From: Bacteroidota bacterium
GTDB taxonomy: Bacteria; Bacteroidota; Bacteroidia; B-17B0; Aurantibacillaceae
NCBI GenBank assembly: GCA_029237825.1
Contig: JAQZBQ010000009.1
Location: 1-64,000 of the forward strand
Reading direction: 5' to 3'
Length of the DNA stretch: 64,000 nucleotides
Below, one piece after another: positions 1 through 64,000 of this stretch. The position numbers and the translations under genes are program-made. How positions within the stretch are numbered: the stretch's first letter is position 1; each line of letters begins with the position of its first letter. Under the pieces are notes generated by a model. It was not told where the DNA came from, did no database searches, and saw only the letters and a program-made list of their open reading frames with translations.

Positions 1-96
1 ATCTCTTTTGTTGATAGTAATTACTCCTGTACCTTTAGATACATAAGCACGAGCTACCGAACATTTTCTGCGACCTGATGTGTTTATTACTTCCAT
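1..96 (-). CDS. rpsI: 30S ribosomal protein S9, N-terminal part (cut by window edge)
   Basis: The reverse complement reads MEVINTSGRRKCSVARAYVS and continues in frame to the window edge, about 32 residues. The GRRKxSVARA stretch followed by a KGTGxITINKR segment is the characteristic start of ribosomal protein S9 (uS9), part of the small-subunit head near the P site. The ATG at 94-96 lies only 5 bases after the rplM stop, and the L13-S9 gene pair is nearly universal in bacteria, so the two are one transcript. The C-terminal part lies outside the window. Confidence 0.93.
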   Translation of the reverse strand, partial: MEVINTSGRRKCSVARAYVSKGTGVITINKRD

Positions 97-101
97 TTAT
101 A

Positions 102-560
102 TTATGCAATAATTGTTGATAAATCTACTTTCTTTGGTTGTTGTGCAGCATGATCATGCTCAGCACCTGCGAATACAAATAAATTTGTATTGATTGCTCT
201 TCCTAAACGTCCTTTAGGTAACATTCCATGCACCGCATGTTTAATTACTTCTTCAGGCTTTTTAGCTAACATTTCTTTAGGAGTAGCAAAACGCTGTCCA
301 CCCGGGTGACCCGTGTAACGAACGTATTCCTTTTCTTCCATTTTCGCGCCAGTAAAACGAACTTTATCGGCGTTTATCACAACGATATTAGCACCACAAT
401 CTGAATGTGGGGTGAAGTTTGTTTTATGTTTTCCGCGAATTAAATACGCTAATTTAGAGGCTAAACGACCTACTACTTCATTCTCTGCGTCAACCAATAA
501 CCACTCTTTCTCTGAGTTTGCCTTGTTGACAAATTTTGTTTTATAACTTAATGCGTCCAC
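102..560 (-). CDS. rplM: 50S ribosomal protein L13
   Basis: A 152-residue protein with the full uL13 fold signature: WLLVDAENEVVGRLAS near residue 20, the RGKHKTNFTPHSDCGA stretch at about 43-58, YVRYTGHPGG at about 80 and the VxGMLPKGRLGR segment at about 110-121. It is an early-assembling protein of the large ribosomal subunit. The length is slightly above the E. coli protein (142 residues), owing to a short C-terminal tail. It is the first gene of the rplM-rpsI operon, preceded by a near-perfect Bacteroidota promoter about 35 bases upstream. No anomaly is visible. Confidence 0.97.
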   Translation of the reverse strand: MDALSYKTKFVNKANSEKEWLLVDAENEVVGRLASKLAYLIRGKHKTNFTPHSDCGANIVVINADKVRFTGAKMEEKEYVRYTGHPGGQRFATPKEMLAKKPEEVIKHAVHGMLPKGRLGRAINTNLFVFAGAEHDHAAQQPKKVDLSTIIA

Positions 561-594
561 TTCTTTTTGTTTTAATTAATTCTAAATTGGGCGG

Positions 595-625
595 CAAATA
601 TAGAGCATTTATTATAAGTGGCAAA
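595..625 (-). promoter_or_regulatory. Promoter of rplM-rpsI, Bacteroidota type
   Basis: On the minus strand TTTG (622-625) is followed after exactly 19 bases by TATATTTG (595-602). This matches the Bacteroidota housekeeping sigma consensus TTTG-N19-TAnnTTTG at every defined position. The predicted transcription start is near 588, giving a leader of about 28 bases before the rplM ATG. Confidence 0.85.
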
Positions 626-655
626 ATAATTCTTCCTGATTCTCTATTAATTTTT

Positions 656-663
656 TATTTTTG
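656..663 (+). promoter_or_regulatory. Probable -7 element upstream of the SatD-like gene, overlapped by an inverted repeat
   Basis: TATTTTTG fits the TAnnTTTG -7 consensus and lies 50 bases before the ATG at 714. The -33 position shows only TTCC, so the promoter is incomplete and may be weak or activator-dependent. A 7-base perfect inverted repeat (TTTTGCG at 659-665, CGCAAAA at 673-679, 7-base spacer) overlaps the element and the expected start site; it could be an operator or a leader hairpin. Confidence 0.4.
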
Positions 664-713
664 CGCTATTTACGCAAAAGTGTCTATTCGTTAAAAAGCA
701 TCTAATAATATTA

Positions 714-1337
714 ATGGAGCATTTTATTCTAATGTCGGCTCTTCGTCAAAGGGGTTCTTTACCAAAGGAGCTTATCCCGGCTGAACTGAAAAAAGTAATC
801 TCGGTGATCAATCGGCTTCATAAAAAGCATTTTATTACTAACCTAGATATGGTGATGCCTTTTGAATTTCAGGGTATAACCAATAGTTTGCTTGGTTCAC
901 TGGAGATGATTTTTGACATTGAGGAATGTCTGATCGAGAATAATCTTGATTTTAAATTAAAACATGTGTTATACCACGACACGATCGAAACGGTTCAAAG
1001 CAAGCATAGCGCATATGAACGGCTTGGATTTGGCTTGATCGATGCGCGTCAACGGCTTGATTTGATTAAGAAAACGGACAGCCGGTTTTTAATCGCAACC
1101 AACAATGAGAAGGTGAGTTTATACCTCAATAATTTATTTTTAATTTATGAAGATTATCTTGATTCATGGAAACTTAAAGATTACGAATACGTTAAAGCTT
1201 TCTTAAATCATTTAAATTATAAAGAGGTGGCAGAATTGTTTGATATCAATGTTTCCAGTGGGTGGAGGCGAGAGAAGACATTAAAGATGAAACAATATTA
1301 CACAATTAAAGAAATGATTTTAGGTGGTACAGAGTAA
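714..1337 (+). CDS. SatD-like protein with C-terminal helix-turn-helix
   Basis: A 207-residue soluble protein. The layout resembles the SatD family: an N-terminal FILMSA strand where SatD proteins usually have ILMADI, a PFEFQGI motif at about 49-55 corresponding to the family's GDEFQG, then an AYERLGFGLIDARQRLD helix at about 102-116. Residues 168-200 look like a DNA-binding helix-turn-helix (YKEVAELFDINVSSGWRR). The acidic residue of the usual DEFQG motif is absent here (PFEFQG), so any catalytic role is doubtful. SatD was first linked to SRP/acid stress regions in streptococci, but its function is not established. It stands alone, followed by tRNA-Asp. Family assignment is from memory of the pattern and is moderate. 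Confidence 0.55.
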   Translation: MEHFILMSALRQRGSLPKELIPAELKKVISVINRLHKKHFITNLDMVMPFEFQGITNSLLGSLEMIFDIEECLIENNLDFKLKHVLYHDTIETVQSKHSAYERLGFGLIDARQRLDLIKKTDSRFLIATNNEKVSLYLNNLFLIYEDYLDSWKLKDYEYVKAFLNHLNYKEVAELFDINVSSGWRREKTLKMKQYYTIKEMILGGTE

Positions 1338-1396
1338 ATAGTTTCGTTGCTTTGATGCGTTTTCAAAAAAATAATTAAAAAATATTTAATTTTATT

Positions 1397-1426
1397 TTTG
1401 TGATTAAGAAATAAATGATAAATTTG
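1397..1426 (+). promoter_or_regulatory. Promoter of tRNA-Asp
   Basis: TTTG (1397-1400), 18 bases, then TAAATTTG (1419-1426). Both boxes match the Bacteroidota consensus. The predicted start near 1433 lies about 20 bases before the mature tRNA 5' end. Confidence 0.82.
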
Positions 1427-1452
1427 CACTCCCAATTCGAAAGAATGGTGTT

Positions 1453-1526
1453 GGTCCGGTAGTTCAGCTGGTTAGAATGCCGCCCTGTCACGGCGGAGGT
1501 CGCGGGTTCGAGTCCCGTCCGGACCG
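1453..1526 (+). tRNA. tRNA-Asp (anticodon GTC)
   Basis: A 74-base cloverleaf. The acceptor stem GGTCCGG (1453-1459) pairs with CCGGACC (1519-1525), with discriminator G at 1526. The anticodon stem CCGCC/GGCGG encloses the 7-base loop CTGTCAC with anticodon GTC, and the T arm contains GGTTCGAGTCC. CCA is not encoded, so it must be added after transcription. A terminator follows immediately, so this is a single-tRNA transcript. Confidence 0.97.
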
Positions 1527-1527
1527 C

Positions 1528-1556
1528 AAAAAGCCCACTTAATTGTGGGCTTTTTC
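1528..1556 (+). terminator. Rho-independent terminator after tRNA-Asp
   Basis: GCCCAC (1533-1538) pairs with GTGGGC (1545-1550) over a 6-base loop, flanked by an A run upstream and five T downstream. Confidence 0.85.
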
Positions 1557-1596
1557 ATTTGAAATTAAATATGTGTAAATTATAATGCACATATAA

Positions 1597-1701
1597 ATGA
1601 AATTAACAGAATTAAACAACACAAGGTATAATTATTCATCTTTTGGCACATTGGTTGATTTACCATTCAATGTCTTAAAGTATTACCAAATAAATTTCTA
1701 A
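1597..1701 (+). CDS. Possible 34-residue small ORF upstream of lolA
   Basis: An ATG-initiated frame of 34 codons ends with TAA at 1699-1701, nine bases before the lolA ATG. It begins MKLTELNNTRYNYSS and has no signal peptide or membrane segment. No clear promoter or ribosome-binding site was seen. An AT-rich gap of this size can contain such a frame by chance, so this is a note rather than a firm gene call. Confidence 0.15.
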   Translation: MKLTELNNTRYNYSSFGTLVDLPFNVLKYYQINF

Positions 1702-1710
1702 ATTAACACA

Positions 1711-2373
1711 ATGAAAAAAATAACATTTCTTATAGCTGCATTCGCCTTAATTTTTTCATCTGTCTTTGCTCAGGATCAGGATCCAAAAGCAAAAACTATT
1801 CTTGATGATCTTAGCAAGGTTACAAAAGCGTATAAGACGATTACTTCTGAATACATCTTCACTATTTTAAATAAAGACAAAAAGCAAACTGAAAAACAAA
1901 CCGGGAAGGTATTTGTAAAAGGTTCAAAGTTTAAGCTCGAAATTCCCGGCAATACCATTGTTTGTGATGGGAAAACAATTTGGGCCCATAATAAAGATGC
2001 AAATGAGGTTACTATTAAAAATTTTGATGCCAATAATGAAGATCAGTTAAATCCTTCTAAGATTTTTACGATGTATGAAAATGGCTTTAAATATAAATAT
2101 GAAAAGGAAGAAAAGGTAGGAACTGCAAACTGTCATGTCATTATTCTTTATCCTTCTGTCAAGCCAGAAAAAAAGAAATTTCATACCGTGAAAATATTTG
2201 TGGATAAAACAAAAAAGCAGGTTGCCCGTCTTATGATGATGATGAAAGATGGAACAACCCAAACCTATGATATTAAAACATTTAAGCCGAATGCCGAAAT
2301 TGCAGATAATATGTTTGTGTTTGATGTAAAGCCGTTTAAAGCCGATCAAATCACAGACGAAAGAGATCTGTAG
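1711..2373 (+). CDS. lolA: LolA-like outer-membrane lipoprotein carrier protein
   Basis: A 220-residue periplasmic protein with a Sec signal peptide (MKKITFLIAAFALIFSSVFA, cleaved before QDQD). The mature part has the LolA/LppX half-barrel pattern: an initial helix with LSKVTKAYKTITSEY, then alternating strands with GKVFVKGSKFKLEIP, IVCDGKTIWAHNKDANEV and a late segment of hydrophobic Met residues. LolA accepts lipoproteins from the inner-membrane LolCDE complex and carries them to the outer membrane. Bacteroidota genomes usually place lolA after ftsK; here ftsK is absent and the gene precedes aroE with only 5 bases between, so they are probably co-transcribed. Confidence 0.82.
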   Translation: MKKITFLIAAFALIFSSVFAQDQDPKAKTILDDLSKVTKAYKTITSEYIFTILNKDKKQTEKQTGKVFVKGSKFKLEIPGNTIVCDGKTIWAHNKDANEVTIKNFDANNEDQLNPSKIFTMYENGFKYKYEKEEKVGTANCHVIILYPSVKPEKKKFHTVKIFVDKTKKQVARLMMMMKDGTTQTYDIKTFKPNAEIADNMFVFDVKPFKADQITDERDL

Positions 2374-2378
2374 CAGGT

Positions 2379-3122
2379 ATGCATTTTGGACTTATCGGAA
2401 AATCTTTGTCCCATTCTTTCTCTAAATCATATTTAGAAGCAAAATTTATTAAAGAAGGTAATCCTGATTTCCTCTACACAAATTTTGACCTCGATAATCT
2501 GGATAACCTTCTTGAAATTATTTCATCACATCGCCTATCTGGTTTAAATGTTACAAAACCGTATAAAGAGACTATTATTCCCTTATTAAACGAAGTGGAT
2601 TCCACTGCAAAAGAAATAGGTGCGGTGAATTGTGTGAAAATAAAGTATATAGGCGGCAGCCCTCATCTGAGGGGTTACAATACAGATTACTACGGATTTG
2701 CACAGAGTATCAAACCGTTTTTAGAACCACTTCATCAAAAAGCATTAATCTTAGGGACTGGCGGTGCTTCAAAAGCGGTTGCGTATGCTCTTAAGAATGT
2801 TGGTGTTGATTATTTTTATGTTACATCCGGGCTTAAAAAAGCTTCAAATTATTTTCAATACCAGGACTTAAATGAATATGTCTTAAAAGCCTTTAAACTG
2901 ATAGTTAATTGCACTCCGCTGGGCATGTTTCCACTTGTTGAATCTTGTCCAGATATTCCCTATCATCTACTTACTGAAGAACATTTATTGTATGACCTGA
3001 TTTATAATCCCGAAGAAACTATGTTTTTATCCAAAGGGAAAGAACATGGGGCTGTCACAATCAATGGTCTGAATATGTTAAAACTTCAGGCGGATAAGGC
3101 TTGGGAAATATGGAATTCATAA
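2379..3122 (+). CDS. aroE: Shikimate dehydrogenase (NADP+)
   Basis: A 247-residue enzyme that reduces 3-dehydroshikimate to shikimate in aromatic amino-acid synthesis. The N-terminal substrate domain has GKSLSHSFSK at 7-16, the catalytic NVTKPYKE motif (Lys63) and NTD with Asp103. The C-terminal Rossmann domain has LGTGGASKAVAYAL at about 125-138, and the family's late ING(L)NML segment is present near 226-231. The protein is slightly shorter than E. coli AroE (272 residues), as usual in Bacteroidota. It starts 5 bases after the lolA stop. Confidence 0.95.
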   Translation: MHFGLIGKSLSHSFSKSYLEAKFIKEGNPDFLYTNFDLDNLDNLLEIISSHRLSGLNVTKPYKETIIPLLNEVDSTAKEIGAVNCVKIKYIGGSPHLRGYNTDYYGFAQSIKPFLEPLHQKALILGTGGASKAVAYALKNVGVDYFYVTSGLKKASNYFQYQDLNEYVLKAFKLIVNCTPLGMFPLVESCPDIPYHLLTEEHLLYDLIYNPEETMFLSKGKEHGAVTINGLNMLKLQADKAWEIWNS

Positions 3123-3147
3123 TACAGGAAGTTATACCAAATCAATC

Positions 3148-3170
3148 ATTGAAATCCTTTCAATTTTATT
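3148..3170 (+). terminator. Weak terminator-like hairpin between convergent aroE and GH26 genes
   Basis: ATTGAAA and TTTCAAT form a 7-base stem with a TCC loop, followed by TTTATT. It is AT-rich and the T run is interrupted, so its strength is doubtful. Confidence 0.35.
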
Positions 3171-5064
3171 CCACCACCATTTTAATGATTTCATTGCGGT
3201 TTTCTAATGATATATGAATAAAGTAAAGCCCGGCCGAAACTTGAACCCTCACATCAACGGCTGATCCTGGAGACAGGTTTTTTTTGCAAATTAGCTTCCC
3301 GAGCACGTCCGTGATTGTAACATCTGCCTTTTCTGTCGACTTATTTTTAATTTTAAATTCTCCTTGAGAAGGGTTTGGGTAAACCCAAATATCTTTATCG
3401 GTCGGAGTATTTCCAATCCCAGTATGAAGCGGAATCTCAAAATAGTAATCATCGTTCCAGAAATTATCTTGTAAAGATTGTAAAGCCTCGGGCGAAGAAT
3501 TTACATGCCACTGAAAATTTTTATTCTCATCAAAGAATATCAGAGCACGTGATTTACTAAAAAAAGACTGAAGTTCTTTATCTGTTTTATCCAGCCATTC
3601 GCCTTTCGATTCAGAAGTTGCTGGTTCATTTGAATACCGTTCGCGACTGGCCATCTCGCATATAAATAAGGGTTTATTTGGGAAATGTGTGGTGACGTAA
3701 TAATATACTTCTGCCGTTTGCCATCTAAAAGAACGCCACCACGGAATCGATAAAGGGTAATGGGCATTATATACGTCGGTGCCAACGATGTCTACATAGT
3801 TGTCACCGGGATAGGCTGATACAATCCAGTTATTCCAAGCCGATGGGCTAGAGTAATTATTTGGACACCACATCCATTTGATTTTTGTACCGCCTCTTGA
3901 CCGGACCCGTTGAACGATAGTTTTAAAGGCCAATGCGAACTTAGCGCCATCATAATTATTTTGTGAAATAGACCAGGGATACCAGTCGCCATCAAATTCA
4001 TGCATCAATCGAACAATAATGGTATCAGTATAGGTTTTCATTTTATCACCAAAATTATCGAGGTAGGAATTAAAATTTCCATTAATGATATCATCCAGGC
4101 TTGGTTGCTGCAGGTCTAACATTCCAAAACCATTGAACCGGGGTTCCCATGTAAGTATTGGAGTATAACCATTGTTTATTAAGGTTTGAAGACCAATTCC
4201 TGGAAGCGCGTGGCCATTAGCAGTTCCATTTGTTCCCCATGGCATATAAGTGTGCGCGTATTTTATTTTTCTAACTGGAGTAGCAGGAAACATTCCTTCA
4301 AAATGTTCAGGTATCTTGAAATATTCTCCAGGTAGTTCATTACGGTGCGCGCCAAGCAAACAATAATCTGTAGCATTTCTTGCAGGTAAATCAAGAATTG
4401 TAGTACCCGTTGGTAATTGACCATCCGAAATGCAAATCATATCCAGATAGTACGTTGCCAGGGGAGGCGAAGTACTATTTTTGTTGAATCTGAATTCTAA
4501 CAGTAGAAGCATCCCTTTGTTTTGAGAGTAAGCGATGTCAAAAACGCCATTTCCGCCTGAGTTTCCATCCGAAAAATCGTTAAGTGGCACTGAAATTAAT
4601 TGCCAGTTCGGGCTTGTATGAATAGTGATTTGTTTTTCCCAGTTATCGTCGGAGTTGCTTTCATACGCATTGGATTGATTATCATCATCCGCTATTTTTA
4701 AATTGCATACAGCGGGCTGGCCGTTCGAAGGAGGATTATAGAAATAAAAGTTAAGGATATCTTTTGACGCATTTAATTCAATATACCTTGAAATTCCCCG
4801 TCCAAACGCACCGTATCCCGCATTCCAGTTAATCTTCATTTGCAATACGCGATCTCCCAAAATGCCTGATGGTGAAAGTGGGTTTGCTGCAACTGAGTGA
4901 ACCAAATCACCATAATTGTAATCTCCTTCAGGAAGAAAGCTCGAATTCAGGTCAAATCCTTCAAAATCATATATGATGGATTTTAGAGATTGGGAATAAA
5001 CAGGCACACTGAGCAGTATGGCAACTGATAAATAATAAGCCAATACGAATCGTAATACGTTCAT
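3166..5064 (-). CDS. Secreted glycoside hydrolase, GH26-like (beta-mannanase type), with T9SS sorting domain
   Basis: A 632-residue secreted protein. Residues 1-24 are a signal peptide. Residues about 28-215 form a beta-sandwich, probably carbohydrate-binding, with strands such as WQLISVPLNDFSDGN. Residues about 235-545 fit a GH26 (beta/alpha)8 barrel: RLMHEFDGDWYPW carries the likely acid/base Glu356, WMWCPNN follows at 397-403, then VDIVGTDVYN, and PLFICEMAS carries the likely nucleophile Glu470. Residues about 560-632 are a type A C-terminal sorting domain (YPNPSQGEF, GLYFIHI), so export through the type IX system is expected. GH26 enzymes cut beta-mannans or related glucans; the substrate is not determined. 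There is no nearby SusCD pair, so it is not in a visible utilisation locus. Confidence 0.8.
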   Translation of the reverse strand: MNVLRFVLAYYLSVAILLSVPVYSQSLKSIIYDFEGFDLNSSFLPEGDYNYGDLVHSVAANPLSPSGILGDRVLQMKINWNAGYGAFGRGISRYIELNASKDILNFYFYNPPSNGQPAVCNLKIADDDNQSNAYESNSDDNWEKQITIHTSPNWQLISVPLNDFSDGNSGGNGVFDIAYSQNKGMLLLLEFRFNKNSTSPPLATYYLDMICISDGQLPTGTTILDLPARNATDYCLLGAHRNELPGEYFKIPEHFEGMFPATPVRKIKYAHTYMPWGTNGTANGHALPGIGLQTLINNGYTPILTWEPRFNGFGMLDLQQPSLDDIINGNFNSYLDNFGDKMKTYTDTIIVRLMHEFDGDWYPWSISQNNYDGAKFALAFKTIVQRVRSRGGTKIKWMWCPNNYSSPSAWNNWIVSAYPGDNYVDIVGTDVYNAHYPLSIPWWRSFRWQTAEVYYYVTTHFPNKPLFICEMASRERYSNEPATSESKGEWLDKTDKELQSFFSKSRALIFFDENKNFQWHVNSSPEALQSLQDNFWNDDYYFEIPLHTGIGNTPTDKDIWVYPNPSQGEFKIKNKSTEKADVTITDVLGKLICKKNLSPGSAVDVRVQVSAGLYFIHISLENRNEIIKMVVE

Positions 5065-5258
5065 CCTGCTATTTTTTATACTTAATTTAAAAATTCCTAA
5101 CCTTATTTTGTTTTTTTACTTGTAGTAAAACTTTTCAAAATAGTATTCCAGCGATTCAATATTCATCGTATTTATAAAATTATTGCATCCTAAGCGATAA
5201 TTTATTTTAAATCGTTGATTGGATTTATTTAATAGGCAGGATACGCTGATCCTTAGGA

Positions 5259-6488
5259 TTAATTAAACTTACAGGAAAGCATCGCAATATCATCGATAAA
5301 GGGCATTTCACCTTTAAATTCCTCTAAATAAAATAACATTGCTTTATTGATAAAAGCAGAATCAGATTTTTGGTTACTTATAAGAATTTTTTTTATTTCT
5401 TCAACCGTTAAAGATTCCTGAGCATTATTTATTGTGTCGGTTAATCCATCCGTATAAGCAAATAGCACCGAGTTTGGAGGCACCAGAATTGTCTCCGGTT
5501 CAAGCTCGAGTAAAGGGTTGGTAATTCCTAATAGGGTACATCCTTTATCTAAAAATGCACATTTGTTTTTATTAATAAGAATTGGTGCGTTATGACCGGC
5601 ATTGATGTAGGAAAGTTTTCTGGTCTCAATATTATATTTAGCAATAAAGAGAGAAATAAATTTTTCACTTTTTGCGTTGTCGCATATCAGTTGGTTAATG
5701 TCAATAACAATCTCCGCCAGGCTTTGGGTGTATTTTAATAGAACACGTAACGCAGCCTGAAGGTTACTCATCAGTAAGGCAGCAGCCACTCCTTTACCGG
5801 AAACATCAGCAAGACAAAATACCAGCTCAGAATCGTTGATCCAAATCACGTCATAATAATCTCCTCCAATTTGCTGGTGAGGAAGATACAAAGCGTTCAT
5901 CTCTAATTCTTTAATATTAGGCAGGGATGATGGAAACAACAGCTTTTGCATTCCCTGGGCCAATTCGAGTTCTTTCTGAATTGCTGCTTTCTGAATTGAT
6001 GATTTGTATAACTTCTTATTTTCTATCGCAACAATCATCACATTTGTTAACGTCTGAATAAAGGGGAGGTGTTTTATGGCAGAACTCATCTCAATTTTCC
6101 GTTCATCAATGTCGCCTAATAACACAAAGGCTAAGGGAATGTGTTTATGATATACAGGTATAACAATTTCAAAGCGTTTACTCAGATTGCCCTTGGAGTA
6201 GGAAATGGTTTCAATTTCTTTAATGTCCAGAAGTTCTGGTTCAAAAATTAAATGATTGTATTCCTTATCTACTCCATATTTTAATATACATGTCCATTCG
6301 TTGGAATAACTAAACAATACAAGCTTCCCTACTTTTAATTTATTTTCTAAAATATCCTGATAAATATCCAGTAACTGAGCAGTATTAACATTATTGTTAA
6401 TAGCCTTAGTCATAACAAGCAGAGAGTTCAATTTCAAATCTTTTACAGAACTCGCGGCCGCGCGGCTATTTACTTTAGAAGTTTTCAA
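5259..6488 (-). CDS. GAF domain - SpoIIE/PP2C serine phosphatase (RsbU type)
   Basis: A 409-residue cytosolic signalling protein. Residues about 30-165 are GAF-like; a helix (about 165-190) leads into a PP2C phosphatase of the SpoIIE/RsbU type with QIGGDYYDV (metal-binding Asp210), LADVSGKG (Asp228) and a late FAYTDGLTD motif. Such enzymes dephosphorylate anti-sigma-factor antagonists or related STAS proteins. No STAS or RsbW-type kinase is encoded in this window. The start appears to be TTG (6486-6488), two bases after the lpxD stop; the first ATG (Met26) falls inside a conserved-looking LKLNSLL..TKAINNN segment, which argues for the earlier TTG. It is the last gene of the M23-lpxD-spoIIE operon. 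Confidence 0.85.
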   Translation of the reverse strand: MKTSKVNSRAAASSVKDLKLNSLLVMTKAINNNVNTAQLLDIYQDILENKLKVGKLVLFSYSNEWTCILKYGVDKEYNHLIFEPELLDIKEIETISYSKGNLSKRFEIVIPVYHKHIPLAFVLLGDIDERKIEMSSAIKHLPFIQTLTNVMIVAIENKKLYKSSIQKAAIQKELELAQGMQKLLFPSSLPNIKELEMNALYLPHQQIGGDYYDVIWINDSELVFCLADVSGKGVAAALLMSNLQAALRVLLKYTQSLAEIVIDINQLICDNAKSEKFISLFIAKYNIETRKLSYINAGHNAPILINKNKCAFLDKGCTLLGITNPLLELEPETILVPPNSVLFAYTDGLTDTINNAQESLTVEEIKKILISNQKSDSAFINKAMLFYLEEFKGEMPFIDDIAMLSCKFN

Positions 6489-6490
6489 AA

Positions 6491-7423
6491 CTATTTATCG
6501 TATAATTTCTGTATGAGTGAAGGCAACTGTTTTAGCGCGAAAATTTCTCTCATTTTTGCTTTTGATTCTGTAGCCGGCGTTCCAAAAACAACCATTCCTG
6601 CCGGTACATCCTCGCCCACACCACTTTGAGCCTGAATCACAGCACCGTCGCCAATAGTTAATCCGCTTGATACGCCAACCTGGCCCCACATGGTTACCCT
6701 GTTACCAATATTACAACAACCCGCAATGGCAATGCCGGCAGCGAACAAACACATCTCTCCAATTACCACATCGTGTGCTATATGAACAAGATTATCGATA
6801 ATGGATCCTTTTCCAATTATCGTATCAGACGAAACGCCTTTATCAATTGCACAGTTCGCTCCAATATGAACGTTATCCTGAATAATAACATTCCCGCAGG
6901 TTTGTAGTTGTTCGAAATGCGTTTTTCTGTTTTTAAAATAAAAGGCGTCTGAACCAATAATCGTACCCGCATGAATGATCACATTGTCGCCAATCTGGCA
7001 GTTGTCGTAAATAATTACATTTGGATGGATAATGCAATTATTTCCAATTGAAACATTATTGCCAATAAAAGCGCCCGGCATCACAACGGTATTTACACCA
7101 AGGGATGCTGATGGACTATTAAAAACGGACGAGTATTGTTTAGGTTTAAAATGTTGAGTAAGTTTATTAAAAGCAGTAAAAGGTTCCGGATGAATGAGCA
7201 GTGCTTTTCCTACCGGACATTCCACGTCTTTATTGATGATAATAGTTGTGGCCGCTGACTGTAAGGCTTTGTCGTAATATTTAGGATGATCAACAAAAAC
7301 TATGTCACCCGGTGTAACGCGATGAATTTCATTGAGTCCGGTGATGATGTGGTTGTCGTTTCCAACGTAAGTTGCTTCAATGAGTGCTGATATTTCTTTA
7401 AGGGTTATTGGATTTATTTGCAT
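6491..7423 (-). CDS. lpxD: LpxD-family UDP-3-O-acylglucosamine N-acyltransferase
   Basis: A 310-residue left-handed beta-helix acyltransferase. Residues 1-100 form the nucleotide-binding N-terminal domain (TGLNEIHRVTPGDIVFVDHPKY), and residues about 105-285 have hexapeptide repeats. His217 in LVHIAHDVVIG corresponds to the catalytic His of E. coli LpxD. The enzyme adds the N-linked hydroxyacyl chain during lipid A synthesis. It is about 30 residues shorter than E. coli LpxD and lacks the neighbouring lpxA/lpxC-fabZ genes. Bacteroidota often encode two LpxD-like proteins, and this may be the second copy. It is 2 bases from the downstream phosphatase gene and 18 bases from the upstream peptidase gene. 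Confidence 0.8.
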   Translation of the reverse strand: MQINPITLKEISALIEATYVGNDNHIITGLNEIHRVTPGDIVFVDHPKYYDKALQSAATTIIINKDVECPVGKALLIHPEPFTAFNKLTQHFKPKQYSSVFNSPSASLGVNTVVMPGAFIGNNVSIGNNCIIHPNVIIYDNCQIGDNVIIHAGTIIGSDAFYFKNRKTHFEQLQTCGNVIIQDNVHIGANCAIDKGVSSDTIIGKGSIIDNLVHIAHDVVIGEMCLFAAGIAIAGCCNIGNRVTMWGQVGVSSGLTIGDGAVIQAQSGVGEDVPAGMVVFGTPATESKAKMREIFALKQLPSLIQKLYDK

Positions 7424-7441
7424 AGTTGTTTTATGGGTGGG

Positions 7442-8416
7442 TTAATTTACTCTTAATTTTTGTCCTATTTTTAAATAGTAGCGTTTGTCAATTCCATTTA
7501 AAACACATAGTTCTTTCATTGTTAAACCGTAGCGTTTGGCAACTTCGTACCAGGTGTCGCCTCGTTCAATTGTGTGCAATACCGCGTTACTGGGGAATGC
7601 GCAAATGCCATATTTTGAGTGCTTTATGATTATTGAATCGTTCAAAGTTTTGTTTTCCGAGAAAGAGATTATTGAGGATGGATTGAGTGCCTGTCCTTTA
7701 AATCTTACTTCGAAGTGCAAATGCGGACCGCTGCTTCTGCCTGTGCTTCCTCCTAAACCAATTAGCTGACCAGCCACTACAACCTCACCAGGCTTTACCT
7801 TCAGCTTCGACAGGTGTGCATAAACCGTTTCCAATCCATTGTAGTGTCGGATGATAATGACATTACCGTATGCCCCCTTGGCCTGAGCAATCCTAACCAT
7901 CCCGTCAAAAGCCGCTACGATAGCATCGCCCTTGTTTAGGTTAATGTCAATTCCTTTGTGCATTCTGCCATCCCGCCAGCCAAATTTTGAATTCACTTGC
8001 CCGATTATTGGATGATGGTATTCACCCAGCGAATCACTTTCAATTTTAATTACCTGGGTTTCAGGAAACTCTATGTCGGGAGTCACACTAAACACAGTGC
8101 TCTCGTCAAAATCATGGTAGAAGCTCGTTGCAGGTAGGTTATTGTGTATTGGTATACTAAAGTGTGTTTCATTGGAATTTAAAATACTGTTGTAGTAGCT
8201 GATCAGCTCAATTTCTCTTTCTTCAATCACCGGGAGATCTAAAAGCGAATCTACCAGAATAACCAGTTGTGCTTTTGTAATTGTAATATGTTCATGGGTG
8301 TTCGAGGGCGCGACACTATACTTCAGTCGTGTCGTGTCTTTTTTTGGTTCACCATCTGCCAGTAGAACAAAGGGAGAAAGGAGGAATAACCATACGATAT
8401 GGATTATGAACTTCAA
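7442..8416 (-). CDS. M23 family metallopeptidase with C-terminal LysM domain
   Basis: A 324-residue exported cell-wall enzyme. Residues 1-20 are a signal peptide. The LytM/M23 domain (about 135-250) keeps the zinc and catalytic residues: HKGIDINL (His153, Asp157), YAHLS (His201) and GPHLHFEV (His232, His234). A LysM peptidoglycan-binding domain fills about 281-323 (HTIERGDTWYEVAKRYGLT). It probably cleaves peptide cross-links in peptidoglycan. The start is TTG at 8414-8416; no in-frame ATG exists between the upstream region and the catalytic domain, and the signal peptide begins directly after it. It heads the operon with lpxD and a SpoIIE phosphatase, all oriented to 5259. Confidence 0.87.
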   Translation of the reverse strand: MKFIIHIVWLFLLSPFVLLADGEPKKDTTRLKYSVAPSNTHEHITITKAQLVILVDSLLDLPVIEEREIELISYYNSILNSNETHFSIPIHNNLPATSFYHDFDESTVFSVTPDIEFPETQVIKIESDSLGEYHHPIIGQVNSKFGWRDGRMHKGIDINLNKGDAIVAAFDGMVRIAQAKGAYGNVIIIRHYNGLETVYAHLSKLKVKPGEVVVAGQLIGLGGSTGRSSGPHLHFEVRFKGQALNPSSIISFSENKTLNDSIIIKHSKYGICAFPSNAVLHTIERGDTWYEVAKRYGLTMKELCVLNGIDKRYYLKIGQKLRVN

Positions 8417-8525
8417 AATTTGCTTAGTGTTACGAAAATAATAAAATTAAATTAAATATGAATTTTCTGTACCAATTATCGAAAAATGATTTTTGTGCGA
8501 ATCAATAAAATAATCGACCAATTTG

Positions 8526-8556
8526 TTTGTACTAACAAAAATTATGTGCTAATTTG
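8526..8556 (+). promoter_or_regulatory. Probable ilvE promoter
   Basis: TTTG (8526-8529), 20 bases, then TAATTTG (8550-8556), one base shorter than the usual TAnnTTTG. It lies about 20 bases before the ilvE ATG in the divergent gap shared with the M23 gene. Confidence 0.4.
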
Positions 8557-8575
8557 TTTAATACAATAAGAAATA

Positions 8576-9643
8576 ATGATTGCAAACGCTGATATTAAAA
8601 TCGAGAAAACTGCTCATAGTAGGGTAAAGGATTATGATGTAAATGATGTTCCATTTGGAAAATGTTTTTCTGATCACATGTTCGTTGCTGAGTACGCAAA
8701 TGGTAAATGGGAGAAATCATATATCACTCCTTACCGCGATATTCCAATGAGCTATGCAATGTCGGCACTTCATTATGGGCAGGCAATTTTTGAGGGGATG
8801 AAAGCCTATAAATCGGAAAGTGGGGAGGTTAGTATTTTCAGACCATTAGAAAATTTTAAACGAATGAACAAGTCAGCCATACGTATGGCTATGCCCGAGG
8901 TTCCGGAAGAGATTTTTATGGGAGGACTGATTGAATTACTTAAATTGGATGCTGCCTGGGTTCCTACATCAGAAACTGGTTCACTGTATATCCGTCCATT
9001 TCTTATAGCCACCGATGAAGCAATTGGTGTTAAAGCCAGCGATACCTATAAATTTGTGATTATAACCTGCCCGGCGGGAAAATATTATTCAGAGCCAATT
9101 AAAGTGTTGATTGAAACAAATTATATTCGTGCCGTTCAAGGTGGAGTAGGATTTGTAAAAGCTGCTGGCAATTATGGCAGAAGTTTATATCCTACCAAAC
9201 TTGCCCAGCAAAAAGGTTACCAACAGGTTATTTGGACAGATGGAGCCACGCATTCTTACCTCGAGGAATCAGGCACAATGAATTTAATGTTTGTAATTGG
9301 AGACTCTGTTGTAACACCAGCATTGGGAGACACCATTCTTGCTGGAATCACAAGGGATAGCGTATTAGCATTAGCGAAAGATTGGGGAATGAAAGTGGAG
9401 GAAAGAAAGATTTCAATAAACGAAGTTCTCGAGGCGCATGAAGCCGGTACATTAAAAGAAGCGTTTGGTGTAGGAACCGCAGCGACAATTGCGCAAATTA
9501 TCGGTATTGGTCATGTTGATAATTACTATCCTCTTCCTCCTGTGGAAGAGCGTAAATTCTCAAATAAAGTGGATGAAACTTTAAGGAACATACGAAAGGG
9601 AAAAGCGGACGACAATCATAATTGGATGTTTAAAGTCAAGTAA
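8576..9643 (+). CDS. ilvE: Branched-chain amino-acid aminotransferase
   Basis: A 355-residue PLP enzyme of fold type IV, of the longer class that includes eukaryotic BCATs. It transfers amino groups between glutamate and the keto acids of Leu, Ile and Val. Diagnostic segments are SALHYGQAIFEGMKAY (63-78), FVKAAGNYGRSL with the probable PLP Lys195, the QQVIWTDG strand, and EESGTMNLMFV. The C-terminal LKEAFGVGTAATI is the family's conserved cofactor-phosphate region. It is a monocistronic gene, with a terminator directly downstream. Confidence 0.95.
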   Translation: MIANADIKIEKTAHSRVKDYDVNDVPFGKCFSDHMFVAEYANGKWEKSYITPYRDIPMSYAMSALHYGQAIFEGMKAYKSESGEVSIFRPLENFKRMNKSAIRMAMPEVPEEIFMGGLIELLKLDAAWVPTSETGSLYIRPFLIATDEAIGVKASDTYKFVIITCPAGKYYSEPIKVLIETNYIRAVQGGVGFVKAAGNYGRSLYPTKLAQQKGYQQVIWTDGATHSYLEESGTMNLMFVIGDSVVTPALGDTILAGITRDSVLALAKDWGMKVEERKISINEVLEAHEAGTLKEAFGVGTAATIAQIIGIGHVDNYYPLPPVEERKFSNKVDETLRNIRKGKADDNHNWMFKVK

Positions 9644-9662
9644 TTTAAAAAGGAATTATAAA

Positions 9663-9697
9663 GAAGCCTTACTGAAGTTCAGTAAGGCTTTTCTTTT
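9663..9697 (+). terminator. Strong terminator after ilvE
   Basis: AAGCCTTACTGAA (9664-9676) pairs perfectly with TTCAGTAAGGCTT (9678-9690), followed by TTCTTTTT. Confidence 0.88.
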
Positions 9698-9738
9698 TGA
9701 TTAAAAAATGATTGACAGGGGTATTGTTCAAAACATTT

Positions 9739-9769
9739 TTTTTATTCCCAATCCAAAACTTTAAATTTG
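9739..9769 (+). promoter_or_regulatory. Promoter of purS-metK
   Basis: TTTT (9739-9742), 19 bases, then TAAATTTG (9762-9769): perfect -7 and one mismatch at -33. The predicted start near 9776 gives an unusually long leader of about 98 bases before purS. No known riboswitch architecture was recognised in it. Confidence 0.6.
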
Positions 9770-9874
9770 TTGCTCTTCAAACAAAAGATGCTTATATGAT
9801 TTATGTTTCACGCCTGATTCCAGTTATAAAATAGGATTGTTGAAATTAAAAGCAGATCAAAAAACAAATTACAC

Positions 9875-10126
9875 ATGAAATATTTAGCAGAGATAAATGT
9901 AATGCCGATGAAGGCATTGTTGGATCCACAAGGTAAAGCAGTAACAGGTTCAATGAAAAATCTTGGACTTCCTGAAATTGAAAATGTGCGCATCGGGAAA
10001 CACATAACGCTCGAAATTGAAGCGGCAGATAAGGCATCAGCTTCAGTTAAAGTGGATGAAGCATGCAAAAAATTACTTTGTAACCAAATCATGGAGTCGT
10101 ACGAGTTTTCTCTGCGTGAAGCCTAA
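9875..10126 (+). CDS. purS: Phosphoribosylformylglycinamidine synthase subunit PurS
   Basis: An 83-residue protein matching PurS: MKYLAEINVMPMKALLDPQGKAV at the N-terminus, followed by MKNLGLPEIENVRIGKHI and a C-terminal helix-strand with ACKKLLCNQIMESYEF. PurS bridges PurQ (glutaminase) and small PurL in the fourth step of de novo purine synthesis. It is normally beside purQ/purL or purC; here it stands alone, 37 bases upstream of metK, which suggests co-transcription with S-adenosylmethionine synthesis. The other FGAR amidotransferase subunits are not in this window. Confidence 0.9.
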   Translation: MKYLAEINVMPMKALLDPQGKAVTGSMKNLGLPEIENVRIGKHITLEIEAADKASASVKVDEACKKLLCNQIMESYEFSLREA

Positions 10127-10163
10127 ATTTTAAACTAAACAAACATAAATTATAAAACAAATC

Positions 10164-11417
10164 ATGGGATATCTTTTCACCTCAGAATCAGTTTCAGAAG
10201 GCCATCCGGATAAGGTTGCCGATCAAATTTCAGACGCATTAATTGATAACTTTTTAGCTTTCGATCCGCAAAGTAAAGTTGCCTGCGAAACATTAGTTAC
10301 TACCGGCCAGGTTGTGTTAGCCGGAGAGGTGAAATCTAAAGCGTATTTGGATGTTCAGGATATTGCACGTGATGTAATTCGAAGAATTGGTTATACCAAA
10401 TCGGAATACATGTTCGAAGCAAATTCCTGTGGTATTTTATCGGCCATTCATGAACAATCAGCTGACATTAATCAGGGTGTTGACAGAAAAAAGAAAGAAG
10501 AACAAGGTGCAGGTGACCAGGGAATGATGTTTGGTTATGCAACCAACGAAACCGCTAACTATATGCCCCTGGCTTTAGATTTGGCACATGGAATATTGTT
10601 AGAGTTAGCAGCATTACGAAGAGAGAATAAAGCAATTAAATATTTGCGTCCGGATGCAAAATCCCAGGTTACTTTAGAATACAGCGATGATAACGTTCCT
10701 GTACGGATTGATGCCATCGTGGTTTCAACCCAGCATGATGATTTTGATTCGGAACCTAAAATGTTAGCAAAAATTAAAAAGGATATTATTGAAATTTTGA
10801 TTCCACGTGTGAAGAAAAATTATCCAAAATATGCGCATTTATTTAATAACAAGATTAATTATCATATTAACCCAACCGGAAAGTTTGTAATTGGTGGGCC
10901 ACACGGTGATACAGGCTTAACAGGACGTAAAATTATCGTTGATACATACGGAGGAAAAGGAGCTCACGGTGGAGGTGCTTTTTCAGGGAAAGATCCGAGT
11001 AAGGTAGATCGTTCTGCAGCTTATGCAACCCGTCACATCGCTAAAAATCTAGTTGCAGCCGGTGTTTGTTCTGAAGTATTGGTACAGGTTTCTTATGCAA
11101 TTGGCGTTGCTCAGCCAATGGGTATTTTCATTGATACTTATGGAACTGCTAAAGTAAAAATGACGGATGGTGAGATTGCAAAAATTGTATCTAAAGTATT
11201 TGATATGCGTCCATACTTTATTGAACAGCGATTAAAACTCCGTACGCCAATGTATAGCGAAACTGCCGCTTACGGGCACATGGGACGTAAAAATGAAATC
11301 GTTACGAAAACATTTAAATCACCGGATGGAAAAGCCAAATCTCTTAAAGTAGAATTGTTTACATGGGAGAAGTTGGACTATGTAGCAAAAGTTAAGGCGG
11401 CCTTTAAATTAAAATAG
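10164..11417 (+). CDS. metK: S-adenosylmethionine synthase
   Basis: A 417-residue enzyme that makes S-adenosylmethionine from methionine and ATP. Hallmarks: [19 protein letters not shown] at the N-terminus with the ATP-binding His, the [12 protein letters not shown] motif near residue 115-126, [12 protein letters not shown], and the glycine-rich [19 protein letters not shown] loop at about 273-290. The length is in the upper range for bacterial MetK, as in other Bacteroidota. It follows purS in the same transcript and is closed by a terminator. Confidence 0.97.
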
Positions 11418-11437
11418 TCAATCAATCAGATTCAATT

Positions 11438-11470
11438 AATCCTCATCTGTTTCAGGTGAGGATTTTTTTT
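11438..11470 (+). terminator. Terminator after metK
   Basis: AATCCTCA and TGAGGATT flank a CTG/CAG extension with a T-G mismatch and a TTT loop, followed by a run of T. The T run is on the plus strand, so it serves metK. Confidence 0.85.
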
Positions 11471-11475
11471 TGACG

Positions 11476-12696
11476 TTAATTTAAAATCGGAAGGTTTACG
11501 GTGAATTGGCTCCCATTATTCTTCATATATTCCAATGATCCGTCCACTTGATCAACTAATGAATGGATAAGATCCATTCCCATTCCGGTAGAATTGATTT
11601 TGCTTTCATCCATTCCTATTCCTGAATCAGATACCCAGAATTTATACTTTTTGTTTTCCGATTTTGCCAGCCCAACAGAGATTTTACCTGATTTTTGATT
11701 GACAAAGGCATGCTTGATGGCGTTCGTTAAAAGTTCATTCAGCATTAGCGCTAAGGGTACAGCGGTATTAATATCTATTTCAATTTCTTCAATGTTATGT
11801 TCAATGATAATGCCTTCTGATAAATTGTAACTTTGAGAAATATTCTCACAGAATTTGTGAACATACTCTCCGAAATCAATTTTTGAAAAGGAATTATTTT
11901 CATAAAGCAGATTGTGTATCAAAGACATAGCATAAATCCTATTTCGTGTTTCTTCAAAAATTTGTTTGCTATGTTCCTCTTTGAGATTATCTTTTTGCAG
12001 ATTCAGAAGCGCGGAGATAATTGCCAGGTTATTTTTTACACGGTGATGTATTTCTGCCAGTAGAACTTCCCGTTCCTGCAGGCTTTTTTTTAGCAAATCC
12101 TCACTTTTATTTCTAAGTCTTACTTCTTGTTGAAGCGTAATTTGTTGATTCCTTAAATCGGTAATGTACTTGTAATTATTATTTGCGAAGTGTGTAATTA
12201 ATCCAAAACATAAAATAAAAGCTGAACAAAAATTAAACGAGTAAATATACTTTAGGTAATTACCTGTTAACCTTGCTGATAATTGCATGTCTCTGAATGT
12301 ATAAATAAGAATAAATGTGAATACATACATGAGGAGAAAAACGGCGATGGATTTTTTTTCATGGAAATCGAATAGCAGGTAAATTAAAAGAGGCGATACA
12401 AAAAGGTATAAATAAATTCCACTATCGTAACCAAGATATATAGAAAAGAATAGGAGCCCAAGATTGGTGGTTACGATGATTGCAGCACGGGAAATTTTAA
12501 AATGATGTTTTTGATTCAGATATACGAAGAACAGGAATAGAATTGCAACTATTCCTGTTGCTGCAACCAGCACTGGTATGTTCAGGTATAGGTATATCAG
12601 AACAGAGGGTAGTGAAGAAGCGGCAATCAGTTTGCAAAAACGATTGATCGTTTTTTTTCGTGCTTCCTCGCTTTGGATGTGAATTGTTTTTTTCAA
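11476..12696 (-). CDS. Membrane sensor histidine kinase, HisKA_2 type
   Basis: A 406-residue kinase. Residues about 22-172 contain roughly five or six hydrophobic helices. A coiled segment (about 178-212) leads into EIHHRVKNNLAIISALL, the phosphoacceptor box of HisKA_2 kinases (His217/218). The HATPase domain has ALMLNELLTNAIKHAF (N box), VSDSGIGM and STGMGMDLI. No response regulator is adjacent; such kinases often act with unlinked LytTR or NarL-type regulators. The start is TTG (12694-12696), with an in-frame stop five codons upstream and no ATG before the membrane domain. The TTG sits in a perfect 8-base inverted repeat (12682-12702) that could fold over the start codon. Confidence 0.88.
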   Translation of the reverse strand: MKKTIHIQSEEARKKTINRFCKLIAASSLPSVLIYLYLNIPVLVAATGIVAILFLFFVYLNQKHHFKISRAAIIVTTNLGLLFFSIYLGYDSGIYLYLFVSPLLIYLLFDFHEKKSIAVFLLMYVFTFILIYTFRDMQLSARLTGNYLKYIYSFNFCSAFILCFGLITHFANNNYKYITDLRNQQITLQQEVRLRNKSEDLLKKSLQEREVLLAEIHHRVKNNLAIISALLNLQKDNLKEEHSKQIFEETRNRIYAMSLIHNLLYENNSFSKIDFGEYVHKFCENISQSYNLSEGIIIEHNIEEIEIDINTAVPLALMLNELLTNAIKHAFVNQKSGKISVGLAKSENKKYKFWVSDSGIGMDESKINSTGMGMDLIHSLVDQVDGSLEYMKNNGSQFTVNLPILN

Positions 12697-12839
12697 ACAA
12701 TTAGTAGATTAATTGAAAGTGAAACCAAATTATTAAAAAATCACATAATTCCAACAGTTTGTAACTGATACTTAGTGAATCCCATAAATCATTGAGTAAT
12801 TAACATAATTATTATGTTTTGATTGAGCATCCGGGCCAT

Positions 12840-13841
12840 CTAAAATTTCGGGCAACTAACCAAAATTCTTTTATTGCGTTTTTTCTTTTTTGCGATTTCG
12901 TAAATCAGGGAAATTTCATGAGCCCCCATAGTGTTATTAATACCTAATTTTGAAACTGTTAAGTCATAACTATAACCAACACGTAAATTATAGTCTGTTA
13001 GATCAAAACCTACCAATATAGCAACCGATTCACGGCTTGCGTAACTTGCCGCATATTTCTTGAACGGGAGTCCGCGGTACCACAAGCCCACATTTAAAGG
13101 AAGGTGATAATAATATACACCAATATCTAACTGGTCGTAAGTTTGCTGATGCCTGTAATTAAAGGCAGGTGAAATATAACGCTTCAAATCTTTTGATTTC
13201 TGTTCTAATATGAAACGATAACCGCCGTGCAAACTAAGTGTTACAGGCAGAGGAATCTGGTCGCCTGTTAAACTGCTGTTGGGTTGAGTAAGGTGTTTAG
13301 CACTAAAACCTAACCAATACTCAGTTGAATTTAACAATGCTCCTGCCGCAAAATCCATATAATTTAACTGTTCGTATCTGCTCGCTTCAAGTGAGGAAGA
13401 TGAGCCGCTGCTGATTTGATCATTAAAACGCAATTTGTTGAAATCAATGCGTTTCATATTATACGAAAGGTTGGCTCCCATACGAATCTCTGCAAATTTT
13501 GAGACTTTGAAATGATAAGCATAATTAAGCCCGAATTGGGTATGGGTCAATCCCGCTGTTCCTGCCCTGTCTTGCATAACGTTAAAACCTAAGCCGCTGT
13601 TAATATCTGAGAGGTTATAATCATAACCTGCCATATAGGTTTGATAGGTTTTACTAATTCCAGGCCACTGATTTCTGTAATTCGCTACAAAACGATGTTC
13701 ATAAGTCAGTCCTGTAAATGCAGGATTCAAGTAGACCGGGGCAGCATAGAACTGTGTAAATTGAGGGTCCTGTGCATTCATTATTTTTGAATACAACATG
13801 CTCATCACAACAAGAGCAAAATATTTGGTAAAATGTTTGAT
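12840..13841 (-). CDS. PorP/SprF family type IX secretion outer-membrane protein
   Basis: A beta-barrel protein of the PorP/SprF family, which partners type B sorting-domain substrates in type IX secretion. Diagnostic features: QDPQFTQFYAAPVYLNPAFTG after the signal peptide, NYRNQWPGI, GLGFNVMQDRAG, and the late DYNLRVGYSYDLTVSKLG strand. In-frame ATG or GTG codons occur only at 13803-13808, inside the hydrophobic core of the signal peptide. Extending the frame gives KHFTKYFALVVMSML.. directly after an ATC codon at 13839-13841, which lies one base after the upstream stop. I infer initiation at ATC (333 residues); a sequencing error in an ATG is the alternative. It is the last gene of the PKD-PD40-PorP unit. 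Confidence 0.85.
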   Translation of the reverse strand: MKHFTKYFALVVMSMLYSKIMNAQDPQFTQFYAAPVYLNPAFTGLTYEHRFVANYRNQWPGISKTYQTYMAGYDYNLSDINSGLGFNVMQDRAGTAGLTHTQFGLNYAYHFKVSKFAEIRMGANLSYNMKRIDFNKLRFNDQISSGSSSSLEASRYEQLNYMDFAAGALLNSTEYWLGFSAKHLTQPNSSLTGDQIPLPVTLSLHGGYRFILEQKSKDLKRYISPAFNYRHQQTYDQLDIGVYYYHLPLNVGLWYRGLPFKKYAASYASRESVAILVGFDLTDYNLRVGYSYDLTVSKLGINNTMGAHEISLIYEIAKKKKRNKRILVSCPKF

Positions 13842-13842
13842 G

Positions 13843-15405
13843 TTAGTTTTTCTTAGTAAGACTTAAAATCAGTTCTTTTTCGATTAACTCGTTAACAAGC
13901 GGTTCAATATCAACAATCATAGTTTGAAAGCCCTCTTCTTCAACGATGGCCTTGTATGCCTTGAGTGGGTTCATTACCAGAATGAATTTGCCCGTACGGG
14001 AATTCGCGTTGAAAATCCCTGACACTTGTTTGCTTTCAATGTCAATCAATGTTATTTTCGCTTTCTTCGCTTCATTTCCAAAAACAACCTTGCCCTGCTT
14101 AACTTTCAGATCATTATCTCCAAAACGCGTATCAATCAGATAAATATCCGATCCGCCGTAGGTTTCTTCTTTAATGGATGAGTAATATCCGTGTGTTCCA
14201 TTGGTGTTGAGTACAAAAAAGATGTCGTTGTTTACTGTATTGATCGGAAATCCTAAATTCTCAGGCGACGAAAATGTATTGTTTTCAATATTCAGGATTG
14301 TTTTAAACACATCATAATCTCCCATTGTATTATGGCCTTTAGAACTAAAGTAAAGAGTGGTTCCGTCCGGATGAAGAAAAGGAGAATCCTCATCTCTTTC
14401 AGTATTGATAGTTGGGCCCAGGTTCATTGGTAATGACCATTTTCCGGAAGGCAGTTTTTTAATTCTGTAAATATCTTTACCTCCAAAACCTCCGATCTTA
14501 TTTGAACTAAAGAATATTACACTTGTATCCGTGCTGAAGCAAGCACTCGTTTCCACATAAGGCGTGTTAATTTCCGTACCAAATTTAACCGGCTCTGACC
14601 AACCGTTAAAATCCATTCGAGTCAGGTACAGATCTCCGGTAAGTAAATCTGCTGCAGTACGATAAATAATCATTTGGTTTCCATCAAAACTTAATGCAAC
14701 ACAGGCATCATGTGTATTTGTATTAATTGGCGGGCCAATATTTTTAGGTTCACTCCATTTTCCATCCTCCGTTCTGGTTGAAACATATACATCTTCGTAA
14801 TAATTGCCATACGCGTCCTTAAGGTTTCCTGTACTACCTTCACGGCGTGATGTGAAATACAAAGTATTCTCATCTGGTGAAATAAGCGGGACATAGTCGG
14901 CATACTCTGAATTGATGGTATTTCCCAGATTTTTTATAACGGAACGATGCGGTTGACTTACTAAATCAATTGCGTTTTTTGAGCACGCAATGTTATAGTT
15001 GACTTCATCATCTGAAACCACTTTTTTATTGGCAGGAAAGTTTTTATAATTGGTGAAACATTTAATTGCCTCATCAAAATTGGAGGTAAGATGGTATATT
15101 TTACCAAAATAGAATTGTACCTCTGGCTTTTTACTGGTCTTTAACTGTACTAAATGCGCCATCGATGAATCGGTTGGCTGGTTCAGTTTTATACGGCTTA
15201 TCACCGAATTCAAGTTGGCCATCTCGTGATTTGGATCAATTGCAAGCACTTTTTTATAAAGATTTATCGCCGTTAGGTAATCTTCCATATAAAATGAAAG
15301 ATCTGCTGCCTTTAAGTCCTTCGCGTAAAGTTTGGAATTGATTTTTGTCTGGCCCGATATGTTTGCCAGGCTCATAAATAATAGTAGTGATAAAAGTAGT
15401 TTCAT
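13843..15405 (-). CDS. TPR / PD40 beta-propeller protein, PorE-like but without OmpA domain
   Basis: A 520-residue exported protein. After a signal peptide (1-18) come TPR-like helices (about 25-150; DLSFYMEDYLTAINLYKKVL), then a PD40 propeller (about 160-410) with repeated blades of the form PLISPDENTLYFTSRREG, ALSFDGNQMIIYR and SPFLHPDGTTLYFSSKG. Residues about 430-510 look like a carboxypeptidase-regulatory-like sandwich. PorE and related proteins have TPR-PD40-CRD-OmpA; here the protein ends after the CRD, so the peptidoglycan-binding OmpA domain is missing. It starts one base after the adhesin stop (TAA-A-ATG) and ends one base before the PorP start, so the three genes are translated as a unit. 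Confidence 0.8.
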   Translation of the reverse strand: MKLLLSLLLFMSLANISGQTKINSKLYAKDLKAADLSFYMEDYLTAINLYKKVLAIDPNHEMANLNSVISRIKLNQPTDSSMAHLVQLKTSKKPEVQFYFGKIYHLTSNFDEAIKCFTNYKNFPANKKVVSDDEVNYNIACSKNAIDLVSQPHRSVIKNLGNTINSEYADYVPLISPDENTLYFTSRREGSTGNLKDAYGNYYEDVYVSTRTEDGKWSEPKNIGPPINTNTHDACVALSFDGNQMIIYRTAADLLTGDLYLTRMDFNGWSEPVKFGTEINTPYVETSACFSTDTSVIFFSSNKIGGFGGKDIYRIKKLPSGKWSLPMNLGPTINTERDEDSPFLHPDGTTLYFSSKGHNTMGDYDVFKTILNIENNTFSSPENLGFPINTVNNDIFFVLNTNGTHGYYSSIKEETYGGSDIYLIDTRFGDNDLKVKQGKVVFGNEAKKAKITLIDIESKQVSGIFNANSRTGKFILVMNPLKAYKAIVEEEGFQTMIVDIEPLVNELIEKELILSLTKKN

Positions 15406-15406
15406 T

Positions 15407-18400
15407 TTATTTCAATAAAAGTAAATCCCCTGTTTTATTAATTTTTTTACCGTCAAGTGTCGTTGCATTTATTTTCCAAACATATATATCCTGCGTGCAC
15501 AAACTACCTTTATAGTAACCATCCCAGCCAATATTGATGTCTTTTGAAACAAATAGTAATTCTCCCCATCGTGAAAAAATGTTCAGTTCATATTTATCAA
15601 TCCCTTTCAATACCGGGTGAAAAACATCGTTGTTTGTGTCGCTGGAATTAAATGTTCCACCATTCCCACTATTTGGGTTGGGGGTAAACGCATTTGGAAT
15701 GTCTATTGTACTTTCTAGCTCTGCAATAATTTTTGTAGGTAATTTAAATGTGTCAACGCAACCATGATCATTTTTTGCAATGAGGTAAACTTCGTATTCT
15801 CCGGGGTTCTGGTATGAGTAGGAAGGACTGAATTCAACAGATGAATTACCATCACCAAAATCCCAATAATAACTGATTGCCCCGGATGAGAGATTGGTTA
15901 GTTGTGTGGCCGAACCAGGAACAAAAACACGTGTTGGATTGGCCTGAAATAAAGCGATGGGAGCAGCAAACACTTTGATGTTTTTGAAGCTTGTATCGCT
16001 ACAACCATATGCATTGGTAGCAATTACCTGGACGCTGAACTGTTTTGTAGAAAGTGAATTGTTATAAAAAATATTTTTAGGATTGGCCTCCGTTGAAATG
16101 TTTCCATCACCAAATTTCCATTGGTAAACGGTTGCAGCCGGACTCGTTTTAAAAGAAACATTCAAAGGGGAACAGCCGCTATCCGGCAGCGCGATGACTG
16201 AAAATTCCGGCTTAGGATGTATAGTAATAGGAACAATTATGGTGTCTTTGCAGCCAGAAATTGATGTAGCGACAAGTTGGACAGTTCTGGTGATGTTTGC
16301 TGCTGTGGTATTTGTAAAGGCAGTAGAAACATTCGTGTTATTTGATGTGGTAGTTCCTAAATCCCATGTATAATTACTCGCTCCGATTGAAGCATTTGTA
16401 AACGTTAAAACTTTTGGCGAACAAGAAGGTGTATCTACCAAAAACGAGGCTTTTGGATTAAAAAGCACTAAAGCTGTTTTCGTAATTGAATCGGTGCAAC
16501 CATTGTTATTTTTAGCAACTAATGTACAACTGTATGATTGATTGGAAGTGTTACTTGTATTAGTGTAGGTATGGGATGGGTTAACAGTGGTGTCATAATT
16601 GCCGTCTCCAAATTTCCATGTATAAAGCCCTGCGTTCAAACTGGTGTTCGTCATGCTTGTATTCAATGGTGAGCAGGAAACGGTTTGTGTCATTACAAAA
16701 TCAGCAACTGGTGTAGCAAAAATTTCAGGAAATGCCAGTGCTGTGTCTTTGCATCCATTCGCTGTGGTTACAATGAGCTGCACTGTGTAAGTTATGTTTG
16801 ACGATGAACTGTTCGTGTAGGTGTGTACCGGATTTGGTAAAGCGGAAACAGGGCTTAAATCTCCAAAGTCCCAAAGACTTGACGTGACTCCAAGAGTATT
16901 GTTTGTGAAGGTGATTGTTTTTGACACACATTTTGGAGTATCAATACTAAATAGGGCCTGCGGTTTAAAATATGCTAGAACAGGAACCGAAACTGAATCT
17001 TTACATCCATTGTTGTTTAATGCAACTAAGGTACAGGTAAATGTTTGGTGTGTGGTGTTACTCGCGTTCGTGTAGGTATGAATTGGGGATCCTAACAAAG
17101 AGGTATTCCCGTCTCCAAATTTCCATATTTGACTGTGTGCAAAGGCAGAAGTAGTACTCATTGAGACCTGAAGCGGGGAACACCCAGCAGTAGGAGTTAC
17201 CACGCCGTTAGCCACTGGTTTAGCGAAAATAGTTGCCACTGCCTCGGCTGTATCCTTACATCCATTGCTAGTTGTGGAAATCAATTGAACAGAATAGGTA
17301 ACATTGTTAATGCTGTTATTGGTATAGGTGTGAGAAGGGTTCATTGATGCGGAATTAGCACTTCCATCTCCAAAATTCCAATTGCTGTTAGCGGATCCAA
17401 TAGTTGTGTTTGTAAACGTTATCGTTTTTGACATGCACCCAGGGGTATCCATCGTAAAACCTGTTTGAGGTTTGTAATAAACAAGAACTGTTTTATGAAC
17501 GGAATCTCTGCAATTATTAATTGAAATTGCCACTAACGAACATGTAAATGTTTGATCACTTGTTGAGCTTGTATTGGTATATATATGGCTGGTGTTAGCT
17601 AATGTGGACGTGTTCGTATCTCCGAATTTCCATTCATAGGTATTTCCTGAAGTACTGGCATTGGTAAACGTTGTAGTTAAAGGTGAACATCCTGCAGTGG
17701 GTGTATGAACAAACGAAGCCTGAGGCTTGGCAAAGACAACAGGGTAACCGTAGGTTGTGTCTCGGCAGGAAAAAGCATTTGATGCGATTAACTGTACTGT
17801 GTATGTTTTATTCACAGACAATGAATTTGTAAAAACATGTGACGGATTTGGTGTGAAATCTTTAGGACTTCCATCTCCAAAATCCCATTCATAAGCAACA
17901 GCGCCTAATACCGGTGGAAAATTAATATTTAAGGGCGAACACCCGCTGTTTGGCACCATGCTGAAATTGAATGTTGGCCGGGGATAGCTGGTAACCGTTA
18001 GAGACGTGCTGTCTTTACAGCCATTATTGCTGATTGCTGTTAATTGAACCGTATAGGTTTGAATGATTAACGTTGAATTTATGTAGGTATGAGATAGGAC
18101 GGAAGAAAGAGAATTACTAAACGATGCATCTCCAAAAGACCATTGATAGGAACCAGCTCCTGAAGAAGTGTTGGTAAAAGTGGCTGCAATAGGCGAACAC
18201 CCGGCGGGAGCGTTTACTGCAAACGATGCTGTTGGTTTTGGAAAAACAGTTACGGTAACAGTATGGGAATCTGAGCATCCTAAAGCGGTAAATGCTGTTA
18301 AAGTGACGGTGTAAATTTTGTTTAAGGAGGTTGAGTTTCCAAAAGATTCGGTTGGCGAACTGCTGATGGAACTGTTCCCATTATTGAAATCCCAGGAATA

Positions 18401-20191
18401 AGATGAGGCGTTTTGTGAAGTATTTACAAAGTCAACAGTAAGGGTAGGGCAACCACTCACCGGTGAAATGGTAAAATCAGCTGTGGGTTTTACGTTTATG
18501 GTAACTGGTTGCAAAACTGTATCGCTACAATGTGCTGTTTTCACAATGAGTTGTGTTGTATAAGTGCTTTGAACAGAAAACGTGTGCGACGGATTTTGCA
18601 CAGTAGTTGTTGAAGTGGGCGAGGCGTCACCAAAATTCCATTGCCAGTTTATTATTGGGTCACCGGCTAACGACGTTGAGTTATCAACGAATGTTGCCGG
18701 AGAACCTTCGCATGCATTTGAAGCTGTGAACGCAGCTGTTGGAACCTGGTATACTGTAATGGTAGAAGTAAAAGTATGGGAACAACTATTGGCTGCTGAA
18801 ACTGTAAGGGAAGCAGAGTAAACGCCAACACCGTTATAATCTTGCGAGGGCGGATTTTGACCAGTGAAGGTATTGCCGTTTCCAAAATTCCAGTTCCATA
18901 AAGTTGCGTTAGTTGATAGGTCGCTAAAAACAACGCCAAAAATGGAATTACAGCCAGTGTTTGCGTTTAAAGAAAAACTAGCAGTTGGTTTTGGTAAAAT
19001 TATAATAACCGTTTTGGCTGTATCTGTACAGGATGGGCCTCCTCCGCCTATTAATGCAACCACTGAAATGGTATAAGTGCCCGGCGTATTATATGTGAAA
19101 GACTGTACTCCAAATGGCTTAGTCACAAATCCACCTCCGGTTCCGAAATTCCATTTATAAGAATATCCGGTAGCGCTGGAATTTGTAAAGGTAACGCTTG
19201 CGCCCTGGCAAAAGGGGCCGCTGGGTGCAGTAATTCCGGCAACAGGTGGGTTTAAAATAGTGACCGATTGAACCTGGACATCAACACCGCAAAGGTTACT
19301 ATCTTGTAACTGAACCGTATATGTACCAATAGACGGGAAGGTTACTGTAAGCGGCGAAGTTGGTGGCCATGGTCTCCATCCGATGATGGAATCATGGCCG
19401 AGGCCCCAATAATTGCCAAGGTTCCATTTTTCCTGCCTTTGAAAAGTGTTTCCCTGAGGAACGCAATTGCGGTTAGTTGTATTTGAGAAAGTAAAGACAT
19501 TATCCGGCCAGCATTTTATAAACGCGGAAGGTGTAATCGCTGCGTCATCTTTATCATAAATCTGGATTGGGTTAAAGTTTGCAATGGTAGGTATTGGTGT
19601 ACAATAATTTTTTGCATTTAGTGTAACAGCGGTTTGGCAATTTACGGTCCCAGGATTGTAGGTGTGTGAAATTGTTTGCCCTGAATTACTATAGTTATAA
19701 GTTTCTTGTGGTGAGCCATCACCAAAATTCCAGGTAAACCATGTGGTTTCAGAAACATCCGTGCTTGAGTTGGTGAACTGAAGCACTTTTGGCGCGCATG
19801 CCGTTGTAACTCCACCAATCGGTATTTGAATGGATGCATTCACCGGCTTTTCCATAACGGTAATTCCAGTAAGTGTACAGCCAAGTGAAGGAATGCTTAG
19901 TGTTACAACAAATGTATCCGGCGAAGCAGAATTATAAGAATGGTTAATGATTGCGTTGGCCGTGTAAAAGGAACCAGAAGTTACAGCAGAACCATCACCC
20001 CAATCTAGGGTATATGCCCCCCAGCCTGAATTGGAAGAGAAATTTACATTATAAGTTCCACTTCCCTGGCAATCAATAAAGTAAGGCCTAGAGGCTAAAT
20101 TTCCTAAATAGTCATATATCTGTGGACATTGAGCAGACACGAGTTTTGACATCAAAACTATAGTGAATATGTAAAGTATGCGTTTGAGCAT
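15407..20191 (-). CDS. Giant PKD-repeat surface adhesin with type B (CHU_C) sorting domain
   Basis: A 1594-residue secreted protein. Residues 1-20 are a signal peptide (cleaved at VSA-QCPQ). About 17 PKD-like units follow, each marked by a WxFGDG-type core (for example WNFGDGSP, WKFGDGNT, WDFGDLSP) and usually a downstream SHTYTN strand, with a CxDT spacing between units. Residues about 1500-1594 form the gliding-motility-associated C-terminal domain: NAFTPNPNSGN, YELNIFSRWGELLF, GWDGYYKG and a basic KINKTGDLLLLK end. Type B proteins are exported by type IX secretion and anchored with the help of PorP/SprF, which is encoded two genes downstream. A role in adhesion or gliding is inferred. The ATG lies only 18 bases after the P1 stem of rnpB on the same strand. 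Confidence 0.9.
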   Translation of the reverse strand: MLKRILYIFTIVLMSKLVSAQCPQIYDYLGNLASRPYFIDCQGSGTYNVNFSSNSGWGAYTLDWGDGSAVTSGSFYTANAIINHSYNSASPDTFVVTLSIPSLGCTLTGITVMEKPVNASIQIPIGGVTTACAPKVLQFTNSSTDVSETTWFTWNFGDGSPQETYNYSNSGQTISHTYNPGTVNCQTAVTLNAKNYCTPIPTIANFNPIQIYDKDDAAITPSAFIKCWPDNVFTFSNTTNRNCVPQGNTFQRQEKWNLGNYWGLGHDSIIGWRPWPPTSPLTVTFPSIGTYTVQLQDSNLCGVDVQVQSVTILNPPVAGITAPSGPFCQGASVTFTNSSATGYSYKWNFGTGGGFVTKPFGVQSFTYNTPGTYTISVVALIGGGGPSCTDTAKTVIIILPKPTASFSLNANTGCNSIFGVVFSDLSTNATLWNWNFGNGNTFTGQNPPSQDYNGVGVYSASLTVSAANSCSHTFTSTITVYQVPTAAFTASNACEGSPATFVDNSTSLAGDPIINWQWNFGDASPTSTTTVQNPSHTFSVQSTYTTQLIVKTAHCSDTVLQPVTINVKPTADFTISPVSGCPTLTVDFVNTSQNASSYSWDFNNGNSSISSSPTESFGNSTSLNKIYTVTLTAFTALGCSDSHTVTVTVFPKPTASFAVNAPAGCSPIAATFTNTSSGAGSYQWSFGDASFSNSLSSVLSHTYINSTLIIQTYTVQLTAISNNGCKDSTSLTVTSYPRPTFNFSMVPNSGCSPLNINFPPVLGAVAYEWDFGDGSPKDFTPNPSHVFTNSLSVNKTYTVQLIASNAFSCRDTTYGYPVVFAKPQASFVHTPTAGCSPLTTTFTNASTSGNTYEWKFGDTNTSTLANTSHIYTNTSSTSDQTFTCSLVAISINNCRDSVHKTVLVYYKPQTGFTMDTPGCMSKTITFTNTTIGSANSNWNFGDGSANSASMNPSHTYTNNSINNVTYSVQLISTTSNGCKDTAEAVATIFAKPVANGVVTPTAGCSPLQVSMSTTSAFAHSQIWKFGDGNTSLLGSPIHTYTNASNTTHQTFTCTLVALNNNGCKDSVSVPVLAYFKPQALFSIDTPKCVSKTITFTNNTLGVTSSLWDFGDLSPVSALPNPVHTYTNSSSSNITYTVQLIVTTANGCKDTALAFPEIFATPVADFVMTQTVSCSPLNTSMTNTSLNAGLYTWKFGDGNYDTTVNPSHTYTNTSNTSNQSYSCTLVAKNNNGCTDSITKTALVLFNPKASFLVDTPSCSPKVLTFTNASIGASNYTWDLGTTTSNNTNVSTAFTNTTAANITRTVQLVATSISGCKDTIIVPITIHPKPEFSVIALPDSGCSPLNVSFKTSPAATVYQWKFGDGNISTEANPKNIFYNNSLSTKQFSVQVIATNAYGCSDTSFKNIKVFAAPIALFQANPTRVFVPGSATQLTNLSSGAISYYWDFGDGNSSVEFSPSYSYQNPGEYEVYLIAKNDHGCVDTFKLPTKIIAELESTIDIPNAFTPNPNSGNGGTFNSSDTNNDVFHPVLKGIDKYELNIFSRWGELLFVSKDINIGWDGYYKGSLCTQDIYVWKINATTLDGKKINKTGDLLLLK

Positions 20192-20207
20192 GAGTCCTAT
20201 TAAAAAA

Positions 20208-20577
20208 TAAAAACAGGTTCTATAAGCCGGGTTCTGTCCCGTTAACCAAGGTCAACGGTTTTCATCATTTATCTATGCAGCCTACCCTCCCTGATAAACC
20301 GAAGTTTTGTGACGGGCCGCCACAAGATCAGGGTTTACATGGCCTTACAACACTTGAGGTTTGTCCTGTACCAATGTTACCATTTGCACATGTGAGCTCT
20401 TACCTCACATTTTCACTATGACCGCTTATGCAAGATAAACGGCTACCTTGTTTTCTGTGACACTATCTGTTATATTTTCATTCCTGAAAATATACCCACC
20501 CTTTCAGATGGCAAATTGCCCTGTGTTGCCCGGACTTTCCTCCCTTAAAATAAAGAGCGATGAAACAAACCTGTTTT
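20208..20577 (-). ncRNA. rnpB: RNase P RNA (class A)
   Basis: On the minus strand the RNA begins with the P1 half AAAACAGGTT (20577-20568), soon followed by GGGAGGAAAGTCCGGGC, the universal 5' core of RNase P RNA. The 3' core GACAGAACCCGGCTTATAG (near 20240-20220) pairs into P4, and P1 closes with AACCTGTTTT (20219-20210). The length of about 370 bases fits the family. The ribozyme matures tRNA 5' ends. P1 is followed by TATTTTTT, which may act as terminator. A minus-strand adhesin gene begins 18 bases further on. Confidence 0.95.
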
Positions 20578-20660
20578 GTCTAAAATTACAAAAAAATGGC
20601 TAAAAGCGCATTTAAATACTAAAATATATTTTAACTAAAAACAATTCATGAGTAAGCATT

Positions 20661-21167
20661 TTAACAGTGTTCGTACAAAGACCTAAGGTATATTTCAAGA
20701 TGCTTTTCACTGGCTAAATGTAGGCTCAAGAAAATAGCGGAAATAATGAGGAGTCCTAATCCCAGGCCTTTCCAGAAAATTTGATTCGACCGATAAAAAC
20801 AGGTAATCAAAATTATACCTGCAGTAATAAGGGCTATATCAAGGTTTTTATGACTTACAGAACAGTATTTCCCTTTTAACAAAATGGAGATTACCCCACT
20901 GTTAATTTGAGACGGATCACTTTTAAAACAGTATTGGGCATGTTTATGTGTGTATGATACTTCGGCCAGACTTTTTGAATGCCAATAAGTTTGAAGAACA
21001 CCCATTATAATTAACGGAAGGGATAGGCCTTTGAAAAATGAATATTTAATTATGAACTGAAAACACAGACCTAAGAGTAACGCGGTTAATCCAATAAATA
21101 CTCCAATGAAAGAAATAACCGTTGCTTCTCTCAAAAAAGTATCTAATGCCTCAAAAGAATTATTCAT
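20661..21167 (-). CDS. Small membrane protein of unknown function
   Basis: A 168-residue protein that I do not recognise. Hydrophobic helices are visible at about 17-42, 46-60, 109-125 and 132-150, so about four membrane segments with a Cys-containing loop (HKHAQYCFKSDPSQ, KGKYCSVSH) between the second and third. The gene starts 3 bases after the TPR histidine kinase stop, so it is the distal gene of that operon and may help the kinase sense or localise. It ends 83 bases before rnpB. Confidence 0.6.
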   Translation of the reverse strand: MNNSFEALDTFLREATVISFIGVFIGLTALLLGLCFQFIIKYSFFKGLSLPLIIMGVLQTYWHSKSLAEVSYTHKHAQYCFKSDPSQINSGVISILLKGKYCSVSHKNLDIALITAGIILITCFYRSNQIFWKGLGLGLLIISAIFLSLHLASEKHLEIYLRSLYEHC

Positions 21168-21170
21168 TCG

Positions 21171-23078
21171 CTAAACAATAGGAACATCAATAACTACAGT
21201 TGTTCCGCGGCCAATCGTTGAATCAAAATGAACGGTACCGTTTAGGAATTCGATTCTTGTGATAATTCCTTTTAAACCGATTCCTTCGAACGTTTCCATT
21301 TTACCCGTTTCAAAACCAATGCCGTTATCTTCAATCATAACGCTTAATTCAGTCTCATGGCGTATTAGCTGCATACTGATGTGTGATGCTTTTGAATGCT
21401 TAATAATATTATTTATGATTTCCTGAATTACCCTGTAAAGGACGGTTTCAGTCTGATTGTCCAAACGGCTGTCCAAACCAATAATTTCAAGATCAACTTT
21501 AAGATTTGGAGCATTTCCTAATTTTGTAATAAATTCCCGCACTGCGCTGCCTAAACCTAATTTGATCAAAGTATTTGGCATCATATTGTGGGAAACGGTT
21601 CGAACTTCTTTAACCGAATCGTCTACCAAGGCTAAAGCGTTTTGCATCGCTTGCCTTTGTTCCTCCGAAGGATGATTTAACTTTGATTCCAGGTTGCTTA
21701 AATTTAATTTGGCGGCACTTAATAATTGGCCAACGCCATCGTGTAAATCCTGTGCAATTCGTCTTCTTTCTTTTTCTTCTGCATCTAAAATGGACTTTGT
21801 CCGTGTTTCTTTTTGTAAAGCAATCTCGGCATCTAGTTTGGCCCGGTGTTCCAATTGACTTTTTCGGTAAAGCAAGAAACCTATCGCAAACATTAAAACA
21901 ACTAAGATAAAAACAGATAGAAGGATAATGTTTTTTATGAATTCTTCCTCTTCTTTTGTTTTTAGTTCTGCTTTTTTCTTTGCTATTTCAAGGTCTTTTT
22001 TCTCAACATCAAATTTAACCTGCATTTCGGCCATGCTTCGGTCCAAACGATCACCTGATAAGGAATCTTTCAAATATAACAAGGAGTCGAGGTATGATTT
22101 TGCAGTTTTAAAATCGCCGGTTTTAGAATAATAATCCGACAAATTTCCATATAAATTTTCAAGGTTGTCGGGGTTGTTCGTTTGAGAATAAAGTCCGCGC
22201 GAATAATTAAAATAGCGAAATGCTTGTTTTATATTTCCCTTTTGTAAATAAAGTTCTCCTATGTTATTTGCTACAGAAGTTTGTCCGTCGTAATTTTTAT
22301 TTTCCTCAAAAAGTTTCAGAGCTTTCTCAAAAAAAATAATTGCGTCAGAGGGCTTGTTCATTAAGGTATATATACCGCCAAGATTATTATAGTTCCATGC
22401 TAAGGTCGTATAATCTTTTAGATACTCACGTATCTTTGTGGATAGTAAAAAGAAGCGTTCAGCCGAATCCAGTAAACCATTTTCGGCATACAAAATTCCC
22501 ATTGTATTGTACACGTTTCCTAAAGCGGTTTTTTTTCTTAAGCGTGAAGCAATCTGGATAGCGCTTTTAAGGTATTTTTCGGCTTGCTTAAAATTATGTT
22601 GCTGACTGTAAATATTAGCCACATTTACCAGCATGTTAGAGGCATGGGCACTGTCCTTTATTTCTTCATAACCTTTTAATGCGTCCAGTGAATGCTTTAA
22701 CCCGTTTTCAAACTGCAGGATCATCGTGTATGCACTTCCCAACATGTGGTTAAGCCTGGCCTTGTAGTAAACTGAAGTATTTGCAGGCAACGACAAGAGA
22801 ACAGGCTTAATCAGAGCTATGATCGAATCACCCTGATCTTTTTGGTAATACGCATTCGTTAATGAAAGGGCAGCTTCATAAAAATGCTTCGTGTGTGGAC
22901 AGGTTTTTGCACTGGAGAAAGCAAGATATGACAATTGATAGGCTTCTTGAACGTTCTTAGATAATTCAAGGTCGGCACGTGTTGTTAGTTTGTTAATAGT
23001 TGCTGTATCACAGTCTTGCGTTTTCCCCTGAAGAAAAAAAGACCACAATAGTACAGTTAAAATAAATTTGAAAGTCAT
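21171..23078 (-). CDS. TPR sensor histidine kinase, HisKA_3 type
   Basis: A 635-residue kinase. A signal peptide (1-20) precedes an extracytoplasmic TPR array (about 70-335; repeats such as NVYNTMGILYAENGLLDSAERFF), one membrane helix (about 382-404), a coiled coil, the HisKA_3 box ERRRIAQDLHDGVGQLL with His446, and an HATPase domain ending with DNGIGFE and GIGLKGI. HisKA_3 kinases phosphorylate NarL/LuxR-type regulators, and such a regulator lies at 26601-27242 in the same gene cluster. The upstream gene is a related TPR-SpoIIE phosphatase, 9 bases away. The signal is unknown. Confidence 0.92.
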   Translation of the reverse strand: MTFKFILTVLLWSFFLQGKTQDCDTATINKLTTRADLELSKNVQEAYQLSYLAFSSAKTCPHTKHFYEAALSLTNAYYQKDQGDSIIALIKPVLLSLPANTSVYYKARLNHMLGSAYTMILQFENGLKHSLDALKGYEEIKDSAHASNMLVNVANIYSQQHNFKQAEKYLKSAIQIASRLRKKTALGNVYNTMGILYAENGLLDSAERFFLLSTKIREYLKDYTTLAWNYNNLGGIYTLMNKPSDAIIFFEKALKLFEENKNYDGQTSVANNIGELYLQKGNIKQAFRYFNYSRGLYSQTNNPDNLENLYGNLSDYYSKTGDFKTAKSYLDSLLYLKDSLSGDRLDRSMAEMQVKFDVEKKDLEIAKKKAELKTKEEEEFIKNIILLSVFILVVLMFAIGFLLYRKSQLEHRAKLDAEIALQKETRTKSILDAEEKERRRIAQDLHDGVGQLLSAAKLNLSNLESKLNHPSEEQRQAMQNALALVDDSVKEVRTVSHNMMPNTLIKLGLGSAVREFITKLGNAPNLKVDLEIIGLDSRLDNQTETVLYRVIQEIINNIIKHSKASHISMQLIRHETELSVMIEDNGIGFETGKMETFEGIGLKGIITRIEFLNGTVHFDSTIGRGTTVVIDVPIV

Positions 23079-23087
23079 TTTAATTTA

Positions 23088-25181
23088 TTAAAGTTGAACG
23101 CCAATCACACACACATCATCCACCTGTTCGAGGCTTCCCCTCCAGGATTCGAAATGGTTAAGGAGTGTTTCTTTTTGAGTGTGGATTGGCTGCTCGGAAT
23201 TGATGGCAAGTAATTCTTCCAGCTGTTTATATTTTAATTTTTTTCCTTTTGAACCGCCAAACTGATCAGGATATCCATCGGTATACAGATAAAGCGAATC
23301 CCCTTTTTCATAGTTTAATCTAAAGGTTTCAAATGAATCTGTTTTAATCCCATCTCCTACCGGCATTTTGTTTCCCTTTAAATGGATTAATTCTTTTTTT
23401 CGGATCAACAGCGGTGTATTATTTGCCGAAGCATATGAGATTTCTCTGGACTTTAAATTCATGCACAGCAGGATGCCGTCGAACCCGTCTTTTTGATCAT
23501 CATTACCAATCGTTTCTATAAGACGGGACCGTACATAATTAAAAATTTGCCCCGGTTCAAGAATATTCCTCTCTTTAATCGCTTCGCTTAAAAATCCGAT
23601 ATTTAAAAGACTCATAAACGCGCCAGGTACACCGTGCCCGGTGCTATCACAGCAGGCCAGGTAAAAACAATCATCTTTAAGCGTTGCCCACGTAAAATCG
23701 CCACTCACAATATCTTTCGGTTTAAAAAGGATAAAGTGATTTACAAGATTGTTTAGTAATAATTCTTCGTTGGCAAGCAACGCATTTTGAATTTTCTTTG
23801 CATAATACATCGAATCATATATTTCCTTCTGCTTTTGAACCAACTCCTCTTTTTGATGATATATCTTCTGATTGGCACTTTCCAGTTGAGAATTTTTTAC
23901 TTCCAGAGCTTTACTGTTCCTCCGTTTTTGGATGAATGCCCAGATGCTAATTGAAAATAGCAAGATGAAAAACGCGAGGGCACCGTATACAAAATATACT
24001 TTATTTCTTTCAGACTCTATTTCGACTTTATTTCTGGCAAGCTCAAGATCTTTTTTCTCTACGTCAAATTTTGCCTGTGCTTCTGAAAATCGTATCGCGT
24101 TTTCTTTTGAGTAAATGGAATCCTGCAAATGGCGATACCTGTCAAATTCTATTTTTCCTTTTTTAGAATCTCCTGAAAGAATGTATAAATCAGTGAGGCT
24201 TTGAGTAGTTTTTAGAACACTTTCGCCCAGGCCCATTTTTTCGGACACTTTACGGGAATTAAGTAACATTTTTTCGGCCTCCGCGTATTCTCCCCGATCG
24301 ATTAAAACATTTGCAAGGTTGTTTTCAAACAAAACCAAACCCGAAGAATCACCTATCTGGCGGCTAATTGCTATCGCTTCTTTATAACTAGTTTCTCCGT
24401 TTTTTGTATCCCCAAGTTTGCGGTATAAATGCCCTAAATTATTACAGGCCGCAGCGTAATAAGACAATTCTTCCGTTTCTTTGAAAAGTTTTTTAGCTTC
24501 AGTGTAGCAAATGATCGCTGAATCAATTTTTCCAAGATCTCCATAATTACTACCCATAATTGATAGTGTAACCGGCATCGTATATACATCTTTCAACGAT
24601 TTTGATATTTCAAAGGCCTTTTGCAGGTACTGGTTACTAATTTTGTAATTGTTAAGATTAGTATATAACTGACCAATATTATTATATGTTTGCGCCATAT
24701 ACGGAAGTATATTCAGCTCCTCATAAATTCTTAAGGTCTGTAATTGTAACTCCAGAGCCTCGCCATACTGTCCGTTATCGGTTTTAATATTGGCTATTTT
24801 ACTCAGACTAGACGCAATATCTTTTTTGTTTCCAAGCTTTCTTCTAATTGCCAGCGAACGTTCAAAGTTTGTCAGTGCTTTTTTGAAGTCACCGGAACGT
24901 AAGTAAACAATGCCCATGTCGTTTAGTCCCTGTGCAATCCATTTATTATTATTGTTTTTTAATGCTTCGTTATAAAGCTTTGTGGAAAAGTCCAGAGCAG
25001 CATTTTTATCTTTTTCTTTCATTTCCCAGGCCAGATCGCTGTACGCTGAGAACCTTACAGAATCAATGGGTGAATCTGTTAATTTTTTAAGGCTGTCAAT
25101 GTATTTGTTATCCTGACAAAATACTGAACTATAGAGAAATAGTGTGAGAATCAGTGATGTCCTTAACAATGAATTGATCAT
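23088..25181 (-). CDS. TPR - transmembrane - SpoIIE/PP2C phosphatase
   Basis: A 697-residue protein when started at the ATG 25179-25181, which gives a clear signal peptide (MINSLLRTSLILTLFLYSSV, cleaved near FCQ). The longer open frame upstream runs into the rimO gene and is not credible. TPR repeats fill about 40-340 (NDMGIVYLRSGDFKKALTNF type), then one membrane helix (about 392-413), a long coiled coil and a PP2C domain (about 475-697) with KPKDIVSGDFTW, CCDSTGHGVPGAFMS and YTDGYPDQFGG. It is presumably a membrane sensor whose phosphatase output acts on a phosphoserine protein. It lies 9 bases upstream of the TPR histidine kinase gene, so both are one operon. Confidence 0.9.
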   Translation of the reverse strand: MINSLLRTSLILTLFLYSSVFCQDNKYIDSLKKLTDSPIDSVRFSAYSDLAWEMKEKDKNAALDFSTKLYNEALKNNNNKWIAQGLNDMGIVYLRSGDFKKALTNFERSLAIRRKLGNKKDIASSLSKIANIKTDNGQYGEALELQLQTLRIYEELNILPYMAQTYNNIGQLYTNLNNYKISNQYLQKAFEISKSLKDVYTMPVTLSIMGSNYGDLGKIDSAIICYTEAKKLFKETEELSYYAAACNNLGHLYRKLGDTKNGETSYKEAIAISRQIGDSSGLVLFENNLANVLIDRGEYAEAEKMLLNSRKVSEKMGLGESVLKTTQSLTDLYILSGDSKKGKIEFDRYRHLQDSIYSKENAIRFSEAQAKFDVEKKDLELARNKVEIESERNKVYFVYGALAFFILLFSISIWAFIQKRRNSKALEVKNSQLESANQKIYHQKEELVQKQKEIYDSMYYAKKIQNALLANEELLLNNLVNHFILFKPKDIVSGDFTWATLKDDCFYLACCDSTGHGVPGAFMSLLNIGFLSEAIKERNILEPGQIFNYVRSRLIETIGNDDQKDGFDGILLCMNLKSREISYASANNTPLLIRKKELIHLKGNKMPVGDGIKTDSFETFRLNYEKGDSLYLYTDGYPDQFGGSKGKKLKYKQLEELLAINSEQPIHTQKETLLNHFESWRGSLEQVDDVCVIGVQL

Positions 25182-25246
25182 AGGTGATTTATGTTTTTTT
25201 ATACTATAAAAATACGATTTTCTCACAAACAACATGGTTAATTGGC

Positions 25247-25254
25247 TATCTTTG
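25247..25254 (+). promoter_or_regulatory. -7 element immediately upstream of rimO
   Basis: TATCTTTG matches TAnnTTTG and ends 6 bases before the rimO ATG at 25261. If used, transcription starts at or next to the ATG, giving a leaderless or near-leaderless message. No good TTTG box was found 19 bases upstream. Confidence 0.5.
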
Positions 25255-25260
25255 CGCCGC

Positions 25261-26574
25261 ATGAAAACTAAGACCCTAAAAAAAAATAAAGTAAATGTTG
25301 TGACCCTGGGTTGCAGTAAAAATATTGTTGATAGCGAGGTTTTAATGGGACAACTTAAAGCCAATAATTTTATGGTTGAACATGAAAGCAGCCAGGATGA
25401 TCATAATATTGTGATTATTAATACGTGTGGTTTTGTTGAAAATGCGAAGCAGGAAAGTATTGATACGATCCTTCGGTATGTGGATGCGAAAAAAGAAGGC
25501 TCCATTGAAAAGCTTTATGTTACCGGTTGTTTGAGTGAACGTTACAAATCTGATCTTGAGAAAGAGATTCCTGACGTGGATGCGTATTTCGGAACACGTG
25601 AATTGCCTAAAATTTTAAAGACTTTAAAAGCTGATTATAAAAAGGAACTGGTAGGGGAGCGATTGCTTACAACACCAAACCATTATGCTTATTTTAAAAT
25701 AAGCGAAGGTTGTGATCGCCCTTGTAGTTTCTGCGCTATTCCTTTAATGCGTGGGAGTCACGTTTCTGAGCCCATTGAATCTTTGGTTAATCGTGCAAAA
25801 TTGCTGGCATCCAAAGGTACACGCGAGTTATTATTAATTGCGCAGGACCTCACTTATTATGGTTTGGATATTTATAAAAAGCGTGAACTTGCCAGTCTTG
25901 TTGATCAGTTAAGTGATGTTGAAGGTATTGACTGGATACGTTTACATTATGCATTTCCAAGCGGTTTCCCAATGGAGGTTCTGGATGTCATGAATAGGAA
26001 AAGCAATGTGTGTAATTATTTAGATATGCCGTTGCAACATATTTCAGATAATATGTTGAAAAGCATGCGTCGTGGAATAACCAAACAAAAAACAATTGAT
26101 ACGGTTAAACAGATCAGGGATAAGGTTCCTGGGATTGCAATTCGTACAACTTTGATTGCCGGTTACCCGGGGGAAACTCAAAAAGATCATGAAGAAATGT
26201 TGCAGTGGGTTTCAGATTCGAAGTTTGAACGGCTTGGAATTTTTACGTACTCGCATGAAGAAAATACACACGCTCATCTTCTCAAAGATGATGTGAAAGA
26301 AAAAGTGAAACGGGAGCGGGCAGACGCTGTTATGAAAGTTCAGCAAGAAATTTCTTACAACCTTAATCAGGAGAAAATAGGTAAGACATTTAACGTATTG
26401 TTTGACCGTAAGGAAAATGAGTATTTTGTTGGACGCACAGAATTTGACAGCCCCGATGTGGATAATGAAGTATTAGTAAAAGCCACAGATACAAATTACG
26501 TTCGTATTGGGGATTTTGCCCGTGTTACCATTACAGAGGCGAGCGATTTTGACCTTTACGGTAATTTAGTGTAG
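25261..26574 (+). CDS. rimO: Ribosomal protein S12 methylthiotransferase RimO
   Basis: A 437-residue radical-SAM enzyme that methylthiolates an Asp of ribosomal protein S12. Order: MTTase N-terminal domain with VTLGCSKNIVDSE and further Cys in INTCGFVENAKQES and VTGCLSERY for one iron-sulfur cluster; the radical-SAM motif ISEGCDRPCSFCAIP (CxxxCxxC); and a C-terminal TRAM domain. The SKN-VDSE signature and RGSHVSEP separate RimO from MiaB. An ATG nine codons upstream is possible, but the 25261 start fits the family and the -7 promoter box ends at 25254. The gene sits divergently between the two parts of the TPR signalling cluster. Confidence 0.95.
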   Translation: MKTKTLKKNKVNVVTLGCSKNIVDSEVLMGQLKANNFMVEHESSQDDHNIVIINTCGFVENAKQESIDTILRYVDAKKEGSIEKLYVTGCLSERYKSDLEKEIPDVDAYFGTRELPKILKTLKADYKKELVGERLLTTPNHYAYFKISEGCDRPCSFCAIPLMRGSHVSEPIESLVNRAKLLASKGTRELLLIAQDLTYYGLDIYKKRELASLVDQLSDVEGIDWIRLHYAFPSGFPMEVLDVMNRKSNVCNYLDMPLQHISDNMLKSMRRGITKQKTIDTVKQIRDKVPGIAIRTTLIAGYPGETQKDHEEMLQWVSDSKFERLGIFTYSHEENTHAHLLKDDVKEKVKRERADAVMKVQQEISYNLNQEKIGKTFNVLFDRKENEYFVGRTEFDSPDVDNEVLVKATDTNYVRIGDFARVTITEASDFDLYGNLV

Positions 26575-26600
26575 ACTTTTTTTTTAAAGTAATGTTGAAG

Positions 26601-27242
26601 TTATTTCAATGGTTTGATAATTCGCTTTTCAACACAGTATTTTAACAGTGCAATAACGCCTTTTGTGTCCGTTTTTCGGAAAATATTTTTTCGATGGGTT
26701 TCAACGGTTCGTTCACTGATAAAGAGCGCTTCTGCAATTTTTGCATTTGTGTATTCTTTGGCAATCAACTCAATAACTTCGATTTCCCTGGGTGTTAAAC
26801 TAACTTCTTTACCGACGGACGCTGGTGGTGATTTCGACATTTCGTCATTTACTTCATCACTAAAGTAGGTTTGTCCGTCGGCCACTTTTTCGATGGCGGC
26901 AAGTAGTTCAGCTTTACCGGTATTTTTTAAGATGTAGCCACTGACACCCGCTTTCAGCATGTCGCTTATAGTTTCTCGTTCTCCGAACATTGAAAGCGCT
27001 ATAACTTTTGTATTGAAATTTAATTTTTTGATTTCCTGAGTTAACTCAACGCCGTCCATTTCAGGCATATTGATATCTGTTAACACAATATCAGGCCTGT
27101 ATTCGGCTATTTCCCTAAGAGCTACCTTTGGAAGGTTCGACTCGCCAACGAGGGAAATATGTGATTCGTCACTCAATAAAGCTTTCAATCCATCAATTAA
27201 CATTTGATGGTCATCCACAATATATAGTTTTAAAATCGCCAC
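26601..27242 (-). CDS. Response regulator, NarL/LuxR family
   Basis: A 213-residue two-component regulator. The receiver domain (1-120) has the acidic pair VDDH, the phosphoacceptor Asp56 in VLTDINMPEMDG, and Lys in YILKNTGKAEL. The LuxR-type helix-turn-helix (about 147-207) has SLTPREIEVIELIAKEYTN and ISERTVETHRKNIFRK. The start is GTG at 27240-27242. Its likely partner is the HisKA_3 kinase at 21171-23078, which is on the same strand but separated by a phosphatase gene and the divergent rimO. Target genes cannot be read from the sequence. Confidence 0.92.
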   Translation of the reverse strand: MAILKLYIVDDHQMLIDGLKALLSDESHISLVGESNLPKVALREIAEYRPDIVLTDINMPEMDGVELTQEIKKLNFNTKVIALSMFGERETISDMLKAGVSGYILKNTGKAELLAAIEKVADGQTYFSDEVNDEMSKSPPASVGKEVSLTPREIEVIELIAKEYTNAKIAEALFISERTVETHRKNIFRKTDTKGVIALLKYCVEKRIIKPLK

Positions 27243-27341
27243 AGACAGATTTGAGACTGCCTAAAATACAAATTTTATGGAAGAGCACTATTTTTTTGAG
27301 GCAAAATAGTAGAAATGTGAGAAGGGATTTTAGCCTTAGGT

Positions 27342-27995
27342 TTAGTTAAGTCGCGAAACGAATGTTTTTTGGTATTCTTCCCATTTGGTTTTTTGGTATT
27401 CACCGGAACCATAATAGTTAAGGATTGGTTCAAAGCTTTTAGGAGGCATAAAACCTTTTAAAATATCCAGGCGTTGTATCTGGTTGTTTAAGAAGACGAT
27501 CGAAGGATAGGCTAATTGATTATCCAGAATGGAGGCCGCAAACTGATGTGGTGCCTTAGGGTTACTTGCGTCGGTGCTCACAAAAACGTAGGAATCAAAT
27601 TTAACGCTGTCTTTACTCTCTGCATCCAACTTAACTGCATAAAAGTTTGAATTGATGTATTCCGCGATCTGTGGATTTCCAAAGGTTTGTGTCCTCATCA
27701 GTTTACAGGGTCCGCACCAGGTAGTATAAATATCTACCATTATAGGGCGCGGATTTTTTTTACATAAACGGTACGCTTCATCAAAAGTTACCCAATTAAC
27801 CAGTGATCGTTCATCTAATTGCGTATAGGTATTGGCAGAAACCAGCTCATAGGTTGCCTGGTCACTTTTTATAAAATTGCTGACTCTGTTTTCGGGTGAA
27901 TTAATAGAAGCCTGAATGGTACTTTTTTTACAGGTATAGAATGCGACAGCAAGCAATATAATGCCTGCCATAGATATGTCTTTCCAGTTGAACAC
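27342..27995 (-). CDS. Membrane-anchored thioredoxin-like protein
   Basis: A 217-residue protein with an N-terminal membrane segment (about 8-21), a linker, and a thioredoxin-fold domain (about 65-190) with the active site TTWCGPCKLM (Cys94, Cys97). The surrounding VDIYTTWCGPCK, FGNPQIAEYINSNFYAVKLD resembles the DUF255/Thioredoxin_7 type of periplasmic reductases in Bacteroidota. It probably reduces disulfides or guides folding of exported proteins; the partner is unknown. The start is GTG at 27993-27995, with an alternative ATG at Met9. The sequence AFYTC near the end of the membrane segment is only a poor lipobox. Confidence 0.82.
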   Translation of the reverse strand: MFNWKDISMAGIILLAVAFYTCKKSTIQASINSPENRVSNFIKSDQATYELVSANTYTQLDERSLVNWVTFDEAYRLCKKNPRPIMVDIYTTWCGPCKLMRTQTFGNPQIAEYINSNFYAVKLDAESKDSVKFDSYVFVSTDASNPKAPHQFAASILDNQLAYPSIVFLNNQIQRLDILKGFMPPKSFEPILNYYGSGEYQKTKWEEYQKTFVSRLN

Positions 27996-28073
27996 GAATC
28001 AGAATTTACGCAAAGGTAATGCCAAAAACTGTTAATGCGTCACCGCTTAGTCTATTTCCTGTGTTAAAAATAA

Positions 28074-29585
28074 TTACTTCACTTCCCCCATGAGTTTTTT
28101 TACTAAAGGAGAAATCACAATTAGCACAATTCCCGCGATGCAGGCATAAAGAGCTAATTGTTTATAGCCCTCCGCATAAATTACCAGTTTTTCGATGTTG
28201 CTGGCGTTTTCGGATGCCTGAGCGATATTTGCTCCTAACAAGCCGGCAAAATACTGGCCGTATGCACTAGCCAAAAACCACATGCCCATGAGTACGGCCT
28301 GGGTTTTTTGTGGCGATAATTTCGTCATGATTGACATTCCAATTGGCGACAAACATAATTCCCCGAAGGTGATGATGAACCAGCCGAAAGTAAACAGATC
28401 CAGCGAGGTGATACCGTTTGAATCTGCGAAAAAACGGGTATAATAAAATACGTAAAAGCCTCCTGCCAGGAATAAAAATCCTAAACCAAACTTAACGATG
28501 GTATTTGGCTCCAGCCGGCGTTTTGCTAGCCAAATCCATAAAAGTCCTAAAAGCCCGGCAAAAATAATGACAAACAATGAGTTTGCGGAGTTGTTTACGC
28601 CATTAGGGTCGAGAGGAATACCGGCAACGGTACTGCTAAGATTATTCGCTGCAAATAAACTTAAAGAGCCGCCGCTTTGCTCGAAAAACGCCCAGAAGAA
28701 AATGGAGAATAATATGAAAATTAACGCGGCAATGAGTTTTTTATTTTCTTCGAGCGAAAACCGGCGCATTTCAAAAAATAGGTAGAGTAGGGAACAGGGA
28801 CCAATAATAAACATAAAAACATCAGTGTATTCTGAATTAGAAACCAGTAAAATAATCAGAGGAATGCTTAACAGAGATCCTGCATAGGTGATTAGTTCCA
28901 AGCCTTTTCGTTGCCTGGGTTCTTTTTCCAGCAATGGTGAAATGCCAATATTTCCCAGGCTTTTTTGAGTTCTTATGAATGTTAGTAAACTCACAATCAT
29001 CACTATCGCAGCTAATCCAAAAGCAACATTCCAGGCAATTTTTGCCGGAATAAAATTTTGAAACAATTGCCCTTTTCCAATAGCAATGCATAAATAACCA
29101 CCTAATAAAGCTCCTAAATTTACCCCGGCATAAAAGAGTGAAAAACCGGCGTCGGTGCGGTGATCACCTTTTCGATATAGGTTTCCAACAATAGAAGAAA
29201 TTGTAGGTTTAAAAAATCCGGTACCAATAATGTTAAACCCTATCCCAAGAAAGAAGAATTCTTTCGGGTCGATTGCCAGGATCACGCTCCCGACAATCAT
29301 TAATAAACCACCCCAGAATAAAGATTTACGAAGTCCTAAAATTTTATCAGCAAATAATCCGCCCACAAAAGTAAAGGCATACACAAACGCCTGAGTGGCA
29401 CCATATTGTAAATTGGCTACAACTTCGTTCATGGAAAGCTGGTGGACCATGAAAAATACCAGCATTCCACGCATTCCATAAAAACTGAAGCGTTCCCACA
29501 TTTCACTAAAGAAAAGGTGCCACAATTGTTTAGGATATTTTCCTTCGAAATTTTGTATTTCTTCTATAGTCAGATGTTTTTCCAT
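28074..29585 (-). CDS. POT/PTR family proton-dependent oligopeptide transporter
   Basis: A 503-residue major-facilitator protein with about 14 hydrophobic helices. The first helix contains the EMWERFSFYGMRGMLV segment with the ExxER proton-coupling motif of the POT family, and helix 5 has SLFYAGVNLGALLGG, the FYxxINxG-type motif. It imports di- and tripeptides with protons. The next gene upstream on the same strand encodes a second POT transporter, but a terminator hairpin lies between, so the two are probably separately transcribed. Confidence 0.93.
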   Translation of the reverse strand: MEKHLTIEEIQNFEGKYPKQLWHLFFSEMWERFSFYGMRGMLVFFMVHQLSMNEVVANLQYGATQAFVYAFTFVGGLFADKILGLRKSLFWGGLLMIVGSVILAIDPKEFFFLGIGFNIIGTGFFKPTISSIVGNLYRKGDHRTDAGFSLFYAGVNLGALLGGYLCIAIGKGQLFQNFIPAKIAWNVAFGLAAIVMIVSLLTFIRTQKSLGNIGISPLLEKEPRQRKGLELITYAGSLLSIPLIILLVSNSEYTDVFMFIIGPCSLLYLFFEMRRFSLEENKKLIAALIFILFSIFFWAFFEQSGGSLSLFAANNLSSTVAGIPLDPNGVNNSANSLFVIIFAGLLGLLWIWLAKRRLEPNTIVKFGLGFLFLAGGFYVFYYTRFFADSNGITSLDLFTFGWFIITFGELCLSPIGMSIMTKLSPQKTQAVLMGMWFLASAYGQYFAGLLGANIAQASENASNIEKLVIYAEGYKQLALYACIAGIVLIVISPLVKKLMGEVK

Positions 29586-29602
29586 GGGTAATCTTTTTTA
29601 AT

Positions 29603-29637
29603 AAAAAAACCTCTCTAAAATAATCAGAGAGGTTTTA
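29603..29637 (-). terminator. Terminator between the two POT transporter genes
   Basis: AAAACCTCTCT and AGAGAGGTTTT form an 11-base stem. On the minus strand it is followed by TTTTTTTAT, so it ends transcripts of the upstream transporter gene. Confidence 0.8.
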
Positions 29638-29653
29638 TCGGTGAGCGGTATAA

Positions 29654-31030
29654 TTACCTTACACCGTGCATCATTTTTAAAATTGGTTTATTTAAAGCAA
29701 TCATCACAGTTCCCAAAACAATCACAAAGCCAGCGATGGTAGCAAAAATCGCGAATGCGCCTAAAGCTTCCACATAAGCAGATACAAATCCTCCAATGAT
29801 ATTAGCAACAAATGTGGCGAGCATCCAAACACCCATCATTAACGATGCTAACTTAACCGGCGCTAACTTTGTTACTACAGATAATCCCACGGGTGATAAA
29901 CATAATTCTCCTAACGTATGAATGAGATAGGTCATTACCAACCAGAATAAACTCGCTTTTACAGTAATATCGTGGTTGTCGCCGCCGCGCTCAGCTACTG
30001 CTCCTAACATAAAGAAAAACCCAATACCTAACAATATCATTCCCAGTCCCATTTTCACTGGCGTTGTTAAGCGTTGCCCTATTCTGCTTGTCCAGAAAAT
30101 AGAAAAGAGTGGAGCCAGTGCTACGATAAATAATGGGTTAACAGACTGAAACCATGCAGTTGGAATTTCAAAACCAAACACATTACGATCAATAAATTTA
30201 TCAGTGTACAGGCTTAAGGATGATCCTGCTTGTTCAAATCCAGCCCAGAAGAAAATAACAAAAGCGGTTAAAATAAAGATAACTGTTACACGTTGTTTTT
30301 CTTCTTTTGTTAAAGGTAAATCAACTTTTGCTTCAAGATTTTGTGCGGCGGCTGCAGCTTTCGCTTTTGCGGGCGATTCGCCAATTGTGCCTAAATATTT
30401 TTTGGCCATCGAATTAAATAAGAGCTGGCCTAATAACATTCCCATTCCTGCGATTAAAAAACCATATTTATAGCCATATGTTAAGATTTTACCGGTTTCA
30501 TCTTTAGTCGCAAAAAGGTTTTCGGCAAAAATTCCGATTACCAATGGGGCAATAAAGGCACCAAGGTTTATCCCCATGTAAAAAATAGAAAAAGCAGAAT
30601 CCCTTTTTGGGTCGCCTTCAGCATATAGCCGGCCTACTAAGGTGGAGATATTTGGTTTAAAAAACCCGTTACCGATGATCAACAACAATAATCCCAGGTA
30701 TAATCCGCCCTGAGTGTTGATTCCAAATAAGACAAACTGTCCAACCATCATCGTTAAACCACCGATAGTGATCGCGTTTCTTTGCCCTAAATATCTATCT
30801 GCCAGCCAACCGCCAATCAGCGGAGTGAAATAAACAAATCCTGTGAAAAACCCGTAAATTAAAGAAGCGGATTGCTCATTAATCCCAAGGCCTCCTTCCA
30901 TAAATGATTTTGTAAGGTAAAGGATTAATATCCCACGCATTCCATAATAACTGAAGCGTTCCCACATTTCGGTAAAAAATAATAAGTATAACGCTTTTGG
31001 ATGTCCTGTTTTTTGTTCAGTAGCTTGCAT
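29654..31030 (-). CDS. POT/PTR family proton-dependent oligopeptide transporter
   Basis: A 458-residue POT transporter with the first-helix EMWERFSYYGMRGILILYL motif (ExxER) and FSIFYMGINLGAFIAP at helix 5. A soluble insertion of about 40 residues rich in Ala and Lys (KAKAAAAAQNLEAKVDL) lies in the middle loop. It is a paralogue of the neighbouring 503-residue transporter, with clear similarity in the first two helices. The tandem pair suggests strong use of peptides as a nutrient source. Confidence 0.93.
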   Translation of the reverse strand: MQATEQKTGHPKALYLLFFTEMWERFSYYGMRGILILYLTKSFMEGGLGINEQSASLIYGFFTGFVYFTPLIGGWLADRYLGQRNAITIGGLTMMVGQFVLFGINTQGGLYLGLLLLIIGNGFFKPNISTLVGRLYAEGDPKRDSAFSIFYMGINLGAFIAPLVIGIFAENLFATKDETGKILTYGYKYGFLIAGMGMLLGQLLFNSMAKKYLGTIGESPAKAKAAAAAQNLEAKVDLPLTKEEKQRVTVIFILTAFVIFFWAGFEQAGSSLSLYTDKFIDRNVFGFEIPTAWFQSVNPLFIVALAPLFSIFWTSRIGQRLTTPVKMGLGMILLGIGFFFMLGAVAERGGDNHDITVKASLFWLVMTYLIHTLGELCLSPVGLSVVTKLAPVKLASLMMGVWMLATFVANIIGGFVSAYVEALGAFAIFATIAGFVIVLGTVMIALNKPILKMMHGVR

Positions 31031-31116
31031 GAGTTTGATTAGTGATTAATTAGCCGTCTAAAATACCATTTTTTTCTTTCGTATTGTATTTTCTACAGTT
31101 TTTTGAAAAAAACGGC

Positions 31117-31148
31117 AAAAAAAATCCCCGGAATTTAATTTCCGGGGA
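31117..31148 (-). terminator. Terminator after the cold-shock gene
   Basis: TCCCCGGAA pairs with TTCCGGGGA over a 6-base loop. On the minus strand it is followed by eight T. Confidence 0.88.
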
Positions 31149-31174
31149 CAAAATTATAAATGGTATTATATAAA

Positions 31175-31366
31175 CTAAGCTAGTTTTACGTTTACCGCAT
31201 TTAATCCTTTTTTACCTTCCTGAATATCGAAAGTAACTGTGTCGTTTTCTCTGATTTTGTCTGATAAACCTGTTACGTGTACGAAGTACTCTTTTCCTGA
31301 TTCGTCCTCTTTAATAAAGCCAAAACCTTTGGTTTCATTAAAAAATTTTACTGTTCCTGTGCTCAT
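31175..31366 (-). CDS. Cold-shock protein (CspA family)
   Basis: A 63-residue single cold-shock domain with RNA-binding motifs KGFGFI (RNP1) and EYFVHV (RNP2), beginning MSTGTVKFFNETKGFGFI. It is an RNA chaperone that binds single-stranded nucleic acid. Strong terminator and its own promoter show it is monocistronic. The leader predicted from the promoter is only about 20 bases, so the long thermosensor leader of E. coli cspA is not seen. Confidence 0.96.
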   Translation of the reverse strand: MSTGTVKFFNETKGFGFIKEDESGKEYFVHVTGLSDKIRENDTVTFDIQEGKKGLNAVNVKLA

Positions 31367-31392
31367 TTTATTTTTTTAAAAATTGTTATGTC

Positions 31393-31423
31393 CAAAACTA
31401 ATAATAATTATTTGAGAAAAAAA
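31393..31423 (-). promoter_or_regulatory. Probable promoter of the cold-shock gene
   Basis: On the minus strand TTTT (31420-31423), 19 bases, then TAGTTTTG (31393-31400). The -7 box matches TAnnTTTG and the -33 box has one mismatch. Confidence 0.5.
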
Positions 31424-31588
31424 CTTTTATTCGAAAAAAACAACCGTTCAGTGACAGACTAATAAATCGAAGAAATCTGTTTTAAAAATTGGGGTTTCCC
31501 CGAGTTTGCTTCACAGGGATAATAGCATTTTTTAACAGAATAGTTGAACATTATGATTATTATCCTCTTTTTTGGAATTAAAATAGTA

Positions 31589-31596
31589 TATATTTG
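31589..31596 (+). promoter_or_regulatory. -7 element of the small Cys/Lys-rich gene
   Basis: TATATTTG fits TAnnTTTG, 28 bases before the ATG. A TTTG is present at 31571-31574, but the spacer is only 14 bases, so the -33 box is uncertain. Confidence 0.45.
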
Positions 31597-31624
31597 TTAC
31601 ATTAATAATTAACCCAACCACACC

Positions 31625-31858
31625 ATGAAAAAAGTATTTTTAATGTTAGCTTTCGCTGGATTAGTAGGAAGCGTTTCTGCGTCAACTAATTTCGACGATA
31701 AGGATAAAGGTAAAAAGGATTCCAAAAAAGAAGCTAAATCTTGCTGCAAAGAAAAAGCAGGGGCTGAAGGAAAATCTTGTTCCGGAGATAAAAAAGAATC
31801 TAAGTCTTGCTGCAAAGACAAAAAAACAGCTGAAGCAAAACCAGCTGAAACGAAATAA
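31625..31858 (+). CDS. Small secreted Lys- and Cys-rich protein, unknown function
   Basis: A 77-residue protein with a clear signal peptide (MKKVFLMLAFAGLVGSVSA). The mature part of about 58 residues is extremely charged and contains three repeats of the type KSCCKEK, KSCSGDK and KSCCKDK. Apart from the Cys residues it has almost no hydrophobic residues, so it is probably disordered. The paired cysteines suggest metal binding or disulfide formation in the periplasm; neither is shown. It is monocistronic with its own -7 box and terminator. Confidence 0.8.
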   Translation: MKKVFLMLAFAGLVGSVSASTNFDDKDKGKKDSKKEAKSCCKEKAGAEGKSCSGDKKESKSCCKDKKTAEAKPAETK

Positions 31859-31881
31859 TTGATTTTTTGTTTTTTAAGGTT

Positions 31882-31914
31882 AACCCATTCATCGAAAGGT
31901 GAATGGGTTTTTTG
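31882..31914 (+). terminator. Terminator after the small Cys/Lys-rich gene
   Basis: AACCCATTCA pairs with TGAATGGGTT over an 8-base loop, followed by TTTTTG. Confidence 0.85.
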
Positions 31915-32107
31915 TTGGTCATACATCAAAAATTGTGGAAAAACGTTATTTTATAGATCTGTGGTTGAATGATCAGTTCATATTTGTTCCCGTAGAAATT
32001 AACATTTTACGAACCCCTTAAAAAATCCTCATATTTTTTTACTTTATTTGTTCGACTGATTTTCAAATTCTAAAAAACTTTATTCACTCATATTTAAATA
32101 CCTACCT

Positions 32108-33655
32108 ATGAAAGTTGGAATACCATCGGAAATTTCCCCCAATGAGTTAAGAGTTGCAGCCACGCCCAAAACGGTGAAGAGATTGCAAAAACAGGGATTT
32201 GAAGTATATATACAGCGCAATGCCGGCGCCAAAGCGAATTTCTCCGATAAAGACTTTGAAGATGCAGGTGCAAAGCTGGTTAACACACCGGCTGAGATTT
32301 ATGGGCAATGCGACATTGTTCTAAAGGTGAAGGAACCTTCTATGGAAGAAGTAGATTTAATGCGTGAAGGCCTGGTAATCCTGAGTTATTTATGGCCGGC
32401 ACAAAACCAACCCTTGCTCCAAAAATTAGCAGACAAAAAGGTGAATGCCATTGCCATGGACGCTATTCCCCGGATATCGCGTGCGCAGAAAATGGATGTT
32501 TTGTCTTCAATGGCAAACATTGCAGGGTACAGGGCAGTTATTGAAGGATCGTTTCATTTCGGGCGTTTCCTTAACGGGCAAATCACAGCTGCCGGTAAAG
32601 TAGAACCTGCAAAGGTATTAGTTATTGGTGCCGGTGTGGCCGGACTCGCGGCACTGGGCGCAGCTAATTCATTAGGAGCTATTGTTCGCGCTTTTGATAC
32701 AAGAAAGGAAGTTGCTGAACAGATTCAATCCATGGGAGGTGAATTTTTGACAGTGGAGATTGAAGAAGACGGAGCAACTTCATCGGGTTACTCAAAAGAA
32801 ATGAGTAAGGAATTTATTGAAGCTGAAATGAAATTGTTCCTGGAACAAGCCAAAGAAGTTGATATCGTTATTACTACCGCGCAAATCCCGGGAAAAGCCG
32901 CTCCGAAATTATGGTTGGATTACCACGTAGCGGCTATGAAGCCCGGATCAGTGATTGTGGATTTAGCCGCCTCTACAGGCGGAAACTGTTCGCAGACAAA
33001 AAACGGAGAAGTATATACTACTTCTAACGGTGTTACCATTGTTGGAAAATTAAATCAATTGCCGAGCCAGGCTTCGCAATTGTATGGTAACAATTTATGT
33101 CATTTGCTTGATGATATGGGTAAAGCCGAGAAGTGGAGAATTGATATGGAGGATGCTGTTGTTTCAAGGGCAATGGTAACCTATAACGGTAAAATTAATT
33201 GGCCGCCTGCGCCGCTACCTGTAAGTCCAACCGCGGGTGGTGGTGCAAAAAAAGTAACGGCACCCACTGCAGAAGAGTTAAAGATTTCTGATGCTGAAAA
33301 ATCGAAAAAAGCAACAACTTCGATGTTTATTAGACTCGCCCTGGTAGGGGCATTATTATTTGTTGTTGGAAGATTCGCTCCACCAGAATTCATTCAGCAT
33401 TTTACGGTGTTTGTTTTAGCTGTATTTGTGGGATGGCAATTGATCACTAATGTGGCGCATTCGTTACATACACCATTAATGGCTGTTACCAATGCAATTA
33501 GCGGAATTATTGTCGTGGGTGGCTTACTTCAAACTACGGATGACATCAGTAACCCAATGACCATTCTGGCATTCATTGCTATTTTAGTTGCCAGCATCAA
33601 TATCGTTGGTGGGTTTGTTGTAACACATCGCATGTTGAAAATGTTTAAGAAATAG
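32108..33655 (+). CDS. pntA: NAD(P) transhydrogenase subunit alpha
   Basis: A 515-residue subunit of the proton-translocating transhydrogenase, which uses the proton gradient to make NADPH from NADH. The NAD(H)-binding domain I spans 1-380: [43 protein letters not shown] (Rossmann) and [21 protein letters not shown] Pro/Ala-rich linker is followed by the membrane domain (about 405-510) with four hydrophobic helices. This single-chain alpha layout matches the E. coli type rather than the split PntAA/PntAB type. It is followed after 50 bases by pntB. Confidence 0.96.
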
Positions 33656-33705
33656 GAAGTAGAGCGCTTCTAAAGAAATCACTAATTAATATTAAGAATT
33701 AAATT

Positions 33706-35109
33706 ATGTTCATAGCCAAAGAAATTCAAACCGCTGCATATTTATTTGCCAGTATCCTTTTCATCCTCAGTTTAGGAGGCTTATCCTCGCAGGAATCGGC
33801 CAAAAGAGGTGTAGTTTACGGAATTGTTGGTATGATTGTAGCGATCATCGCCACAGTTTTGGGAGAAGGTGTTTCAGGTCAGGTTTATATTATTGTGGCA
33901 ATTGCGATTGCTTCAGTAATTGGATTAATGTTAGCCCGTAAAGTAGAAATGACTGCTATGCCGCAACTGGTGGCAATCCTTCATAGCTTTGTAGGATTAG
34001 CTGCGGTTTTAGTTGGTTTTGGCTCGTACCTCGATCCACACACGCAATTGCTAACCGGTGCGGCACATAGTATCCATTTGTGGGAAGTTTTTATCGGAAT
34101 ATTTATTGGGGCCATCACATTCACTGGTTCCATAGTTGCCTGGGGTAAACTGGAAGGCAAGATTCGCAGTAAAGCGTTAATTTATCCGGGACGTCACGCT
34201 GTGAATATTGTTTTACTGACAATCTGTATTGTACTCGGTGTATTATTTAGTCAGGCGGAAGGTACACAGGGAATGCTTTACCTATATATTATGACTGCCA
34301 TTGCATGCTTTATTGGCGTGATGTTGGTAATGGCGATTGGCGGTGGGGACATGCCGGTTGTTGTTTCGATGTTAAATTCCTATTCGGGATGGGCCGCTTC
34401 GGCTGCAGGTTTTATGTTAGGGAATGATTTGCTTATTGTTACCGGTGCATTGGTTGGGAGCTCAGGGGCAATTCTCTCAATTCACATGTGCCATGCCATG
34501 AACCGTTCTTTCTTTTCGGTTATTCTAGGTGGTTTTGGTAATGCGCCTGCATCTAAAGGCCAGGCAAAAGCTATTGAAGGAGAAGTAACTGCATTAAATC
34601 ATGAAGAAGTAGCTGCTTTATTGAAGGAAGCCAAATCAGTTGTTATCGTTCCAGGTTACGGAATGGCTGTAGCCAAAGCACAATATCCCATTTACGATAT
34701 GGTTCAATACCTAAGGAAAGCGGGAAAAAATGTGCGGTTTGCAATTCATCCGGTTGCAGGCCGTTTACCCGGGCATATGAATGTATTATTAGCAGAAGCA
34801 AATGTTCCCTATGATATTGTATTGGAAATGGATGAAATCAATGATGACATGCCTGATACAGACGTGGTAATGGTTATTGGCGCAAATGATGTGGTGAATC
34901 CCAGTGCGCAGGATGATCCCGCCAGTTCTATTTACGGAATGCCGGTGATTGAGGCATGGAAGGCTGAAAAAGTAATTATCATGAAACGTTCAATGAGCGC
35001 GGGTTATTCTGGCGAAGACAACCCGTTGTTTTATAAGCCAAATTCTGAAATGTTGTATGGCGACGCGAAAGACAGTGTGGAAAAGATAATGGGATTCTTA
35101 AAAGCATAA
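33706..35109 (+). CDS. pntB: NAD(P) transhydrogenase subunit beta
   Basis: A 467-residue partner of PntA. The first 270 residues contain eight or nine membrane helices with a conserved [11 protein letters not shown] and [15 protein letters not shown]. The C-terminal domain III (about 290-467) binds NADP(H): [17 protein letters not shown] (the GYGxAVxxA motif), [33 protein letters not shown] and [10 protein letters not shown]. The pair is complete, so a functional enzyme is expected. A terminator follows. Confidence 0.97.
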
Positions 35110-35125
35110 AAAAATCCCGATAATT

Positions 35126-35159
35126 TAAAAAGAGCAGTCATAAAATGGCTGCTCTTTTT
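35126..35159 (+). terminator. Terminator after pntB
   Basis: AAAAAGAGCAG and CTGCTCTTTTT form an 11-base stem, extended by CAT/ATG after a T-G pair, with T run. Confidence 0.85.
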
Positions 35160-35229
35160 AGTTCCTGAAAAAGCACGGGTTAATTTTTACATATCATTTG
35201 ATGGTGTTAGTAACTCAATTTCAGTTCGT

Positions 35230-35259
35230 TTTGAATAGAAATAAATAGTTATATATTTG
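35230..35259 (+). promoter_or_regulatory. Promoter of the secreted protein gene at 35278
   Basis: TTTG (35230-35233), 18 bases, then TATATTTG (35252-35259). The expected start near 35266 rules out the upstream ATG at 35257 and supports the ATG at 35278. Confidence 0.8.
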
Positions 35260-35277
35260 GTATACAAATATATAATC

Positions 35278-35910
35278 ATGAATAGACTGAATCGATTTTT
35301 CGTCCTTTTTTGTTGTTCTGCATACTTAACCTCTCACTCGCAAACAGCTGAGGTTCACGCTGAGAAAACCAATAATTCTGTATTATTGTCATTTGATGCG
35401 ATTCTCACTGAAAAAAAAGTGGAACTTACCTGGTCTTCGGATACAGAAAACAATAATAATTTTTTTATTGTTGAAAAATCCAAAGACGCCGTATATTTTG
35501 AAACAGTTACATCCTTGAAGGGCTTTGGAAATTATAGTTCCCTCATGAGTTACTTTGACGTGGATTATACTCCGTACGACGGAATTTCATTTTACCGTTT
35601 AAAGCAAACTGATATGCAGGGAAACGTTTTGTCGTCACGGTTAATATCGGTGAATAATAAATTCGGAAATGCCAGTTATGCTGGTAACACTATTATGGAA
35701 AGTCCTTCAGATTTATTGGGTGCGGAGAACAGTGAAGTTTTATTGGTACTAAGAAATGAAAAAGGTGATGAAAGTTTTTCTAAAGGTAAAGTAGATCAAA
35801 ACCATAATTTAATCGTGTCTGAAAATGAAGTAAAGCCTGAAAACGGGACTTATACGGTAATTGCATCGTCGAATAATAAATTGTATAGCCATAAGGTGTA
35901 CGTGAAATAA
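35278..35910 (+). CDS. Small secreted protein with T9SS-type beta-sandwich and CTD-like end
   Basis: A 210-residue exported protein with a signal peptide (about 1-22). Residues about 38-120 match the beta-sandwich that often precedes the sorting domain in type IX substrates: KVELTWSSDTENNNNFFIVE, then YRLKQTDMQGN. The C-terminal third (LVLRNEKGDES..., GTYTVIASSNNKLYSHKVYVK, ending at the last residue) resembles the two last strands of a type A sorting domain, but the PNP motif is missing. There is no catalytic domain, so it is a stand-alone sandwich plus a degenerate CTD. It has its own promoter and no operon partner; it converges with batE. Confidence 0.7.
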   Translation: MNRLNRFFVLFCCSAYLTSHSQTAEVHAEKTNNSVLLSFDAILTEKKVELTWSSDTENNNNFFIVEKSKDAVYFETVTSLKGFGNYSSLMSYFDVDYTPYDGISFYRLKQTDMQGNVLSSRLISVNNKFGNASYAGNTIMESPSDLLGAENSEVLLVLRNEKGDESFSKGKVDQNHNLIVSENEVKPENGTYTVIASSNNKLYSHKVYVK

Positions 35911-35918
35911 GAAACGTA

Positions 35919-36674
35919 CTAAAACAGTCCCACTTCAGCAGTTTTTACCCAGCCTTCGTTCCCGTTTTCCAGTTTAATATTTGTCCATTCAGGGTTCGTC
36001 TCCAGTACACCAACTTTTGATCCTTCGTGTAGGCTAAATTTTGTTTTTGAAATGATATTTGGTTCTTCATGAATTTTCGATTCCCGGTTAAGGATCACGG
36101 CAAACTTTAATTCTTCTTTACTGCTGAGCGACACGGATCCAAATGCCAGCGAAATACCGCAGGTAATAAATGATAAAAGCCCCAAAAAGAAAGTTATTCG
36201 TTTAATCATTAATGATCGCGAAATAAAAAATATAAAGGCAAAAATAAACGCACCGGATAAGCTTATAATGCTAAACCAAGCCCAGGCAGTTGTTGACAAG
36301 GAATAAACAATGCCTGTTTTCAATGCACCAATAAAAAAATTTTCTTTGCTTTCAATTTTATCTATGGTTTTTTCATTGGCTATGCGCAGATTCGTTTTTA
36401 TATCAGTATGATTGGGCTGCAGTTTGTTGGCGAGTTCATAATTATAGATCGCTTTTCCAAGTTCATTATTTTTATAATAAGCATTTCCAAGATTATAGTA
36501 TAGCTTGTAAGAAATGAAGCCACCTTTAGAAATGGATTCATACAGGGTAATTGCTTCTTTATAATTTTTCTCAGCATAAGCTTTTTCAGCTTTCTGTTCG
36601 AGAATATTTTCACCACTTAGCGGAAGTATGCTAAGGAAAAGTAAAACGAAAAGTATGTACCTCAACTGACTCAT
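35919..36674 (-). CDS. batE: BatE: TPR and SH3-like membrane protein
   Basis: A 251-residue protein, last of the Bat operon. Signal peptide (1-22), TPR repeats (about 25-105; YYNLGNAYYKNNELGKAIYNYE), two membrane helices (about 125-150 and 160-180) and a bacterial SH3-like domain (about 190-250; VGVLETNPEWTNIKLENGNEGWV). Bat proteins affect aerotolerance in Bacteroides fragilis and stress tolerance in other bacteria; the molecular task is unresolved. Its gene is 2 bases from batD. Confidence 0.88.
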   Translation of the reverse strand: MSQLRYILFVLLFLSILPLSGENILEQKAEKAYAEKNYKEAITLYESISKGGFISYKLYYNLGNAYYKNNELGKAIYNYELANKLQPNHTDIKTNLRIANEKTIDKIESKENFFIGALKTGIVYSLSTTAWAWFSIISLSGAFIFAFIFFISRSLMIKRITFFLGLLSFITCGISLAFGSVSLSSKEELKFAVILNRESKIHEEPNIISKTKFSLHEGSKVGVLETNPEWTNIKLENGNEGWVKTAEVGLF

Positions 36675-36676
36675 TT

Positions 36677-38500
36677 CTATTTTTTAATTTGCGCTTCAAC
36701 CTTTGAAATTAATGTAGCGGCATCTGTATAAACCTTTTTTAAGTCACCGGTTACTGCGCTGGGCGCATACTTTGCATACTCGCAGGTGTTCAATAATTCA
36801 ATTACCTCTGCAGTTGTAGTAGTAGTTACCTGTCGCGCTTGAAGCATTTCAGATATTTTATCTTTGGATAAATCGACAATGGATAAACCAAATTTATTTC
36901 CAATGTATCGGTTCATTGCGTTTAAAATTTCTGTGAAGAAAAGGTCTTTGCTATTGCTTAACATGTATTTTTCTGCAATAGTAAGCTGCTTTTTGGCCAA
37001 TGCCGCTGCTTTGCGCTCATTTACCGCAACCACATCACTATTTGCTTTCATGTGTTGCCTTACAAAAAATAAGCCCGCAATAAAAAATAGAGCTGGCGTA
37101 AGCAACAATAGGTAATGATTTAATGAACCAAAAAATTCTCTCCCGTTTTTTTGCAGGCCCAGATCTCCGGTTTTAATATAACGGATGTCGTTTTCGGTAG
37201 CCTTTACACTTTTTTTAGAAGGGGACACAATTTGTGCGGCTCCCGGATCGCCTTCCAGAACGGTCAATTTGATGTCGGGAGACGGAATGGTAACATAACG
37301 TTTTTTATCAGCGTCAAAAAAATTGAAGTTGAGGTCATTTAACACAAACTCCCCTTTCTCCCGCGGAATGATCAGGTAATTAAACGTTTTGGTACCAGAT
37401 ACACCGCCGAGGGTTTTAATATTTTCTGATACTTTTGGATCATAGGATTCAAAACTTTCAGGTAGATTTAATTTTAAAGGATCAATAAGTTTGATATTTC
37501 CTCTACCGCTTATGGTAATCTTTAAATTTACTGCTTCATTGGCTTTCACCTTCTCCCTGTCAATTTCGGTTTTGTATCCAAAATCACCTACTGCGCCTGA
37601 AAATTGATCCGGTTTATTGTCGGATGGCAGGTCTTGTACTTCTACCTTTACAGGTTTACTCTTTACTTTTACAACAACATCTTCATAGCCGCCGGCACCA
37701 AAAAACTGTTCAAAAATATTGCGGGGTTGCCTTTGAGTAGGGCGCCTAACAATGCAATCTAATTCCACCGGATCGATATTGATCTGTCCGATTCGTTGCG
37801 GGAAAAGAAACACTTTTGAGTAATCCGCTACATAATACATAACACCATCGACATTTTCTTGCTTTAAGCTAATTTGTTGATTGGCTGTTTCCTGTTGCGA
37901 CCAAAAACCATTATAGGGTGGGAATTTCACGTTTTGAAATCCTCTTAGATCGACCCGTGAATATACTTTTTGGGTCAGGGTAACCTGCTCGCCGAGGTAG
38001 CATTTCGTTTTACTTAAAAAGGTTCGCACAAAAAGGTCTTCATGCCCAATTTCACTTGCGTATTGATTTTTTTCAGTTTTTTGGTTTGAATTAGGCTGCA
38101 CCTGTGCATTTGGATGACCTTGTTGTTGGGGAGATCCTTTTACAGCTTCTATGACTATAGGTTTAGATTCCAGCTTTTGATTACCGGACATGACGGTAGC
38201 GACACCAATTGTAAACTTTCCTTCCCTTTTAGCAGCCAGTATAAATGAAATAGTTGTCGATTGGGAAATGCTTCCATTCACCATACTCATACTTTGACTT
38301 TGGTTTGGGCCCGAATAAAGGTCAAACTCATTCAAATTAGGGTAAACTAAGTTGTTTCCACTGCCATTCAGTGTAAATGCAACTTGAAACGCTTCTCCAA
38401 CTGTAACTTTTGTTTTGCTCACCTGCGCATAAAAAGTAGGTGTTTGAGCAAACGACAAACCTCCGGCAAAAAGCAATATTAAGAATATTATCTTTTTCAC
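36677..38500 (-). CDS. batD: BatD protein (oxygen-tolerance family)
   Basis: A 607-residue protein with a signal peptide, extended periplasmic beta-domains typical of BatD (TVGEAFQVAFTLNGSGNN, GEQVTLTQKVYSRVDLRG, NLKITISGRGNIKL), one membrane helix at about 463-482 and a cytosolic helical tail with NRYIGNKFGLS. The start is GTG at 38498-38500. It lies in the operon between batC and batE. BatD is thought to link the periplasmic and membrane parts of the Bat complex. Confidence 0.92.
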   Translation of the reverse strand: MKKIIFLILLFAGGLSFAQTPTFYAQVSKTKVTVGEAFQVAFTLNGSGNNLVYPNLNEFDLYSGPNQSQSMSMVNGSISQSTTISFILAAKREGKFTIGVATVMSGNQKLESKPIVIEAVKGSPQQQGHPNAQVQPNSNQKTEKNQYASEIGHEDLFVRTFLSKTKCYLGEQVTLTQKVYSRVDLRGFQNVKFPPYNGFWSQQETANQQISLKQENVDGVMYYVADYSKVFLFPQRIGQINIDPVELDCIVRRPTQRQPRNIFEQFFGAGGYEDVVVKVKSKPVKVEVQDLPSDNKPDQFSGAVGDFGYKTEIDREKVKANEAVNLKITISGRGNIKLIDPLKLNLPESFESYDPKVSENIKTLGGVSGTKTFNYLIIPREKGEFVLNDLNFNFFDADKKRYVTIPSPDIKLTVLEGDPGAAQIVSPSKKSVKATENDIRYIKTGDLGLQKNGREFFGSLNHYLLLLTPALFFIAGLFFVRQHMKANSDVVAVNERKAAALAKKQLTIAEKYMLSNSKDLFFTEILNAMNRYIGNKFGLSIVDLSKDKISEMLQARQVTTTTTAEVIELLNTCEYAKYAPSAVTGDLKKVYTDAATLISKVEAQIKK

Positions 38501-38558
38501 TTTCTATTAAATGTATTATGATCTTGTTTCATTAATATTTTTAAAACACACGCAATCA

Positions 38559-39377
38559 TTACCAGTCTTTTTCTACTTTTATTTTCTGACCGGGGTCCCC
38601 TTTTTTCTTGCGAAGCGCCTGCATTTTCTTTTCATCATTTTTTAGCGCATTCAACATTTTTTCTGCCTGTTCTTTACTCATCTGAGGCTGTTGTTCTTCC
38701 TGTTTTTGCTGTTCTTTTTTTTGTTCTTGTTTATCTTTCTGGTCTTGCTTTTGATCTTGTTTTTGTTGATCTTTCTTGTCGTTTTTATTTTGGTTTTTTT
38801 GTTGCTCGGCCAGTTTTTTCTGTGCATAGGCCAGGTTATACCGTGTATCCTCGTCTTTCGGATTCAGTTTTAAGGCTTTTTTATATCCCCGTATCGCGTC
38901 TTCATAATTTCTCTGCATTAATTTTGCATTTCCGAAGTTATGCCATGCTTTTTGAATGGTATCAGCGTGGGAAACGGATTTAGCAACTACCTCAAACTGC
39001 TGAGCTGCCTGATCGTATACGATGTTAGCTGCCGAGTCAGGTGTCATTTTTGGATTAGGTGTTTTTAGTTTACCCGTTTTAATTAAATCAGCCGTTTTAT
39101 AATAAGCGTCGCCGAGATTGAAATTAGCTTTATAGTAATCCTGCTTTTCTTTTAATGAGTTCTTGTAATGGTTAGCGGCTTCCATTGGCTTGCCTCCAAA
39201 ATAGGCATTGTTTCCGTCGCGCAAAACCATTTTTTCTTTTTGAGCATATCCTGATAACATTATAAGCAAGCCAAGAACTACCAGAGCAAAACGATTTGAA
39301 TGGCGATGAGATTGAGAGAGAGTCGTACTTCCGCCCGGGTTTAGTAAAGAATAATATGGAGATAATAATTTAAACAT
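38559..39377 (-). CDS. batC: BatC: TPR protein with low-complexity Lys/Gln/Glu tail
   Basis: A 272-residue protein. The open frame starts at an ATG that overlaps the batB stop by 8 bases, but the hydrophobic signal segment begins only near residue 30 (RFALVVLGLLIMLSGYAQ), so the N-region is unusually long. TPR repeats follow (about 50-195; NAKLMQRNYEDAIRGYKKALKL), then about 45 residues almost entirely of K, Q, D and E (for example QKDKQEQKKEQQKQEEQQPQ). The DNA there is a purine-rich tract. Its position between batB and batD matches other Bacteroidota. Confidence 0.88.
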   Translation of the reverse strand: MFKLLSPYYSLLNPGGSTTLSQSHRHSNRFALVVLGLLIMLSGYAQKEKMVLRDGNNAYFGGKPMEAANHYKNSLKEKQDYYKANFNLGDAYYKTADLIKTGKLKTPNPKMTPDSAANIVYDQAAQQFEVVAKSVSHADTIQKAWHNFGNAKLMQRNYEDAIRGYKKALKLNPKDEDTRYNLAYAQKKLAEQQKNQNKNDKKDQQKQDQKQDQKDKQEQKKEQQKQEEQQPQMSKEQAEKMLNALKNDEKKMQALRKKKGDPGQKIKVEKDW

Positions 39378-40419
39378 CCGATGTTTGAAATAGGTTTAAT
39401 TTTTTCCAAAGTTTACTGATTCGTTCTGATATGAAAAATTCAAGTACTAAACATAGCAAAGCTGCTCCCAGGAACCACTGGAACTGATCTTCATAGTCTG
39501 TAAACATTTTACTTTCCAGTTGCTTTTTATCCAGTTCCGCTATTTTATTTAATATCACATCCAAGCCGATATCTGAGCTAGTGGCCTGTACATACACACC
39601 GTTTGTTTCCCCGGAAATGTCCTGCAATATTTTAGGATCGAGTTTGGTCACAACTGTATTGCCGGCATTGTCTTTTTTATACCCGCTAATAACACCATCA
39701 ATTACATGCGGAATCGGAACACCGGCTTCTGAGCCTACTCCTATGGTGTGAATGACAATATTTTTCTTCGCTGCCTCTTCCGCTGCATCTACAGCACTTT
39801 CGTTGGACTCTTCGTTGTTTTCGCCATCAGTTATAATAACAATAGCTTTGTTTTTTCCTTCGTCTTTACCAAAACTTTCAACCGACAAATTGATGGCGTC
39901 AGCAATGTTTGTTCCCTGTACAGGAACGATTTTGTTACTAATACCATCTAAAAATAATTTGGCTGAGGTGTAATCGGTTGTAATCGGTAATTGCACATAC
40001 GCTTCACCGGCAAATACCACAATACCAAGACGGTCGCCCTGTAGCTTGTCAATCATGTTTTCAATGGCAATTTTTGCCCGTTCTAAACGGTTTGGAGAAA
40101 GGTCCTGGGCCATCATACTGTTCGAAACATCCAGGCAAACCATAATATCTGCCCCTTCACGTTTTACGTCCTGCATCTTTGATCCGGTTTGCAAATTGCA
40201 AAGGCCTAAAATCAGGAAAGACATTGCAAATAAGAATAGAATGAATTTTGTTGTTTTTTTATGTACGGATACGTCAGGCATTAATTGCCCGATAAGAGAA
40301 GTCTCACCAAGTTTTTTTAGTTTCTTTTTGGAACTGTAGATATACCAAATGTAAATTGCTATGCAAACCGGAATGATTGCAAAGGCATAAAAGTAGATTT
40401 GATTTTCAAATTTAAACAT
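39370..40419 (-). CDS. batB: BatB: von Willebrand A domain membrane protein
   Basis: A 349-residue protein. Membrane helices at about 8-28, 57-75 and 320-337 flank a vWA domain (about 90-300) with the MIDAS motif CLDVSNSMMA (Asp97, Ser99, Ser101) and a metal-ligand Thr/Asp region (TDGENNEE). The MIDAS site binds a divalent metal and mediates protein contacts. Its start overlaps the BatA stop by one base, so translation is probably coupled. Confidence 0.95.
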   Translation of the reverse strand: MFKFENQIYFYAFAIIPVCIAIYIWYIYSSKKKLKKLGETSLIGQLMPDVSVHKKTTKFILFLFAMSFLILGLCNLQTGSKMQDVKREGADIMVCLDVSNSMMAQDLSPNRLERAKIAIENMIDKLQGDRLGIVVFAGEAYVQLPITTDYTSAKLFLDGISNKIVPVQGTNIADAINLSVESFGKDEGKNKAIVIITDGENNEESNESAVDAAEEAAKKNIVIHTIGVGSEAGVPIPHVIDGVISGYKKDNAGNTVVTKLDPKILQDISGETNGVYVQATSSDIGLDVILNKIAELDKKQLESKMFTDYEDQFQWFLGAALLCLVLEFFISERISKLWKKLNLFQTSDV

Positions 40420-41435
40420 TACGGTATGGCATTAAATACAAAGCGTTTCAATACAAACTCTAATAGTAAACACACGGCAGCGGCCAGGGCCAAAGGCAAA
40501 AAGTGTTCGGCTTTATTCGTAAAACTTTTCTCACTGATAATGGTTTTTTCAAGCAGGTCAATTTCTTTATAGGTCTTCTCAAGGCTTTCTCTATCCGTTG
40601 CGCGGAAGTATTTACCGCCGGTCATTTTACTGATTTGGGTCATTGTAGCATCATCAATATCAACATCAACATAATCGTATTCCATTTCGCCGTTGGGATA
40701 TAATGCTACAGGCTGAAGGGCTTTCCCTTTACTGCCCACACCAATACAATAAACCCGAACTCCAAATGTTTTTGCGATTTCGGCGGCTGTTAGCGGCGCT
40801 ATTTCACCGACGTTACTTACTCCGTCTGAAATCAAAATCACCACTTTGCTTTTTGCTTTGCTATCTTTTACACGCGCCACACCGTCCGCTAAACCTAACC
40901 CAATTGCTGTACCCTGATCAAGCATGCCGGCTTTAATATCGCCAAACATATTCTTGATGATTTTATGATCTGTTGTTAATGGGCATTGTGTAAACGCTTC
41001 ACCACCAAATATTACCAGTCCGATTTTGTCATTCGGCCTCGCATCGATGAAATCTGCCAGGACCTCTTTTGCAACTTCTATCCGGTTTGGTTTAAAGTCT
41101 TTCGCGAGCATTGATAGTGATACGTCAAGGCTCACTACAATATCTATTCCTTCTGTTTTGGTATCTTTCCAGCTGCTTCGGGATTGTGGACGCGCAATGG
41201 CAAGGATTAATAAGGATATGCATATTAAACGGAGTATAAATGAACTATGTCGGAATTTAGGTTTTAAGGATGATTTTATTCCGGATAATAAATGGAACGA
41301 CGAATAATTTAATTCGCCTTCATAAGTTTTTAGTTTATAAACATACCACGCAATCATCATCGGGATGACCAGGAATAACCAGAACCATTGCTTCTCGGCA
41401 AATTGTATGTCCCTGAAATAACTAAGAACCTGCAT
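40419..41435 (-). CDS. batA: BatA: von Willebrand A domain membrane protein
   Basis: A 338-residue paralogue of BatB. Two N-terminal membrane helices (about 15-35 and 64-81), vWA domain (about 95-290) with MIDAS SLDVSLSML (Asp104, Ser106, Ser108), ISDGVSNVGE, and a C-terminal helix (about 313-330). It overlaps the upstream BatD-like gene by 14 bases. BatA and BatB are expected to act together with the MoxR ATPase at the start of the operon, following the general MoxR plus vWA scheme. Confidence 0.95.
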   Translation of the reverse strand: MQVLSYFRDIQFAEKQWFWLFLVIPMMIAWYVYKLKTYEGELNYSSFHLLSGIKSSLKPKFRHSSFILRLICISLLILAIARPQSRSSWKDTKTEGIDIVVSLDVSLSMLAKDFKPNRIEVAKEVLADFIDARPNDKIGLVIFGGEAFTQCPLTTDHKIIKNMFGDIKAGMLDQGTAIGLGLADGVARVKDSKAKSKVVILISDGVSNVGEIAPLTAAEIAKTFGVRVYCIGVGSKGKALQPVALYPNGEMEYDYVDVDIDDATMTQISKMTGGKYFRATDRESLEKTYKEIDLLEKTIISEKSFTNKAEHFLPLALAAAVCLLLEFVLKRFVFNAIP

Positions 41436-42396
41436 GTGTATGTGGTTGTTTCACTGTTTCTTCTCTCATGGTACCTTTAACAAAATCGAAGGCATTGTTT
41501 AAAGTTAAGGTATGTTCTGCCTCAATGGGTATCTGTTTTGCAAATTTTACAAAATCCGATAGCGTTAAAATTTGTGATAATTTTGATTTACTTTCAGGAT
41601 CAACCACCTGAGTTTTGAAAATCCTTATGATTTCGTCCGACGTTAATTCAAGAGCGTTTATATCAAAACGTTCTTCAATGTATAAACGCACCGTGTCAGC
41701 AATAGCCGAATAATATTCTTTAATCTTATTCTCTTTCCACACTGCCTCAGATTTGATTTTCTCGAGTGTTTCTAAAGCAGTTATGTGTGCCGGTGTTTTT
41801 GGTTTTTCAATAATAACTTCCACAGGCTTTTTCTTCCTGAGTTTTTTTATTAAAACAATAATTAAAATAATGGCGGCTAAAATAGCTAAGCCCATGTACA
41901 CATAGGGAAGGTACCACCGCCAGTCGAATGGTTCATCGTACGGGGGTTTGATATCCTTAACCTTAGTTAGAGAAGTGTCGGTGGCAACCGTGTTTACCAA
42001 TAAGTGTAAAGGCTCTGTAAAAATTGGATTAGCAGTGTCTTTATTGATAATGAATTTAAAAGGTGGGATATAATATGCGCCGCTATCAAAAGAAGTAACT
42101 GTAAGTTGAATGCGTTGTTGAATAATAGTGGGTTTATTTTTATTTGGAATGGTTGTGTCAATCTGAGTAATATTTACAATTTCAATTCCTTTTTTGATCG
42201 TGTCTTCAAACTCTGGCCATACTACATCTAGTTTTTTTTGTTCAGCAGCATCATACGTAAGGTAAATATCCAATTTGGTTTGCGCGCCAATCCGAATGGT
42301 GTTAGAATCGAGTACCGCATGTACTTCTACCTGAGCATTTACCAGACTGGAAGCCAATAAGGAAAAGAGGATTAGTATGTATTTTTTTAGCGTCAT
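41422..42396 (-). CDS. BatD-like / DUF4381-like membrane protein in the Bat operon
   Basis: A 324-residue protein with a signal peptide (1-21), a periplasmic beta-domain (about 22-140; RIGAQTKLDIYLTYD) similar in style to the first BatD domain, one membrane helix (about 165-187) and a cytosolic helical part (about 190-300) with a SEAVWKENKIKEYYSAIADTVRLYIEERF segment typical of the unnamed gene between DUF58 and batA in Bacteroidota. Function unknown; the position is conserved. It overlaps batA by 14 bases. Confidence 0.75.
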   Translation of the reverse strand: MTLKKYILILFSLLASSLVNAQVEVHAVLDSNTIRIGAQTKLDIYLTYDAAEQKKLDVVWPEFEDTIKKGIEIVNITQIDTTIPNKNKPTIIQQRIQLTVTSFDSGAYYIPPFKFIINKDTANPIFTEPLHLLVNTVATDTSLTKVKDIKPPYDEPFDWRWYLPYVYMGLAILAAIILIIVLIKKLRKKKPVEVIIEKPKTPAHITALETLEKIKSEAVWKENKIKEYYSAIADTVRLYIEERFDINALELTSDEIIRIFKTQVVDPESKSKLSQILTLSDFVKFAKQIPIEAEHTLTLNNAFDFVKGTMREETVKQPHTHAGS

Positions 42397-42404
42397 AATT
42401 TTAA

Positions 42405-43271
42405 TTATCGCTTTTTAAAAAGAGTCATCAATGGTTTAATATATCCTTCGTGAGTGTGAATGGTTGTGAAATCAACTCCACTTTTTGTAAATGTATCCCT
42501 AAGTTCAGCTTCAAATTTTAAATGGTTCACCTCCAGTTGTTTTCGGAAGGCTTTATCGCTTGTATCCACCCACATGATTTTTCCGGTTTCATTATCCCTC
42601 AATTTAATTAATCCAACATCAGGAAGTGTGTTTTCATGCATATCATTAATTCTGAGGGCAACCAGGTCATGCTTCCTGTTGGCAATTTTCATTGCATCTG
42701 CATACGGATTTTTATCGCGGAAATCCGAAATCAAAAATGTAATGCTTTTCTTTTTTATGATGCTCGTAAGATACTTCAGCGCCAGTTCAATGTTTGTTCC
42801 TTGGTGTGAGGGTTCAATATTAATTAACTCACGGATAATCCGTAATATATGTGATTTCCCTTTCTTTGGTGGAATAAACTTTTCGATCTTGTCGCTGAAA
42901 AAGATCACCCCGATTTTGTCGTTGTTTTGTGAGGCCGAAAAAGCAATCACGGCGCACAGTTCAGTGATGAGGTCTTGTTTGAATTGCTTTTGCGTACCAA
43001 ATTTACTACTGGCGCTTACATCAACCAGGATCATCACACTTAACTCGCGTTCTTCTTCAAATACCTTTACATAAGGAGTTCTTAAACGTGCCGTTACATT
43101 CCAGTCAATCGTTCGAACATCATCTCCGGGAGTGTATTCACGCACTTCACTAAAAGCCATTCCCCTGCCTTTAAAGGCAGAATGGTACTCACCGGAAAAA
43201 ATCTGGTTACTCAAACCCTTCGTTTTGATTTCAATCTTCCTTACTTTCTTAAGTAACTCGGCTGTTTCCAT
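42405..43271 (-). CDS. DUF58 domain protein
   Basis: A 288-residue cytosolic protein of the DUF58/vWA-like family. The signature YTPGDDVRTIDWNVTARLRTPYVKVFEEERE is at about 46-76, followed by a MIDAS-like LVDVSASSKFG (Asp84, Ser86, Ser88). DUF58 proteins are usually encoded directly downstream of moxR and are thought to be clients or adaptors of the ATPase. Here a transglutaminase-like gene separates the two. It overlaps the upstream stop by one base. Confidence 0.94.
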   Translation of the reverse strand: METAELLKKVRKIEIKTKGLSNQIFSGEYHSAFKGRGMAFSEVREYTPGDDVRTIDWNVTARLRTPYVKVFEEERELSVMILVDVSASSKFGTQKQFKQDLITELCAVIAFSASQNNDKIGVIFFSDKIEKFIPPKKGKSHILRIIRELINIEPSHQGTNIELALKYLTSIIKKKSITFLISDFRDKNPYADAMKIANRKHDLVALRINDMHENTLPDVGLIKLRDNETGKIMWVDTSDKAFRKQLEVNHLKFEAELRDTFTKSGVDFTTIHTHEGYIKPLMTLFKKR

Positions 43272-44569
43272 TAGTTCTTTTGTGAACGGTTATAAAAGAA
43301 TAAAACAAATCTGATTACGAGGCATAAAAACCATATTCCTAATAGGGCTATACTAAGTTTATAAACAAACAATTTATAATAATGTTTGCTGTTATCAACT
43401 TTAATGGTGTTGGAATAATACGTCCCGTAATGACTTGCCTCACCGAGGTATTCTTTAAATGTCTCTGAAAAAGACATGTTTTCATTGATGTTTTCTTTAA
43501 TCACGTATAATTGAACGGTTGGCTTCAAATAATCAATTTCCGACTGATTAACTGTATTGTAGTTGACGGTGTCAACCAAACTATTGGTGTGAATGCGAAG
43601 TGCTTTTTTTCCTTCAAAGGATTTTGCATTCACTGCATTCAAAAGGTCAACAGAATTTAATACTTCGTTACGTTCGTTCAAAACCAGTGCCTTTTTTGAA
43701 GTAAGGTCTACAAACGCCCATTTACCTTGTTCTTTGATATAGCATTCATTAAACACATGACCTGACGTTACAATGTAATCCATCCAACCTGCCACTCCGA
43801 TTTTTCTGGTGGGAATACCGGCACAATTTGCAAACAGGTGAAAAACGTCGGAGTAAATGGCGCAGTCTACTTTATTTTGGTTGGAACACGCCAGTTTAAA
43901 TTGAGATAAAGGTGTTTGTTGTTTCATATCACCGGATGGCGCACCTTCCGCATTTACAAATTCGGTGACAAGGAACTGGGAAATCCGTTTTATTTTTTCA
44001 ACAGTTGGGAGAGAATCCGCTAATTTTGTTTTTTCAGTAATAATTTTTTTTGCTTCATGTATTTCTGCTTCGGTGATTGTATTGGAGAAATTTGTCCAGC
44101 GACTTATAGGAAATAAACCGTGTTCAATAAGCGGAAGAGTGGAATTCACGATAAACATGGATTTATCCTGCGCGTTATATTCAATAGTAAAGTGGTTACT
44201 TTTAAGAGTCGGATCGGAGTGATCTGAACTAACGGTATAAGTGTGGATTCCTGATTTCAACTTTAACGTTGGAATACCAACCCCGTTTAAATTATACGTT
44301 GCATCAGGGTTTTGAACAGTCCATTTATTTTGAGCAGGTTGAGGCGCAATTACAAGTGAAAGAGAATCGCCGTCTTTTACTTTAAGACCTTTAATCCGAA
44401 ACGTTTCATCTGAAAAATAAAGTTCGTTGTAGTTTACCGCGTCGGTGTACAAATAGCCGTTGAAACGGTTATCGTACATGTTTTTATTATAAAAGAACAG
44501 CGCCACCAACGCCACTGTAAATGTCAGCAGAAACCATTCTTTTATTAAAAAGCGGTAAATTTTTTGCAT
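43271..44569 (-). CDS. Transglutaminase-like membrane protein inserted in the MoxR-Bat operon
   Basis: A 432-residue protein with membrane helices near each end (about 12-27 and 400-425) and a large extracytoplasmic part. Residues about 195-300 form a transglutaminase/cysteine-protease-like core with the catalytic triad in order: NKVDCAIYSDVF (Cys236), SGHVFNECYI (His271) and WAFVDLT (Asp288). The triad looks complete. Transglutaminase-like enzymes encoded near moxR and DUF58 occur in other phyla (TgpA type), but those are multi-pass proteins of a different layout. It is 18 bases from moxR and overlaps DUF58 by one base, so it belongs to the operon. The substrate is unknown. Confidence 0.78.
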   Translation of the reverse strand: MQKIYRFLIKEWFLLTFTVALVALFFYNKNMYDNRFNGYLYTDAVNYNELYFSDETFRIKGLKVKDGDSLSLVIAPQPAQNKWTVQNPDATYNLNGVGIPTLKLKSGIHTYTVSSDHSDPTLKSNHFTIEYNAQDKSMFIVNSTLPLIEHGLFPISRWTNFSNTITEAEIHEAKKIITEKTKLADSLPTVEKIKRISQFLVTEFVNAEGAPSGDMKQQTPLSQFKLACSNQNKVDCAIYSDVFHLFANCAGIPTRKIGVAGWMDYIVTSGHVFNECYIKEQGKWAFVDLTSKKALVLNERNEVLNSVDLLNAVNAKSFEGKKALRIHTNSLVDTVNYNTVNQSEIDYLKPTVQLYVIKENINENMSFSETFKEYLGEASHYGTYYSNTIKVDNSKHYYKLFVYKLSIALLGIWFLCLVIRFVLFFYNRSQKN

Positions 44570-44587
44570 CCTGATTGTTGCTAATGG

Positions 44588-45580
44588 CTATGGAACCTCT
44601 ACAGCGTTCAACAGTTCATTAATGATATGTTCTGTCGTAATATTTTCAGCTTCTGCTTCATACGTTAACCCAATACGGTGGCGCATTACATCCAGGCACA
44701 CGGCACGTACATCTTCAGGGATCACATAGCCTCTCCGCTTGATAAATGCGTAAGCTTTTGCTGCCAGTGCTAAATTTATACTTGCACGAGGAGAGCCTCC
44801 GTAAGAAATAAGCGGCGCAAACTTTTCCAGTTTATATTCCTTTGGGAAACGGGTTGCAAAAACAATGTCCACAATATACCGTTCAATTTTTTCATCCATG
44901 TAAACGTCTTTTACAACGTTTCGAGCGTTCAAAATATCTTCTGGTTTTAAAACGATGTTTGCCTTAGGCATCCCCTGGCGGGAAATGTTGGCAGCAATTA
45001 CTTTTCGTTCGTCTTCCCGGGTTGGGTAAGTAATTACCACTTTCAACATAAAACGATCCATCTGTGCTTCAGGTAATGGATACGTTCCTTCCTGCTCAAC
45101 GGGGTTTTGAGTAGCTAACACCAAAAAAGGGTTTGGCAACTTAAAAGTTTCTTCGCCTATAGTTACCTGTTTTTCCTGCATGGCTTCCAATAATGCGGAC
45201 TGAACCTTTGCCGGTGCACGGTTGATTTCGTCAGCCAAAACAAAGTTTGCGAAGATCGGTCCTTTACGAATAGAGAACTGTTCCTGTTTTTGGTTGTAAA
45301 TCATTGTCCCGATCAAATCTGCCGGAAGCAAATCGGGAGTGAACTGAATTCGGCTGAACTTGGCATCGATGCAGGTAGCCAATGTATTAATTGCCAATGT
45401 TTTTGCAAGGCCAGGCACACCTTCCAACAAAATATGGCCATTACTAAGTAATCCAATCAACAACCGCTCAACCATGTGGTGCTGACCAATAATCACCTTG
45501 TCCATTTCGGAAGTTAAAATGTCAACAAATGCGCTTTCACGCTGAATGCGCTCATTCAATTCTCTAATATCTACAACCAT
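44588..45580 (-). CDS. moxR: MoxR family AAA+ ATPase
   Basis: A 330-residue AAA+ ATPase. Walker A is GVPGLAKT (54-61), Walker B LADEINR (about 115-121), followed by the MoxR signatures SALLEAMQEKQVTIG, VLATQNPVEQEGTYPLPEAQMDRF and the C-terminal lid helices. MoxR ATPases act as chaperone-like remodelers of vWA-domain complexes. It is the first gene of the nine-gene moxR-bat operon, with a -7 promoter box 28 bases upstream. Confidence 0.96.
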   Translation of the reverse strand: MVVDIRELNERIQRESAFVDILTSEMDKVIIGQHHMVERLLIGLLSNGHILLEGVPGLAKTLAINTLATCIDAKFSRIQFTPDLLPADLIGTMIYNQKQEQFSIRKGPIFANFVLADEINRAPAKVQSALLEAMQEKQVTIGEETFKLPNPFLVLATQNPVEQEGTYPLPEAQMDRFMLKVVITYPTREDERKVIAANISRQGMPKANIVLKPEDILNARNVVKDVYMDEKIERYIVDIVFATRFPKEYKLEKFAPLISYGGSPRASINLALAAKAYAFIKRRGYVIPEDVRAVCLDVMRHRIGLTYEAEAENITTEHIINELLNAVEVP

Positions 45581-45607
45581 AAAGTGTTTTGTTAATTACA
45601 AGCGTCA

Positions 45608-45615
45608 CAAAGTTA
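45608..45615 (-). promoter_or_regulatory. -7 element of the moxR-bat operon
   Basis: TAACTTTG on the minus strand fits TAnnTTTG. The -33 position does not show TTTG. The expected leader to the moxR ATG is about 20 bases. Confidence 0.45.
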
Positions 45616-45828
45616 GCATTGGTAAGGCCCAGCTCTATTTTGCCCTTGTTAAAATATGTTAATCAGTAAGCCCAAAAAAGATTAAAAGTTAGTCTACAGT
45701 GTATCGCAGTTTAAAGAGCATGTTCTTCACTTTTTAAAAATATGAATACAATGCAGAAATAAAAAAGTTCATAAAAGAATAAACGTAGTTGTTTATGTTT
45801 TGAATTAGGCGGTTTGAGCCTGTTTTTC

Positions 45829-45836
45829 TATCTTTG
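45829..45836 (+). promoter_or_regulatory. -7 element of rocD
   Basis: TATCTTTG, 19 bases before the chosen ATG at 45856. TTTG copies upstream are at unsuitable spacing (12 or 26 bases). A start near 45843 rules out the longer frame beginning at 45814. Confidence 0.45.
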
Positions 45837-45855
45837 CAGGATAAAATTTTCCATC

Positions 45856-47091
45856 ATGACCGCAGAAATTAACTTATCAGCCAAGGCCCAGAATTTAGTA
45901 GATTTAGAGAACAAATACGGAGCACACAATTACCATCCGGTACCTGTTGTTATTGATAAAGGCTTGGGCGTGCATGTATGGGATGTTGATGGAAAACAGT
46001 ATTATGACTTTTTATCAGCATACAGTGCCGTAAATCAGGGCCATTGTCACCCACGCATTACAAAAACGCTGATCGAGCAATCACAGAAATTAGCTCTTAC
46101 TTCCCGCGCTTTTTATAACAGTGTGCTGGGAGAGTATGAAAAATACATGACCGGCATTTTTGGTTACGATAGATTATTACCAATGAACACCGGTGCTGAA
46201 GGCGTTGAAACAGCTTTGAAGTTAGCCCGTAAATGGGGTTACGAGAAAAAAGGTGTTACTGAAAACGACGCGAAGATAATTGTTTGCGAAGGCAATTTTC
46301 ACGGGCGTACAATTTCTATTGTTTCGGCGAGTACCGATCCTGAGGCACGGCATCATTACGGTCCGTTTACACCGGGTTTTGTTACTATTCCCTACGATGA
46401 CATTCCTGCATTATCGGAGGCATTACAGGATACAAATGTTGTTGGTTTTTTAGTGGAGCCAATTCAGGGTGAAGCAGGTGTTTACGTCCCACAGGATGGT
46501 TATATTAAAACCTGTTATGAAATGTGCAAAGCCGCCAATGTGTTGTTTATTGCCGATGAAGTTCAAACCGGTATAGCGCGTACCGGAAAATTATTAGCCT
46601 GCGATCACGAAGGAGTAAAACCCGATCTGTTGATTTTAGGGAAAGCCTTATCCGGTGGAATGTATCCTGTATCAGCGGTGTTGGCCAACGACGACGTGAT
46701 GCTTTGTGTAAAACCAGGGCAACACGGTTCTACTTACGGGGGAAATCCTTTAGGGTGTAAAATAGCTATGACCGCAATGGAGGTTGTGTTTGATGAGAAT
46801 CTTGCAGACAATGCCGAAAAACTCGGTGAGCTTTTACGAAAAGAGTTGAGAGCGATTCAATCCGATCGCATTACAAAGGTAAGAGGTAAAGGGTTGTTAA
46901 ACGCTATTATCATTAAGGAAAAAGATGGCATCTCAGCCTGGGAAGTTTGTTTAAAACTTGCTGAGAATGGCTTGTTGGCAAAACCCACTCATGGCGACAT
47001 CATTCGTTTCGCACCACCTTTAGTCATTACCGAAGCACAGATCCTGGAATGCGTTGCCATTATCAAAAAAACAATAGAGGCTATTAATTAG
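45856..47091 (+). CDS. rocD: Ornithine aminotransferase
   Basis: A 411-residue class-III PLP aminotransferase, started at the ATG 45856 because it follows a -7 box and gives the usual N-terminus ([32 protein letters not shown]). It moves the delta-amino group of ornithine to 2-oxoglutarate, forming glutamate semialdehyde. Family features: [45 protein letters not shown] and the PLP lysine in [18 protein letters not shown]. It links arginine and proline metabolism. It overlaps the convergent hydrolase gene by 8 bases. Confidence 0.94.
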
Positions 47092-48109
47092 TGTCCTTTG
47101 TTGCCGCGGCAACGGATGACGGAAAAGTGGTACGAGGTTTCTTTCCACTAAATATGTCAGCGTAAAATTCATAAAGGAAAGTTTTTTTACGAAGTAGAGG
47201 CTGCATAACATAGTAGTTATGCTCTTTATCCAAAACCGGAGAAAAATTTACATAGGCCGCGTTCGTACTGAATTGTTTTTTTGGTTTCTCACCTAATTGA
47301 TGATCGCCAAAAATAATTCGCGCACCTCTTAAGTTCTTATCTTTATCGTTTATTGTGACATAAACATTTTGAGTAAACGTAAGTTTATCAAGCCAAAGTT
47401 TATGGTTGGTTTGATTTACACATGCCGCGTTTAAAACCACAGCATTTATTACGGACGGAGTAAGGAAGGATAGGGTATTATTCTTAAGGTTGTTCATTAA
47501 CAGGAGGTTTCCCATACTATGAAAGAGAAGGGTGACTGATTTGAATTTATCCTTATGTGCGTTTTTGTATGTTTGAAAATCATTTAGAAACACAGCATAG
47601 GCTTTTGCAGCTTGCGGGGCGAGCCTCGAAGTGGTTTTTATATTTTTACCTGCTCGCATATAAGGACGTTCAGTCGGCCAGTCAAAAAACACTCCATCGA
47701 CAGCATAAATACGTAAAAGGCGTGTGGCGCGATCAATCCCTGAAGTAAAAGTTTTCCCTAAGCCTTCCGTGAGAATTACCAAATCGCGGTAATCTGATTT
47801 TAAATTCATTAATTCGGGCAATGAGGGGTAGGGTACTGCTGTCCAACGATTTCCGTTAAAATACACTGCGAAATACTTTATAGTGCCGGTTGTGTCATAA
47901 TCGTAATCTACAAATTCATGTTTGGCGGAATTAAAATTTCTGATGGTTGCTACAAACAAACACGTGTCGTGAAAATCGGGAACATACTTGCTTGAAAAGC
48001 TCATCCGATCCCAGTTGCATTGCGAAACCGGTCCGCTTAAACTATTGGCCTTTTGAGAAAACAGAAAGCATGATAACATAATCAAAAAAACGGTTCCGAA
48101 AATCTTCAT
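47084..48109 (-). CDS. Alpha/beta hydrolase, DUF900-like
   Basis: A 341-residue exported protein with a signal peptide near 1-20. The central part has alpha/beta-hydrolase features of the DUF900 type: a [10 protein letters not shown] strand-loop (about 141-150) and the nucleophile elbow [10 protein letters not shown] with Ser198, where the usual Gly is Phe. A later [10 protein letters not shown] segment may supply the catalytic His. The substrate is unknown. The gene converges with rocD, overlapping by 8 bases, and shares its upstream region with the zinc-ribbon gene. Confidence 0.65.
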
Positions 48110-48184
48110 GTTGCCCCTACATTTTTTAGAAGAGTCTAAATTATTAAGATTTTATATTAATTTAGTTATATCAAATTCGATATC

Positions 48185-49291
48185 ATGCAGGAGTTTAGTG
48201 AAAAAACTGCCGAAACCGGCACTTCTATAAAATGTAAAGACTGTGGTGGCAACCTAAAATACCTGGCCGGTACTCCCTATCTTAATTGCGAATATTGCGG
48301 TGCGAAGAATGAAATCGCCGTTCAGCAACTTGAAATCATTGAGAATGATTTCGAAAGTTTTTTAAATGAAAAAGCCCACTTAGAAGATAAAAAAGAAATC
48401 AGCACAGTAAAATGTGTGAATTGTGCCGCTTCAACAACCCTTCAACCAAACGTAACATCCAGCAATTGTCCGTATTGCGATACGCCATTAGTTATTCAGG
48501 ACGCATCCACATCAACCATTATTAAACCAGCCTACCTTCTGCCGTTTAAAATTGATCGTAAGAAGTCAACCGAACTGTTTGTGAATTGGGCAGGAAGTTT
48601 ATGGTTTGCCCCTGATAAAATTAAAGATTATGCCAAACATTCCGCAGAAAAGTTAAGCGGTATCTACATGCCTTACTGGACTTATGATGCCAATACCGAG
48701 AGCAATTATACCGGAATGAGAGGAGATTACTATTATGTTACAGTAACTTCTACCAATAGCGAAGGAAAAACAGTTTCCCGTCAGGAAAGGCGAACCAATT
48801 GGACAGCCACATCCGGGCAGGTAAATAATGTATTTGATGACGTGTTGGTTACTTCGTCCAAATCATTACCGGAGAAGCTGGCGAATGAACTCGAGCCGTG
48901 GGATCTTCACGGATTAGTTTCTTACGATGATCAATTTATAAGCGGCTTTGTGACGGAAAGTTATCAGGTTGGCCTGCATGAAGGATTTGAAAAAGCAAAG
49001 GCAAGGATGCAGGACAAGATACGAAACGCTGTATGCGGCGACATTGGTGGCGACGAACAGCAAATTACTTCCTTACATACCAATTACCAGGATATTAAAT
49101 TTAAACATATCCTCCTTCCTGTTTGGTTAAGTTCCTATCGTTACAAGGACAAGGTGTACCGTTTTTTAGTAAATGCACGAACTGGTGAAGTTCAGGGCGA
49201 ACGGCCTTATTCGGCGGCTAAAATTGCTGTTATGGTAATAACCGTGTTAGCTGTAATTGGGGTGATAATTTACTTTGCTCAGCAAAAATAG
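48185..49291 (+). CDS. Membrane protein with two N-terminal zinc ribbons
   Basis: A 368-residue protein. Two CxxC...CxxC zinc ribbons lie at Cys17/20/35/38 and Cys77/80/95/98. The middle part (about 110-340) has conserved-looking aromatic segments such as LSGIYMPYWTYDANTESNY and LLPVWLSSYRYKDKVYRFLVNARTGEVQGERP, and a C-terminal membrane helix (about 345-364). Similar proteins are annotated loosely as zinc-ribbon or TFIIB-type in many genomes, without a known function. I infer a membrane-anchored protein with a cytosolic zinc-binding head. Confidence 0.72.
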   Translation: MQEFSEKTAETGTSIKCKDCGGNLKYLAGTPYLNCEYCGAKNEIAVQQLEIIENDFESFLNEKAHLEDKKEISTVKCVNCAASTTLQPNVTSSNCPYCDTPLVIQDASTSTIIKPAYLLPFKIDRKKSTELFVNWAGSLWFAPDKIKDYAKHSAEKLSGIYMPYWTYDANTESNYTGMRGDYYYVTVTSTNSEGKTVSRQERRTNWTATSGQVNNVFDDVLVTSSKSLPEKLANELEPWDLHGLVSYDDQFISGFVTESYQVGLHEGFEKAKARMQDKIRNAVCGDIGGDEQQITSLHTNYQDIKFKHILLPVWLSSYRYKDKVYRFLVNARTGEVQGERPYSAAKIAVMVITVLAVIGVIIYFAQQK

Positions 49292-49300
49292 GTACAGTAT

Positions 49301-49597
49301 TTATTTTGCCCGTTTTACTTTGGTTTCTTTATAACCAAGCTTTTTCATGCTCCGTTTCTTTTGCTTTTTTGCCGCTTTAAGTTGCCTCTTCTGTTCCCTG
49401 GCGTTTTCTCTTGCTAGTGAGCGGCTTGGCTTGGTCTTTTTTTTATCGAGATATGGATTGAACGCTTCCCGCGCTTTGTGTTTTCTCTTTGATCGGCGCC
49501 ACATCTCTTTCCGTTCTGGACTTTCTTCAAATTGAGCCTTTAATGGTAATAGACCTGTAAAGAGTAGTAACAAACTAAAGAAAACCAGTTTTTTCAT
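49301..49597 (-). CDS. Small secreted basic protein, unknown function
   Basis: A 98-residue protein with a signal peptide (MKKLVFFSLLLLFTGLLPLKA). The mature part of about 77 residues is almost entirely hydrophilic, very rich in Lys and Arg (KKKTKPSRSLARENAREQKR) and without Cys, and its predicted charge is strongly positive. It may bind DNA, lipopolysaccharide or acidic polymers outside the cell; none is shown. The signal peptide makes chance coding unlikely. Confidence 0.7.
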   Translation of the reverse strand: MKKLVFFSLLLLFTGLLPLKAQFEESPERKEMWRRSKRKHKAREAFNPYLDKKKTKPSRSLARENAREQKRQLKAAKKQKKRSMKKLGYKETKVKRAK

Positions 49598-49676
49598 GAA
49601 ACAAATAACGGATAAATCTTAAAACAGATACTTATACATCACCGGAAATTACTAACACATAAATTAAAAATAGCGT

Positions 49677-49707
49677 TTTGCGATTTGTGCCTTTTATAGT
49701 AAATTTG
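49677..49707 (+). promoter_or_regulatory. Promoter of bioB operon
   Basis: TTTG (49677-49680), exactly 19 bases, then TAAATTTG (49700-49707). Both boxes match the Bacteroidota consensus. The start near 49714 gives a leader of about 13 bases. No BirA operator was recognised. Confidence 0.85.
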
Positions 49708-49726
49708 GGAAATAAGAACAAAACTA

Positions 49727-50722
49727 ATGACAATAAAAGACTGGACCAAAGAAGAAATATTAGAAGTGTATAATACACCTTTAATGGAATTAATTTACAA
49801 AGCAGCAGAAGTTCATAAACAACACCACACAGTTGGTGAAGTTCAGGTTAGTTCTTTATTGTCTATTAAAACCGGCGGATGCCCGGAAGATTGTTCGTAT
49901 TGCCCTCAGGCAGCACGATACCATACTGAGGTAAAAGTGCATAAATTGATGAGCGTGCCTGAAGTTGATGCGGCTGCGAACAATGCTAAGGCCGGGGGTG
50001 CCAGCCGAATGTGTTTGGGGGCAGCATGGCGTGAAGTACGTGACAATCGAGACTTTGATACAGTGTTAGATATGGTTAAAACCATTAACAGTAAAGGACT
50101 TGAAGTTTGCGCCACATTAGGAATGGTTACGGAAGACCAGGCTAAGCGTCTTGCTGAAGCCGGATTGTACGCATATAACCATAATATTGATACAAGCGAG
50201 GAGAATTACGAAAACATCATTTCAACCCGGAAATTTGATGACCGTTTAAATACCATCAACAATGTGCGTAAAGCAGGTCTCACAGTATGTTCTGGTGGGA
50301 TTATTGGAATGGGTGAAAAAGTTGAAGATAGGGTAGGGATGTTGTATACATTAAGTTTGTTGCGCCCTCAACCAGAATCTGTTCCAATTAATGCCTTGGT
50401 TGCTGTTGAAGGAACACCAATGGAAGATCAGCCTCCGGTTCCAATCTGGGACATGGTTCGTATGATTGCAACAGCCAGAATTGTATTGCCGAGAACAGCT
50501 GTGCGGTTATCTGCAGGCCGTTTAAGTATGAGTATGGAAGGCCAGGCCTTATGTTTTATGGCTGGTGCGAATTCCATTTTCGCCGGTGAAAAATTATTAA
50601 CTACTGCGAATCCATTGTTCAATCAGGATATGGAGATGTTTAAGATTTTAGGATTATCAACCAAACAAGCCTTTGTAGACAAACTTAAGAAAGAAGAAGT
50701 TGGTCAGCCGGCTGCAATTTAA
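49727..50722 (+). CDS. bioB: Biotin synthase
   Basis: A 331-residue radical-SAM enzyme that inserts sulfur into dethiobiotin. The iron-sulfur motif [12 protein letters not shown] (Cys52, Cys56, Cys59) and family segments [35 protein letters not shown], and the late VRLSAGR with the [2Fe-2S] cluster Arg are all present. It is the first gene of the operon with a WG-repeat protein and bioF. Confidence 0.97.
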
Positions 50723-50740
50723 TTATTTAGTAATTTTTTT

Positions 50741-51214
50741 ATGAAACCGATTATTATCCTGTTCACCTTATTTTCTTTTAAAGTGGCGTTGGCTCAATCT
50801 GTAGAAGTTTCTGCTAAATATGATAAGATAGGTAAGTTTGAAAAGGGGGTCGCTATTGTTCGTAAGAATGGCCTTGTTGGGGTTATTAATACGGATGGTA
50901 AAGAAGTTATTAAACCAGAGTATGATAAAATTTCTGCTTTCGGGAATGATGGAATTGCATATACGCGTAAAAAAGAGTTAGTTGGTTTAATTAACAGGGA
51001 AGGAAAAGTTATTGCTGATAACCTGTATGATTATATCGGTCATTTTAAGGGTGGAAATGCGATTGTCCGTAGGAATGGTTTGTCAGGTGTTATTACGAAT
51101 GAGGGGAAAATTATCGTAGACATAAAGTATGATAAATTAAGCTGTGAGGAGGGAGGTGTCATCCGGGCGACTAACGCCGACGGAACGATGACACTCATCA
51201 AACCCAATACTTAA
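50741..51214 (+). CDS. WG-repeat protein in the biotin operon
   Basis: A 157-residue exported protein. After a signal peptide (1-19) come about three and a half beta-rich WG-type repeats of about 34 residues (KFEKGVAIVRKNGLVGVINTDGKE; AYTRKKELVGLINREGK; IVRRNGLSGVITNEGK), each with a YDKI or YDYI start. The Trp of the classical WG motif is replaced by Leu or Val. It lies 18 bases after bioB and its TAA overlaps the bioF ATG (TAATG), so it is inside the operon and probably translationally coupled to bioF. No role in biotin synthesis is known for this family. Confidence 0.82.
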   Translation: MKPIIILFTLFSFKVALAQSVEVSAKYDKIGKFEKGVAIVRKNGLVGVINTDGKEVIKPEYDKISAFGNDGIAYTRKKELVGLINREGKVIADNLYDYIGHFKGGNAIVRRNGLSGVITNEGKIIVDIKYDKLSCEEGGVIRATNADGTMTLIKPNT

Positions 51215-52335
51215 TGGGAGGTTGTAAAAAAAATCCCGCTTCAATTATTAGTTTATTGCAGCAACGTCGCGTAATAGGCAGTTTGCGCTCTCTTATTTCT
51301 TCCTATCCTTCTATCGATTTTTCCAGTAACGATTATTTAGGGTTTTCTTCAAAAGGGTTATTAGCGGAAGAACTGAAATCAATGCTCCCATCGGGCTATG
51401 TTGGCTCCACAGGCTCCCGCTTAATTAGTGGTAATTCTATGTTTTTTCAGGAAATTGAAAATTCAATAGCTGAATTTCATGACGCAGAGTCCTCCCTGAT
51501 CTTTAATTCCGGTTACGATGCCAATTTAGGTTTGCTTTCCAGCGTTCCGCAAAAAGGAGATCTGATTTTAAGTGATGAGTTGATACACGCTTCCTTAATT
51601 GATGGAATCCGTTTGAGTTTTGCGACGCATTATAAATTCCGTCATAATGATCTGATTTCATTAAAAGAATTGATTTCACGCCATCAGGATGCATTTAATG
51701 ACATTTACGTTGTAGTAGAAAGTGTGTATTCCATGGATGGAGATGAGGCGCCATTGTTAGAGTTAGCTAAAATTTGCAGTAATGAAAAAATTCATTTGAT
51801 TGTAGACGAAGCTCATTCAATTGGTGTGTTTGGAGAAAACGGCAAAGGGCTGTGCCGGGAATTAAATATCCAGGATAACTGTTTTGCCAGAATTTATACT
51901 TACGGAAAAGCCCTGGGATGTCATGGCGCGGCTGTTGTTGGAAGCAACGAATTAAAAGATTTTTTAGTGAATTTTTCCCGGTCGTTTATTTATACCACTG
52001 CTATGCCTGAACATAGTTTGATGGCCATTCGAGCAGCGTATCAGTTGCTTAAGAAAACACAAGAACGAAAAAAATTACAAGCCAATATTGACTATTTTAA
52101 ATTGAAAGTGAATGATTGCACGGGTTTTATAAACAGCAAGAGCGCCATTCATTGTAAACTTGTTTCAGGAAATGAGTCAGTTCAGAAAATAGAAGAAAGG
52201 GCAGCGAAGCAAAATATTTTCATAAAGTCAATTAAAAGCCCAACTGTTAAGGAAGGAAAAGAGCGGATCCGAATTTGTTTGCATTCATTTAATACGCATG
52301 AGGAAATGGACTTACTATTTAGCCATGTAAATTAG
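51214..52335 (+). CDS. bioF: 8-amino-7-oxononanoate synthase
   Basis: A 373-residue PLP enzyme of the alpha-oxoamine synthase family, condensing pimeloyl thioester with alanine in biotin synthesis. Signatures: IDFSSNDYLGFSS, YVGSTGSRLISGN, LIFNSGYDANLG, DEAHSIGVFG and the PLP lysine in YTYGKALGCHGAA (Lys232). Proteins of this family can be confused with 2-amino-3-ketobutyrate ligase, but the bioB neighbour favours BioF. bioA, bioD, bioC and bioH are not in the window. The start overlaps the WG gene stop by one base. Confidence 0.9.
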   Translation: MGGCKKNPASIISLLQQRRVIGSLRSLISSYPSIDFSSNDYLGFSSKGLLAEELKSMLPSGYVGSTGSRLISGNSMFFQEIENSIAEFHDAESSLIFNSGYDANLGLLSSVPQKGDLILSDELIHASLIDGIRLSFATHYKFRHNDLISLKELISRHQDAFNDIYVVVESVYSMDGDEAPLLELAKICSNEKIHLIVDEAHSIGVFGENGKGLCRELNIQDNCFARIYTYGKALGCHGAAVVGSNELKDFLVNFSRSFIYTTAMPEHSLMAIRAAYQLLKKTQERKKLQANIDYFKLKVNDCTGFINSKSAIHCKLVSGNESVQKIEERAAKQNIFIKSIKSPTVKEGKERIRICLHSFNTHEEMDLLFSHVN

Positions 52336-52592
52336 CGTTCAATTTTTTCGTTGTCACGCACCCACATCTGAAGCCAAATCAGGTAGAGCGTTTGGATTTT
52401 GTTGTTCTTATCAACACGACATTTTTTCAGATTTTTTTCTAAGGCCACCTTTAATAATCCGTCTCCTCGACAAGCAGCATATCATGATTTGAACATTGCC
52501 GTGCCGAACAAAAACGTTTTTCTCTGTTGAACGACACCCTCATCACTGATTTTTCTCAGAACTAAAACAGGTAGATTTTTTATAATCAAGAA
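52336..52592. other. Intergenic region, possible decayed gene fragment
   Basis: 257 bases between convergent genes. The minus strand holds two protein-like pieces in different frames, VLRKISDEGVVQQRK.. and a 3' part ending LKKCRVDKNNKIQTLYLIW..WVRDNEKIER before a TAA at 52332-52334. Neither has a complete start or a recognised family. It could be a remnant of a lost gene or coincidence. No clear terminator is visible. Confidence 0.2.
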
Positions 52593-54371
52593 TTAGATAC
52601 CTAAGACTTTTTTGAGGTCGTGTGAATCGTTTATTTCAGCGGTAACTTCTGTAACAGGAATCTTATTCTGTTTTGCCGCAAAGCATTTAGATAAAGACTC
52701 AGAATCACAGGTGTAAATTTTCCCATCGGATATTACGCACAAACTATACGATTCGCCAGGGTTATAGCTTAGCGGCTCTCTTCCGAAATTAAATACGAGG
52801 TTTCTGTTTTTCGAAATCAGGTAAGTTGAATTCGCTTTAACAAATGTTTTCGTGCCATTTACGATAAATACAGGATTCATTTTGGCTTCCTGTGGCATGC
52901 TTACCGGACGATCGGAGTTACAGATGCCAAAATTACTCACGTTAAAGATTCGGGTGACTTTTGCTTCCGAACTCATTGTTTTCATTTGTTGGTTCATGTT
53001 TTCTGCAATTTCTTTTTGGATCCTAATCCGTTCGCGGATCATTTCAGCAGTGAGACGTTCTTGTTCCTGGACATACGCTTTTTGTTTGGCTTCAAACTCC
53101 TCCTTCAATTTCTTTTCATCGGCCTCTCGTTTTGCCAATAAATCCTGGTAATCAGCAAACTTTGCTTCATAGTTTTTAAGCGCCTTTTCATAATCACTTC
53201 CTGCTAACGCGGGGTACACAATGAGTTTTTCGACCCGTTCGCGTAATTTAAGTGTCAACCAGTAATTTTTTCCTTTAGCAGGTCCTTCAGATACTTCTGC
53301 GCTACTCCATGTAATATCAGCCAATTTAGAACTGTAGTTTTTGTTTTCTGAACCCACTTCAAACACTGCATTCTTAAACGCTTGCAGTTCCGGAAATTCT
53401 TTATAATTGACATCAAGTTCAAACTGGGGTCGTCCCGCTGTTGCTTTTATGGGTTTGGAAGGTGTTGTCACTTTTGGCAACTGATTTATTTTCTTAGAGT
53501 AGACAATTTTTTCAGCTTCCATCTTAGGTGGAATCGCATCAATTTGTTTTTGAATATCTTTTTGCTTTGCCGACATGGGAACATCCGATTTCACTTGCAG
53601 AGAAGAAGTTTTCTTCGGTTCATTTTTTTTCTGATTTTTCAGAGAATTGTCTCTGCTTACATATACCCAATTTCCTGCCATGGTATCCAGAACATACATG
53701 TTGTATTGATCTGAAATATACTCAGACTGAAACTCAACTGTAATAGTTTTATTGGGATTGATAAATACAGGTTCGCCATTTTGATATCCCCGAATGTCAA
53801 TCATTCCGGCGCTTTCCAAAGTTGATTTAATACCGGCACTATCGTAAGTCATTGGGACTCCACCTGCAATGATATCAGCCGGATTGTGAAATTCCCTGTA
53901 TTTTATTTCAACATCTCCAACAATATCAAGCCCTTGTTTATTGACAAAGGCTTTTTTGGGAATAATAATTTTAGAATTGGTTTTATGTTTGAGTACCGCA
54001 CCGTCTTCGGCCTTCACACTATAACTCGTATACGCGACATTTAATTTGGGAACAGGTGGTGCGATAACCGGTTTAGCTGAATTTTTGGTTGGTTGGTTGT
54101 TGTGAGTTTGGTTAGTAGTTATTTTATCATTCTGGTTTTGCTTTGAGGTTTGTTTTTTAAAAACTGTAAAATAAGTGAGGGTACAGACGACCGTGGCTCC
54201 CGCTATAATTGCCGTGTAGGTTGCTTTTTTATTTTTTAGAAAGTTAGCGTCGCTACGGGCTTTTTCGATGCTTTGCTTTTTAAATTTATCGACAAGCTCT
54301 CCAAAATCTTTATGTGAGTTGATTTCTTCATCCGGCACTGGTTGTCTGTTAAGATTAAATTTAGTTCCCAT
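52593..54371 (-). CDS. Single-pass membrane protein downstream of an ECF sigma factor (candidate anti-sigma or effector)
   Basis: A 592-residue protein with a short cytosolic N-terminal part (about 1-48; FGELVDKFKKQSIEKARSD), one membrane helix (about 49-71) and a large outer part. The outer part has a disordered Asn/Thr/Lys linker, a beta-domain at about 110-235 (VEIKYREFHNPADIIAGGVPM; SAGMIDIRGYQNGEPVFI), a further beta-domain near 310-390, a charged coiled coil at about 395-455 (KREADEKKLKEEFEAKQKA) and a C-terminal domain. It overlaps the sigma gene by 11 bases. Its topology suits an anti-sigma factor, but no ZAS or FecR domain is recognised, so function is inferred from position only. 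Confidence 0.6.
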   Translation of the reverse strand: MGTKFNLNRQPVPDEEINSHKDFGELVDKFKKQSIEKARSDANFLKNKKATYTAIIAGATVVCTLTYFTVFKKQTSKQNQNDKITTNQTHNNQPTKNSAKPVIAPPVPKLNVAYTSYSVKAEDGAVLKHKTNSKIIIPKKAFVNKQGLDIVGDVEIKYREFHNPADIIAGGVPMTYDSAGIKSTLESAGMIDIRGYQNGEPVFINPNKTITVEFQSEYISDQYNMYVLDTMAGNWVYVSRDNSLKNQKKNEPKKTSSLQVKSDVPMSAKQKDIQKQIDAIPPKMEAEKIVYSKKINQLPKVTTPSKPIKATAGRPQFELDVNYKEFPELQAFKNAVFEVGSENKNYSSKLADITWSSAEVSEGPAKGKNYWLTLKLRERVEKLIVYPALAGSDYEKALKNYEAKFADYQDLLAKREADEKKLKEEFEAKQKAYVQEQERLTAEMIRERIRIQKEIAENMNQQMKTMSSEAKVTRIFNVSNFGICNSDRPVSMPQEAKMNPVFIVNGTKTFVKANSTYLISKNRNLVFNFGREPLSYNPGESYSLCVISDGKIYTCDSESLSKCFAAKQNKIPVTEVTAEINDSHDLKKVLGI

Positions 54372-54993
54372 TATTTGTGGATGTTTTAGTAAGCGTTTTT
54401 TTTACCCTGTCGAGGATGCGGTAAAGTTTTACCTTAGAGTTGGTTTCTGTGAGATTTAAAATTTCTGCAATTTCTTTAAATGGTCGTTTTTCAAAAAAAC
54501 GTAATTCAATCAATTGAAGTTCATCTTCCGGCAAATCCTTAATTACCGTCATGAGCACACTTTTATACTGCTCCATATATTCTTCTTCCACCTCTTCGCA
54601 AATGTGCCTGAGATCACTGATATCAGCATTTACGGTTCTCAAATTCTTTTTTGTTCTGAATAACTGCATAACTTCACTGTGAGCGATGCGATATAACCAG
54701 CTGGCAAAAGGAACTCCTTTGTATTCGTATTTTTCAATATTTGTTAATGCTTTTAAAAAAACCTGGGCCGTTAAGTCAAACGCGGTATCCTTACAGTCCA
54801 TTCTCTGGTAAACGTAACCAAAAATCTGTTTGTAATATTTATCGTATAATGGCCCAAAATGTTCAGGGTTTTGTTTCGCAGCCTCGATGATCATTTGCTC
54901 GTCAAGCAACATGTCGGCGGTATGGTGATATCGTGGTGAAAATTCCATATTTACTGCGTTTAAAAGCATTGTAGGTTTATAACCCAAAACCAT
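54361..54993 (-). CDS. ECF sigma factor (sigma-70 family)
   Basis: A 210-residue extracytoplasmic-function sigma factor. Region 2 (about 45-110) has FGPLYDKYYKQIFGYVYQR, AFDLTAQVFLKAL and FASWLYRIAHSEV; region 4 (about 145-200) has LPEDELQLIELRFFEKRPFKEIAEILNLTETNSKVKLYRIL as the -35-binding helix-turn-helix. The first ATG is at 54993; Met16 or Met28 could be the true start, since the first 27 residues carry no sigma motif. Its gene overlaps the following membrane-protein gene by 11 bases. No autoregulatory promoter was identified. Confidence 0.9.
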   Translation of the reverse strand: MVLGYKPTMLLNAVNMEFSPRYHHTADMLLDEQMIIEAAKQNPEHFGPLYDKYYKQIFGYVYQRMDCKDTAFDLTAQVFLKALTNIEKYEYKGVPFASWLYRIAHSEVMQLFRTKKNLRTVNADISDLRHICEEVEEEYMEQYKSVLMTVIKDLPEDELQLIELRFFEKRPFKEIAEILNLTETNSKVKLYRILDRVKKTLTKTSTNNGN

Positions 54994-55253
54994 GCAAATA
55001 GTTACAGCCGCGCAGTAAATATACTTAGACGAAAAGTTAAGCCTCTGATTATCAATGGCAGAATTTTCATATTGGCCGAGTGAAAGAGTGTTAATTTTGG
55101 GTGAAATTAACTTCTCAGTGAGTGAATAGTGTTTGAAATACAGGAAATAATTGAAAATATCCGAGGAAAGTTATTCCGTGGACTCAATAAACGTTCCAAT
55201 TTTAGGAAAATCTAATAACTCCATTAAAATAATCACCTGATGGAAGCCAATTA

Positions 55254-57587
55254 TCATATTCTGATACCGATAATACAAACGTCGTCTACTTGTTCAAGAT
55301 TACCTTTCCAGTTTGAGAAGGTGTTGATCAAAAGTTCAGATTGTTTTTCCATACTAGCAGGCGCATGCGTTATTAATAAATCCTTTAACGATTTATACTT
55401 GAATTTTTTTCCTTTTGGTCCACCAAATTGATCTGCATAACCATCAGTGATTAAGTAAAAAAGTATGCCTTCTTCATATTCTATTTCATGTGACGTAAAA
55501 GGCATGGGGTTATCTGCTTTCCCAATCGGTTGCTTATTGGCTTTTATTTCTGAGAGGATTTTCTCTTCAGGGAATAAATACCACAAAGGATTATTGGCAC
55601 CTGCCCACGATACTTTCTTATTGTATTTGTCAATGCACAGTATCGAAATATCCATGCCATCTTTTACATCACTGGAACTTTTAGCAAATGTCTCTAAAAC
55701 CAACTCTCTAGTCTTGTCTAGTAATAACCCCGGATCTGTTAAGCCAAATTCTTTTAAAGATCGATTCAAGGCATTGCTGCAAACCACTGAAACAATAGCT
55801 CCAGGAACACCGTGGCCCGTACTATCAGCAGCAGCAATCAAAAATTTATCCTGGTAGAATTCCGCCCAATAAAAATCACCAGCAACCAGGTCTTTTGGTT
55901 TGTAGAGGATAAAATTTTCAGGGAAATGTTCTGTAATAAATGCTTTGGAGGGTAAAATCGCTTCCTGTAAACGTTTGGCGTAGGTAATAGAATCAATGAT
56001 CTCTTTCTGATGAGCTTCTAAGGAGTGTTTTTGTTTTCCAATTTCATCGCGTTGCGTGGCAATTTCTTCATTTTGCTTATTGAGTTCTATATATGCTTCA
56101 TCTACTTTAGTTTTCTGAAGAGCAATTGTATTTCTTTGTTGTTGCGTAATTTTATAGCGGTTAAACATAATTGCGGCGAATATCAGCACCAGTATTAATC
56201 CTCCATACAAAGCAAAACGCTGGGTTCTTTCTTGTTTTAACTGAGCTTGTTGGGCTGTGAGTTGAGCGTTTTTTACTTTTTGCTCCTCCGTGTTTTTTAT
56301 GCTGTCTGCTGCTGCTTTCTTTTCATATTCGTATTGAAATTGTTTTTTGATGGAAGATTTTTTTGTTTCTTCGTTCGTGATACTGTCGCGCATTTGTATT
56401 TCAAGTTCATACATTGCTAATGCTTCTTTATATTTTTTTTGTTCCTTATATATTCTTTTTAGAAGCGAAGAGGCTTTTTTTATGTTCACTGGATAGCCTA
56501 ATTCTTTAGATGTTTGGAAACTACGGTTGGCGTAAACCATTGCTTCAACAATTCTTTGTTGTTCCAGTAATATTGTGCCGATATCATTTAAAGAATTTGC
56601 AATTCCCCACTTGTCTTTTAATTCTTCCAGAATAGTGAGGCTCCTTTGAAAATATTCCAAAGCCTTGTTTTTGCCTGCTCTTAAACATTCCTCTTTGGAT
56701 GCTTTGCACTCGGGATCTCCCATGTCTGAATAGGCGCCTCCGATATTGCTTAAAGAAATGGCTATTCCTCTTTGATCATTTACTTCTTCTCTTAATTTTA
56801 AACTCCTGGTGTAATATTCAAAAGCTTTCAGCCTGCCTTCTTTTATGCAGATTTCTTTAGATTCTTTACAAGAAGGGTCTCCATGATTATAGAGGGCAAA
56901 GCCAATGTTATTTAGGGATTGACTGATACCTTTAATGTCTTTTAACTCTTCCCTGATCTTTAACGACCTGTTATAAAAGTCCATTGATTTTGTGATTTCG
57001 CCCTGGTTCAAATAAATTTGACCGATGTTGTTTAATGAGTAAGCGATTCCTTTTTTGAAATTAGGGGCGTCAGGAGAATTTTTATTTTCCGCAAGCATTT
57101 GCTCATAAATTCTCAAACTTTTATGATAGTAGTCTAAAGCTTTTGGGATATCACCCAAACTATTATAAACATAACCGATGTTGTTTGAGGAGTTTGCAAT
57201 TCCGGATTTGTCTTTAATCTCTTCTTGTATTTTTAAGCTCTTTTGGTAATACATTAAAGCTTTGGTAATATCACCATGGTTATTGGCAATAAAGCCAATG
57301 TTGTTAAACGCAGATGCAGAACTTTTTAAATAAAAATACTTTAATGCACTTCCTGTGTTTGAAGAAGCCAGGCCTTTTTCACTCAAACTAAGCATTTGGT
57401 CATTATAAGCGCCCCAGATTTTAGAATCATTTTCAGCGTCAATTAATTCCTTTAAAATATTGATGCGTGTGGTGTCGTTTTTAGCCGACTTTAAAGCTGC
57501 TTTTAATGAATCAATAATTGCCTGTTGCGCTTTTCCAAAAATGCTTAGCGCAAAGAAAATTAGGAAAATATAAAACCTAATGTTCAA
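55254..57587 (-). CDS. TPR - transmembrane - SpoIIE/PP2C phosphatase
   Basis: A 777-residue membrane phosphatase, third of its kind here. Signal peptide (1-20), eight or more TPR-like repeats (about 85-400), one membrane helix (about 458-476), a coiled coil (about 480-540) and PP2C domain (about 545-777) with KPKDLVAGDFYW (Asp571), ADSTGHGVPG (Asp588) and YADQFGGPKG. Two TPR loops carry extra Cys-containing inserts of the form GDPxCKxSKExC (residues about 236-252 and 290-306). The start is TTG at 57585-57587, overlapping the alaS stop (TTGA); no ATG precedes the signal peptide. It is therefore translationally coupled to alaS. The last 230 residues resemble the phosphatase at 23088-25181. Confidence 0.9.
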   Translation of the reverse strand: MNIRFYIFLIFFALSIFGKAQQAIIDSLKAALKSAKNDTTRINILKELIDAENDSKIWGAYNDQMLSLSEKGLASSNTGSALKYFYLKSSASAFNNIGFIANNHGDITKALMYYQKSLKIQEEIKDKSGIANSSNNIGYVYNSLGDIPKALDYYHKSLRIYEQMLAENKNSPDAPNFKKGIAYSLNNIGQIYLNQGEITKSMDFYNRSLKIREELKDIKGISQSLNNIGFALYNHGDPSCKESKEICIKEGRLKAFEYYTRSLKLREEVNDQRGIAISLSNIGGAYSDMGDPECKASKEECLRAGKNKALEYFQRSLTILEELKDKWGIANSLNDIGTILLEQQRIVEAMVYANRSFQTSKELGYPVNIKKASSLLKRIYKEQKKYKEALAMYELEIQMRDSITNEETKKSSIKKQFQYEYEKKAAADSIKNTEEQKVKNAQLTAQQAQLKQERTQRFALYGGLILVLIFAAIMFNRYKITQQQRNTIALQKTKVDEAYIELNKQNEEIATQRDEIGKQKHSLEAHQKEIIDSITYAKRLQEAILPSKAFITEHFPENFILYKPKDLVAGDFYWAEFYQDKFLIAAADSTGHGVPGAIVSVVCSNALNRSLKEFGLTDPGLLLDKTRELVLETFAKSSSDVKDGMDISILCIDKYNKKVSWAGANNPLWYLFPEEKILSEIKANKQPIGKADNPMPFTSHEIEYEEGILFYLITDGYADQFGGPKGKKFKYKSLKDLLITHAPASMEKQSELLINTFSNWKGNLEQVDDVCIIGIRI

Positions 57588-60253
57588 AATAAACTTTTCG
57601 CTTTTTCCATGGCAGTATTTAACCCTTCCAGTTTGCTTCCGCCGGCTTGCGCATAAAATGGCTGGCCACCCCCGCCACCATTAATTTCTTTGGCCAGGTC
57701 ACGAATGATATTTCCTGCATTCAGGTTTTTTTCTTTCACTAAATTATCATCAATTATCACAGATATACTGGGTTTACCTTTTACTTCAGCACCAATAACG
57801 CACACGCAGTTTTCCAGCTGATTACGGATTTCAAATAAAATGTTTTTTATTTCTTCAGCACTGTCAAAGGAAATCTTTTCAGCAATAAAATTTATTCCGT
57901 TTTTGTTTTGAACCTTACTTAACAACTGCTGCTTAATAATTTGAGCTTTTTCTTTTAGTAATGATTGAAGTTGTTTATGCAAATCGTTGTTCTCTTCTAC
58001 CAGATTACTTAAACTCTTGATTACATCTTTATTATTTTTCAATAGAGCTTTGACTTCATTTAAAGTTGAAATTTGATCATTGAAAAATTCCTCTGCTTTA
58101 ACAGCAGTTACCGCTTCAATACGGCGAATTCCAGCGGCTACAGCACTTTCAGAAGTGATCTTGAAATAACCAATCTGTCCTGTGGCCTTAACGTGAGTTC
58201 CACCGCATAATTCAATCGAATAGTTTTTGTCAAATTCTACAACGCGAACTACATCACCATATTTTTCTCCAAACAAAGCCATCGCACCAGTTTTTTTAGC
58301 GTCGTCAATAGTCATTTGCTGAATTTTGCTGGCAATGTTTTCTCGTATTTTTGTATTCACAATCTTTTCAATTTGATTGAGTTCCTCATCGGTAATTTTA
58401 GAAAAATGAGAAAAATCAAAACGCAAATACTCTTCATTTACCAAACTTCCTTTTTGCTCAACATGTGTTCCTAATACCTGGCGTAATGCGGCGTGTAAGA
58501 GATGAGTGGCACTATGGTTATTTTCCGTGAACCTACGCTTGTTCAGGTTTACTTTGGCTGTGAAGGCGGTTTCCATGTTTTCAGGAAGCTTATCACAAAA
58601 ATGGATAATCACACCATTTTCCTTTTTTGTATCGTTAATTAGAATGGTTTCGTTAATGTTTGATAAGGTTCCTGAATCCCCAACCTGCCCGCCGCTTTCA
58701 GCGTAGAATGGCGTTCTATTCAATACAACCTGAAATTGTTCTTTGTTTTTCGCTTTAACTTTTCGGTAACGGATGATATGCGCTTCACATTCTAATTCTG
58801 AATAGCCTACAAATTCTGTTTCCGCAAAACTGTTATCCGAACTTTTTTTATTTTTTTCAATCGTAATCCAATCATCGGTATCAACTGTTGTAGCCGCACG
58901 TGAACGGTTTTTTTGTTCCGTTAACAAACGGTTGAATTCTTCTTCGTCAATGCTTAAATCATACCCGCGAGCTATTAAAGAGGTTAAATCCAAAGGAAAA
59001 CCAAAAGTATCATACAGTTCAAAAACCACTTTACCATCAATTACTTTACCTGAATTTGAATTGGTTAGATCAATACAAACCTGATCAATACGTTTTAAAC
59101 CTATTTCTAAGGTTTTATAGAACGATATTTCTTCTTCCTTTATCACCTTCTCAATCAACATTTTTTGAGTAGTCAGTTCAGGAAACTGTTGCCCTAACTG
59201 ATGCGCCAGGGTAGGAACGATGCGGTACATGAAAGGTTCTTTGATATTCAAAGACTGGTAGCCATAACGTATTGCGCGACGCAAAATCCTTCTTATCACG
59301 TAGCCCGCACCGGTATTACTTGGAAGTTGACCATCGGCGATTGAGAAGGAGATCGTGCGGATATGATCCGCAATTACACGCATGGCAATGTTAATAATTT
59401 GCTGTTTTTTATGATCTTCCTCATCCTCGGGTTTATACCGTAGCCCACTTAGTTCTTCAATTTTATTTAACAGTGGCGTAAAAACATCCGTATCGTAATT
59501 CGATTGTTTATTCTGCAAAACCCGTACAAGGCGCTCAAACCCCATTCCGGTATCCACATGTTGTGCAGGTAGCTTTTCAAGGCTCTTATCCGCTTTGCGC
59601 ATGAACTCCATGAAAACATTGTTCCAAACTTCAATTACTCTTGGGTCATCATTATTTACAAGTGTAGCGCCATCTATTTTTGCACGTTCTTCATCACTTC
59701 TGCCGTCATAATGAATTTCGGTGCATGGTCCGCACGGACCGGTGTCACCCATTTCCCAGAAGTTATCCTTTTTATTTCCTTTTAAGATCCGTTTTTCTTC
59801 AATGTATAATTTCCAGGTGTCATAAGCTTCCTGGTCGAAAGGGACATTTTCTTCCGCACTGCCTTCAAAAACCGTAACGTATAAACGACTTTTATCGATT
59901 TTATATACCTCTGTTAAGAGTTCCCATGCCCAGGCAATCGCCTCTTTTTTAAAGTAGTCGCCAAAACTCCAGTTACCAAGCATTTCAAACATGGTGTGGT
60001 GGTAGGTGTCTACGCCAACTTCTTCAAGATCGTTATGCTTTCCACTAACGCGAAGACACTTTTGTGTATCAGCTACCCGTGGGAATTTTATAGGAGCATT
60101 TCCCAGAAATATATCTTTGAAAGGCGCCATACCTGAGTTAATAAACATCAGCGTTGGATCCCCCTTTACTACCATTGGGGCTGAAGGAACGATTTCATGC
60201 CCTTTGGATTTGAAAAAATCTAAAAATGTCTGGCGTACTTTGTTTGATTCCAT
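57584..60253 (-). CDS. alaS: Alanine-tRNA ligase
   Basis: An 889-residue class-II synthetase. The catalytic domain has MVVKGDPTLMFINSGMAPFKDIF, HNDLEEVGVDTYHHTMFEMLGNWSFGDYFKKEA and the class-II motifs; the editing domain has NNHSATHLLHAALR and ELCGGTHV, which bind zinc and deacylate mischarged tRNA; the C-terminal domain ends with EINGGGGGQPFYAQAGG. The length matches the family. It is divergent to the M23 peptidase gene, a common Bacteroidota neighbour, and overlaps a TPR phosphatase gene at its 3' end. Confidence 0.97.
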   Translation of the reverse strand: MESNKVRQTFLDFFKSKGHEIVPSAPMVVKGDPTLMFINSGMAPFKDIFLGNAPIKFPRVADTQKCLRVSGKHNDLEEVGVDTYHHTMFEMLGNWSFGDYFKKEAIAWAWELLTEVYKIDKSRLYVTVFEGSAEENVPFDQEAYDTWKLYIEEKRILKGNKKDNFWEMGDTGPCGPCTEIHYDGRSDEERAKIDGATLVNNDDPRVIEVWNNVFMEFMRKADKSLEKLPAQHVDTGMGFERLVRVLQNKQSNYDTDVFTPLLNKIEELSGLRYKPEDEEDHKKQQIINIAMRVIADHIRTISFSIADGQLPSNTGAGYVIRRILRRAIRYGYQSLNIKEPFMYRIVPTLAHQLGQQFPELTTQKMLIEKVIKEEEISFYKTLEIGLKRIDQVCIDLTNSNSGKVIDGKVVFELYDTFGFPLDLTSLIARGYDLSIDEEEFNRLLTEQKNRSRAATTVDTDDWITIEKNKKSSDNSFAETEFVGYSELECEAHIIRYRKVKAKNKEQFQVVLNRTPFYAESGGQVGDSGTLSNINETILINDTKKENGVIIHFCDKLPENMETAFTAKVNLNKRRFTENNHSATHLLHAALRQVLGTHVEQKGSLVNEEYLRFDFSHFSKITDEELNQIEKIVNTKIRENIASKIQQMTIDDAKKTGAMALFGEKYGDVVRVVEFDKNYSIELCGGTHVKATGQIGYFKITSESAVAAGIRRIEAVTAVKAEEFFNDQISTLNEVKALLKNNKDVIKSLSNLVEENNDLHKQLQSLLKEKAQIIKQQLLSKVQNKNGINFIAEKISFDSAEEIKNILFEIRNQLENCVCVIGAEVKGKPSISVIIDDNLVKEKNLNAGNIIRDLAKEINGGGGGQPFYAQAGGSKLEGLNTAMEKAKSLF

Positions 60254-60434
60254 AGTGTTTTAAGAAGTCACGAATATACTGAAATCGCATACATCGTTAC
60301 TCATAAATTATTCACTTTTTAAGGAGTATTTGCGGTTGTATAATCTTGACGGAAACTTCAGAACGCACTGTAAGTTTGACAGGCGCGATATTAATTTACT
60401 TTACGTAGCCGGCTGCTGTTAAATCTCATTTTAG

Positions 60435-60442
60435 TATATTTG
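60435..60442 (+). promoter_or_regulatory. -7 element of the M23-APC-lipoprotein operon
   Basis: TATATTTG fits TAnnTTTG and ends 18 bases before the chosen ATG at 60461. No TTTG is present at -33. A start near 60449 rules out the longer frame beginning at 60440. Confidence 0.45.
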
Positions 60443-60460
60443 TTTGCCTTTTTAAGGAAC

Positions 60461-61432
60461 ATGTCAAAAGTTAAGTATAAGTTTAATACCAAATCTTTAA
60501 CCTACGAAAAAGTAAAGGTTACATTTCGGGAAAGGTTGCTTCAGATCCTTTCTTACTTGGGTATTGGGATCGTTTTTGCGGCAGTTACCATTTTGTTGGG
60601 ATATCGGTTTTTACCCTCGCCGATGCAGAAGAAACAAAAACGGGAGTTGGAGGTTGTTAAACTTCAGTATGAACTATTGAATAAAAAAATGAATCAGGTT
60701 CAAACTGTATTAAATGATCTACAGGACCGGGATGATAATATTTACCGCGTCATTTTTGAAGCTGAACCTATCCCAAATTCCATCCGTCAGGCAGGTTTTG
60801 GAGGAAGTGACCGTTATAAAGATCTGGAAGGGTATGATAATACCGCTTTAATGAAGGAGGTTACTGAACGTTTAGACCGCATCACAAAGCAAATTTATAT
60901 ACAATCGAAATCTTTTGACGAAGTAGTAAAAATGGCAAAAGGAAAGGAAAAACTAATTGCTTCTATTCCTGCAATTATGCCTCTTAACAACAAAAATTTA
61001 AAGCATGCCCCAAGCGGATTTGGATGGCGTACCCACCCCATCTATAAAACACAGGAGTTCCACCCGGGGATGGATTTTACAGCTGAACAGGGAACGCCAA
61101 TTTATGCAACCGGGGATGGCGTAGTTGATGCTGCTGATGCATCGGCACAGGGCTATGGAAACCATGTGGTTATTAATCATGGATTTGGCTACAGGACACT
61201 TTACGCACACATGAGTAAAATGGCAACAAAGGCCGGGGCTAAAGTTAAACGCGGAGATTTAATTGGTTACGTAGGAAGTACCGGTTTAAGTACAGGGCCA
61301 CATGTGCATTATGAAGTAATTAAGAATGGAGAGAAAGTTAATCCGATTAATTTTTATTATAATGATCTTTCTCCTGAACAATACCAGATTATGTTGGAAA
61401 TGTCATCAAAATCTACGCAATCGTTCGATTAA
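60461..61432 (+). CDS. Membrane-anchored M23 metallopeptidase
   Basis: A 323-residue protein started at ATG 60461. A cytosolic N-terminal part (about 1-30) is followed by a membrane helix (about 31-48), a coiled coil (about 55-165; KLQYELLNKKMNQVQTVLNDL) and a LytM/M23 domain (about 180-300). The zinc and catalytic residues are intact: HPGMDFTAEQGTP, TLYAHMSK and GPHVHYEV. This architecture (helix, coiled coil, LytM) is that of the M23 gene found next to alaS in many Bacteroidota. It probably cleaves or regulates septal peptidoglycan. Its TAA overlaps the next gene's ATG. Confidence 0.92.
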   Translation: MSKVKYKFNTKSLTYEKVKVTFRERLLQILSYLGIGIVFAAVTILLGYRFLPSPMQKKQKRELEVVKLQYELLNKKMNQVQTVLNDLQDRDDNIYRVIFEAEPIPNSIRQAGFGGSDRYKDLEGYDNTALMKEVTERLDRITKQIYIQSKSFDEVVKMAKGKEKLIASIPAIMPLNNKNLKHAPSGFGWRTHPIYKTQEFHPGMDFTAEQGTPIYATGDGVVDAADASAQGYGNHVVINHGFGYRTLYAHMSKMATKAGAKVKRGDLIGYVGSTGLSTGPHVHYEVIKNGEKVNPINFYYNDLSPEQYQIMLEMSSKSTQSFD

Positions 61433-62745
61433 TGGCATCAACGTATAAGATTGGATTTTACACCGCAATTTCGTTGGTTATTGCTAATATGATAGGCACC
61501 GGGGTTTTTACAAGCCTTGGTTTTCAACTGTTTGAGGTGCACTCCGTATTTGGTATTATGGTGTTATGGTTATTAGGAGGCATTATTTCATTTTGCGGAG
61601 CATTGGTGTATGCAGAATTAGGGGCCGCTATCCCACGAAGTGGAGGCGAATATATTTACCTTTCAAAATTAATTCATCCATCTGTTGGGTTTCTATCTGG
61701 ATGGGTTTCCTCCACAGTAGGTTTTGCAGCTCCTGTTGCACTTGCTTCGATGGCTTTAGGAACATACGTGAATAAAATTTTTCCTGGGGTTAGTATTACA
61801 ATTTGCGCATTAACCGTTGTTGCTATCATTACGTTTATTCATGCACTTGATCTTAAAGCAGGAAGTAATTTACAGAAAGTTCTGACAGCCTTGAAAGTAG
61901 GAGTTATTGTTTTTTTTATCATTGCGGGCTTCATTCATACGTCTGACCACACAATCACAATTCTTCCGCAGCCCGGCACGCTAAAGGAATTTATGAGTGC
62001 GGGGTTTTGGGTTTCTCTTATGTACGTTTCCTATGCATATAGTGGTTGGAACGCGGCCTCTTATTTAGCAGGGGACATGTACGAACCTCAGAAGAATTTG
62101 CCAAAGGCTTTACTATTGGGCACCCTCATTGTGACTGTATTTTATGTTCTACTTAATTTCGTTTTTTTATATAGCGCGCCGGTTTCAGAACTTACCGGTG
62201 TTTTAGAGATAGGGCATGTGAGTGCAGCCCATATTTTTGGCGATTTTTTTGGAAGTATGATGAGTCTGGTTATCGCCTTTTTATTGCTCTCCTCAATTAG
62301 CGCGATGATTATGGCTGGTCCCCGCATTATTAAATCAATGGGTGAAGATCTTCCAATGTTAAAGATACTGGCTAAGACGAATACGAACAATGTCCCCTAT
62401 ATGGCTGTAATCATGCAATCAATGATTACGGTAATTCTGATTGTAACGGCTCAGTTTGAATCCGTATTAACATTTGTGGGATTTAGTTTAAGTATTTTTA
62501 CTTTCCTTACCGTTAGTAGTGTTTTCATATTAAGACACCGTAACCTGGGTTCATTCACTTATAAAACGTGGGCTTACCCGATAACGCCGCTACTGTTTTT
62601 AGCTTTAAATGGTTTTACGATTTATAAAGTTTTAGAGATGAAGCCGGTAGAATCCCTTTTGGGATTACTGAATGTGGCTATTGGGGGCACTATTTATTTG
62701 ATTGGAAAATTAATATCAGACAAAAAACACAGAAAATATGTTTAA
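61432..62745 (+). CDS. APC family amino-acid permease
   Basis: A 437-residue permease with about 12 hydrophobic helices. The first helix contains IGFYTAISLVIANMIGTGVFTS, with the GTG substrate-binding loop of the APC superfamily, and IPRSGGEYIYLSKLIHPSVGFLSGW follows. The substrate cannot be read from sequence. The gene overlaps the M23 stop by one base (TAATG) and the lipoprotein start by 8 bases, so all three are coupled. The association of an amino-acid permease with an M23 peptidase might serve reuptake of wall peptides, but this is inference. Confidence 0.92.
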   Translation: MASTYKIGFYTAISLVIANMIGTGVFTSLGFQLFEVHSVFGIMVLWLLGGIISFCGALVYAELGAAIPRSGGEYIYLSKLIHPSVGFLSGWVSSTVGFAAPVALASMALGTYVNKIFPGVSITICALTVVAIITFIHALDLKAGSNLQKVLTALKVGVIVFFIIAGFIHTSDHTITILPQPGTLKEFMSAGFWVSLMYVSYAYSGWNAASYLAGDMYEPQKNLPKALLLGTLIVTVFYVLLNFVFLYSAPVSELTGVLEIGHVSAAHIFGDFFGSMMSLVIAFLLLSSISAMIMAGPRIIKSMGEDLPMLKILAKTNTNNVPYMAVIMQSMITVILIVTAQFESVLTFVGFSLSIFTFLTVSSVFILRHRNLGSFTYKTWAYPITPLLFLALNGFTIYKVLEMKPVESLLGLLNVAIGGTIYLIGKLISDKKHRKYV

Positions 62746-63955
62746 AGAATTACACATCGTTTGTATCCTTGGATTAATGATTTCGGCCTGCTCGCCGACT
62801 GCGACTGAAAAGACGGGTGAATTGACCACAGACACTACGCGCCCTGAGGTAGTGATAGAAAAGGAACGGAACGATTCTATTGAAACTGATCAGTTGAGGG
62901 ATGTAGCGACCAATGATACACTGAATGCGCTTGCGAATGTAATCGCCGGAATTTCTGATACGGGTTTAATTTATCAATACATTCAAAATTCTACTGATTT
63001 TCGGGCTTTCAGTAAGAATTTTAATAAGCGATGGAATACCTTTGATTCAACAAGGCTCATGAATTTAAGAAAATTCAGAGGGGATGAAATCGCCAAGATC
63101 GTGGAGAAGCAGTCCACATTGTTTTACCCGTTTTCGGGACCGGATATTCTTCATGCTCAGGCATTTTTTCCTGATGCCGATCGGTATGTGTTAATTGGAC
63201 TGGAGCCCGTAGGAAGTTTGCCAGATTTTAAAAAGGACGGGTCGGATTCACTTGAGAACTATTTCGAAAAAGTAAATACGTCATTAAATGCTATTTTAAA
63301 ATTCAGTTTCTTCCGAACTCAGAGTATGAAAAATGATTTGAAAAATGAAGAAGTTGATGGCACTTTGCATCTGTTGGTTTTGTTTTTAAAGAGAACTGGT
63401 AATCAGTTGGTTTCAGTCAAACCCGTAACTGTTGACAGTCTTGGCGAACTAAAGTATGTGAATTCATTTCCCGAATTGAAGAAATTAAAAAGCAATACAC
63501 GTGGTGTTGAAATTAAATTTATTGATAACGGTATAAAGCTTAAAACCCTTTGTTATTTCTCTGTGAATGCCGCTGACGCGGGATTAAGGTCCAATAAAGG
63601 TTTTGTTAGTTATTTAAATAAAATGGGTACCATAAATACGTATTTAAAAGGTGCTTCTTACTTAATGCATAAAAATTATTTCTCAACTATTCGGAATGTG
63701 ATTTTAGATCAGAGCAATCATGTGATTCAGGACGATAGCGGAATAGCCCTTCACTATTTTCTTGAAGATGATCATCAATGGCAATACGCATTTTTTGGGC
63801 AGTATTTAAAACCAATCCCAATGTTTGCTGCCTTTTATCAAAAAGATCTGGATTCTTTGTACAAACATCAGGGATCGAAGCCAATCGGATTTGGAATTGG
63901 TTACAATTTTAAAGACAGGAACAGCAATTTTATGATTGCAACAAAGGTACGCTGA
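62738..63955 (+). CDS. Lipoprotein of unknown function
   Basis: A 405-residue protein with a lipoprotein signal (MFKELHIVCILGLMISACS, lipobox ISAC with Cys18). A Thr/Glu-rich linker (about 20-60) follows, then a globular part with SDTGLIYQYIQNSTDFRAFS, DILHAQAFFPDADRYVLIGLEPVG, MKNDLKNEEVDGTLHLLVLF and SYLMHKNYFSTIRN. I do not recognise the family. The Cys +1 residue is Ser, so outer-membrane sorting is likely. It overlaps the permease stop by 8 bases; the start is fixed by the lipobox. Confidence 0.75.
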   Translation: MFKELHIVCILGLMISACSPTATEKTGELTTDTTRPEVVIEKERNDSIETDQLRDVATNDTLNALANVIAGISDTGLIYQYIQNSTDFRAFSKNFNKRWNTFDSTRLMNLRKFRGDEIAKIVEKQSTLFYPFSGPDILHAQAFFPDADRYVLIGLEPVGSLPDFKKDGSDSLENYFEKVNTSLNAILKFSFFRTQSMKNDLKNEEVDGTLHLLVLFLKRTGNQLVSVKPVTVDSLGELKYVNSFPELKKLKSNTRGVEIKFIDNGIKLKTLCYFSVNAADAGLRSNKGFVSYLNKMGTINTYLKGASYLMHKNYFSTIRNVILDQSNHVIQDDSGIALHYFLEDDHQWQYAFFGQYLKPIPMFAAFYQKDLDSLYKHQGSKPIGFGIGYNFKDRNSNFMIATKVR

Positions 63956-64000
63956 TCATTTTTTAGGCGGGTTGTAGTTTACAAAAAAGTTAATCCAGAT
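63956..64000 (-). CDS. 3' end of a minus-strand gene cut by the window edge
   Basis: The reverse complement of the last 45 bases reads IWINFFVNYNPPKK and a TGA stop (63956-63958), directly after the lipoprotein TGA (63953-63955). The end, 14 residues long, is protein-like (aromatic strand, then a basic tail), but no family can be assigned. Confidence 0.4.
   Translation of the reverse strand: MWINFFVNYNPPKK

Follow-up and report, generated by a model that had tools for sequence, protein, structure and literature searches.

A conserved three-gene type B adhesin unit of Bacteroidota with a PorE-like protein that lacks an OmpA domain

Results

The window analyzed in this study, a 64,000-nucleotide stretch of contig JAQZBQ010000009.1 (assembly GCA_029237825.1) from a Bacteroidota bacterium of the Aurantibacillaceae, carries on its minus strand a unit of three genes (positions 12840–20191) for a 1594-aa PKD adhesin, a 520-aa TPR/PD40/CRD protein and a PorP/SprF barrel, in that order. 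These genes were found where the initial annotation had placed them. The one-base junctions claimed there were confirmed for the adhesin and PD40 genes (TAA-A-ATG) and hold for the PD40 and PorP genes only if the latter is read from an ATC codon at 13841 (TAA-C-ATC); the first ordinary PorP start codon, GTG at 13808, leaves 34 bases after the PD40 stop and no usable signal peptide.

The adhesin (15407–20191, minus strand) has a Sec signal peptide, as judged by eye, and 14 PKD_4 stretches (375 bits). The match to a type B sorting domain at its C-terminus (CHU_C/Bac_Flav_CTERM; 15443–15706, minus strand) was weak, with scores under the curated cut-offs of both CHU_C (PF13585; 25.7 bits against 27) and TIGR04131 (26.2 bits against 35). 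Scores over these cut-offs were noted for orthologous adhesins of L075 (CHU_C, 28.1), L083 (CHU_C, 37.2 and TIGR04131, 41) and L085 (CHU_C). The gene for class A RNase P RNA (rnpB; 20207–20576, minus strand; RF00010, 194 bits) ends 15 bp before the start codon of the adhesin. The presence of rnpB directly upstream of the adhesin gene and on the same strand was noted at 12 loci (i.e., the window and L067, L068, L069, L071, L073, L075, L076, L078, L079, L081 and L231), and the distance from the end of the rnpB model match to the first plausible adhesin start codon was 10–33 bp in 11 of these. At L069, a TTG located 1 bp after the match was taken as the start by the script, and ATG codons follow shortly after. 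No rnpB was found upstream of the adhesin operon in L082, L083 or L085. A promoter of its own would hardly fit into so short a gap, and transcription of the operon may therefore start at the rnpB promoter or inside rnpB.

The PD40 protein (13843–15405, minus strand) was characterized from Pfam and NCBIfam matches, an AlphaFold2 model (pLDDT 87.8) and an alignment of 16 orthologues. It comprises TPR helices (residues 28–149; 14959–15324; TPR_1 and TPR_2 matches and the model), a PD40/TolB-like propeller (residues approximately 151–430; 14116–14955) and a CRD-like beta domain (residues 434–516; 13858–14106), identified from the model and from a sub-threshold PF13620 match in the relative L240, with which the protein ends; all are on the minus strand. 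The description of this protein as PorE-like and without OmpA was confirmed. The TPR and PD40 portions were matched by Pfam whereas no OmpA domain (PF00691) was found, coverage by the PorE model (T9SS_PorE, NF052230; 188.4 bits, cut-off 600) ended at profile position 414 of 648, and the best NCBIfam match, the model of the CHU_0125 family OmpA-like outer membrane integrity protein (NF053607; 198 bits, cut-off 620), extended over positions 23–505 of 639, leaving out the C-terminal part of the model. The AlphaFold2 structure likewise shows helices followed by a propeller and then a small beta domain, at which the chain ends. The protein has the TPR, propeller and CRD core of PorE, scores under the curated PorE cut-off and is without the OmpA domain and, by a simple pattern, the lipoprotein signal. 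The top Foldseek matches of the model were TolB and the TolB/Pal complex, and alignment with VIA-align gave Z scores of approximately 20 to GH43-like propellers, the rows being mostly glycosidase-type propellers that have only the fold in common with it.

Read from ATC 13841, the PorP gene (12840–13841, minus strand) encodes a PorP/SprF-family outer-membrane carrier of 333 aa, which passed the curated cut-offs of PF11751 (231 bits against 22.3) and TIGR03519 (254.8 bits against 90.6). The predicted structure is a beta-barrel with a low-confidence C-terminal tail. The best PDB match was 8gl6_F and 6h3i_F was also matched, chains which we take to be PorV in structures of the T9SS translocon; PDB sequence searches with PorP returned no convincing relative. 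From the alignment and the model, the tail (residues 317–333; 12843–12893, minus strand) follows the last predicted strand and ends in KRILVSCPKF. Its cysteine, Cys330 (codon 12852–12854, minus strand), lies four residues from the C-terminus and was invariant in 28 aligned carriers, for which mean column identity was 53%.

The proposed ATC start codon of PorP (13839–13841, minus strand) was examined by sequence alignment with infC of the clade as positive control. Among 11 same-genus genomes (the window and L067–L073, L076, L078 and L079), the start site was ATT in 9, ATC in 1 (the window) and ATA in 1, and in none of these did the PorP frame offer an ATG, GTG or TTG from which a normal signal peptide could be read. 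L078 and L079, which were offset by nine residues in the start-site output, their ORFs having been called from a later ATG, contained no ordinary start codon at all ahead of mature PorP. The start was ATG in L074 and L077 of the same genus, and no ATT, ATC or ATA start was found in other clades among 183 carriers, L229 being a possible ATA case. The infC gene of Escherichia coli is known for its AUU start, and in most of the genomes of the present clade that were read, the first codon of infC was ATT or ATC, which suggests that such starts do work in these bacteria. Two other explanations were considered and rejected. A programmed frameshift is argued against by the frame of PorP relative to the PD40 stop, which, as judged by eye, differed between orthologues. 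Loss of IF3 as the cause of AUU starts did not agree with the presence of infC in all 18 other genomes searched; only the window assembly was without it. Since infC of G016 was split over two contig ends, its absence from the window assembly is likely an assembly gap. In Streptomyces, sigR has a GTC start that is repressed by IF3 (PMC5472188). Synthesis of the PorP carrier may be IF3-dependent or coupled.

To define the distribution of the OmpA-less form, modules were counted as a PD40 protein of less than 590 aa without OmpA and with PorP directly downstream, in fetched regions and in a scan of named genomes. There were 37 distinct modules in Bacteroidota genomes, and a protein search of 40 relatives revealed OmpA-less orthologues of approximately 520 aa, or fragments of these, in most same-genus genomes as well as in other genera and families. 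Thus, the absence of OmpA is no local oddity but the common version of this subfamily, an outcome that the initial annotation had named as one that would refute its reading. An adhesin CTD gene was directly upstream of the module in 33 of 37 cases, as would be expected if, as first proposed, a dedicated adhesin works with a PD40 partner and a PorP/SprF carrier of its own; this reading was strengthened by the gene order, which was kept in the 37 modules, and by published precedents (PMC9143113, PMC12618676). From the neighborhood in these 33 modules, the window PorP would bind and export a cognate type B adhesin. Genes flanking the modules were common only within small groups, which indicates that the unit consists of three genes.

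The same survey bears on the earlier suggestion that the wall-anchoring part is supplied in trans. In such a model, a distinct OmpA-like lipoprotein would be bound by the PD40 propeller, by analogy with the binding of Pal by TolB. The Foldseek matches to TolB and TolB/Pal and the occurrence of several shorter OmpA-domain ORFs (261–438 aa) in the window genome are in keeping with such an arrangement; however, matches of this kind are common to many unrelated propellers, all 26 OmpA matches of the genome are on contigs other than that of the window, a further OmpA gene was present in the flanks of 1 of 37 module loci, and no fourth gene recurred widely beside the modules. Anchoring in trans thus appears improbable.

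A conserved tail cysteine was present in 36 of 37 module PorP copies from several families, mostly as C[PA]KF or a close variant, the exception being L229, in which it was lost. Of PorP proteins encoded beside OmpA-containing PD40 proteins, 27 of 35 had no cysteine within the last 12 residues and typically ended in [ST]PR[YF][FL]. The remaining 8 had a tail cysteine, which is therefore compatible with wall anchoring; one of them is L237, a locus inside the window clade with the same operon and a PD40 protein that carries a full OmpA domain (690 aa, 67.3 bits). SprB repeats, considered as a marker of gliding adhesins, did not separate the two kinds of unit (5 of 32 OmpA-less modules with the tail cysteine versus 5 of 25 OmpA-containing units without it).

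Trees were constructed without P. gingivalis PorE and F. johnsoniae SprF. The PorP collection comprised 161 distinct sequences, mostly from nine genomes, or 183 with the loci of named genomes. In the PorP tree, carriers from OmpA-less modules formed one clade (44 rows, support 86), which was sister (support 81) to a clade that holds gldJ-adjacent PorP with the tail SCPSF. The association between a cysteine tail and an OmpA-less PD40 partner was rejected as independent evidence because the partner state changed only approximately three times on this tree and the 2–3 independent pairs gave no significance; the association is essentially one inherited event and proves little. The module PD40 proteins formed a clade apart from the PorP-linked, OmpA-containing PD40 proteins of the same genomes (starred support values of 98 and 100). 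The FastTree topology hinted that PD40 proteins were recruited to PorP operons twice, in separate events; this was not accepted since an AU test did not reject a single clade of all PorP-linked PD40 proteins (p 0.78).

The latter result and the full OmpA domain of L237, which makes an OmpA-containing ancestor with early loss of the domain plausible, would both agree with a PorE-type unit in which the PD40 protein, having lost OmpA, no longer anchors or does anything. The short form is, however, conserved (65–87% identity within the genus and 43–54% in more distant relatives) in an operon that has stayed intact, which is not the pattern of decay, and we consider a functionless remnant very improbable.

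Discussion

The unit has points in common with three described systems. Like the PorE-PorP-PG1035 complex of Porphyromonas gingivalis, it combines a type B CTD protein, a PorP barrel and a periplasmic TPR/propeller protein, but P. gingivalis PorE is a lipoprotein with a peptidoglycan-binding OmpA-type C-terminal domain (PMC9143113) whereas the window PD40 protein has neither feature, and no lipobox was found on the PD40 protein of any of the 37 modules (simple pattern, first 34 residues). The Fjoh_3952-Fjoh_3951-Fjoh_3950 operon of Flavobacterium johnsoniae similarly contains genes for a type B adhesin, a cognate PorP/SprF shuttle and a PorE-like protein (PMC12618676); however, the order there is adhesin, shuttle and PorE homologue, with static wall anchoring proposed, as opposed to adhesin, PD40 and PorP without OmpA in the window. 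SprB-SprF corresponds in its type B adhesin and in a PorP/SprF carrier with C-tail cysteine, and differs in that SprF has Cys-X-Cys and no PorE-like neighbor (PMC12635249) while the window carrier has a single cysteine (VSCPKF) and a PD40 partner. To judge from the open PubMed Central papers, the unit is a conserved form of the established type B adhesin operon that has apparently not been described.

Published type B adhesins have been divided into mobile ones, which have a carrier only, and static ones, which have a carrier and a wall-binding PorE homologue; in F. johnsoniae, operons of mobile adhesins are without a PorE-like gene and operons with such a gene were assigned to static adhesins (PMC12618676). 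The conserved module described here fits neither class in that it pairs a PorE-like partner without wall anchor with a carrier tail that resembles a track hook.

By analogy with the published systems, in which type B proteins are held by PorP-like carriers (PMC9143113), the adhesin would be secreted through the T9SS and passed to the PorP/SprF barrel of its own unit, and would stay on the cell surface bound to this carrier. The PD40 protein would be located in the periplasm and dock on the carrier through its TPR/propeller part; because lipid anchor and OmpA domain are both missing, it would provide no direct link between the complex and either membrane or wall. The likely attachment point would then be the C-tail cysteine of the carrier, which might form a disulfide with a conserved cysteine of GldK as do the C-tail cysteines of F. 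johnsoniae SprF and PorG, which are bonded to GldK Cys343 of the moving track (PMC12635249). A single tail cysteine is found in P. gingivalis PorG (PMC12635249). The window genome contains gldJ (461 bits, cut-off 458) and gldK (559 bits, cut-off 350), and its GldK keeps both conserved non-lipobox cysteines. Given this precedent and these genes, a link to the track is a reasoned hypothesis, and the likeness of the tail cysteine to those of SprF and PorG, together with the sister relationship between the module PorP clade and the gldJ-adjacent clade, leads us to favor tentatively, at somewhat below even probability, an adhesin linked to the track through GldK over one anchored to the wall. Both the attachment to the track and the mobility of the adhesin are points that we infer. 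Two differences count against them, i.e., the single cysteine of the carrier, compared with the Cys-X-Cys of SprF, in which both cysteines matter for gliding (PMC12635249), and the PD40 partner, compared with mobile F. johnsoniae adhesins, which have no PorE-like gene.

The single cysteine would agree with a static unit. In this, the adhesin is held in the outer membrane by the PorP barrel without further help, the PD40 protein assists as a chaperone or in assembly, and the role of the tail cysteine is other than binding of GldK, e.g., with another periplasmic partner. Such a unit would also agree with the finding that SprB was surface-exposed even after substitution of the SprF tail cysteines (PMC12635249), so that the carrier function is independent of them, and with the assignment of PorE-like operons to static adhesins. 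On the other hand, retention of the cysteine in nearly all module tails, in several families, points to a bond that has been conserved, and a disulfide between PorP and the PD40 protein is argued against by PD40 C235, which was present in 12 of 18 proteins only and was not kept alongside the PorP tail cysteine. A static, carrier-held adhesin is possible and rather unlikely. Returning to the track-linked adhesin, this might be extended to a third class of type B adhesin unit, in which the single C-tail cysteine hooks the carrier to the gliding track, the periplasmic propeller protein, itself free of the wall, serves as an adaptor and the conserved AUU-type start, of the kind that IF3 discriminates against, sets a special level of carrier. 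We regard this larger proposal as distinctly doubtful.

Several other PorP and PD40 variants were noted during the survey. A PorP/SprF gene with the tail SCPSF adjoins gldJ in L052 (14433–15386, plus strand), L117, L129, L137, L162, L176, L195 and L211; in the surveyed genomes, such PorP genes immediately precede gldJ and have no adhesin CTD gene next to them on the same strand. Long PorP proteins (443–636 aa) with an extra C-terminal part occurred in related groups of the PorP tree (L055, 9595–11028, plus strand; L114, L139, L140, L144, L158, L160, L200, L201 and L215), and this part of the L055 protein matched the CRD-like end of the PD40 family. PD40 proteins of 653–678 aa were encoded beside PorP with the tail CP[IV]YM in L061 (10276–12273, plus strand), L122, L181, L203 and L219; for that of L061, OmpA was matched at only 18.9 bits, which is weak and under the threshold and points to a degenerate form of this domain. 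Finally, a PorP-linked PD40 protein of L169 (6593–8860, plus strand) contained carboxypeptidase-regulatory domains and, below the cut-off of 21, a marginal match to SPOR (15.0 bits), which is possibly another way to bind peptidoglycan.
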